This document shows positions 1 to 31,428 of a stretch of DNA of 31,428 nucleotides, piece after piece. Below the pieces are notes generated by a model. The model had not been told where the DNA came from, searched no databases, and saw only the letters and a program-made list of their open reading frames with translations. The stretch is from a virus, in IMG/VR virus record IMGVR_UViG_3300048912_000139, positions 1-31,428 of that record. One strand, written 5' to 3'. A program made the position numbers and the translations under genes. Positions within the stretch are counted from its first letter, which is position 1. Each line of letters begins with the position of its first letter.

Positions 1-1
1 G

Positions 2-613
2 TCCTCCCGGCTGCTGGCCATCAACCAGCGGGCCGCGACCTCCATCACGGAGGACTGGCTTCGCACCTCGCCGGAGAAGTGCGGGCGACTGCTCGCGCAG
101 TACGACTTCATCCGCTGGGACTTCCGCCCTGACCCGACGCTGGACGACATCTGGCACGGCCTGTACGCGTACCACGAGACCGAGGGCCGGTACCCGGACC
201 AGACGGTCATCGACATCGCCTCCGACGTCGGCCACGACACCGGGGATGAGTGGGGGTCCCTGCGGGACCTGATGCGACAGGCCAAGGTCATTGCCCGCGA
301 GACGGGTACGCACCTGTGGCTGGTCCACCACTGCGCGGACTCCGAGCGGACCAAGAGGCCCTGTCCGAGGCGCTCGGACATCCACGGCAAGGTGGCCGCC
401 ATCCCGGAGTTGATCGTCACGTGCGGCACGGACGCTTCCGGCGGACTGCATGCCGCCTGCGTGAAGAACAGGCACGCCAAGGCGTCAGCGGACGCCGATA
501 TCCGCATCCCGATGACGCTGGACGCTGCGACGTCCTTCGTCGGGGACTACGTCAACCAGCCCGCGTACGGCGGGGGCTGGACCAGAGACCCAGAAGGAGA
601 GGCTGGCTGGTGA
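2..613 (+). CDS. DnaB-like replicative helicase, C-terminal part (cut by window edge)
   Basis: The frame is open from the first bases and ends at TGA 611-613, giving about 203 residues; the start and Walker A lie outside the window. The visible part matches the C-terminal half of a RecA-fold DnaB-family ATPase. A hydrophobic strand ending in LVHH occupies the place where DnaB has the polar strand after Walker B. It is followed by a basic SDIHGKVAAIPELIVTC segment, corresponding to the DnaB stretch that scans for active subunits, and then by VKNRHAKAS, which resembles the DnaB AKNR arginine-finger region. In phages this ring helicase unwinds the replication fork and works with the primase, which is encoded 2.5 kb downstream. 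The stop overlaps the next gene's GTG start. A RecA/RadA-type ATPase is the main alternative. Confidence 0.7.
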   Translation, partial: SSRLLAINQRAATSITEDWLRTSPEKCGRLLAQYDFIRWDFRPDPTLDDIWHGLYAYHETEGRYPDQTVIDIASDVGHDTGDEWGSLRDLMRQAKVIARETGTHLWLVHHCADSERTKRPCPRRSDIHGKVAAIPELIVTCGTDASGGLHAACVKNRHAKASADADIRIPMTLDAATSFVGDYVNQPAYGGGWTRDPEGEAGW

Positions 614-792
614 CAAACCGCTACGAGATCCGCGAAGAGGTCACTACCAATCTCCAGCGCGAGATGGGCTTCATGGACACCGTCTTCGAGGTGTGGGACA
701 TCGACGAGGACAGGCGCGTCCCGTTCGGGACGTACGCGGACCGGGAGGCGGCTGCGCGTCGCATCGCCCGGATGAAGGAGCGGGAGACGTGA
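610..792 (+). CDS. small unknown protein, 60 aa
   Basis: GTG start at 610 overlaps the helicase stop (GTGA), with GGAG about 10 bases upstream. The product is short and charged. A central stretch (VFEVWDIDEDRRVPFGTYADREAA) followed by an arginine-rich helix resembles the small phage 'WDIDxxRxxxFGxYxDREAAxxR' style proteins, in which a beta hairpin is followed by one helix. I do not recognise a function. The longer in-frame extension upstream to 250 lies inside the helicase gene and is a shadow. Its place in the operon suggests an early accessory role. Confidence 0.6.
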   Translation: MTNRYEIREEVTTNLQREMGFMDTVFEVWDIDEDRRVPFGTYADREAAARRIARMKERET

Positions 793-986
793 ACGCCCTC
801 ACCATCGCCGAGCTGCGGCTCAGGCACGCACAGCTCACCGAGAAGGCCGAGCGCGAGCGCCAGAAGTGGCAGAACCTGCCGCCCACTCCGGGAGCCATCC
901 GCCTGGGCAAGGAGATCAAGCAGCTTCAGCAGCGGGCCGACGACTACGGCCGGCTCCTGGACGCCGTGGCGGGGTGGGAGTCGTGA
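789..986 (+). CDS. small coiled-coil-like protein, 65 aa
   Basis: GTG start overlaps the preceding stop by four bases (GTGA), so translation is probably coupled. The protein is almost wholly helical and charged: LTIAELRLRHAQLTEKAERE at the N-terminus, then a P-rich break (LPPTPG), then a second helix with KEIKQLQQRADDYGRLLDAV. This looks like a two-helix antiparallel coiled coil. No enzymatic motif is visible. Function unknown. Confidence 0.55.
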   Translation: MNALTIAELRLRHAQLTEKAERERQKWQNLPPTPGAIRLGKEIKQLQQRADDYGRLLDAVAGWES

Positions 987-1210
987 TCGTTGAAGTGGAC
1001 ATCGCGCTCCACCACATGGTGGGCACGGAGCTGCGCACGACCTTCATTAAGGGGATCGTCCGCTCCGAGGCGGAGAAGTTTCTGGAGAACATCGGCCGGG
1101 TCCGTTCTCAGAACGGATGCATCACTGTCGGCGGTGGCAGCAAGGTCCAGGCCATGATCCCCGCCCAGAAGATCGAGCTGGCCGAGATCACCAGAGAGGT
1201 CTTCCGATGA
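983..1210 (+). CDS. small unknown protein, 75 aa
   Basis: GTG start overlaps the preceding stop (GTGA). The sequence begins with a hydrophobic strand (MIVEVDIALHHMVG), has a helix around SEAEKFLENIGRV and ends with strands containing a GGGSK turn. This is consistent with a small alpha/beta fold. No recognisable family. It is translationally coupled to both neighbours by 4-base overlaps. Confidence 0.55.
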   Translation: MIVEVDIALHHMVGTELRTTFIKGIVRSEAEKFLENIGRVRSQNGCITVGGGSKVQAMIPAQKIELAEITREVFR

Positions 1211-1407
1211 CCTGGCCCCACATCCACCGCTGGGGCCCGTGGTCCACCTCCTTCGAGGAGGCGCCCGGCGGTGACATGACCGTCTGGGAGTGGCGCACGC
1301 GTGACTGCAAGTGGCGCAACTGCCGCATGTACGAGGAGATCCCCACGCGCGTGTCCCTGACCGCGCCCATCCTGCGCGCCCTGCGCGAGTACCGGGAGGC
1401 GTCATGA
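1207..1407 (+). CDS. small Cys/Trp-rich protein, 66 aa
   Basis: ATG overlaps the previous stop (ATGA). It is rich in Trp and His at the N-terminus (MTWPHIHRWGPWS) with two cysteines (DCKWRNC) in the middle. The pattern H-x-W-x-x-W followed by W-R-x-R-x-C-x-x-C resembles small phage zinc-ribbon-like proteins of the 'HxWGxW...RxCxxCG' type, except that the cysteines here are spaced C-x4-C. Zinc binding is possible but not shown. Function unknown. Confidence 0.55.
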   Translation: MTWPHIHRWGPWSTSFEEAPGGDMTVWEWRTRDCKWRNCRMYEEIPTRVSLTAPILRALREYREAS

Positions 1408-1805
1408 GGGTGATCGTCACCGGGTCCCGGGACTGGACGGACCGAGGCGCCGTCTATGACGCCCTGAACGGGCTGTACCGCAACGCCGGGCCGTTCGTCC
1501 TCGTGCACGGCGCCTGCTCCACCGGAGCGGACGCCATGGCCCATGACTGGTACGTCCTCGCGAGCCAGCTCGTGGCCGTCACGGAGGACCGCTTCCCTGC
1601 CGCCTGGGAGGCCCGCGGCAGGGCCGCTGGCCCCGAGCGCAACGAGCGCATGGTGAAGGCCGGAGCGCGCTTCCTGCTGGCCTTCCTGGGCCCGTGCACG
1701 CGAGAGCACTGCCCCGAACCCACGCCCCACGACAGCCACGGCATAGCCGGCTGCGTAGACCTGGCCCGCGAGGCGGGCATAGAGATCAAGGAGTACCGAC
1801 CATGA
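1404..1805 (+). CDS. SLOG-family protein (DUF2493 / YspA-like)
   Basis: 133 residues, with the ATG in an ATGA overlap. The N-terminus MRVIVTGSRDWTD is the hallmark of the DUF2493 (YspA, cpYpsA-related) branch of the SLOG superfamily: a beta strand, then a glycine-rich loop with the SRDW signature. It is followed by LVHGACSTGADAMAHDW, the second nucleotide-binding loop (GxxxGAD), and by a late RNERMV segment typical of the family. SLOG domains are Rossmann-like and bind nucleotide-derived ligands; phage copies have no settled role. An insertion with two Cys and several His (GPCTREHCPEPTPHDSHG) near the C-terminus may bind metal. Confidence 0.85.
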   Translation: MRVIVTGSRDWTDRGAVYDALNGLYRNAGPFVLVHGACSTGADAMAHDWYVLASQLVAVTEDRFPAAWEARGRAAGPERNERMVKAGARFLLAFLGPCTREHCPEPTPHDSHGIAGCVDLAREAGIEIKEYRP

Positions 1806-2083
1806 GCGAGCTGAAGTTCGAGGACCCTCCCCAGAGGGTCAGCGGCAGGCACTGGGGCCGGCACCGCCTGCTGGCGAGCGAGATGAAGGCCAGGCCCATG
1901 GAGTGGGCCCTGGTGGGCACCTACGGCTCCAGCGACTCCGCGGCGTCCATGGCGCGCAACATTAAGCTGGGCAAGCTGAAGGCGTACGAGCCCGCGGGGG
2001 CCTTCGAGTCCACCTCCCGGACCGTGGACAAGCAGCCCCGTGTGTACGCGCGGTACCTGGGGGAAGCGGAGGCAGCTTCATGA
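1802..2083 (+). CDS. small unknown protein, first of a tandem paralogous pair, 93 aa
   Basis: ATG overlaps the SLOG gene stop (ATGA). The sequence has an N-terminal acidic stretch (ELKFEDPP). A core follows with RPMEWALVGTYGSSDSAASMARNIKLGK, then YEPAGAFESTSRTVD and a C-terminal RVYARYLGE. The same order of motifs recurs in the next gene, so the two arose by tandem duplication. The layout (strand, helix with SMA.N, strand with GAFE..SRTV, final YARYLG) is typical of small phage proteins of unknown role. No catalytic residues are evident. Confidence 0.65.
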   Translation: MSELKFEDPPQRVSGRHWGRHRLLASEMKARPMEWALVGTYGSSDSAASMARNIKLGKLKAYEPAGAFESTSRTVDKQPRVYARYLGEAEAAS

Positions 2084-2355
2084 CGAAGCTGGAGTTCGAA
2101 GAGCTGCCACCCCCAGGCCGCGCCGGGGGGCAAGCCGACCACGCTTCCATGGCGCGCGAGCTGCGCACTCGGCCGGGTGAATGGGCGATGGTCAGGACGT
2201 ACAAGAGTGCGGGCACGGTCACTTCGATGGCCTATCTCATCAGGAGGGGCGAGCAGCCGTCGTATCAGCCCCCGGGTGCCTTTGAGGCGGCCCTACGCAC
2301 CGTGCAGGGCGAACACCGTCTGTACGCCCGCTACGTGGGCGAGCCCGGTGAGTGA
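2080..2355 (+). CDS. small unknown protein, second of a tandem paralogous pair, 91 aa
   Basis: ATG overlaps the previous gene's stop (ATGA). It aligns with the preceding protein along its length: LEFEELPPP with LKFEDPP, RPGEWAMVRTYKSAGTVTSMAYLI with RPMEWALVGTYGSSDSAASMARNI, PPGAFEAALRTV with PAGAFESTSRTV, and RLYARYVGE with RVYARYLGE. Function is unknown. Divergence is clear, so the duplication is not recent. It could bind nucleic acid or be a small inhibitor, but nothing in the sequence decides this. Confidence 0.65.
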   Translation: MTKLEFEELPPPGRAGGQADHASMARELRTRPGEWAMVRTYKSAGTVTSMAYLIRRGEQPSYQPPGAFEAALRTVQGEHRLYARYVGEPGE

Positions 2356-2575
2356 CGAGCACTCGGGCCTGTCTCACGACCTGCCCGAGTACGTCCCCAA
2401 CTGGCCCTTGCCGGTACGGAAGGTCAAGGTGCAGGTCTACCAACTCAGGGGCACGGGCGAGTGGGCCTGGGCCCACGACTGCCCGCGCAAGATCGGCTTC
2501 ACTCTGGGCTTCGCGCGTCCCACGCAGGCCGAGGCCTTCGCCGCGGCCCACAAGCATGTACAGGGGTGCTGGTGA
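2348..2575 (+). CDS. small unknown protein, 75 aa
   Basis: GTG start at 2348, overlapping the previous gene by 8 bases. The start codon sits as an unpaired bulge in a possible hairpin (2343-2347 with 2364-2368; 2351-2354 with 2360-2363). The protein has a strand-rich middle (VRKVKVQVYQL, WAWAHDC) and ends with PTQAEAFAAAHKHVQGCW, a helix with a His/Cys tail. Function unknown. Confidence 0.55.
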   Translation: MSDEHSGLSHDLPEYVPNWPLPVRKVKVQVYQLRGTGEWAWAHDCPRKIGFTLGFARPTQAEAFAAAHKHVQGCW

Positions 2576-2811
2576 GCGAGGACGAGTCCGTGGTCATCAC
2601 GCTGACCGACGAGGACATGAAGCGCGAGTACAAACGCCTGATGGAAGGGCTGCCGTACGAGACGCCCGGACAGCTCCGGGACGCGGTCTTCGCGTCCAGC
2701 GACCTGTGCTGTTCCAACTGCTACGACTACCAGCACCCGCACGCCGAGGCGTGGCGGGGCATGACCAACTGGCTCTTCCTGGCCGGTAAGGACTGGAGGA
2801 CGGTCGAGTGA
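2572..2811 (+). CDS. small unknown protein, 79 aa
   Basis: GTG start in a GTGA overlap. Acidic N-terminus followed by a helix (TDEDMKREYKRLMEGL) and a Cys cluster, DLCCSNCYDY, before an HPHAEAWRGMTNWLF segment. C-C-x-x-C with nearby His residues could bind a metal ion, but no known zinc-finger spacing is matched. It lies directly upstream of the nuclease gene and overlaps it by 4 bases. Confidence 0.55.
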   Translation: MSEDESVVITLTDEDMKREYKRLMEGLPYETPGQLRDAVFASSDLCCSNCYDYQHPHAEAWRGMTNWLFLAGKDWRTVE

Positions 2812-3215
2812 CGAAGAGCAAGGCGAAGGGCACGAGGGCTGAGACCGAGTGCGTCAACTACCTCCGGGAGAGCTTCCCGGCGGTCGAGCGACGTACGCTC
2901 TCCGGCTCCAAGGACAAGGGCGACATCGCCGGTATCCCCAACTGCGTCGGGGAGATCAAGGCCGCGGCCCAGCTCCGGCTGGCCGCGTGGCAGCAGGAGA
3001 CGCTGACCGAGATGGTCAACGCCGATGCGGCGAACTGCTTCCTGGTCGTCAAGGTCCCGTACAAGAACGTCTCGCGGTGGGACTTCTGGATGCCGGCCTA
3101 CCAGCTCGCCCTGGAGGTCGTGGAGAGCCCGATGGAGGCCCGATGGCTGCGAATGGACTTCGAGCTGGGGCGGGACGTCCTTCGCGATCTGACCAACGAG
3201 TCACGCTTCCTCTAG
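2808..3215 (+). CDS. PD-(D/E)XK nuclease, Holliday-junction-resolvase-like
   Basis: 135 residues, GTG start in a GTGA overlap. The N-terminus has KGTRAETECVNYLRESF, the helix with a conserved glutamate (about E14) found in archaeal-type Holliday junction resolvases and phage relatives. SGSKDKGDIAGIP supplies the catalytic aspartate (D39), and VGEIKAAAQ supplies the E-x-K pair (E49, K51). A Q-x-x-x-L helix (AAWQQETLTEM) follows, as in these nucleases. The likely role is cutting branched DNA during phage replication or recombination, in line with the neighbouring primase and helicase. The substrate cannot be read from the sequence. Confidence 0.75.
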   Translation: MTKSKAKGTRAETECVNYLRESFPAVERRTLSGSKDKGDIAGIPNCVGEIKAAAQLRLAAWQQETLTEMVNADAANCFLVVKVPYKNVSRWDFWMPAYQLALEVVESPMEARWLRMDFELGRDVLRDLTNESRFL

Positions 3216-3562
3216 CCCCCGTCCTCGCCCACTACGGCGTAGACCTCAACGAGGGCCGATGGGGCAACGAACTGGTCTGCTGCCCCATTCACGGCGAGCG
3301 CCGTGCATCCATGTCCGTGAGCGCCGAGAAGGGCGTCTTCCACTGCTTCGCGTGCGGTGCCTCGGGCACCGCGGTGAAGCTCGTACAGATGATGGAGGGC
3401 TGCGACTTTGCAGACGCTCTCCGCCGAGCAGAGGAGATTCTTCGAGCAGGCGGCCACGACCTACCAGAACGATCTGCTGGGCGATACCAGCGCCCAGGCG
3501 TATCTGGGGACTCGAAGGATCAGCCTCGCGGACGCCGTTACGTTCCGCCTGGGCGTCGTTAG
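3143..3562 (+). CDS. primase zinc-finger domain protein (CHC2 type)
   Basis: 139 residues from ATG 3143, the only in-frame ATG/GTG/TTG ahead of the domain; GGAGG lies 4 bases upstream. It overlaps the nuclease gene by 73 bases. Residues about 26-75 form a DnaG-type CHC2 zinc finger: a helix with VLAHYGVDL, then C-x2-H (CCPIH) and C-x2-C (CFAC), followed by GTAVKLVQMMEG and DALRRAEEIL. This domain recognises the priming site on single-stranded DNA. After DALRRAEEIL the frame runs on for about 40 low-value residues and overlaps the TOPRIM gene by 155 bases. The finger and TOPRIM parts may be separate subunits or one product joined by a +1 shift near 3440-3445. Confidence 0.75.
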   Translation: MAANGLRAGAGRPSRSDQRVTLPLAPVLAHYGVDLNEGRWGNELVCCPIHGERRASMSVSAEKGVFHCFACGASGTAVKLVQMMEGCDFADALRRAEEILRAGGHDLPERSAGRYQRPGVSGDSKDQPRGRRYVPPGRR

Positions 3563-4046
3563 CAGCCCGCTCCCGGGACACGAGGCGTACAGGGGGCGCC
3601 TCTGTATCCCGTACCTGACGCCGGCAGGCGTCGTGAACCTGCGCTTCAGGTGCGCAGCGTCCCACGACTGCGAGGCCGAGCATCACCCGAAGTACCTCTC
3701 CGGCGAGGGCGCCGGGACGAACCTCTACAACGTGCTCGACCTCAAGCAGGACTCGCCCTTCATCTGCGTGGCAGAGGGCGAGATCGACACCATGAGCCTG
3801 TCTCTGGCCGGCCTGCCGGCCGTGGGCGTCCCGGGCGTCGACACCTGGCAGAAGCACTTCTCGCGCTGCCTGGAGGACTTCGAGGTGATCTACGCCTTCG
3901 GCGACGGAGACAAGGCTGGTGGCAAGTTCTCCAACTTCCTCGCCCGGGAGACCCGGGCGCGTCCCATCCGCATGCCCGCGGGCGAGGACTGCAACTCTCT
4001 CTTCGTGAAAGGCGGAGCCGATGCCCTGCGGGGACTGCTCGACTGA
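3408..4046 (+). CDS. primase catalytic subunit, TOPRIM domain
   Basis: 212 residues from TTG 3408, which has GGAGGG 8 bases upstream, a good ribosome binding site for so weak a start codon. The N-terminal part (AATTYQNDLL...AQAYLGTRRISLADAVTFRLGVV) matches the start of the DnaG RNA polymerase domain. IPYLTPAGVVNLRFR...PKYLSGEG continues it. The TOPRIM core has VAEGEID (E123, E125) and FGDGDKAG (D166, D168), the metal-binding acid residues needed for primer synthesis. No C-terminal helicase-binding domain is present; the protein ends soon after TOPRIM. Its zinc finger is encoded in the overlapping upstream frame. Confidence 0.85.
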   Translation: MQTLSAEQRRFFEQAATTYQNDLLGDTSAQAYLGTRRISLADAVTFRLGVVSSPLPGHEAYRGRLCIPYLTPAGVVNLRFRCAASHDCEAEHHPKYLSGEGAGTNLYNVLDLKQDSPFICVAEGEIDTMSLSLAGLPAVGVPGVDTWQKHFSRCLEDFEVIYAFGDGDKAGGKFSNFLARETRARPIRMPAGEDCNSLFVKGGADALRGLLD

Positions 4047-5019
4047 CGACCTGTGCCGGTGTGGTCCCGGCGAAGCCTGCGGCCACTGCTTCGAAGGCCG
4101 CTGCAAGAAGAAGTACGAGTGCCCGGAGCACCCTGACGGATGCCCGGACGACAAGCCCCTGTTCGCACCGGGCGCCGAGGAGTACTACCGCGAGGTGCTG
4201 GGCCTGGGGCCCAAGGAGGAGGCCCCGAAGACGTGCGTGTGCGGGCATGGGAGGGCCGCCCACGAGAGCGGCCCGAAGTGCATCGGGAACCGCAACCTCT
4301 GCACGTGCCTGATCTTCCGGACGGAGGAGGTGGGGGAGCCCGTGCCGCCCGTCAACTTCAATCCCACCTGCAAGTGCCTTCACCCGCTCTCTCAGCACAC
4401 GGAGACGGGCTGCGTCTCGTGCCGCATGAACGGCATCGATCTGCTGGCGAACCACTCCTTCATCGGCCCGAACGGGCCCGAGGAGCCCGAGCGCAAGAAG
4501 TGCGGCTACGGGGAGCACGGCTTCAAGCCCTTCCAGGGCTACAGGGACGAGCCCGGGAAGCCGCACTGCCTGACGTGCGGTCACCTCTGGGGCGAGTGCA
4601 ACTGGCACTGGGTGAAGGGCGATCCGCCCTTCGAGGAACCGCCCCTCACGCCCGAGGAGGAAGAGGAGGCGCCTTGTCCGCACGAGTCCTGGGAGGTCGG
4701 CTCCCAGTGGCGCGACGAGGAGACGGGAAAGCGGTGGAAGTCCCGTCGCTGCGCGGACTGCCGGGAATCCCTGGACAACGTCCTTGAGGACGAGGCGCAC
4801 GACTTCGAGGGCCCGACGGAGCCCGAGGTGCCACCCCAGCCGGACAGACGTCCGCCGTACGCCGTCAGCTATTCCGTCCAGGGCCACCTCTTCGAGGTGG
4901 CCCTTCCTGGTGACGCCACCGTGCGCGCCGTGGACGGAGCGCTGGTCATCCAGCACCACCTGGGGCCCGTGCTCGGGATCGTCCAGGTTCTGCCCGTCAT
5001 CAACGAGGAGGGCTCGTGA
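4021..5019 (+). CDS. cysteine-rich multi-zinc-finger protein of unknown function, 332 aa
   Basis: ATG 4021 lies 26 bases inside the primase gene, preceded by GGCGGAG. The first ~250 residues hold many Cys/His clusters: CGDC and CRCG at the N-terminus, then CVCGHGRAAHESGPKC...CTC (about 72-95), CKCLHPLSQHTETGCVSC (about 118-135), CLTCGH (about 182-187) and RCADC (about 240-244). The second and third share a C-x-C-x-H-x4-H-x5-C layout, suggesting repeated zinc-binding units. An acidic linker (PEEEEEAP) and a strand-rich C-terminal domain (about 285-332, YAVSYSVQGHLFEVALPG) follow. I know no function; nucleic-acid or protein binding is plausible. It could be a scaffold for replication proteins, but that is only inferred from position. 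Confidence 0.7.
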   Translation: MPCGDCSTDDLCRCGPGEACGHCFEGRCKKKYECPEHPDGCPDDKPLFAPGAEEYYREVLGLGPKEEAPKTCVCGHGRAAHESGPKCIGNRNLCTCLIFRTEEVGEPVPPVNFNPTCKCLHPLSQHTETGCVSCRMNGIDLLANHSFIGPNGPEEPERKKCGYGEHGFKPFQGYRDEPGKPHCLTCGHLWGECNWHWVKGDPPFEEPPLTPEEEEEAPCPHESWEVGSQWRDEETGKRWKSRRCADCRESLDNVLEDEAHDFEGPTEPEVPPQPDRRPPYAVSYSVQGHLFEVALPGDATVRAVDGALVIQHHLGPVLGIVQVLPVINEEGS

Positions 5020-5261
5020 GCGCCAGAGGCGCCCTGCACGACCGCATTCACGGTCCTGAGGCGTGCGATCCGCCCTGCGGGCTCAGCAAGGAGGTCAGCG
5101 CCCTCCTTGACGAACATCGAGACGAGGTCGCCCACGAACTCGCCGAGAAGATCCGCGAAGAGCGGGACGCGGCCGACGTCCCGGGGAGCCCTTTCACTCC
5201 GCACATGGCCCACGGTGCGGCGTGGGCCGCTGACCTGATCGACCCCGAGAAGGAGGACTGA
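5016..5261 (+). CDS. small unknown protein, 81 aa (paralogue of the gene at 5605)
   Basis: GTG start in a GTGA overlap. The central helix (ALLDEHRDEVAHELAEKIREERDA) and the C-terminal HMAHGAAWAADLIDPEKED resemble the gene at 5605-5805 (LLDALKKHQRYLVACYAHELAEKQ and MLADLIDPE), so they are probably distant paralogues. The N-terminus has two Cys in DPPCG and EACD. No known family. The stop overlaps the next ATG (TGATG). Confidence 0.6.
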   Translation: MSARGALHDRIHGPEACDPPCGLSKEVSALLDEHRDEVAHELAEKIREERDAADVPGSPFTPHMAHGAAWAADLIDPEKED

Positions 5262-5608
5262 TGCTCAAGCTCGCCACCAAGGGTGCCGTGCGCTTCGAGT
5301 GGAGCGACGGCATCGAAGAGACCACCGTCACCCTGAACCCGGGGGACGACGAGGCGACGCTCAAGCGCAAGCTGGAGCGCATCCTCTCCCTGTCCCGCCC
5401 GGACCTCCCGGAACGCCTGCCGGGCTTCGCCCTGGGCATGGCCCAGACCGCGCACCCGGCGCCGGAGGACCCGGACGCACCGGTCCCGTACACGCCCGTC
5501 CAGGGCAACGGCTGGGCGCCGTACGCCGGAGCCGGCCTGCCGCACCCCGATCTTCCCGAGCGCCTGAAGGACACCGTGGAGCTGATCCCCCCGGAGGAGC
5601 AGGGATGA
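5261..5608 (+). CDS. unknown protein, 115 aa
   Basis: ATG 5261 in a TGATG junction, with AAGGAGG just upstream. The N-terminal half looks like a small beta domain (LKLATKGAVRFEWSDGIEETTVTLNPGDDE) followed by a helix (TLKRKLERILSL). The C-terminal half is rich in Pro and contains the repeated phrase PDLPERL (about residues 47-53 and 96-102). Function unknown. The domain-plus-Pro-rich tail might be a protein-binding adaptor, but there is no direct evidence. Confidence 0.6.
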   Translation: MLKLATKGAVRFEWSDGIEETTVTLNPGDDEATLKRKLERILSLSRPDLPERLPGFALGMAQTAHPAPEDPDAPVPYTPVQGNGWAPYAGAGLPHPDLPERLKDTVELIPPEEQG

Positions 5609-5805
5609 GCGCTAGCGGAGCAACGTTCGAGCAGATGCTCCTGGACGCACTCAAGAAGCACCAGCGCTACCTCGTGGCGTGCTACGCCCACGAGCTGGCG
5701 GAGAAGCAGCGGGCCTGGGACGGCCCGTCGCTGACCATGACGGGCTGGACCATGGTCCCCCTGCACATGCTCGCCGACCTGATCGACCCGGAGGTGTCGT
5801 CATGA
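5605..5805 (+). CDS. small unknown protein, 66 aa (paralogue of the gene at 5016)
   Basis: ATG in an ATGA overlap. Mostly helical: FEQMLLDALKKHQRYLVACYAHELAEKQRAW, then a short turn with PSLTMTGWTM and the closing ADLIDPEVSS. The shared HELAEK and ADLIDPE motifs tie it to the gene at 5016-5261. Function unknown. Confidence 0.6.
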   Translation: MSASGATFEQMLLDALKKHQRYLVACYAHELAEKQRAWDGPSLTMTGWTMVPLHMLADLIDPEVSS

Positions 5806-6011
5806 GCGCCTGGGCTCGGCTGGTCGCCAAGGCCAGCCCTGAAGACCTGGAGGAGTTGAACGCGGCGCTCCTGGAGATCCAGGCAGAGACTCACCGCAAG
5901 GTCGCCCTGAAGCTCCGGGGCGCGAAGGTCACCAACCCTCTCGGTGAAGCCGAAGAGCACGTGAACCACTGCCTTGACGATCTCGCGGCCGAGATCGAAG
6001 GGGGGCGTTGA
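5802..6011 (+). CDS. small helical protein, 69 aa
   Basis: ATG in an ATGA overlap. The sequence is helical and acidic (SPEDLEELNAALLEIQAETHRKVALKLR, then EAEEHVNHCLDDLAAEIEGG). It may form a helical hairpin. No recognised family. There is a 3-base gap to the next gene. Confidence 0.55.
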   Translation: MSAWARLVAKASPEDLEELNAALLEIQAETHRKVALKLRGAKVTNPLGEAEEHVNHCLDDLAAEIEGGR

Positions 6012-6014
6012 ACG

Positions 6015-6233
6015 GTGGCTGAGGTGGAGTCGTTCAACCTGCCTGACCTCAAGGATTCCATCGGAATCCGCCTGGACAACCAGGCGAAGAAGGACATCTA
6101 CATCCTGATGGCCAGCCAGCGAGAGCCGGTCGTGTCGAACATCATCAAGTGGGCCCTGGCCCAGGCGGCTGCCCCTGTTCGACGGTCCTGGCAGGCCGCG
6201 GCCGACCGTTCAACGAAGGAGAGCGATGGCTGA
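6015..6233 (+). CDS. probable ribbon-helix-helix DNA-binding protein, 72 aa
   Basis: GTG start with GGGGGG about 9 bases upstream. Residues about 16-50 read as a strand (IGIRLDNQAKKDIY) followed by a helix, a turn (SQREPVVSNII) and a second helix (KWALAQAA). This is the order seen in CopG/Arc-type ribbon-helix-helix repressors, where the strand contacts DNA and the second helix starts with S-x-x-I. Such proteins bind palindromic operators as dimers. The match is by pattern only. It may act on the phage's own promoters, for instance the palindromes at 14953 or 30664, but that link is a guess. Confidence 0.45.
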   Translation: MAEVESFNLPDLKDSIGIRLDNQAKKDIYILMASQREPVVSNIIKWALAQAAAPVRRSWQAAADRSTKESDG

Positions 6234-6453
6234 CAGCGAGTGGTTCCGAGTCGAGACGAGCGCCGGAACGCCCCTGGCGGAGAACGGGAACAGCCCGGAC
6301 CGGTTCCCGAACAGGGAGTCGGCCGCTGACGCGGCCCGGCGCATTGCGCCCCTCGTGGCGGACGACACGCTGACTGTCGTGAAGTACTCGCGCAAGGAGA
6401 TCCGGACCTTCCGTCGCAAGGTCACAGTCGATGAAGCGGACGTCCCGAGCTAG
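6226..6453 (+). CDS. small unknown protein, 75 aa; last gene of the plus-strand operon
   Basis: ATG 6226 overlaps the previous gene by 8 bases and follows AAGGAGAGCG, a good ribosome binding site. A short beta-rich start (WFRVETSAGTPL) is followed by RESAADAARRIAPLV, a helix, and a basic strand (TLTVVKYSRKEIRTFRRKV). The shape is that of small phage proteins that often follow a 'RFxxRxxAxxxA' pattern. Function unknown. It ends 78 bases before the terminator. Confidence 0.6.
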   Translation: MADSEWFRVETSAGTPLAENGNSPDRFPNRESAADAARRIAPLVADDTLTVVKYSRKEIRTFRRKVTVDEADVPS

Positions 6454-6530
6454 GATGCGAGGGCCGTCCCGGCCCTCCGGCTTCATCACCCGGAACCTCT
6501 CCGCTGGGGCGGCACCCAGCGAGCATGCAG

Positions 6531-6562
6531 AAGGCCCCCTCCTTCGGGAGGGGGCCTTTTTT
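6531..6562 (+). terminator. Rho-independent terminator of the plus-strand operon
   Basis: A perfect 12-bp stem (6531-6542 with 6547-6558) closed by a TTCG tetraloop, with a run of six T at 6557-6562. It lies between the convergent ends of the early (plus) and late (minus) operons. In the minus direction it has no T tract beyond TT, so it acts mainly on plus-strand transcripts. The rest of the 176-base gap (6454-6629) holds only a weak 7-bp hairpin near 6563-6585. Confidence 0.9.
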
Positions 6563-6629
6563 GCGTTCCGAAGAGGGACGGAACGTCTGTACCGCTGCCA
6601 TTCGAGAGGCTACGACAGGGGTCTGACAA

Positions 6630-6917
6630 TCACTCCTGCGTGTCCGTACCTTCACGCTCTGCCAACGCTTCCCCCACAGCATCCTTGATCCGCTGCGTGA
6701 GCACGCCGTTGGTCTGGTGCGTGATCTGGTCGAGCTTCTCGTTCTGCGTCTCCAGCGTCTCGTTCTGCTTCTCCGTACGCGCGTCCAGGTACATGGCCGC
6801 GAGCAGCGGGGTCACCAGGGCGATGTACGACCCGGTGGGACGCTCGAAGAGCGTCAGCAGGATGACGCCGCCGATGATGACGGCGAGCGCTCCGAACTGG
6901 AATCCGGTCAGCTTCAC
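6630..6917 (-). CDS. holin-like membrane protein, 95 aa
   Basis: I place the start at GTG 6917, which overlaps the stop of the upstream 31-residue gene (GTGA). A longer form from ATG 6938 is possible. Two hydrophobic segments (about 9-26, GALAVIIGGVILLTLF; about 31-47, SYIALVTPLLAAMYL) are followed by a coiled-coil-like charged tail (RTEKQNETLETQNEKLDQI). Two membrane spans with a charged tail fit a holin or related small phage lysis protein. It is the last gene of the leftward operon, next to another small membrane protein and a peptidoglycan-binding protein, which supports a lysis role. Confidence 0.6.
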   Translation of the reverse strand: MKLTGFQFGALAVIIGGVILLTLFERPTGSYIALVTPLLAAMYLDARTEKQNETLETQNEKLDQITHQTNGVLTQRIKDAVGEALAEREGTDTQE

Positions 6918-7009
6918 TGGGGCAGCACCCCCATGCACTGGAGCAGCTCCATCACGAAGGTGCCAACGATCAACAGGAACGCGATACCGCCAGGGTTGTA
7001 GTCAGGCAT
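6914..7009 (-). CDS. 31-residue single-span membrane peptide
   Basis: ATG at 7009-7007 follows GGAGGAC with good spacing. The frame ends at TGA 6916-6914, which overlaps the next gene's GTG. It has one hydrophobic stretch (IAFLLIVGTFVMELL) preceded by a polar start. It sits in the lysis cluster and may be a second holin or antiholin subunit, but no family is recognised. The coding signal rests on the ribosome binding site, the two junctions and the clear membrane span. Confidence 0.55.
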   Translation of the reverse strand: MPDYNPGGIAFLLIVGTFVMELLQCMGVLPQ

Positions 7010-7012
7010 GGA

Positions 7013-7249
7013 TCAGTCCTCCCTCAGGGATGGAGGCCGCAGGCGGTCCAGCGCCTCGGCCGTGGGTCGGTCCAGCACTCCCGTGACCGGGAGGCGGAAG
7101 AGGGTCTGTACGCCCCGCAGAGCGGTCTTCGTGGCGTCGTCCATCTCTCCGGTCACGTCGAGGGTCAGAGCGCGCTGTGCTGAGCGCACAGCGGCCCTCT
7201 CGTCCTCGTTGGCCGGCGCGATGATGACGCGGTCAGGGGGCCAGGTCAT
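7013..7249 (-). CDS. stand-alone peptidoglycan-binding protein, 78 aa
   Basis: ATG at 7249-7247 overlaps the stop of the upstream tail gene. Residues about 18-70 match one PG_binding_1 repeat: ERAAVRSAQRALTLDVTGEMDDATKTALRGVQTLFRLPVTGVLDRPTAEALDRL, with the usual G-x-x-D-xx-T-xx-A pattern seen twice. Such modules tether lysins to the cell wall. Here it is alone, with no catalytic domain, just upstream of the two small membrane proteins. The phage's amidase is 20 kb away and has no visible wall-binding domain. Confidence 0.7.
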   Translation of the reverse strand: MTWPPDRVIIAPANEDERAAVRSAQRALTLDVTGEMDDATKTALRGVQTLFRLPVTGVLDRPTAEALDRLRPPSLRED

Positions 7250-9177
7250 GACGAGATCACATCCGCGATGGTGCGCAGCTCCACCCACAAGATCCCGCCG
7301 TACAGGGATCTGTTGGTCCCGGGCTTGGCGCCCTGCTCGAAGCGGTAGTCGTCTATGACGACCAGGACGCTGGAGTCCAGGTTCAGATCCTGGAAGGCCA
7401 CCGCGTCGCCCTTGGCGAAGATCTGCTCGAAAGCAGCCAGCCGGGCCGCTGTGCGGCCCTCTGAGCCGACCATCTGACCCGAGCCGGTCTTCTCCTTGTC
7501 GAAACAGAGGAGCGGGATGGTGAACACGCGCTGGCGCACGGAGCCCGGCATGGCCTTGAGCTGGTAGCCGTTGACCTCCCCGCCCAAGGTGGTGTTCGTA
7601 CTCGACCGGGTCAGCGTCAGCTTGAGCTGGACCCACTCCGCGGCAGCGGAGGGGGCGGCCATGACCACGTCCTGAATGACGCTGTTGCCGCCCTGGGAGA
7701 TGGTCAGGATGGACGTCTCCGCCCCGCCCGGGTCGATGACCGAGACGCCGACCGAACCCATCAGGGTGGCAGGCGTCTTGACCGTGACGAACTTGAAGAT
7801 CTTGGGCTCTAGCGTCGAATACCTGACCCGGCCCGTGGTCAGGTAGCCCGTGGCCTCCAGGTCGCTGGCGTGCTCCAGGTACGCCCCCTGGCCCACGACG
7901 GAGAAGACCATCCGGTCCGAGTTGCCGAAGTTGGACACGCCCGTCACGGCGCCCGTAACGAACGACTGGAGGTCGGTGGCGTACGCGAAGCGCCCGCCGG
8001 CAGCCGAGCTGGTGTCCTGTACCGGCTGGCCCAGGTCGACCCGGTACAGCCCGCTGTTGCCGTCGATGCCGTTCGTGGCAGCGACGAAGAAGAAGCGGTC
8101 GTAGGCCGCGACCGCCTTCACGCCGTTGGCGTTGGCGATGAGCAACGGCCCGTACTGGATGTCCCCGTTGGAGTCGATCTCCCCGACGCGGAAACCGCGG
8201 CTGGTGCCGATGCCGACGAAGGAGCCCAGGTACGTGGTCAGGGACTGGACGACCTCGCCCAGCGGGAGCTGGGCCGTCTGGATGCCGCCGGAGGCGAGCG
8301 TGGGCACGTTGCCCGTGCTGTCCAGCACGAACTTGTAGATGGAGCCCTGGGAGCCGGCGTAGCCCGCGGCGTAGATGGCGTTCGTGCCCTCGGCGAAGGC
8401 GGTCCACGTCCATGCCGTGTTCAGGTGCGTGAAGCGCAGCGTCTGCGTGCCGGTCGAACTCAGCTCGTAGACCTTGTGGTCCAGACCCAGCATGACGCGG
8501 CCCTTGGCCCAGCCCAGGCAGACGTTCGTCGTGCCGGTGGCCGACCAGGCGGCCCCGGCGCCCGTGCCGGCGCCCTTGTAGACCTGGACGTTGTCCGCGG
8601 CGTAGTAGTTCGTGCCGTCACTCGTCAGGGCCCTGATGGTGTTGGCCCCACCCCACGTGACTGCGGTCGTGGTGGTGCCGTCATCGCTCTTGAGGGCCGT
8701 TCCCACGGCCGACCAGAACCGGTCGGTGCCGTTGTTCCAGCCCACCACGAAGTGCGGGTTGGCGGTGCCGTCAGCGACGCGCAGCGTGGTCTTGCGCAGC
8801 AGCGTCAGCTTCCCGTTCGTCCACGGGTTCAGGCCCACCGAGTGCCCGTACTGGATCGCGTGCTTGTTCTGGAGGTTCGACTGGGCGATGGGGTCGGGGT
8901 CCTGGTACAGGAGCCCCTCCCCGCCGATGAACGTCGCCTGATTCCTCAACCACCAGTTGGCCAGGCTCTGCTCTCCCGGCTCCTTGCTGTTGTCGAACTG
9001 GTCCTTGCGCATCTGCGCGCCGGCCCGGGTCATCTTCCGCTCGTCGTTGATCGCGGAGAGCCAGGGCATGCCACCAAGGGCGTAGTCGTACTGGACGCCG
9101 TCCAGAGCGAAGCTGCTGGAGGCAGCAGCCGCGCGCCCCGAGAAGGGGAACGGGAGCCGCGAGACGATGCCAGCCAT
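7246..9177 (-). CDS. tail protein, propeller-like (possible tail nozzle or minor tail protein), 643 aa
   Basis: ATG at 9177-9175 overlaps the fibre gene stop; the long upstream extension is shadow. After an N-terminal region with GLLYQDPDPIAQSNLQNKHAIQYG the protein is built of repeated blade-like strands (VTWGGANTIRALTSDGTNYYAADNVQVYKG, TNAIYAAGYAGSQGSIYKFV, DRFFFVAATNGIDGNSGLYRVD). A beta-sandwich-like C-terminus (about 480-640) follows. Beta-propeller nozzle proteins occur downstream of the tube/adaptor gene in podoviruses; the order here fits, but no specific homologue is claimed. It could also be a tip or receptor-binding protein. Confidence 0.6.
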   Translation of the reverse strand: MAGIVSRLPFPFSGRAAAASSSFALDGVQYDYALGGMPWLSAINDERKMTRAGAQMRKDQFDNSKEPGEQSLANWWLRNQATFIGGEGLLYQDPDPIAQSNLQNKHAIQYGHSVGLNPWTNGKLTLLRKTTLRVADGTANPHFVVGWNNGTDRFWSAVGTALKSDDGTTTTAVTWGGANTIRALTSDGTNYYAADNVQVYKGAGTGAGAAWSATGTTNVCLGWAKGRVMLGLDHKVYELSSTGTQTLRFTHLNTAWTWTAFAEGTNAIYAAGYAGSQGSIYKFVLDSTGNVPTLASGGIQTAQLPLGEVVQSLTTYLGSFVGIGTSRGFRVGEIDSNGDIQYGPLLIANANGVKAVAAYDRFFFVAATNGIDGNSGLYRVDLGQPVQDTSSAAGGRFAYATDLQSFVTGAVTGVSNFGNSDRMVFSVVGQGAYLEHASDLEATGYLTTGRVRYSTLEPKIFKFVTVKTPATLMGSVGVSVIDPGGAETSILTISQGGNSVIQDVVMAAPSAAAEWVQLKLTLTRSSTNTTLGGEVNGYQLKAMPGSVRQRVFTIPLLCFDKEKTGSGQMVGSEGRTAARLAAFEQIFAKGDAVAFQDLNLDSSVLVVIDDYRFEQGAKPGTNRSLYGGILWVELRTIADVISS

Positions 9178-10439
9178 CAGGCCTCCCTGTACCAGCCCTG
9201 GATGGTGAGCAGGGTCCCGGCGGAGAGGTCGGAACCACCCATGGAGCCGCCGTCGTAGACGCGGATTCGGTCGATCACCGCACCCGAGCCGCCCAGGAAG
9301 ACCATCCCGGAGCCCACCCCGTTCAGGGAGGCGGAGCCCTCGGTGTTGACCGTCAGCACCTGGCGGAGCGAGCGGTCCGGAGTGCTCGGGAGCCCGATGG
9401 TGATCGTGGCCGCGCCCGAGCCGGCCGCGTTGACCTGGAAGTACATGGTCACGAAGACCATCTTCCCGACCTTCATGTAGTAGCCGGTGCGCGTGGTCCA
9501 GGTGACCGTGCCACCGCCGGTCACGGCCGGCGTGTACGTGGTGAAGGCGTTCCCGCCGTAGATGCGGAAGGTGCCGTCGTTGCCCATCGCGGCCTGGATG
9601 GCGGAGTTGACCCGCAGGTTCAGCAGGTCGCCCGCGGTCGACGTGGGCAGGTTGACGGCCAGGCCGTCCAGGGTCGTGTCCGTGGGCTCCGCCCGCAGCG
9701 TGCCGATGACGCCCAGGATCTTCGCCGCGGAGCGGTACAGGGTCAGGTCCCGGGCCGCGTTGCCCGGCCCCCACTCCTGCTTGCCGTCACCGTAGGCGCG
9801 CCACCGGTCGAACGTGTCGCCCGTGACGATGGCCGCCTCAACGACGTTCGAGGCAGCGGACTGGTTCGACTGCTGCACACCCGTGTAGCTGGTCGCCGTG
9901 AAGGCGGGCGTCCCGCTGAAGGTCGGGCTTCCCGCCCAGGAGCCCGTCAGGGAACCGCCGGAGCTGGCCAGAGAGCCCGAGATCGTGTTCGTACCCGAGA
10001 AGTTCGGGGTCCCCGAGAACGTCCCTGTGAGGGCCGCTCCGTTAATCGTGGGCGTGGTCAGGGTCTTGTTCGTCAGGGTCTGCGCCATCGTGGCGCCGAC
10101 CAGGGCGCCGGTCACCCCGTGCACGCCCGAGGTGGCGGCCTCGTGCGTGCGGAAGTCCGTGGCGTCCTGGGCGTTGTACGTGTGGCGCACGACAGCGCCC
10201 AGAGAGTGGCTCTGAGCGCTCGTCCCGCCGAAGCCGCGGGTCACGGTAAGGTTCAGGCCGGCGACGCCGGTCACCACGACCAGCTCTTCGGTTGCCGCGC
10301 CGTAGTCCACGGCGAGCACGAAGGGCGTACCGGGGAAGCCCGTGGTGGCGCCCACGGAGATGGCCGTGGCGCCCGAGGAGATCGACCCCGTCAGGGTGGT
10401 CGATACGGCGTTGTTGCTGTAGAAGTACGCGTTCGCCAT
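9177..10439 (-). CDS. tail fibre-like protein, 420 aa
   Basis: ATG at 10439-10437. The N-terminus (LTGSISSGATAISVGATTGFPGTPFVLAVDYG) is a structural domain that recurs in actinophage fibres. At about residues 90-125 comes the segment ATSGVHGVTGALVGATMAQTLTNKTLTTPTI, a very common phage fibre motif. Residues 130-190 are a Gly/Ser/Thr-rich repeat zone (FSGTPNFSG, GSWAGSPTFSGTP). The C-terminal 200 residues are beta-rich and end in a compact domain, likely for receptor contact. It would attach to the virion near the adaptor gene encoded just upstream. Confidence 0.7.
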   Translation of the reverse strand: MANAYFYSNNAVSTTLTGSISSGATAISVGATTGFPGTPFVLAVDYGAATEELVVVTGVAGLNLTVTRGFGGTSAQSHSLGAVVRHTYNAQDATDFRTHEAATSGVHGVTGALVGATMAQTLTNKTLTTPTINGAALTGTFSGTPNFSGTNTISGSLASSGGSLTGSWAGSPTFSGTPAFTATSYTGVQQSNQSAASNVVEAAIVTGDTFDRWRAYGDGKQEWGPGNAARDLTLYRSAAKILGVIGTLRAEPTDTTLDGLAVNLPTSTAGDLLNLRVNSAIQAAMGNDGTFRIYGGNAFTTYTPAVTGGGTVTWTTRTGYYMKVGKMVFVTMYFQVNAAGSGAATITIGLPSTPDRSLRQVLTVNTEGSASLNGVGSGMVFLGGSGAVIDRIRVYDGGSMGGSDLSAGTLLTIQGWYREA

Positions 10440-10440
10440 G

Positions 10441-11349
10441 TCAGCTCCCCTGGAACATCGCGTAGTTGGGGACGTCGGAGAACATCAGGGCCCGCTCCTC
10501 TTCGAGGCGCTCCGCGTACAGCGAGGCGTACAGGGACACGGCCTTGGAGGCCGAAGCCGGCGGGACCAGCGTGGCCCGCTCGGTGGCCTCTACGGCCTGC
10601 TGCTGGAGGCGTGCGGCCTCCAGGCCCGGCAGGAGCCGCTTGCACGCCCCGTAGACCACGAGGTCGGTGATGCGGTCAGCGAAGCCGGTGACCGCGGCGA
10701 AGTCGTCCGTGTCCGCGGTGAGCATGGACGGGGGCTTGGAGTACACGACCTTGACGGCCTGGCCCGGGGTGATCGAGTCGAAGAGCTGGATGGACTTCCC
10801 CGTGGGGAAGTTCGCGGTCCTGGCCTTCGGGTTGTACCGCCAGTTCGGCATGGGCTGGGCGACCTTGGACGGCCCGATGAGCTGGGCCGTCACGTACCAG
10901 ACGTCCGCGGCCTCCGCGGGGAGGCCGTACTCCACGACGGGCGCGAGCTTGGTCAGCTCGGTCTCGCCGAAGGTCACCAGGTGCGGGTACAGGCCCCTGA
11001 TCGTGTCGTTGATGGCCTCCTTCACCCGTGCCCGGGGGAAGGCCGGGTTCGAGGTCACCAGGCTGTTCACGAGGTGGCTCGCTGCGGTCGTGCCCTCGTA
11101 GCCGCGACCGCGGGTCAGGCCCATGATGGAGACGACGCCGGAAGTGGCGTCGTACGCCTTCGCCAGGATCAGCTCATCGTCAATCTCGACCAGACCGCGG
11201 CTGAGGTTGGTCACGGTGGCCGGGTCGCACGTGAAGGACGTGTCCGAGGCCCCCATGGGCGAGGACAGCTCCGAGACGCTCTCCTGGGACATGGAGAAGC
11301 CCAGGAGCTGCTGGCGCGTCTTGGCAACGAGCTGGGCGAAGGTCGTCAT
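10441..11349 (-). CDS. head-tail connector / adaptor-like protein, 302 aa
   Basis: ATG at 11349-11347 overlaps the previous stop (TAATG). Features: a short helical start (TFAQLVAKTRQQLLG), then a beta-rich insertion with DDELILAKAYDATSGVVSIMGLTRGRGYEGT. A helical C-terminal half follows with FADRITDLVVYGACKRLLPGLEAARL and a closing LYASLYAERLEEERALMF helix. The last two segments resemble the terminal helix bundle of phage adaptor/gatekeeper and tail-tubular-A proteins, which join portal and tail. Its position between capsid and fibre genes agrees. No direct match is asserted. Confidence 0.6.
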   Translation of the reverse strand: MTTFAQLVAKTRQQLLGFSMSQESVSELSSPMGASDTSFTCDPATVTNLSRGLVEIDDELILAKAYDATSGVVSIMGLTRGRGYEGTTAASHLVNSLVTSNPAFPRARVKEAINDTIRGLYPHLVTFGETELTKLAPVVEYGLPAEAADVWYVTAQLIGPSKVAQPMPNWRYNPKARTANFPTGKSIQLFDSITPGQAVKVVYSKPPSMLTADTDDFAAVTGFADRITDLVVYGACKRLLPGLEAARLQQQAVEATERATLVPPASASKAVSLYASLYAERLEEERALMFSDVPNYAMFQGS

Positions 11350-11633
11350 TATGCCTCCGCAGGCATCGCGGAAGCCGCGTTGAAGTCCCGTCCGTACGCC
11401 GCTCCCACGGCGTCGGAGACCTTCATGGCCGCCATGATCTGGTTCGTCTTGGTGCCCTCGGGCTGGATGCCCTGGGCGCGCGCCGAGCGGTAGAGGGACA
11501 GCTCGTCATCCCAGCGCTTCTGCTCGGTGGCGTCTCCGCCACCGATGCCGCAGTACGCCACGCGCAGGTTCGCCGCGCGGGCGCACTCGCCCCAGGTGGC
11601 GTGATCCTGCGTCGCGCATCCGGTCCGGCACAT
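11349..11633 (-). CDS. conserved actinophage-type Cys-rich protein, 94 aa
   Basis: I choose ATG 11633-11631, which overlaps the upstream 56-residue gene (ATGA); a longer upstream reading is shadow. The sequence begins MCRTGCATQDHATWGECARAANL with four cysteines and continues with DATEQKRWDDELSLYRSARAQGIQPEGTKTNQIMAAM...AYGRDFNA. The 'C.TGC....H...ECLR....Y....DAT..K.W..EL..Y..AR.QGIQP' layout is one I recall from many Streptomyces phage genomes as a hypothetical next to head genes. A metal-binding N-terminus is plausible. Function unknown. Confidence 0.65.
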   Translation of the reverse strand: MCRTGCATQDHATWGECARAANLRVAYCGIGGGDATEQKRWDDELSLYRSARAQGIQPEGTKTNQIMAAMKVSDAVGAAYGRDFNAASAMPAEA

Positions 11634-11803
11634 CAGTGACGCCCCGGCTCCTGCATGCCCTCGGCACGCACACGGAAGCCGTGCTGGTAGCTGCTCTCCT
11701 GGATGCACTGCTCATCCTGGTTGATCAGCGTCACGTTGCCGCCGTCGCCGGTCGGCAGGTACGGGCTTCCCTCGAACTGACCCTCGTCAGTGGGCTGGTC
11801 CAT
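11633..11803 (-). CDS. small unknown protein, 56 aa
   Basis: Reads from ATG 11803-11801, preceded by TAGGAG with good spacing, to TGA 11635-11633, which overlaps the next ATG. The product is acidic at the start and ends with ESSYQHGFRVRAEGMQEPGRH. No family recognised. The tight junctions on both sides and the good ribosome binding site support it as a real gene. Confidence 0.55.
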   Translation of the reverse strand: MDQPTDEGQFEGSPYLPTGDGGNVTLINQDEQCIQESSYQHGFRVRAEGMQEPGRH

Positions 11804-11812
11804 GGCCGTCTC

Positions 11813-12976
11813 CTAGACGTTTCCGAGCAGGGTGTAGGCCTCGGCGATACGCCGGGCCAGGTAGGTGTGGCCGGTGTCGTTCGGATGGATGTTGTCCGTG
11901 GCGTTCACGAACCGGCTCGTGTTCGCCGCGGTGATCCACGCCCCGAGGCTGGCGATGGGCAGGCCGTCCGCGTTGTAGACCCGCCCCGAGATCGGGCTGA
12001 TGAAGGGGAGTTTGTAGTCCGCGGCAGCCATGCGGAGCGTCTCGTCCGTGGACACCAGGGAAGCCGCGGGAGAGCCGCTGGGGCTCCAACAGCCGATGAC
12101 CACGGTGTAGGCGTCCAGAGCGCTCGCCAGGGCTTTGAAGTAGCTCCTGGCGGCTGTGTCGATAGCCAGAGGGCCTTGGCCGTTGTCGTTGTACCCGGCC
12201 CAGCAGATGATCCGGTCCGGGGCGTAACTCGCCACGTCCGCGATGCGGGCGCCCATGGCGACCGAGCCGCCCGTGTTGTCCGCGATGTAGCCGGTGCCGC
12301 CGATGGCGGTGTTCCAGGAGTCCTCGTAGCCGAGCATCCGGCAGAACCGGTGAAACCAGGTGCCGTTGCCGGCCGCGGTGTTGAAGGAGGACCCGGCCGA
12401 CAGGGAGTCGCCGGTCACGGCGATGCGCTTGCCCAGAGGGGTGCGCCAGAGAGAGTCGTTCGGACCAACGAACACGCCGCCGAAGGGCAGCGTGTAGCCG
12501 TCGATGCGGTACTTCCGGGGGCCCGCGGTTCCCATGTCGAACTTCAGCGTGTAGCGGGAGCCGGCGGAGCTGGCTCCGGTCGCCACCATCAGGTCCGTCA
12601 TCTTCTTGCCGTCCACGCTCAGCCGGTAGGCGCCGGCTGCCACGTGCTTGAACATGAACTCCCAGACCTGGGCGTCCGTCCCGAAGGCGACGGACCAGTG
12701 CGGGGGAGAGCCCCAGGTGTTGGGGTAGCGGGACACCGGCTGGTAGAGCGTGGTGTCCGGGAAGGTGGCCCCGAAGGCCATCTGGGCCGTGTAGTTGAAC
12801 GGGCCCGTGTCACAGGCGAAGAGCGCCTGCGCGCTCGCGATGGTCGACGTGGCCCCGAGGGTCAGCGTCGGAGTGATGGGGGCCAGCCCCGAGAGGCTGT
12901 CCACCGTCGCCTGGTCCGGCAGACCGCGCGACAGGATGACGTTGCCGTCCTGGCCGTTAATGCTGTTGACCGGCAC
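11813..12976 (-). CDS. SGNH/GDSL-type hydrolase fused to a virion domain, 387 aa
   Basis: GTG start at 12976, with AGGAGG upstream. Residues about 1-180 are a beta-rich, structural-looking domain (ING.DGNVILSRGLPDQATV...). From 184 on it is an SGNH hydrolase: block I IAVTGDSLS (Ser191), block II NTAIGGTGY (Gly226), block III GYNDNG (Asn263) and block V DNIHPND (Asp361, His364). All four signature residues are present, so it is probably an active esterase or deacylase. Lying among head and tail genes, it is likely a virion enzyme that removes acyl groups from a host surface polymer during entry. Confidence 0.8.
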   Translation of the reverse strand: MPVNSINGQDGNVILSRGLPDQATVDSLSGLAPITPTLTLGATSTIASAQALFACDTGPFNYTAQMAFGATFPDTTLYQPVSRYPNTWGSPPHWSVAFGTDAQVWEFMFKHVAAGAYRLSVDGKKMTDLMVATGASSAGSRYTLKFDMGTAGPRKYRIDGYTLPFGGVFVGPNDSLWRTPLGKRIAVTGDSLSAGSSFNTAAGNGTWFHRFCRMLGYEDSWNTAIGGTGYIADNTGGSVAMGARIADVASYAPDRIICWAGYNDNGQGPLAIDTAARSYFKALASALDAYTVVIGCWSPSGSPAASLVSTDETLRMAAADYKLPFISPISGRVYNADGLPIASLGAWITAANTSRFVNATDNIHPNDTGHTYLARRIAEAYTLLGNV

Positions 12977-12985
12977 GCCCGCCTC

Positions 12986-13264
12986 CTAGGCCGCAGTGAA
13001 GTTGGATTCCGTGACGCCGACCCCGCCGGCGATCAGAGCGGCCTTGGTGGCGTCGTCAACGACGTACTCGTGGCCGCCCATGTACATCCCTGGCGCCGAT
13101 GCGCTGATCTCGTCCTGAGTGGGGAAGCGGACCGCCCGGTACGTGCCGGGCGGTCCTTCCAGGACCGTGATCCCCCGGGTGAGCTTGACCCGGTTGAAGA
13201 GAGGGTCCGACCAGGACGCCGGACCCTCGTCCACTGACGGGGTCCGGAACGTCCAGCTGGCCAT
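12986..13264 (-). CDS. small head protein, 92 aa
   Basis: ATG at 13264-13262, 2 bases after the capsid gene stop. The sequence begins MASWTFRTPSVDEGPASWSDPLFNRVKLTRGITVLEGPPGTYRAVRFPTQDE and ends with a DDATKAALIAGGVGVTES helix-turn. Its first part, a 'ratified' Trp/Pro-rich stretch with YRAVRFPTQDE, recurs in actinophage head operons next to the capsid gene. It may be a capsid decoration or head-completion protein; the sequence does not decide. Confidence 0.6.
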   Translation of the reverse strand: MASWTFRTPSVDEGPASWSDPLFNRVKLTRGITVLEGPPGTYRAVRFPTQDEISASAPGMYMGGHEYVVDDATKAALIAGGVGVTESNFTAA

Positions 13265-13266
13265 CG

Positions 13267-14241
13267 TCAGGAGCTGTTGATCGAGGACGACGTCTCGGCC
13301 CTGATGAGGGCCTCGTTGCGGTAGATCTTCCAGCCGGCCACGCCGTACCAGCCGAGCGGACGGAACCGCGCGAGCTTGTCCACGATGGGACCCGCGACCA
13401 TGTGGAACTCGTCCGCCACGGCCTCGGCCAGCGCCTGCTGGCCCGCGTAGTACGTCTTGAAGCGGCGCACGGTGTTGTCACCGGTACCGGCGTCCACCGC
13501 GTTGTAGCAACGCGGGCTCTCGACGTAGAAGGCGCCCTCGTAGGCCCCGATCTCGCCGGCCCAGATGTTGCCGGCCGCGGAGTAGTTGTGCGGGTCGCGC
13601 CAGGCCGCGGCGCCGGTCTCCGCGCGGAGGTCGTGGGAGACCTCCGGGTGGATCGCGGCCCAGTACATCGAGCCCTTGCGGGGCACGGCCTTGTTCGCAC
13701 GGAGCTTGGCCGTGGCCAGGCGCGCGATGGCCGAGTTGAAAATGTCGGTCGCGACCATGGTCGTACCGACCGGCGTCGACACGGTGCCGTTGGTGGCGTA
13801 GCTGACGACACCGGCCTTGCGCTGGATGACGTTCGTGCCCGAGCGCAGCTCGGTCTGTACGACGGTGTCCACCGAGTCCGCGGCGTTGTACGCCACGATG
13901 TTGGCGATGGCCGGGTCCACGTCGGTGAGCGAGTAGAGGAAGAGCTTCCTGGTGCGGAGCACCGGGTTGCCGTACTCGTTCAGCGTGATCGTGACGGTGG
14001 TCGGGTTGCCGAGCGCCACCGAGTCGGGGTCGGTGGACTCCGTCAGAGGCGTGGTGGCGGTCGCCAGGTCCTGGAAACGCTCCAGGACGATGGAGCCACC
14101 GGGGCCGGTCTGGTTGACCGGGCGCTTGTCCGCGACGGCCCGGAACATGGGCTGGCTGCGGAGCGCGAACTCGAAGGTCTTGTCGTAGGCGGTCTGGACT
14201 GCGTTGCTCCACGCAGTCGTATCCGTGTAGGCGTTAGCCAT
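13267..14241 (-). CDS. major capsid protein, N4 gp56-like family
   Basis: 324 residues; ATG at 14241-14239 after GAGAGG. The N-terminus (AYTDTTAWSNAVQTAYDKTFEFALRSQPMFRAVADKRPVNQTGPG), the SIVLERFQDLA and the C-terminal DKLARFRPLGWYGVAGWKIYRNEALIR motif fit the N4 gp56-like family of HK97-fold capsid proteins. IHPEVSHDLRAETGAAAWRDPHNYSAAGNIWAGEIGAYEGA also fits the P-domain region of this family. It sits right after the scaffold gene, as expected. It forms the icosahedral head shell. Confidence 0.8.
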   Translation of the reverse strand: MANAYTDTTAWSNAVQTAYDKTFEFALRSQPMFRAVADKRPVNQTGPGGSIVLERFQDLATATTPLTESTDPDSVALGNPTTVTITLNEYGNPVLRTRKLFLYSLTDVDPAIANIVAYNAADSVDTVVQTELRSGTNVIQRKAGVVSYATNGTVSTPVGTTMVATDIFNSAIARLATAKLRANKAVPRKGSMYWAAIHPEVSHDLRAETGAAAWRDPHNYSAAGNIWAGEIGAYEGAFYVESPRCYNAVDAGTGDNTVRRFKTYYAGQQALAEAVADEFHMVAGPIVDKLARFRPLGWYGVAGWKIYRNEALIRAETSSSINSS

Positions 14242-14251
14242 GGTGGCCTCT

Positions 14252-14267
14252 CACCCCTTCCGGGGTG
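14252..14267 (-). promoter_or_regulatory. hairpin between scaffold and capsid genes
   Basis: A 6-bp perfect stem (14252-14257 with 14262-14267) around a 4-base loop lies in the 45-base gap between the scaffold stop and the capsid start. It ends 10 bases before the capsid start codon on the minus strand. It has no T run, so it is not a terminator. It may protect the capsid message from decay or affect initiation, letting capsid and scaffold be made at different levels. Confidence 0.45.
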
Positions 14268-14286
14268 CCGTAGGGACGGGGAGAGG

Positions 14287-14832
14287 TCAGGAGGGAAGGC
14301 CCCAGTCGAACTGGTTGCCCTGCGACTGCATGATCTGGGCGAACTGCTCGGGCGTCTGTGCGGCCTTCAGGGCCGCAGCCAGCTCGTTGTCCGATCCCTG
14401 CGGAGGGGCCACGCCCTGCGTGCCCTGCTCCTGCATGCGCTGCATCGCTGCCTGACCGTCAGCCGGAACCGTGGATGCCGGGGGCCCCTGGGGGGCCTGC
14501 TCCTCGCCCTGCCCCTGCTCGCCCTCCGCAGAGGGCAGCTTGGCCAGCGCGCCGCCGTTGGCGGTCAGCCACTCGTCCAGCTTCGCGGGGTCGCCCTGGT
14601 ACAGGCCTGCGGCCTGCGGTGCGTACCCCTTCGCCTTGAGCGTGTTCTCCAGCTCGCCACGGACCTGAGCTGCCTTGAGGCGGTCGTTCTCTGCCTTCAG
14701 CTCGTTCACCTGTCCCGAGAGCTTCGAGAGTCCGTCGCGGAACCACTTGGGTCCCTGCGCCTGCTGCTCGTTCGTCTCGCCCAGGCCCGACTGCTCGTCG
14801 GAGGGGTCGTATCCGAAGCTGTACTCGCTCAC
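14287..14832 (-). CDS. scaffold protein, 181 aa
   Basis: GTG start at 14832-14830 with GGGAG upstream. Acidic, Gln- and Glu-rich sequence with a coiled-coil stretch at about 30-65 (DGLSKLSGQVNELKAENDRLKAAQVRGELENTLKAKG). A Gln/Pro-rich middle (EGEQGQGEEQAPQGPP) and an end with ELAAALKAAQTPEQFAQIMQSQGN follow. Small, charged, helical proteins directly upstream of the capsid gene are typical phage scaffolds. They direct head assembly and are then lost. Confidence 0.75.
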   Translation of the reverse strand: MSEYSFGYDPSDEQSGLGETNEQQAQGPKWFRDGLSKLSGQVNELKAENDRLKAAQVRGELENTLKAKGYAPQAAGLYQGDPAKLDEWLTANGGALAKLPSAEGEQGQGEEQAPQGPPASTVPADGQAAMQRMQEQGTQGVAPPQGSDNELAAALKAAQTPEQFAQIMQSQGNQFDWGLPS

Positions 14833-14989
14833 TGCGCACTCCCGCTTGTCCTTGCGCGGCCTACTCGCCCTCCGGGGGAAGGGGTCGTGCTCCGCTACCG
14901 GCCTTGTCGTGGGACGGGGCCGGCCGATCCGTCGGGCGGGGAATGTAGGCCTGCTAGCTGAAAAGCGCTATCAAGTGCACACGGCATGC
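14833..14989 (-). promoter_or_regulatory. intergenic control region before the scaffold/capsid genes, with 20-bp palindrome
   Basis: Between the terminator and the scaffold start. At 14953-14972 an imperfect 20-bp palindrome with outer hexamers GCTAGC and GCTATC encloses TGAAAAGC. The same outer hexamers with an inverted core occur at 30664-30683. Next to it, 14942-14954 reads AATGTAGGCCTGC, nearly repeated at 27665-27678 upstream of the portal gene. Transcripts from upstream should stop at the terminator, so a promoter for scaffold and capsid is expected here. No canonical sigma-70 pair with good spacing is seen, so a phage-specific or unusual promoter, or a repressor operator, is likely. 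Confidence 0.5.
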
Positions 14990-15018
14990 AAAAACCCCGC
15001 CCACGAGGGGCGGGGTTT
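14990..15018 (-). terminator. Rho-independent terminator inside the late (minus) operon
   Basis: An 11-bp perfect stem (14992-15002 with 15008-15018) and a 5-base loop. On the minus strand it runs into TTTTT at 14994-14990. It stands between the 400-residue virion protein gene (stop at 15056) and the scaffold gene. A small 6-bp hairpin, 15020-15034, lies just before it. It would limit read-through from the terminase-to-virion-protein genes into the capsid genes. Confidence 0.85.
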
Positions 15019-15055
15019 GCCTGGTCGAACCAGGGTCGTGATGCGTTCCTAGGCG

Positions 15056-16258
15056 CTACGTCTGAGAGTACCCAGCGTTCAGGCCTGTGGTGCTGGAGCC
15101 CTGCCCAGAGGCGAACATGGCCCGCTCCTGGGACTTGAGGCGCTTGCCCTTCTCCGCGGCGCTCTCGGCCCCCACGGAGGCCGCTGCGCCCGGCGTGAAG
15201 ACCTCCTGCTCCGCCTCGCGCTGGGACCAGCCGGTCCCGTACCGGCCCGCGATGCCCAGCATCCCTTCGAAGCCGTCCGCGATCTGCGCGTACGCCTGCT
15301 CCGCCTGGTCGGCGTTGATGCCGATGGTGGCGTACCCCTCCAGGTCCAGCCGGTTCGCGGCGAAGCCGCGGCGCAGAGCCGCCGCGCCGATGGCGCCGGC
15401 CGCTGCCTGCTTCTTCAGGATCGGCTCCGCGGTCTTCCGGTCCAGGAAGTAGGCGGTCAAGTCCGCCTCGTTGATGCCGTACATGTCGAACAAGGCCCGC
15501 TTGTACTCGGGGTTCGCCTGGCCCGTGGCGGCCACGGCCAGGTCCACGCGGTCCTTGATCTCCGTCGGGCTGACGTCGCCGGCGATCCACTTCTGGAAGT
15601 CGGCGGGGTTGTCGTAGAAGCCCTGGGGCAGGCCCGCGTTGGAGAGGATCTGGCGGTACGAGGACTCCGTGGCCAGGTAGTCAGCGGGGCTCAGGACGGG
15701 CAGGCCGTTCTTCGTCCTGACCTCGTTGGCCGCGAAGCGCTTCTTGTACTCCGGGGTGTCCTGCAAGAGCAGGCCGATGGTATCGGCCCCGTAGCCCTGT
15801 TTGACGTAGTCGTAGATCTTCCCGGCCAGGGAGCCCAGGCCGAAGCCGCTGAAGAGGCTCTGAAGGGCCAGGTACGCGTCCCGGTTCTCGCCCTTCAGTA
15901 GCTTGTCGTACTGGCCCGAGGCCTCATACACGGCGTTGTTCAGCCCGCCCAGGCTGGCGGTGAGCTTCTTCGCCGACTCGAACTGAGTCGAGGCGACCTT
16001 CTTCTGAATCGCGAGCTGGGCCTGAAGGGTCTGCTTCTGCTTGGTCGTGAGGTGCTTGCCCTTGAGCTGCTTCTCAAGGGCCGCCGCCTTGCTGTTGGCG
16101 GCATGCGCCTTCGCCCTGGCGGCCTTGGAGCCGATCAGCGCCTTGGCGACGGCGGTCTTGGCCTTGCCCACCGCGGCCTGGTCGATCTGCCCCGGCTCGG
16201 GAAGATCCAGCTCATCCTGGAAGTCGTCGGGGACGTTCTGCTCTACGGGTGTGCTCAT
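15056..16258 (-). CDS. virion structural protein, 400 aa, related to internal/tail proteins of actinophages
   Basis: I choose ATG 16258-16256, which follows the stop of the SLT gene region; the upstream 40-residue extension is shadow. Residues about 35-110 form a long Lys/Ala-rich helical part. A helical body follows with YGADTIGLLLQDTPEYKKRFAANEVRTKNGLPVLSPADYLATESSYRQILSNAGLP. This segment is typical of actinophage virion proteins. The segment LPQGFYDNPADFQKWIAGDVSPTEIKDRVDLA is similar in layout to a part of the two muralytic paralogues (16261 and 17541). It may be a third, catalytic-domain-free member of that group. Likely an ejected or internal virion protein. Confidence 0.6.
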   Translation of the reverse strand: MSTPVEQNVPDDFQDELDLPEPGQIDQAAVGKAKTAVAKALIGSKAARAKAHAANSKAAALEKQLKGKHLTTKQKQTLQAQLAIQKKVASTQFESAKKLTASLGGLNNAVYEASGQYDKLLKGENRDAYLALQSLFSGFGLGSLAGKIYDYVKQGYGADTIGLLLQDTPEYKKRFAANEVRTKNGLPVLSPADYLATESSYRQILSNAGLPQGFYDNPADFQKWIAGDVSPTEIKDRVDLAVAATGQANPEYKRALFDMYGINEADLTAYFLDRKTAEPILKKQAAAGAIGAAALRRGFAANRLDLEGYATIGINADQAEQAYAQIADGFEGMLGIAGRYGTGWSQREAEQEVFTPGAAASVGAESAAEKGKRLKSQERAMFASGQGSSTTGLNAGYSQT

Positions 16259-16260
16259 GA

Positions 16261-17541
16261 TCAGTACGCCATCCCGAAGTCCTTGGCGACCTGGCGGGCC
16301 ACCGTCATCATGCTTTCCCTCGCGTTGTTGGTCTTGCGCCAGCGCGGGTCGTTCCGCACGGCGTTCTCGAACTGCCACAAAGGGAAATTCGCCCCGGCAT
16401 GGGAGCCGTGCATCGCGTTGTAGACCAGCTTCTCGCTCAGGTCCACTTCCGTGTCCGGCAGCTCCAGCAGCGTGGCAGCGCTCTTGATGTAGGGCGCCGC
16501 CAGGTCCATGACGTTCTGACCCGCCATGATCTGCTCTGAGAAGGCGCTGAAGCGCCCCGCTGCGCTCTTACGGATGCCCGCCTCGATGTTCTCCGTGGTC
16601 GTCTTCCCTGAGGCGATCTGGACCGCGTTCTTCTTGTACCAGTCGGAGCTGTACTTCATCCCGTTCAGGTACGCCGTGGTGTGGAGCTTGTCGAAAGCTT
16701 CGCCGGCTTCGCCCCACATGACGCCGCCGTGCGTCGTCGTCTTGGCGCCCAGCCAGTCCTTGATCCTCGCGTCCGTCCATCCCAGGGCGGACTTGTTGTA
16801 CATGGCCTGCTTGAGCAGCTTGGAGGCCTTGCCTCCAGAGATCTGGTTCCCCAGGCCGACCGTCACTGCGAGGGAGTTCACGGCGTACATCGCCGCGCCC
16901 TGCTGCTGCTTGAAGGTCGCGGGGTCGGTGTATTTGGTGGTCAGGTACTTCCGCAGGGTGGAGGACTGCGTCCTCCACCACTTCGTGTTCTTCAGGGAGG
17001 CGCCGAACCTGGCGGCGCTCCACTGGCCGCTGACGGCCTTGTTGAACAGGTTCTTCAACTCCTTGGAGGAGTTGATCAGGGCGGCCGAGAGGCCGTACTG
17101 GGAGGCCAGCTCGTCCTTGTCCAGCCTCGGTGTCACTGCCGCCGTCCCTGAGTAGCTGGAGGTTCCGCCCCCGGCGGAGACCGAACCGCCTCCGGACGCG
17201 CCCAGCACCTTGTTGACGTACTGGCGAACGGTGTTGCCGCCGTCGCTCGCGGAGCTGTTCGGGTTCGGCTGCCCGCTGAACCACATGCTGGCGGCGCCGG
17301 CCGCGCCGTACTGCTTGTAATAGCCGCCCAGGATGACCCGGGCCACCGTGTCCTGAGCGCTCTTGGAGGCCCGGAACTGCTGCCAGGTCATCGAGTAGCC
17401 CAGAGCCCGCTTCGTCCAGCTCGGGATGTTGGCCTTCATGACCTGGTACGCGCCCACGGCGCCGATGCTGTTGACCACCGAGTAGTTGCCGCCAGACTCG
17501 ACCTGGCGGACGCCGTAGAGGAGCTGGTCAAGGGTCGTCAT
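16261..17541 (-). CDS. virion lytic transglycosylase (SLT-like head plus shared C-domain), 426 aa
   Basis: ATG at 17541-17539 overlaps the stop of the next gene (ATGA). The N-terminal domain (about 1-110) has VRQVESGGNYSVVNSIGAVGAYQVM, the SLT pattern with catalytic Glu15 and the G-A-x-G-x-x-Q-V block. Later the GGYYKQYGAAGAASMWFSG loop matches the second half of the fold. A Gly/Ser linker (114-132) leads to a 290-residue helical C-domain (about 138-426). That domain is shared with the NlpC/P60 protein encoded just upstream. The enzyme likely opens peptidoglycan during DNA entry. The C-domain may anchor it in the virion. Confidence 0.8.
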   Translation of the reverse strand: MTTLDQLLYGVRQVESGGNYSVVNSIGAVGAYQVMKANIPSWTKRALGYSMTWQQFRASKSAQDTVARVILGGYYKQYGAAGAASMWFSGQPNPNSSASDGGNTVRQYVNKVLGASGGGSVSAGGGTSSYSGTAAVTPRLDKDELASQYGLSAALINSSKELKNLFNKAVSGQWSAARFGASLKNTKWWRTQSSTLRKYLTTKYTDPATFKQQQGAAMYAVNSLAVTVGLGNQISGGKASKLLKQAMYNKSALGWTDARIKDWLGAKTTTHGGVMWGEAGEAFDKLHTTAYLNGMKYSSDWYKKNAVQIASGKTTTENIEAGIRKSAAGRFSAFSEQIMAGQNVMDLAAPYIKSAATLLELPDTEVDLSEKLVYNAMHGSHAGANFPLWQFENAVRNDPRWRKTNNARESMMTVARQVAKDFGMAY

Positions 17542-18833
17542 CAGTGCACCAGCCCCATGTCCGCCAGCACCTGGCGGCCGATGTTCATCGTCTTCTCTGC
17601 GACCTGGCTCGTCTTGCGCCATGCCGGGTCATTGCGCACGAGCTGGGTGAAGGTGTCCAGGTCCATCGGCTCGGGCTCACCCTTGGCGTTGGACCGGTTG
17701 AGCGCCTGCTTCACCTTGGACGAGAACACCGAGACGTCCGTCTCGGGGGTCCCCAGCTCGTTGGCCACCACCTGGATGTAGGGCTGGGCCAGATCCTGGA
17801 TGTCCGCGCCGGCCTTGATCTGCTCAGCGAAGGCCGGGTAGAGCCCGGCCGACTGCTCGCGGATGTTCGCCTGGATCTTCTCCATGCTCGTCAGGCCCCT
17901 GACGAGATACTGGGCGTTGTTCAGGACGGACTGCTCCGTGACCGCCACGCCGTTCTTGTACGCCTCCTGTTTGATGGCCTGGGCCGCCTGGCCGGCCATG
18001 CCGCCCAGTGTGTGGTCCTTGCCGAAGGTGACGTACTGCCCGAGGAAGTTCGTGACCTGGGCCTCTTCCCAGCCGTACCAGACCATGTTCTTGGCCAGCT
18101 TCTCGGCGTTCTTGTCGGAGAGGATGGCGCCGGCCTTCACGGCCATCTGCTTGGCCGACACGCGGGCGGCCTCCATCGTGGCCTTGTAGGTCGCCGGGTC
18201 GCTCTTCTGCAAGACCTGCGTCTCGCGAACGGTCTTGCTGTTCTTCTTCCACCAGTTCGAGTTCTTGATCTCGGCCTGGAACTTGTCCGCCGTCCACTGG
18301 CCGGCCACGGCGCCCTTGAGCATCTTCATCAGCTCGGGCTGGGACTTGAAGAACGCGTAGGACATCCCGTACGTCTCGGACAGCTCGTGCGCGTCCAGAC
18401 GCGGGGCGACCTCCTCGGCGTACCCGCCGCCGGAGCTTGGAGAGGCCGAGACGCCGGGGACCCGGCGCCCGCCCATCCAGCGGTCCATGTAGTAGCCCTC
18501 GGACAGGGAGCTGATCTGCACGCCCTGACCCGGGCGCGGGGCGTGGATGAATCTCCCGCCCCCGATGTAGATCCCGACGTGATCCGGGCCGCTCCGCTTC
18601 CGGTCGGTGTCGAAAAAGACCAGGTCACCCGGGCGCAGCTTGTTCGGCTGCACCGAGTAGCCCACCTGGATCTGGTTGTACGTGGTCCGCGGAATCTGGA
18701 TGCCGCGCTGGCCGAACAGATAGTAGGCGAGCCCTGAGCAGTCGAACCCGGTCTGGGGGGTCGAGCCTCCCCAGACGTACTGCGTCCCCAGGTACTTGCG
18801 GGCGTCGTTGACGATGTCTTCTCCGCTTGCCAT
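17541..18833 (-). CDS. virion NlpC/P60 peptidase with shared C-domain, 430 aa
   Basis: ATG at 18833-18831. N-terminal NlpC/P60 domain: GTQYVWGG, then GFDCSGLAYYLF with catalytic Cys32, LRPGDLVFF, and DHVGIYIGGGRFIHAP with catalytic His85 and polar His97. It would cut peptide bonds in the wall. A Gly/Ser linker (129-138) leads to a C-domain (about 144-430) that aligns with the SLT gene's C-domain. Shared points include PRLD..EL...YG, AV.GQW.A, the KN..WW block, DPAT, the IR..AG...AF.EQI.AG block and VRNDP.WRKT. The two genes are adjacent paralogues with swapped catalytic heads. Confidence 0.85.
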   Translation of the reverse strand: MASGEDIVNDARKYLGTQYVWGGSTPQTGFDCSGLAYYLFGQRGIQIPRTTYNQIQVGYSVQPNKLRPGDLVFFDTDRKRSGPDHVGIYIGGGRFIHAPRPGQGVQISSLSEGYYMDRWMGGRRVPGVSASPSSGGGYAEEVAPRLDAHELSETYGMSYAFFKSQPELMKMLKGAVAGQWTADKFQAEIKNSNWWKKNSKTVRETQVLQKSDPATYKATMEAARVSAKQMAVKAGAILSDKNAEKLAKNMVWYGWEEAQVTNFLGQYVTFGKDHTLGGMAGQAAQAIKQEAYKNGVAVTEQSVLNNAQYLVRGLTSMEKIQANIREQSAGLYPAFAEQIKAGADIQDLAQPYIQVVANELGTPETDVSVFSSKVKQALNRSNAKGEPEPMDLDTFTQLVRNDPAWRKTSQVAEKTMNIGRQVLADMGLVH

Positions 18834-18836
18834 GGC

Positions 18837-19727
18837 CTACTCCGGAGATCCGAAGACGAGGGACTCCAGCGCGTTCTGGTACGTGGTCGCCGCCTGGAAG
18901 GCGCCGTACTCCGCCTTCTTCTTGATCTGCTGCTCGCCGATGTAGGCCTTGCCCTCCGCGGTGACGCCGCCGGAGGACTGCGTGGACGTGTTCAGGGCCT
19001 GGCCCGTCTCCATGTCGTACTCGGTCGTCGTGTTCTGCACGACGGGAGAGGCCTCCTCCGCGCTGTGCAGAGCACCCGCGAAACCACCCAGCTCGCCCGC
19101 TCCGGGGTCGCGGCCCATCATGTCCTGGAAGAGCTTGGTGGCCACGGCCTTGGCCGTGTCAGGGTCCGTCAGGTCCACGCGCGTGTCCGTCTGGAGCGCC
19201 TTGCCACCGCCCAGGTACTTCCCCGGACCCTCGTAGCGGCGCTCGCCCGTGACCGTGTTGACGGACCAGACGCCCTGCTGGTGCCAGGCGTTGGCCCCGC
19301 CGTTGGCCTTCACGTACGAGGCCATGATGTCGAACGGGCTGACCTTCTTGCCCGCGGCGCCGTAGAGCGCCGCCTCGTTGGTCAGCTTCTTCCAGAGCTT
19401 GCTGCCCTCCATGGCGCCGTCGCCCAGGTTGAGCATCCCCGAGAGGACGCCCTGGGCGATGAAGTCCTGCTGCTTCTTGGTCGACCAGTGGAAGTAGTCC
19501 TGGTACGCGTCCTCCTGGGAGGCCCACAGGTCGCGGGTGCCGTACATCGACTTGCCGCGGGGCAGTTGCTGCCCCGAGCCCTTGTCGCCGTTGCCGCCCT
19601 TGGTGTAGCGCTCGGAGCCCATGTAGACCTTGCCGCCGCCAAGGCCCCCACCGCCCGAACCGCCCATCAGGGCGGCCAAGGCCGCCATCTCCTTGGCGTT
19701 CGGGTCAGAACCGCTTGTGACAGCCAT
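18837..19727 (-). CDS. virion-associated protein, 296 aa
   Basis: ATG at 19727-19725 overlaps the stop of the giant gene. The N-terminus is Gly/Ser-rich (ALMGGSGGGGLGGGKVYMG) and leads to DLWASQEDAYQDYFHWSTKKQQDFIAQGVLSGML. WSTKKQQDFIAQG recurs in actinophage virion genes near peptidases. Later parts contain TDTRVDLTDPDTAKAVATKLFQDMMGRDPGAGELGGFAGAL, a helical pair. The role is unknown; an internal or ejection protein is the likely class. It sits just downstream of the giant protein and upstream of the two muralytic genes. Confidence 0.55.
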   Translation of the reverse strand: MAVTSGSDPNAKEMAALAALMGGSGGGGLGGGKVYMGSERYTKGGNGDKGSGQQLPRGKSMYGTRDLWASQEDAYQDYFHWSTKKQQDFIAQGVLSGMLNLGDGAMEGSKLWKKLTNEAALYGAAGKKVSPFDIMASYVKANGGANAWHQQGVWSVNTVTGERRYEGPGKYLGGGKALQTDTRVDLTDPDTAKAVATKLFQDMMGRDPGAGELGGFAGALHSAEEASPVVQNTTTEYDMETGQALNTSTQSSGGVTAEGKAYIGEQQIKKKAEYGAFQAATTYQNALESLVFGSPE

Positions 19728-22700
19728 CAGGACACCTCCGATTCGTCCACGAGGTCCGCCATGTCCACGCCCATGTCACGGGAGAGGTAGCGGGAGTACA
19801 GGTCACCGAAGCGCGTGTCGCTCTCCACGAGCGCGTCCACGACGCGGCCCCAGCCCTGGGCCAGGTCCGCGTTCGACTTGGCTGACAAGACCCTGGAGCC
19901 GCCCGCGGCGTCCCGGCGGGCCAGCTCGCCCGACAGGGCCTTGCGGAAGGTCAGGTACTCCTGGAGGCGCGTCAGGTCGGTACGGCTGGGGTTCTTGGCC
20001 AGCTCCGAGTGCGCCACCGCCGTGAGGCCGGGGATCATGCGGTCGTACTTCCGGGAGTCCATGGTGAAGAAGTCCCGGCTCCACTCCTCGTTGTAGTACG
20101 GGTTCTCGCTCCCGTCGGGGAGCAGCGGGTCCCCGTACAGGCGGGAGACCGCGGAGCGCATCTGCTTGAAGCTCTCCGCGCCCTCGTCCTCGAAGGAGTT
20201 GTAGCCGGCCGAGTGCAGCTTGGCCGTGACCGTGTTCATCATCTGGGTGTACTTCGTCCACCCCAGCCGGCGCTGGTTCTCCTTCATCGCCTCGTCCGCG
20301 GAGAGCCGCGTGCGCTGCATCTCCGCACCGCCCGGAACCAGGGGTGTGGAGAGCTGGTAGCTGTACGCCTCGGGGGAGAAGGGCCCGTTGCCCTCGGGGC
20401 CGACGATGAGCGCGGCCAGTTCGGGGTTCTTCGCGATCAGGCCCGCATACTTCTGGCTCAGCTCCGCGGCCTTCATCGTGGCCGGCACGCCGCCCACGTT
20501 GTCCGAGGTCGCCTGGGCGAAGATGAAGTAGCTCTCGCCGAAGCGCTTGAGGTACTCCTCGTCCGCCGTCATCGGGTTCCGGCGCCGCAGGTTGTTGTAC
20601 TGGTCCCGGTAGAACTGGTACTTGTCGGGCTTCTGGGTCGAGAACGGCTGCGTGAACGCGCTCGCCGCGGACCATAGCCAGTAGTTCCTGGTCCGGTCCG
20701 CTATCTCCTTGGCCGACGGCATCGCCTTGCCGGTCTGGGCGTGCTCGAAGGCGGCCTGCTGCATGATCTGGAGCTTGATGCGCTGATAGCGCTCATCGCT
20801 CGTGTCGAACGCCGTCAAGAAGTTCCTGGCGTACCCGGGCAGCGACTGCTGGAGAACCGTGTCCTGGACGCCTCCGGGCGTGGGCCCGAAGGGCAGGACG
20901 CCGAGGTGGCGCAGCAGCTCCGCCTGCTTGGGCTTGTCCTTGACCAGCATGGACGCCGGGATGGAGACGATCGGACCCGTCCCGGGATTGAACCAGGGAT
21001 CGCCCTGCGTGATCATGTTCATGGAGTCCTGGCTGATGGACCAGGCGCCGCTGGAGTCCATGCCCAGCGCCTTGCCGACCGGGCCGTCAGCGATGAACTT
21101 GGGCACGCGCGCCATGATCCGGCGCTCGCTCTTGGGGACGAAGCGGGAGACGAGCTTCTTCGCCTTCTCGTCGTAGACCATGACCGTGCCGTCCTTCTGG
21201 ATGACATTGCCGTCCTGGTCCTGGCCCCAGCCCCACGACAGCGGGGCGTTGAAGAACATCGAGGCGTACCCGACCGTCTGAGGACGGTCAGCGATGATCC
21301 GCGCCCAGCGCTGCCACGCCTCGGTCGTGGCAGCGAAGAACGGGCTCATGAACCGCAGCATGTGCGCCGCGTCCGAGCGGTGCGCGATGTCGAACACGAG
21401 CTTGCGCGTGTCCTTCAGCGCGAGCCGGCGGGCCGTCTCGGCGATGCGGTCCGCGTCAGCCTGGCTGACCTTGACGCCCTGCTTCATCTCCTGGCCGACC
21501 AGGTTCCTGGCGTGGCCTTCGTAGAGCTGATTGAAGAGGGGGTGCCGGCTCATCCGGTCCGCCGGGATGGAGGCGGCCCACTTGTACCACCAGTCCACCA
21601 CCCGGTCCATGCCCTTGGAGAGGCTGTTCGTGCCGGCGAGAGCCTCGCCGAGCTGCGTCGTGTGGACGTACTGCGGTCGCTGGCCGGTCTTGGCCAGCTC
21701 CGCCAGGTACTCATGGTCAGCCTGGCCGCTCATCGCGGCCTCGCGGATGCCCGACTCCGCGGGCATGTACTCGTCCACCTCGTGCCAGACGGACGCCGCG
21801 ATGCGGTCCGGGGTGTCGTACTTGATCCCGAGGCGCTTGCGGTACGCCCGCCCCGCGGGCGTCTGCTTCAGCCACCTCGTCATGTCCGAGATGGACGCGC
21901 CCTTCACGGCCTGCTGGGCCAGGGCGTCCTGCATGATCTGGTGGTTGATCGCCTTGTTCCACGAGTCCACGTACAGCTCAGGGTTCACGGCGTACGAGAT
22001 GGGCGCCGCGGACTTGCTCGCGTACGCCCGCTGGAGGTTGCTGTGGATCAACTGCTTGTTCCGCTGGGTCAGCGTCCGAAGCGAGTCGTCCGAGCTGATG
22101 AGCTTCTGGTAATACTCGCCCTTCTCGCCGGCCAGGGCCGGCGGGAGGCGGAGGCCGTTGATGTCGACCTCCTTGTACATCTGCGAGGACTGTCGGAAGC
22201 CCTTGTCCCGGGCCGCCTTCGCGGCCTCGGCCGACGTCACCGACAGCTCGCGCTGCGAGCGCAGCTCGTTCAACTGGTCATCGAGCTGGCTGAGCTGGTC
22301 CTTACGGCCTGTCGAGTGCGAGGCCAGGCGGCTCTCCGCCGCGGTCACCTGCTGGTCCAGCTTGCGTGAAAGCTGGCGCATGGCCGCGTACTTCACGGGG
22401 TCCGCGGCCTGGTCCATCGCGGCCAGCTTGGTCTGGGCCCGGGTGGCCCGACTCTTGGCCTTGCCCAGGTCGGCCTTGTGCACGGCCTCCCGCTGAGCGA
22501 TGGTCGACCGCAGCCCCTCGGCCTGCGGGAGAAGCGCCGCGATCTCCTCGTCCGCGTACCTGATGCCCTCCTTCGCCACCGCCATGGCGCCCTCGTAGTG
22601 GGAGGGCGCCTTCCAGTGGAAGAGGTTCGTGGCCAGGTTCTTCATCCCGTAGCCGGCGCGCACGGCCATCGCCGCGGCGCCCACCCGGGCCACCTGGCCC

Positions 22701-24574
22701 GCCAGGTCGTCCGAGAGCACGCGCGGGATGTAGCCCAGACGGAAGAGCGTGGCAAATTTCCACAGATGGGAGAAGTGGTCGAGGGAATCGACCATCCAGT
22801 CCGGATTGCCGATCTTCGCCGTGCGCAGCGCCTTCAGGGCGCTGGAGTGCCGGGCCAGGGTCTTGTCCAGACCCGAGAGGTCGATCAGGATCTGGTCGTT
22901 GGCCAGCTTGGTGACCATGTTCGGGTGGACCTTCAGGGCCTCTCCGTGGCCCATGAACTCGTCCACGTTGACGCCGTCGTTGCTGGCGCCGGAGTACCGG
23001 CGCAGACCCTCCTGGCCGTGCGTGATGTTCGCCCGGTACTCCCGGTACAGCGACATGCCCTCGTCGTGAGTGAGCCCGTACTTCTTCGCCACCTGCGTGA
23101 CGCCCAGGCCCTGGATCTCCTCCAGGGCATCGATCCGCTGGCCCTCGGACGTCGTCTTCAGGTACCGGTTCAGCAGATCAGAGCGGATGTCCGGGCCGAT
23201 GCCCGGGATGCGGGAGATCTGCGCCCGCAGCTCGTCCACCGCCTCGGGGTGGATGTCGTCCACCGCGATCAGCCCGTTGGGGTGCGCCTCCTTGAAGGAG
23301 CGCACCATCGTGAGACTCTGCCCGAAGAAGTCGTCGGCATAGATCCGCGTCTTCGCCAGCGGGTTCTGGGCCGTACCGCGGGTCCCGAGCGCGGGACCGG
23401 TCCGGAAGAGGTTCTGGTTCGAGGTCCGCGCGTAGGCGCGACTCCCGCTGAACCGGGTCAGGTTCAGCGCGTCCAGCTCGCCGTAATGGTCGAGGGCCGC
23501 CGTGTACCGGGCGGCCAGATCCTCGTCATTGGCGATGCGGTTGCGCAGCTCGTCCGTACGCCGGGTGACCAGCGCCTCCAGGTTCGGATTCGCCATCGCC
23601 TGCACGCGGGGCATGACGCCCAGCTCGATGTTGGCCAGGCGAGACGTGTCCTGCTCCATGCGGCTGGCCGCCAGGGCGTTCTCCGACTGGAGCTGGGCCC
23701 TGGCCTCCACATCGCCGAGCGTCGTGCGGAGGAAGAGGTTCACTTCCTCGGGCGACTTCAGCTTCGAGATGATCCCGCCGGCCCGAGGGCCCATGGCCGA
23801 CTTCTGGAACATCGACAGGTTGTTGATCAGTTGCGGGTTGGCCCGATTCGTCCAGAGGAAGTCCTGGACCTTCGCCATCCGCGAGGACTCCATCAGCTTG
23901 CCGATGTCCTCGCCCGACCATCCGCCGCGCGGGCGCGGGGTGACCACGTACTTCGTGCGGGCCGCACCCGCGGCCTTGCCCAGCAGGACCGTGGGGTCCA
24001 GCCACCAGCGAGCCGCGAAGTCCGTAGCCCCGCTCGCGAAGCTGAAGAAGTTGACGTCCCGCTTGATCTCTTCCACCGCGCGGTTGCCGACCACCGGCAT
24101 GCCGGCCTTGCCCAGCATGCTCTGCTGCTGGTCCTCGGACAGATCCTTCCAGCCCGGCGGCAGGTACGCCGCGGGCGGAGTCGCGTACAGCGGGCGGTCC
24201 TTGAGGATCTCCTCAACCTCGGGGTGGTTCGCCCAGAACGCCTGCCCGGGGCTCACGTGGTTGGCCACGTGCCACGCCTTGGCCCAGGCCGAGCCGCTCA
24301 TCAGCTCGCCGATGCCCTTGGTCTCCGCGTGCGTGCCCGCGAGCAGGAACGCCGACATCGGCTGGCTGATGCCGTTGTCATACATCCAGGCCATGCCGTG
24401 CATGGCCTTCTCGATGGGCATCGCGCCCGGCTTGAAGACGTGCTTGTCCAGGAACTTGGCGGCCTCAGAGTCCTTCTCGGCCGGGCCGATGTTCTGAATC
24501 CAGCCGCCGACGATGGGGACGACCACCGCAGCGTCGCGGACTTCCCGGAGGAAGCCGCCGAGACCGTCACCCAT
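19727..24574 (-). CDS. giant virion protein, probable internal/ejection protein, 1615 aa
   Basis: ATG at 24574-24572. No enzymatic motif is recognised. The N-terminus has short hydrophobic stretches (VVVPIVGGWIQNIG). A long coiled coil runs about 676-790 (EEIAALLPQAEGLRSTIAQREAVHK...QLDDQLNELRSQREL). Around 1070-1095, RFMSPFFAATTEAWQRWARI matches a motif I recall from large internal proteins of podoviruses, and GSVGKAL/DPWFNPGTGPIVSIPAS-like segments follow at 1165-1210. Size, position between portal-side and muralytic genes, and lack of tail-tape repeats point to an ejected internal virion protein. A long tape-measure is less likely, since no other siphovirus tail gene is seen. It makes up 15% of the window. 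Confidence 0.6.
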   Translation of the reverse strand: MGDGLGGFLREVRDAAVVVPIVGGWIQNIGPAEKDSEAAKFLDKHVFKPGAMPIEKAMHGMAWMYDNGISQPMSAFLLAGTHAETKGIGELMSGSAWAKAWHVANHVSPGQAFWANHPEVEEILKDRPLYATPPAAYLPPGWKDLSEDQQQSMLGKAGMPVVGNRAVEEIKRDVNFFSFASGATDFAARWWLDPTVLLGKAAGAARTKYVVTPRPRGGWSGEDIGKLMESSRMAKVQDFLWTNRANPQLINNLSMFQKSAMGPRAGGIISKLKSPEEVNLFLRTTLGDVEARAQLQSENALAASRMEQDTSRLANIELGVMPRVQAMANPNLEALVTRRTDELRNRIANDEDLAARYTAALDHYGELDALNLTRFSGSRAYARTSNQNLFRTGPALGTRGTAQNPLAKTRIYADDFFGQSLTMVRSFKEAHPNGLIAVDDIHPEAVDELRAQISRIPGIGPDIRSDLLNRYLKTTSEGQRIDALEEIQGLGVTQVAKKYGLTHDEGMSLYREYRANITHGQEGLRRYSGASNDGVNVDEFMGHGEALKVHPNMVTKLANDQILIDLSGLDKTLARHSSALKALRTAKIGNPDWMVDSLDHFSHLWKFATLFRLGYIPRVLSDDLAGQVARVGAAAMAVRAGYGMKNLATNLFHWKAPSHYEGAMAVAKEGIRYADEEIAALLPQAEGLRSTIAQREAVHKADLGKAKSRATRAQTKLAAMDQAADPVKYAAMRQLSRKLDQQVTAAESRLASHSTGRKDQLSQLDDQLNELRSQRELSVTSAEAAKAARDKGFRQSSQMYKEVDINGLRLPPALAGEKGEYYQKLISSDDSLRTLTQRNKQLIHSNLQRAYASKSAAPISYAVNPELYVDSWNKAINHQIMQDALAQQAVKGASISDMTRWLKQTPAGRAYRKRLGIKYDTPDRIAASVWHEVDEYMPAESGIREAAMSGQADHEYLAELAKTGQRPQYVHTTQLGEALAGTNSLSKGMDRVVDWWYKWAASIPADRMSRHPLFNQLYEGHARNLVGQEMKQGVKVSQADADRIAETARRLALKDTRKLVFDIAHRSDAAHMLRFMSPFFAATTEAWQRWARIIADRPQTVGYASMFFNAPLSWGWGQDQDGNVIQKDGTVMVYDEKAKKLVSRFVPKSERRIMARVPKFIADGPVGKALGMDSSGAWSISQDSMNMITQGDPWFNPGTGPIVSIPASMLVKDKPKQAELLRHLGVLPFGPTPGGVQDTVLQQSLPGYARNFLTAFDTSDERYQRIKLQIMQQAAFEHAQTGKAMPSAKEIADRTRNYWLWSAASAFTQPFSTQKPDKYQFYRDQYNNLRRRNPMTADEEYLKRFGESYFIFAQATSDNVGGVPATMKAAELSQKYAGLIAKNPELAALIVGPEGNGPFSPEAYSYQLSTPLVPGGAEMQRTRLSADEAMKENQRRLGWTKYTQMMNTVTAKLHSAGYNSFEDEGAESFKQMRSAVSRLYGDPLLPDGSENPYYNEEWSRDFFTMDSRKYDRMIPGLTAVAHSELAKNPSRTDLTRLQEYLTFRKALSGELARRDAAGGSRVLSAKSNADLAQGWGRVVDALVESDTRFGDLYSRYLSRDMGVDMADLVDESEVS

Positions 24575-24765
24575 CAGGCCCCCGGCTCAGCGAGGGAAGG
24601 CTCCGAGGGGTAGACGTCGATGGTCGTAGGCGTGGCCTGGAGCCCGAAGGCCAGGTCGTATCCGACATGGTTGGCATTCGGGCCATTGGTGGCCATGTCC
24701 ACGCCCAGGGCGGGCGTGTCGCCGAAGAAGGCCACGTAGTTACCGATCTGGTCCCACCAGTCCAT
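24574..24765 (-). CDS. small unknown protein, 63 aa
   Basis: ATG at 24765-24763 overlaps the previous stop, and its own stop overlaps the giant gene's start. The sequence begins MDWWDQIGNYVAFFGDTPALGVDMATNGPNANHVGYDLAFGLQATPTTIDVYPS. An N-terminal amphipathic helix and a long polar remainder are visible. No family is recognised. Tight junctions on both sides support it as a real gene. Confidence 0.55.
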   Translation of the reverse strand: MDWWDQIGNYVAFFGDTPALGVDMATNGPNANHVGYDLAFGLQATPTTIDVYPSEPSLAEPGA

Positions 24766-25214
24766 CAGGCCATCCCCTTAAGCTGACGCACCAGGTTGCG
24801 GGCACTCTTGGAGCTGCCCGGCTGGTTCGCCATGTGCTCGAAGACGGGCAGGTACGCGATCAGGCGCCGCATGTCCTCGTCCGCCTGATTCGGCAGCCCC
24901 AGAGCCTCCGGTCCGGGACCGTCCCCCAGTGCCGCGCCCGCGGTGACGGGCGTGTCCGGCTGCTGGGTGGGCTGGTCGAACCCGATGACTCCGGCATCGA
25001 CGGGCGCCGCCTCAGGCGCGCCGACATCGCCACCAGGCGACGCCGAGAGCGGCGCCGCCTGCTGCATCTGCTCCAAGGCCTGCCGATCCCCGTACTGCCC
25101 GCCCGAAGGCGCGCGCACGGGCTGGCCGGGCCCGCCATCCGTTCGCTTGCTCATCGCCCCCGGCCCGGAGACCGGGGCGGGGGAACCGGGCCGGCGATAG
25201 CCGCCGCTTGCCAT
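24765..25214 (-). CDS. Pro/Gly-rich unknown protein, 149 aa
   Basis: I choose ATG 25214-25212 because AGGAGGAG lies just upstream; a longer start at 25244 would run through that site. The first 100 residues are Pro/Gly/Ala/Gln-rich and look unstructured (RRPGSPAPVSGPGAMS...QQPDTPVTAGAALGDGPGPEAL). The last 40 form a helix pair (QADEDMRRLIAYLPVFEHMANQPGSSKSARNLVRQLKGMA). The layout is seen in phage proteins between portal and scaffold. Function unknown; perhaps an assembly factor. Confidence 0.55.
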   Translation of the reverse strand: MASGGYRRPGSPAPVSGPGAMSKRTDGGPGQPVRAPSGGQYGDRQALEQMQQAAPLSASPGGDVGAPEAAPVDAGVIGFDQPTQQPDTPVTAGAALGDGPGPEALGLPNQADEDMRRLIAYLPVFEHMANQPGSSKSARNLVRQLKGMA

Positions 25215-25227
25215 AGCTCCTCCTCGT

Positions 25228-25362
25228 TTAATCGTTCGGCTCAACCTGGTCGACGTCGGAGTTGGCGTACAGCTCCACGTACAGAACCTCGGGGTCTTCT
25301 CCGGCGTGTGCGCGCTTCAGGGCCTCCTGGAGCTGCACGTCCTCTATGACCCACCAGGCCAT
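25228..25362 (-). CDS. small acidic protein, 44 aa
   Basis: ATG at 25362-25360, ending at TAA 25230-25228. Reads MAWWVIEDVQLQEALKRAHA...DPEVLYVELYANSD. A short helix and a strand ending in ELYANSD are characteristic of a tiny protein I recall next to actinophage portal genes. No function known. It lies 3 bases from the stop of the neighbouring gene. Confidence 0.6.
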   Translation of the reverse strand: MAWWVIEDVQLQEALKRAHAGEDPEVLYVELYANSDVDQVEPND

Positions 25363-25365
25363 GGC

Positions 25366-25593
25366 TCAGTGAGCCTCGTTCTTGTCGTTGTCGCCGTTCT
25401 TGCCCGCGCTCGGGGCCAGAGAGGTGGAGTTCCACCCCGCGACACCCGGCGTCACGGTGTTGCCGTCCGTGTCGCCCGAGTTCTGGCCCTGCATGGGCTG
25501 CTGAGTGTGCGGGCCTTCCATGCCGCCCTTCAGGCTGGCCATCGGCTGGCTCCCGCCCTCGTGGAACGGGTCGCCGCTCAGGGTCTCGCTCAT
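25366..25593 (-). CDS. small polar protein, 75 aa
   Basis: Start chosen at ATG 25593-25591, which is 8 bases after GGGAG. A GTG two codons earlier is too close to that site. Mostly polar and Gly/Asn/Asp-rich (GGMEGPHTQQPMQGQNSGDTDGNTVTPGVAGWNSTSLAPSAGKNG), so probably unstructured. Function unknown. Confidence 0.55.
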   Translation of the reverse strand: MSETLSGDPFHEGGSQPMASLKGGMEGPHTQQPMQGQNSGDTDGNTVTPGVAGWNSTSLAPSAGKNGDNDKNEAH

Positions 25594-25595
25594 GA

Positions 25596-25817
25596 TCACT
25601 TCTCCCGGTTCTTGGGGTCCTTGTGGTCTACGCAGAACTTCGTGCGCGGACCGTCACTCCACTTCGGCTGCGAACAGCCGTCGTACTCGCACTCGGCCGA
25701 CGCCGCGGGCTCCTTCGGCTCCTTGGGCTCCTCGGCCGCGGGCCGGATCTGCTGGCAGCCGATCCAGTGCGTCTGCTGGCCGTTCTCGGCCGGACGACCG
25801 CATGTCTGGCACGTCAT
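25596..25817 (-). CDS. small Cys-rich zinc-binding-type protein, 73 aa
   Basis: ATG at 25817-25815 overlaps the portal stop (ATGA). N-terminal C-x-x-C (CQTCGRP) with a downstream HWIGC, a Lys/Glu/Pro-rich linker (EEPKEPKEPAAS), and a second Cys/His set (CEYDGCSQPKWSDGPRTKFCVDHK). This looks like two zinc-binding modules joined by a flexible linker. The C-terminal part has a treble-clef-like C-x4-C...C-x2-H order common in phage small proteins. Role unknown. Confidence 0.6.
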   Translation of the reverse strand: MTCQTCGRPAENGQQTHWIGCQQIRPAAEEPKEPKEPAASAECEYDGCSQPKWSDGPRTKFCVDHKDPKNREK

Positions 25818-27643
25818 GCCGGAACACTCCTCTTGACTGATGCGGAGGCCGTGGGCCGGCCACCACTGGTGAGTCCGGCCAGCAGCGACATGACGTCAGG
25901 CTTGCCGCCCGGCCCCATCTCGGCCTGGCCGGGGGCCACGCCGCCGGGGGCGCCCGTGGTCGGGTTGATGCCGAACGGCACCCCGGGGCCCTGGCCCTCA
26001 CCAGGGCTGCCCGGGGCACCAGGAGGCCCGCCCGCGGGCGTGGGAGACGCGGGCTGGGGCTCCGGCTGGAAGGCGGTCAGGATCGCCTCATGCATGGGCA
26101 TCCGCTCGCGCAGGTCGATCAGGCGCGCGGACTTATGGAGCAGCTCGGTGGGGTCCATGCCCTGCTGGGCCATGATCCCGATGGAGGACAGCAGGGCGAA
26201 GACGCCCTGCTTGAGAGCGTCGGTCGTCTGCTCCTTGTCGACCTCGGCCTGAAGCGAGGCCACGTCCACGTCCATGGGGAGCTGACGCTGGACGAAGTCC
26301 CGCGAGACGAGCTGGTCCCCGCGGAGCTGGAGAAGGAAGATCAGCGCCTGGTTCGGGTTCATCCCGCTGGCGAAGCCGTAGCTCACGCTCACGCGGTAGT
26401 TGCCCTTGATGTCCTTGGCTGGCGTGTAGAACTCCTCGAAGGGCGTCCCGTTGATGACGCCGGAGATGCTCTTCTTCGAGTCGGGCCAGAACTTCTCATC
26501 CATCTCGAAGGCCAGCTCCAGGGCGCGCTCCAGCGCGTCCCCGATGATGAGCTGACCCGTGGCCACCTGAATGTCGTAGCCGCCGTTCAGGGCGTGGACA
26601 CCCTGCCCGGTGATGATCGAAGCGTCCACGTCGCCGGTCGCCGAGGCCGGCGTCCGGGTGCCCTTCATGACCTCCGACGCCAGAAGGGCGTCCTGCTGCC
26701 AGGCGGCCTGCGGCATGTCCGTGCCCACGCGCCGGATCTTCTCCGGGCTGTTCGTCCGGATCACGGCGTCATCCCCGAAGGGGATCTTCTGCACGTCGGT
26801 CGGGATCGCGAGCGGAGCCCGTACGGTCTGCTGCGTGGCCTGAAGGCCCAGCATCGCCATGCGGTTGCGCGCCAGCATCGGCCAGACCACGTCATCCATC
26901 TGCCCGCGGTCCTGCTCGTCCCAGGTCGGCTTCTGAGCGACCGCCACCGGGACCTTGCCGAAGCGGTTCTCGGTCCGCATCAGGACCAGGTTCTTGCGCT
27001 CCGGCATGTAGAGGACGTACTCGTCCTTGTCGCAGAACTTGACCAGCTCAAGCTCCGTGTCCCCGGTGACCTGCCGGCCGTAGGGCTGGTCACCGCCCAG
27101 GATCGCGGTCTGGTACTCGGGGAACTTCGCGGCGAGCTTCCGGGCGCTCTCGCGCCAGACCTTCGTGTACGAGCGCACGTCGCCGTTCAGCGTGTACTCC
27201 ACGTACGACTTCATGGGGTTGTCGATCCGCAGCCGCGGACGACCCTTTTCGAAGTCCGGCTCCACGACGAAGGGCATCGAGCCGTATCCCAAGTACCAGT
27301 CACAGCCGGTCGGCATGTGCTTGCGAAGCCGGGAGTCGATCACGTACGAGTACGCGATCTTCGTCTTCTTGGCCACGAACTTCTTCTGGCGCTCGCTCGT
27401 CACCGTGCCCGGGGCGCAGTTGATGCTGGGCAGCGGCGCCAGGGTCTCCGCGAGCTGACGAAGCGCCGTGTCCAGCGTGTTCGCCGTGATCGGACGCGGC
27501 CAGGCGTCCGGCATGCTGCCCGGTGCGATGTTGTCGATCTTCTGTGCGCGGGCGTCAAAGATCGTCTGATGCCGGGCGTCGCGCTCCTGGTTGTCACGGC
27601 GCAGCGCCTCGACACGAGCCGCGATCTGCGCGATTTCTGCCAT
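25814..27643 (-). CDS. portal protein, 609 aa
   Basis: Start chosen at ATG 27643-27641 because GGAGG lies 5 bases upstream. A GTG at 27649 would sit inside that site. The protein shows portal-like blocks: an N-terminal helix (IAARVEALRRDNQERDARHQTIF), a long helix-strand body with KFVAKKTKIAYSYVIDSRLRKHMPTGCDWYLGYGSMPFVVEPD, then the clip/stem zone. The C-terminus is a long Pro/Gly-rich tail (about 540-609), typical of disordered ends. It forms the ring at the DNA entry vertex. It is encoded downstream of terminase, as usual, but with an amidase gene between them. Confidence 0.75.
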   Translation of the reverse strand: MAEIAQIAARVEALRRDNQERDARHQTIFDARAQKIDNIAPGSMPDAWPRPITANTLDTALRQLAETLAPLPSINCAPGTVTSERQKKFVAKKTKIAYSYVIDSRLRKHMPTGCDWYLGYGSMPFVVEPDFEKGRPRLRIDNPMKSYVEYTLNGDVRSYTKVWRESARKLAAKFPEYQTAILGGDQPYGRQVTGDTELELVKFCDKDEYVLYMPERKNLVLMRTENRFGKVPVAVAQKPTWDEQDRGQMDDVVWPMLARNRMAMLGLQATQQTVRAPLAIPTDVQKIPFGDDAVIRTNSPEKIRRVGTDMPQAAWQQDALLASEVMKGTRTPASATGDVDASIITGQGVHALNGGYDIQVATGQLIIGDALERALELAFEMDEKFWPDSKKSISGVINGTPFEEFYTPAKDIKGNYRVSVSYGFASGMNPNQALIFLLQLRGDQLVSRDFVQRQLPMDVDVASLQAEVDKEQTTDALKQGVFALLSSIGIMAQQGMDPTELLHKSARLIDLRERMPMHEAILTAFQPEPQPASPTPAGGPPGAPGSPGEGQGPGVPFGINPTTGAPGGVAPGQAEMGPGGKPDVMSLLAGLTSGGRPTASASVKRSVPA

Positions 27644-27663
27644 GACCACCTCCGTCGGGGGCG

Positions 27664-27678
27664 AAATGTAAGGCCTGC
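27664..27678 (-). promoter_or_regulatory. conserved GGCCT/TACATT motif before the portal gene
   Basis: In the 39-base gap between amidase stop and portal start, AAATGTAAGGCCTGC (plus strand) recurs nearly unchanged at 14942-14954 upstream of the scaffold gene. Both copies stand in gaps ahead of structural genes transcribed to the left. On the minus strand they read GCAGGCCT(T)ACATT, with TACATT a possible -10 element. No -35 box is seen, so this is a weak call. Confidence 0.35.
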
Positions 27679-27682
27679 CCTG

Positions 27683-28426
27683 CTACTTCTGCGCGCTGAG
27701 GCTCTTGCGCCACGCTTCGAGCGCGGCCACGCGCTGCTCGATGGTGAGCTTCACCTTCGTGGGGACGCCGCCCCACTTGCCCGCCGGCAGAGCCAGGCAG
27801 GCCGCGACGTCGGCCCTGAACTTCGGCATGGGCACGCCCGCGGGGTCCGGCTTCCAGTCGGACCACTCCAGGTGGCCGATGATCGACTTGCCCTTCAGGC
27901 CCCAGTTGTCGCCCTTCGCGCGGTGCGCGCGGATCAGGGCGGCCTGCACCTTGACCATGGCCACGTACTGCGCCGCGGGCCACGCCTCCTTGCCGCTGCC
28001 GGAGTTGACGCACTCCCAGCCGTAGAAGTGGCTGTTGCCGTCCACGGCGCCCGAGGAGCCCTCGTGCTCGTGCGTGGCCGGCGGCCTGTCGCCGTAGTCC
28101 TCGGCCACCACGGCGGCCAAGACGTGGGGGTCCCCGCCTCCGGCGTGGTTCGCCCTCCCGTTGCCGACCAGGTAGACGTCACCCTTCTTGCCGATCACGC
28201 CCGTGGCGAGCGGCCCCGGCAGGGCGGTGCTCCCGGACCAGACGTACCCGAGGATCTGCGCCTCGGAGACGTATGGGCCGGTGTGGTGCACGACGGAGCC
28301 GTTGACCGGCCCCCAGCCACCGTGCCCGGCACGGTTGTGGGTACGCCAGCCGGCGTGCTCGGTGACCTTGACGCCCTCGGCCTTGAGGGCCTTCACGAGC
28401 TGGTCCGCGGTCAGGGGAGTTGCCAC
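27683..28426 (-). CDS. N-acetylmuramoyl-L-alanine amidase, endolysin
   Basis: GTG start at 28426-28424, after GAGGAG; upstream residues are shadow. A 247-residue Amidase_2/PGRP-type enzyme. SVVHHTGP (His47/His48) gives a zinc ligand. FYGWECVNSG gives the conserved acid/aromatic strand (E138), and IIGHLEWSDWKPDPAG gives the second zinc His (H185) and the K-x-DP stretch. It cuts the amide bond between muramic acid and the stem peptide. No wall-binding domain is visible at the C-terminus; it ends in a short helix. Its place between terminase and portal genes, away from the holin-like genes, is unusual. Confidence 0.8.
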   Translation of the reverse strand: MATPLTADQLVKALKAEGVKVTEHAGWRTHNRAGHGGWGPVNGSVVHHTGPYVSEAQILGYVWSGSTALPGPLATGVIGKKGDVYLVGNGRANHAGGGDPHVLAAVVAEDYGDRPPATHEHEGSSGAVDGNSHFYGWECVNSGSGKEAWPAAQYVAMVKVQAALIRAHRAKGDNWGLKGKSIIGHLEWSDWKPDPAGVPMPKFRADVAACLALPAGKWGGVPTKVKLTIEQRVAALEAWRKSLSAQK

Positions 28427-28656
28427 GAGATCTCCTCGCCTTCCTCGTGAGCGGCGCGGATCTCGTCCGCGTGCTCGGGGTCGATGACGTCGAGGGACCC
28501 CAGGTACAGCTCCTGTGTCCACTCGGGGAAGCCTTGGGCCGCGGAGGCGGAGACGCCTCCCCAGTGGTAGAAGCCCGTCACGCACAGCAGGCCGACCACG
28601 CCGGGAGACACCTCCCGGCCGCGGTACCAGACGTGCTCTGGCTGTTCGTCAGCCAT
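28411..28656 (-). CDS. small unknown protein, 81 aa
   Basis: ATG at 28656-28654. The 3' end overlaps the amidase start by 16 bases. A short N-terminal strand-rich part (EHVWYRGREVSPGVVGLLCVTGFYHWGG) is followed by acidic helices (DVIDPEHADEIRAAHEEGEEI). No family recognised. Between terminase and amidase, it is too small and lacks the HTH needed to be called the small terminase subunit. Confidence 0.5.
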   Translation of the reverse strand: MADEQPEHVWYRGREVSPGVVGLLCVTGFYHWGGVSASAAQGFPEWTQELYLGSLDVIDPEHADEIRAAHEEGEEISWQLP

Positions 28657-28665
28657 GCCGCTCCT

Positions 28666-30603
28666 TCACCAGTTGAGGGCGCCGTCCCAGGCGCCCGCGC
28701 CCTGCTGCTGCAAGGCGAAGTCGATGTCCACGACCATCTGTTGGGCCGCGTCGCGCTCCGAGGTGAACTCGCCCTTGTTGGAGTGCCACCCGCTGAAGTC
28801 GGTCACCATCAGCTCGCGCGCGCGGATCTCGGCGAACCAGAAGGCCATGACGGTGTCCGTCAGGCCCTTCGTCTCGGGGAACCAGGAGCAAAGCTGCTCG
28901 ATGAAGGCGCGCACGCCTTCGGACTGGCTCTGGCTGGGCAGACGGATCATGTTCTGGCCGGTCTGCCACCCGCTGAACAGCGTTGCCATGCTGGCAACAC
29001 CAAAGTCGGTGTCCCACTTGTTGCTGTTCGTGTGGTGCGGCCCCATGAGGCAGCCCCGGGCGGCCAGGAAGCTCTTGATCAGTTGGTCCTGGGTGATCGA
29101 CGCCTGGTAGGCGTTCTTCTCCACCCGCCACTCCGAAATGCCGTAGCGCTCGGTCAGGCGCTCCATCTCGGAGCGCATCTCGTGCGGCGGCATGCCCCGC
29201 TTGTTCACGACGTCCAGGACCCACCGCACGCCGGTCTGGCGGTCCACGCCCAGCACGACCATCGCCGTGCAGCCCGCGGCGGCCGGGTCGAGCCCGGCCA
29301 CGACCAACAGGCCGTCCATCCCGTGCTGGCGGTGCTGCGGCTGACCGCCGAACATCCGGCCCGGGTAGCGGGCCCGGTCGATGCAGCCCTGCACGTCCGC
29401 CTGCTTGAAGATCGCGTCATCCGCGACCTGATCTTGCATGTAGACCATGGACCAGTTGCGCGGCGTCATCTTGCGCCGCTTCCTGGCCAGGGCCTCCCCG
29501 TGCCACATCGGCCAGAGGCCGTCCCTTGGCCAGCCCTGCTCACCCGCGGTCTTGCGCGCCTGGATGGTGACGGGCGGCCGGTTGGTGGCCGGCCAGAGCG
29601 TCTCCCAGTCCTTCGGGTCGTCCGCGAAGTTCAGGACGGCCGGCTGGGTCAGGTACGTCCAGGGGCTCGAACCCTCGGAGTAGTACTGGGGCTTGAGGAT
29701 CTCCGAGTAGAGATCCACGGTCGACATGCGCGTGCCGACCAGCAGCATGCGGCCCCCGACGTCAGCGACGCGGGAGCCCACGATGTTCTGAATCCAGTCG
29801 ATCTGGTTCTCGAACTGCTGGTGGTTCGTGTTGTCCACGCAGTCGTCCATGATGACCAGGTCGGTACGGGTGCCGTAGATCTGGCCGCCGATGCCGACGG
29901 CCTCAACGGTGTACTCCTTCTCGCCGGAGTCCGCGCCGGCCACACGGATCTGTGTGGCGCTCCAGGTGGACGCGCCCTCGGCGAAGCCGCCGGGCGGCCC
30001 GAAGGCCTGCTGGAGATCGATGTACGACTCCGACTCGGCAAGCCTCTGCTTGATCGAGAACAGGAACTTGGCCGCCATGGACTGCGTCTTGGAGACGAGC
30101 AGGATGCGGATGTTCGGGTCCTGGCAGATCCGCCACACCACGTAGTTCACGGTGAGCGTCGTGCTCTTCGCGTGCTCCGGGGGCGTGTTGACCACGATCT
30201 GGTCCTCGTCGCCCTTGACGTAGCGCTGGGCCGGGTGGAGCCCGCGGGGCTCCCGGCCCTCCAGCAGGTCGTACCACTGGAGGTGGTGCGTGAAGAGCCT
30301 GGTCCCCAGGTACTTCTCACAGAACTCGGGGAAGTCGGGGACCTCCTGCTTGGCCCCCTTGGCCTTCTCGATGTTGCTCTGAAGCGCCCGGTCGATCAGG
30401 TCCCGGAAGTCCGGGTCCCGCTTGCGGTAGTAGTCGTACGTGGAGCGGACGATGCCGGCCTGCCGGCATCCCTCCTCGATGGTGTGCCCCATGCGGACCG
30501 TGGCCAGGATGATGTTCCGGCGGTCCTTCGAGGACGCCTGGGAGATCCGGCGGTCCCTCGGCTTGGCCAGGGAGCCGTCCTTCTCCACCCTCAGGCGCGC
30601 CAT
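28666..30603 (-). CDS. terminase large subunit with N-terminal HTH, 645 aa
   Basis: ATG at 30603-30601 with GGGGAG upstream. Residues about 30-75 (RNIILATVRMGHTIEEGCRQAGIVRSTYDYYRKRDPDFRDLI) have the pattern of a helix-turn-helix as in small terminase subunits. The ATPase follows: Walker A TPPEHAKST (140-148) and Walker B LVIMDD (249-254). The nuclease part has the acidic residues D439 (AGLDPAAAG), E495 (WRVEKNAYQ) and D583 (TDTVMAFWF). It packages DNA into the head through the portal. No separate small subunit is found beside it, so the N-terminal HTH may serve in DNA recognition. Confidence 0.85.
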   Translation of the reverse strand: MARLRVEKDGSLAKPRDRRISQASSKDRRNIILATVRMGHTIEEGCRQAGIVRSTYDYYRKRDPDFRDLIDRALQSNIEKAKGAKQEVPDFPEFCEKYLGTRLFTHHLQWYDLLEGREPRGLHPAQRYVKGDEDQIVVNTPPEHAKSTTLTVNYVVWRICQDPNIRILLVSKTQSMAAKFLFSIKQRLAESESYIDLQQAFGPPGGFAEGASTWSATQIRVAGADSGEKEYTVEAVGIGGQIYGTRTDLVIMDDCVDNTNHQQFENQIDWIQNIVGSRVADVGGRMLLVGTRMSTVDLYSEILKPQYYSEGSSPWTYLTQPAVLNFADDPKDWETLWPATNRPPVTIQARKTAGEQGWPRDGLWPMWHGEALARKRRKMTPRNWSMVYMQDQVADDAIFKQADVQGCIDRARYPGRMFGGQPQHRQHGMDGLLVVAGLDPAAAGCTAMVVLGVDRQTGVRWVLDVVNKRGMPPHEMRSEMERLTERYGISEWRVEKNAYQASITQDQLIKSFLAARGCLMGPHHTNSNKWDTDFGVASMATLFSGWQTGQNMIRLPSQSQSEGVRAFIEQLCSWFPETKGLTDTVMAFWFAEIRARELMVTDFSGWHSNKGEFTSERDAAQQMVVDIDFALQQQGAGAWDGALNW

Positions 30604-30748
30604 GCGTGCTCCCCACGTCCCACGGGCCCCCTGGGGGCCACTGCGGGGCGGGAAGGTACGGCCGCTAGCGCTTTTCTGCTATCGGCCCTTGAATGCGCGA
30701 CAGGCCCCCTGGAGGGCCCCCGCATTTCATAACGAGGAGGTCACGGCG
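30604..30748. promoter_or_regulatory. divergent control region between terminase and plus-strand zinc-finger gene
   Basis: 145 bases between two divergent starts. At 30664-30683 lies a 20-bp imperfect palindrome, outer hexamers GCTAGC and GCTATC around GCTTTTCT, whose sister site is at 14953-14972. GC-rich short palindromes flank it (near 30626-30640 and near 30701-30717). A ribosome binding site, ACGAGGAGG, ends 10 bases before the ATG at 30749. No clear sigma-70 promoter is visible in either direction, so its promoters are probably not standard. This is likely where the late (left) and early (right) transcription units begin. Confidence 0.55.
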
Positions 30749-31003
30749 ATGAAAGCCCGACGAGCCAGCAAGTGCACTCCCTGTGGAGAGCGAATCGAAG
30801 TCGGCGACGAGATCGCAGCCTTCCTCGGGAAGTGGACGCACGCGGCCTGCAAGGAGGCCGACATAGCCCGTCGCGCGGCCCTCGTGGGGCCGCCGGTCGA
30901 GATAGCCCCACAGGGCCCAGATAACGCAACTGTGGCGTACGTGGGCGTCCGCTCCGAAAGGCACCGAGGGCTTCGGGCCCTCCGGGACCAACAGCGGCGC
31001 TGA
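30749..31003 (+). CDS. small zinc-finger protein, 84 aa
   Basis: ATG 30749 with ACGAGGAGG 10 bases upstream. The N-terminal 35 residues carry SKCTPCGERIEVGDEI...WTHAACKEAD: a C-x2-C...H-x3-C layout, close to small treble-clef/PARP-like fingers that bind nucleic acid. A tail of unclear structure follows. It is the first gene of the rightward unit, next to the control region, so an early regulatory role is plausible but unproven. Confidence 0.65.
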   Translation: MKARRASKCTPCGERIEVGDEIAAFLGKWTHAACKEADIARRAALVGPPVEIAPQGPDNATVAYVGVRSERHRGLRALRDQQRR

Positions 31004-31058
31004 CCAGGGCTTCTGACGGACGATCAATGCATGGGCGCTGCACCCTGATTTGCAGGGG

Positions 31059-31199
31059 GTGTGTAAGCTGGACCGCAGCGAGCTGGACCCGGAAGAAAAG
31101 CACTTCCGTGCCCAACTACGGCACCCCAAAGGGGTGCAGCAGGCGCCTTCAGGCGCCGGAGAAAGCGAGGGCCGCCACCAAGGCGGCCCTTTCGCATGA
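31059..31199 (+). CDS. possible small protein, 46 aa
   Basis: GTG 31059, preceded closely by AGGGG, gives MCKLDRSELDPEEKHFRAQLRHPKG... ending at TGA 31197-31199. The first 25 residues read like a charged helix. The C-terminal part (QQAPSGAGESEGRHQGGPFA) is encoded by hairpin arms, so it may not be selected as protein. Its stop overlaps the next possible ATG (ATGA). It is equally possible that this stretch is only part of the structured region. Confidence 0.35.
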   Translation: MCKLDRSELDPEEKHFRAQLRHPKGVQQAPSGAGESEGRHQGGPFA

Positions 31200-31285
31200 G
31201 GGCCTTGAAAGGCCCAGCGGAGCCGCCGGTGAGGCGGCTCCGCGACTGGGGGGTTGCACACCGATCCCTGGTCGGAGACCAGGGA
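31090..31285. repeat. array of seven perfect hairpins
   Basis: Back-to-back inverted repeats, all perfectly paired: 31090-31108 (6 bp); 31121-31137 (7 bp, loop AAA); 31142-31157 (6 bp, loop TTCA); 31165-31195 (8 bp plus 4 bp, then TTT inside the outer arm); 31200-31215 (6 bp, loop TGAA); 31217-31243 (11 bp); 31265-31285 (9 bp, loop GGA). Gaps between them are mostly 1-12 bases. One hairpin, 31165-31195, resembles a weak terminator. The rest have no T run. Such density is far above what the coding parts of the window show. A structured RNA, an origin, or a cluster of control hairpins are possible. Confidence 0.7.
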
Positions 31286-31330
31286 GCGGGGGCGGAGCGG
31301 CGTTTAACACCGGGGGGTCATACCCGGTGA
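31196..31330 (+). CDS. possible small protein, 44 aa (weak)
   Basis: ATG 31196 in an ATGA overlap, ending TGA 31328-31330. The reading (MRALKGPAEPPVRRLRDWGVAHRS...) passes through two strong hairpins (31217-31243 and 31265-31285) and into the three-way junction. The amino acid content looks like random Gly/Arg/Pro-rich translation of GC-rich stems. I list it only because the junction is ordinary for this phage; RNA structure is the better explanation. Confidence 0.2.
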   Translation: MRALKGPAEPPVRRLRDWGVAHRSLVGDQGAGAERRLTPGGHTR

Positions 31331-31384
31331 GAAACGCACAGGTCAGACATGGTGCAGGCCACAGAAGGCCTGCTCCGCCCCCGC
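31286..31384. ncRNA. candidate structured RNA or DNA element, three-way junction
   Basis: A 13-bp perfect outer stem, 31286-31298 with 31372-31384 (15 bp if the flanking GA/TC are used), encloses two inner stems. The first is 31300-31305 with 31332-31337, then a 2-by-2 internal loop (AA/AG), then 31308-31314 with 31323-31329 and an 8-base loop. The second is 31354-31360 with 31367-31373 (its last two pairs compete with the outer stem). A 16-base linker joins them. Another hairpin, 31389-31412, follows. I cannot tell the strand, as every pair is Watson-Crick. I know of no named RNA with this shape. Confidence 0.5.
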
Positions 31385-31428
31385 TCTGGCGAGGGGGACT
31401 ACCGCCCCCCGCGCTCATCGCTCGGGGC

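What the first reader, a model, noticed from the sequence alone, without database searches (positions are those of the whole stretch)
31090..31412. Continuous hairpin field at the right edge: possible undescribed structured RNA or control/origin element
Nine perfect or near-perfect stems fall in 323 bases with almost no unpaired spacing (31090-31108, 31121-31137, 31142-31157, 31165-31195, 31200-31215, 31217-31243, 31265-31285, the junction 31286-31384, and 31389-31412). Stems reach 11-13 bp with loops of 3-5 bases (AAA, TTCA, TGAA, GGA). No convincing protein is encoded. Only one stem has even a short T run, so this is not a set of terminators. It follows the first gene of the rightward unit. 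Large phage RNAs such as GOLLD and ROOL form a known class, but I see no sequence link to them. A replication origin or put-like antitermination leader are alternatives.
Basis: partly seen in the sequence, partly recalled or inferred. Interest (0 to 1): 0.8.

Follow-up and report, generated by a model that had tools for sequence, protein, structure and literature searches.

The report
Hairpin-array element beside phage terminase
The hairpins at the edge of this contig are the tail end of a roughly 0.5-1 kb, non-coding, conserved folding element that sits just upstream of the DNA-packaging (terminase) gene in a large clade of Streptomyces-type phages; it matches no catalogued RNA family, and whether it works as RNA or as folded single-stranded DNA is still open.

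Summary
In detail: 31004-31428 folds with z about -8 and is the most hairpin-dense 300-nt stretch of the window. The ninth stem is probably half of a helix (P1) whose other arm lies beyond the contig edge. The element is larger than seen: in relatives it is a 0.5-1 kb hairpin array plus a conserved about 190-nt core, in a 2-kb non-coding gap between divergent early genes and terminase (a 761-nt copy has z -12.6). A covariance model finds it on the terminase strand in about 32 phage contigs or prophages, including chromosomal Streptomyces prophages. Helices show massive compensatory change (25 of 27 pairs). Rfam, INPHARED and PLSDB gave no match; relatives with about 50%-identical terminases (Beephvirinae) lack it. 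RNA versus folded ssDNA could not be settled: G.U tests were inconclusive against an RNase P control. Best reading: a new large structured phage RNA (about 0.55); main rival: an ssDNA-hairpin replication, terminus or packaging element. Not a GOLLD/ROOL member.

The parts
31391..31399 (-). 3' arm of helix P1 (GTCCCCCTC on the minus strand); its 5' arm and the upstream hairpin array lie beyond the contig edge
   Evidence: relatives pair GAGG(G/C/T)GGAC with GTCC(C/G/A)CCTC
31372..31386 (-). P2 5' arm (GAGCGGGGGCGGAGC), long-range helix closing the core junction
   Evidence: 15 of 15 pairs have double changes across 26 sequences
31354..31373 (-). P2a variable hairpin inside P2
   Evidence: sequence; hairpin kept with other sequence in relatives
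31300..31337 (-). P3 with invariant motif TGACCCC (minus strand; 31314-31320) and conserved TGTTAA (31304-31309)
   Evidence: invariant columns
31284..31298 (-). P2 3' arm (GCTCCGCCCCCGCTC)
31266..31284 (-). P4 hairpin CCCTGGTCTCCGACCAGGG with conserved loop TCTCC
31246..31255 (-). conserved linker AACCCCCCAG (minus strand)
   Evidence: invariant columns
31217..31243 (-). P6 hairpin (11 bp)
   Evidence: 6 of 7 modelled pairs covary
31211..31399 (-). whole conserved core as matched by covariance model R1 (180 bits; this sequence was in the training set)
31121..31215 (-). downstream variable hairpins (31200-31215, 31165-31195, 31142-31157, 31121-31137)
   Evidence: homologous region in L024/L047 at 74% DNA identity
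31064..31108 (-). 3' module: CGGAAG-TGCTTTT-CTTCCG hairpin followed by a direct repeat GGTCCAGCTCGCTGC / GGTCCAGCTTA
   Evidence: conserved in several relatives as GGTCGAGCTTCGCTGGGTCGAGCTTAGCTG
30652..30683 (-). conserved GATAGCAGAAAAGCGCTAGC..GTACCTTC block just upstream of terminase; probably the separate late promoter/operator
   Evidence: alignment A5; function inferred
28666..30603 (-). terminase large subunit, anchor gene of the element
   Evidence: PHROG 38, E 2e-73

Best explanation
The window holds the 3' part of a large structured non-coding RNA encoded on the terminase (minus) strand of a temperate Streptomyces-type phage: a variable 5' array of perfect hairpins (outside the window), a conserved multi-helix core (P1-P4, P6) and a 3' module, about 0.5-1 kb in all. 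Shown: conservation, position, strand of folding, compensatory change, absence from Rfam. Inferred: that the folded molecule is a transcript, made from the non-coding gap between the early promoter region and the terminase's own promoter block, independent of terminase translation, acting as a structural or decoy RNA in the manner proposed for the ornate phage RNAs GOLLD and ROOL (many interchangeable hairpins hung on a conserved core). What it binds is not known.
For: Fold z -8 here and -12.6 for a full 761-nt copy. Core found by covariance model on the terminase strand at the same place in about 32 contigs, with E 5e-18 to 1e-4 in eleven sequences that were not in the model. Covariation 0.334 against 0.109 shuffled on a sequence-only alignment and 0.679 against 0.156 on the fitted one; slid controls at most 0.15. 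Conserved single-stranded motifs (TGACCCC, TGTTAA, TCTCC loop, AACCCCCCAG). Loop asymmetry marks the minus strand as the folded one: GNRA 15 against 1, with no significant asymmetry for GNYA (17 against 12), Fisher p 0.016; background hairpins 29:27. No coding frame kept. A conserved promoter-like block CGCATAAATGCACGTCA precedes the array in ten close loci.
Against: No transcript data. No sigma-70-like promoter or terminator found by scan. Stems are almost purely Watson-Crick: G.T 1.3% of core cells against 4.9% in Streptomycetales RNase P; G.T and A.C substitutions are about equal (17:15; 13:9), though RNase P through the same pipeline gave only 61:36, so power is low. No C(UUCG)G loop among about 580 hairpins. 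GNA triloops and GNNA tetraloops are also known (from general knowledge) as extra-stable DNA loops. Hairpin repair by template switching could create compensatory change without selection on RNA.
Confidence: 0.55

Rival explanations
1. DNA element: packed palindromes that fold as single-stranded DNA of the terminase strand during replication or at a genome end (origin / single-strand initiation site, terminus or packaging site), recognised by phage primase-helicase, terminase or a terminal-repeat mechanism.
For: Same loop asymmetry fits ssDNA: C(GNA)G triloops 37:12 and C(GNNA)G tetraloops 29:8 on the terminase strand; strict Watson-Crick stems and no wobble preference. Streptomyces telomeres are tightly packed palindromes with GCA loops closed by sheared G:A and a helix enclosing two hairpins (PMC4513846), a topology like P2 around P2a and P3. 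Position next to terminase is syntenic with the terminal-repeat region of the relative Manuel, where 276 bp at the left end recur at the right end. The phage encodes primase, DnaB-like helicase and a RusA-like resolvase.
Against: Manuel/Dennebes terminal regions are not structured in this way (z -0.7, -3.0, -1.9) and lack the core. GNRA asymmetry (15:1) exceeds GNYA (17:12), as expected of RNA, not DNA. The element is internal in full-length contigs and in chromosomal prophages. No Tap/Tpg-like protein among the ten early ORFs scanned with NCBIfam (not exhaustive).
Confidence: 0.25
2. Bidirectional terminator/insulator array between the early and late units: each hairpin must fold in transcripts of both strands, so only perfect Watson-Crick stems survive.
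For: Explains lack of G.U; position between divergent units; L010/L011 have an A-tract/T-tract hairpin just after the core.
Against: No intrinsic-terminator-like site in 30500-31428 and none in the L023 array; does not explain the 15-bp long-range P2, invariant linkers or strand-specific loops.
Confidence: 0.1
3. Mutational by-product: hairpins kept perfect by template switching, without function.
For: Compensatory changes with few wobble intermediates; array length varies between phages.
Against: Invariant unpaired motifs, fixed place and orientation next to terminase across contigs whose terminases are 64% identical or more; strong hits restricted to that terminase clade in 393 Streptomyces genomes.
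Confidence: 0.07

Closest known systems
GOLLD and ROOL RNAs (ornate large phage/prophage RNAs; PMC12286853)
   Same: Phage/prophage-encoded, hundreds of nt, dense hairpins, conserved region plus a more variable region (GOLLD has a less conserved 5' region), function unknown
   Different: No Rfam match at gathering or lax thresholds; beside terminase, not tRNA islands; no transcript or oligomer shown; nearly strict Watson-Crick stems
Streptomyces linear-replicon telomeres (PMC4513846)
   Same: Tightly packed palindromes with short GNA-type loops on one strand; one helix enclosing hairpins
   Different: Element is internal, next to terminase; no Tap/Tpg found in the ORFs checked
Terminal repeat region upstream of terminase in Beephvirinae (Streptomyces phage Manuel)
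   Same: Same place relative to terminase; same overall gene plan
   Different: No hairpin array, no core match, weak fold z
put-like antitermination leaders / intrinsic terminators
   Same: Consecutive hairpins
   Different: Many more hairpins, long-range helix, no T runs; the terminase has its own conserved upstream block

Membership tests
GOLLD / ROOL | match to the family covariance model in Rfam | tested here: not met
   no hit in the window (gathering thresholds) or in six relatives (E up to 1)
GOLLD / ROOL | often near tRNA islands | tested here: not met
   no standard tRNA gene in loci holding the array (only one undetermined hit in L101)
GOLLD / ROOL | transcribed, oligomeric RNA | not testable with these tools
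   no RNA data
Structured RNA (any) | compensatory base changes in homologues | tested here: met
Structured RNA (any) | G.U tolerated over A.C on one strand | tested here: inconclusive
   controls 80, 110, 115
Streptomyces-type telomere | located at a DNA end | tested here: inconclusive
   internal in several full-size contigs and in chromosomal prophages; virion ends unknown
Streptomyces-type telomere | terminal protein / Tap present | tested here: inconclusive
   none among ten ORFs of G001:C51 scanned with NCBIfam; not all genes tested
Intrinsic terminators | GC hairpin followed by T run | tested here: not met
   0 sites in 30500-31428
Beephvirinae direct terminal repeat | sequence or core similarity | tested here: not met
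Replication origin | drives replication | not testable with these tools
   needs a plasmid or phage replication assay

The most novel reading that the evidence does not exclude
A new class of phage element, unrelated to GOLLD/ROOL: either an about 1-kb ornate RNA built from dozens of interchangeable hairpins on a conserved core, or a telomere-like 'rabbit-ear' ssDNA element that starts replication or packaging in temperate actinophages.
Probability: 0.4. Interest if true: 0.85.

Novelty: new variant of a known kind. Interest (0 to 1): 0.62.

Why it matters
It defines an uncatalogued, widely conserved folding element of soil actinophages, with a covariance model, a map of helices and invariant motifs, and Streptomyces strains that carry it as prophages, so that function can be tested. 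Large phage RNAs of unknown function are an open problem; if it is DNA instead, it would be an unusual hairpin-rich origin or terminus in a dsDNA phage.

Tried and rejected
Rfam at gathering and lax thresholds: nothing near the array. INPHARED and PLSDB DNA searches: no match. First strand test by G.U energy gain: L/other ratio 1.26 against about 1.21 in shuffles, no signal. Mismatch and substitution tests for wobble first looked DNA-like against a structure-projected RNase P control (23 G.T to 3 A.C), but RNase P put through the same pipeline gave 61:36, so I withdrew that as evidence against RNA. GNRA enrichment alone is modest against within-loop shuffles (p 0.01); the strand asymmetry is the stronger signal, but it was found post hoc among several loop classes. 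One viral contigs pattern was mis-specified and found nothing. Contig breaks cluster in the array, but at scattered positions, so they do not mark a physical genome end. Literature searches found no report of this array.

Full report
Observation. 31004-31428 folds 8 standard deviations better than dinucleotide shuffles on either strand, and 31101-31400 is the most hairpin-dense 300 nt of the window. Rfam has no match.

Setting. The window is a linear IMG/VR record of 31,428 bases. Minus-strand genes include terminase large subunit (28666-30603) and portal (25814-27649). The nearest named phages are Beephvirinae (Manuel, Dennebes and others) with terminases about 51% identical and about 67% DNA identity over part of the late region. 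IMG/VR holds much closer relatives, with terminases up to 95% identical. In these, the strand-reversed window segment 31199-31412 is conserved at 70-81% DNA identity upstream of terminase, and the hairpins go on for several hundred more bases upstream, beyond the window's edge. Hairpin clusters of 0.13-0.89 kb were counted with a strict perfect-stem rule, and low fold z-scores run over about 0.7-1 kb. In L023 the 761 nt 2850-3610 have z -12.6.

Anatomy (minus strand, 5' to 3'). Variable hairpin array; P1 (GAGGnGGAC/GTCCnCCTC, with C-G, G-C and T-A at the variable pair); P2, a 14-15 bp helix enclosing P2a and P3; the invariant TGACCCC and conserved TGTTAA; P4 with loop TCTCC; linker AACCCCCCAG; P6; further variable hairpins; a 3' module with a direct repeat (GGTCCAGCT in the window, GGTCGAGCT in others); then a conserved GCTAGCAGAAA...GCTAGC..GTACC block before terminase. 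In ten close loci a promoter-like block CGCATAAATGCACGTCA (14-17 of 17 matches) lies 395-733 nt upstream of the core, next to a conserved operator/promoter region.

Conservation and covariation. On a sequence-only alignment of 16 cores, 97.4% of cells pair and the covariation score is 0.334 against 0.109 in shuffles. A covariance model built from it finds the core in about 32 contigs, all on the terminase strand upstream of terminase, including chromosomal prophages and two Streptomyces WGS contigs of 45 and 46 kb. Weaker minus-strand matches at the same places are the P2 palindrome seen backwards. Eleven sequences outside the training set match at E 5e-18 to 1e-4. In 26 sequences 25 of 27 pairs show double changes (that alignment is fitted to the model). 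Among 393 Streptomyces genomes, strong hits (E below 1e-7) fall only in genomes with the terminase; three weak ones (E 0.002-0.006) were not followed. Beephvirinae and the more distant terminase relatives checked lack the array.

Which strand, and RNA or DNA. Among about 580 unique perfect hairpins, GNRA tetraloops are 15 on the terminase strand against 1 on the other, C(GNA)G triloops 37 against 12, C(GNNA)G 29 against 8; background hairpins show no such bias for tetraloops. A purely double-stranded cruciform cannot give this, so the single-stranded terminase strand is what folds. GNRA shows the bias and GNYA does not (Fisher 0.016), which favours RNA; but GNA and GNNA loops are also the stable DNA loops (general knowledge). 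Wobble tests are inconclusive: 17 G.T to 15 A.C substitutions in the array, 13:9 within hairpins, 9:5 in the core, against 23:3 in RNase P with a projected structure but 61:36 for RNase P through the same pipeline. The molecule is therefore unresolved; RNA is preferred on prior plausibility, conserved linkers and the GNRA signal.

Lifestyle. The S. himalayensis contig encodes a serine integrase, primase, DnaB-like helicase, RusA-like resolvase, exonuclease and WhiB; other relatives lie in chromosomes. The phages are very probably temperate.

Known relatives. Not GOLLD or ROOL (no model match, no tRNA islands). The Streptomyces telomere comparison (PMC4513846) is a resemblance of form only.

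Limits. No expression data; loop tests were post hoc and sequences are phylogenetically related; array alignments are noisy; virion ends are unknown; the window holds only part of the element.

Noticed in passing
L102 7157-7221 (-) (G194:C27): Type II hammerhead ribozyme, 52.8 bits (gathering 37), in a 46-kb Streptomyces phage contig that carries the same array.
   Followed up: no
L022 and L023 1-1800; L089 5100-5950: Early genes on the opposite strand are separated by a repeated leader unit (GGAGAGGCnnTGATCATG start, conserved spacer, terminator-like hairpin), suggesting a shared regulatory leader.
   Followed up: no
window 30749-31003 (+): Small 84-aa CxxC protein between terminase and the element, no Pfam match; transcripts from it would run antisense through the element.
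   Followed up: partly
window 6301-6750: Second hairpin-dense stretch (about 30% of bases in perfect hairpins).
   Followed up: no
window 31428 and many relatives (L010, L019, L024, L026, L127, L128, L136, L145): Metagenome contigs often end inside or beside the array, at scattered positions, probably because hairpins break assembly; the element will be under-represented in databases.
   Followed up: partly
L023 2470-2560 and homologues: Conserved dyad TGACCACGATCGTGGTCA and TTGACCTGCACTGATGAGGGTTGCCT in the divergent promoter region, a likely repressor operator.
   Followed up: partly
window 13348-13437 (-): ARAGORN tRNA call with a 4-base anticodon inside coding sequence; probably spurious.
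   Followed up: no
G194:C27 (46451 bases): Exact 21-bp overlap of the contig ends: the phage genome assembled as a circle from a Streptomyces isolate.
   Followed up: no
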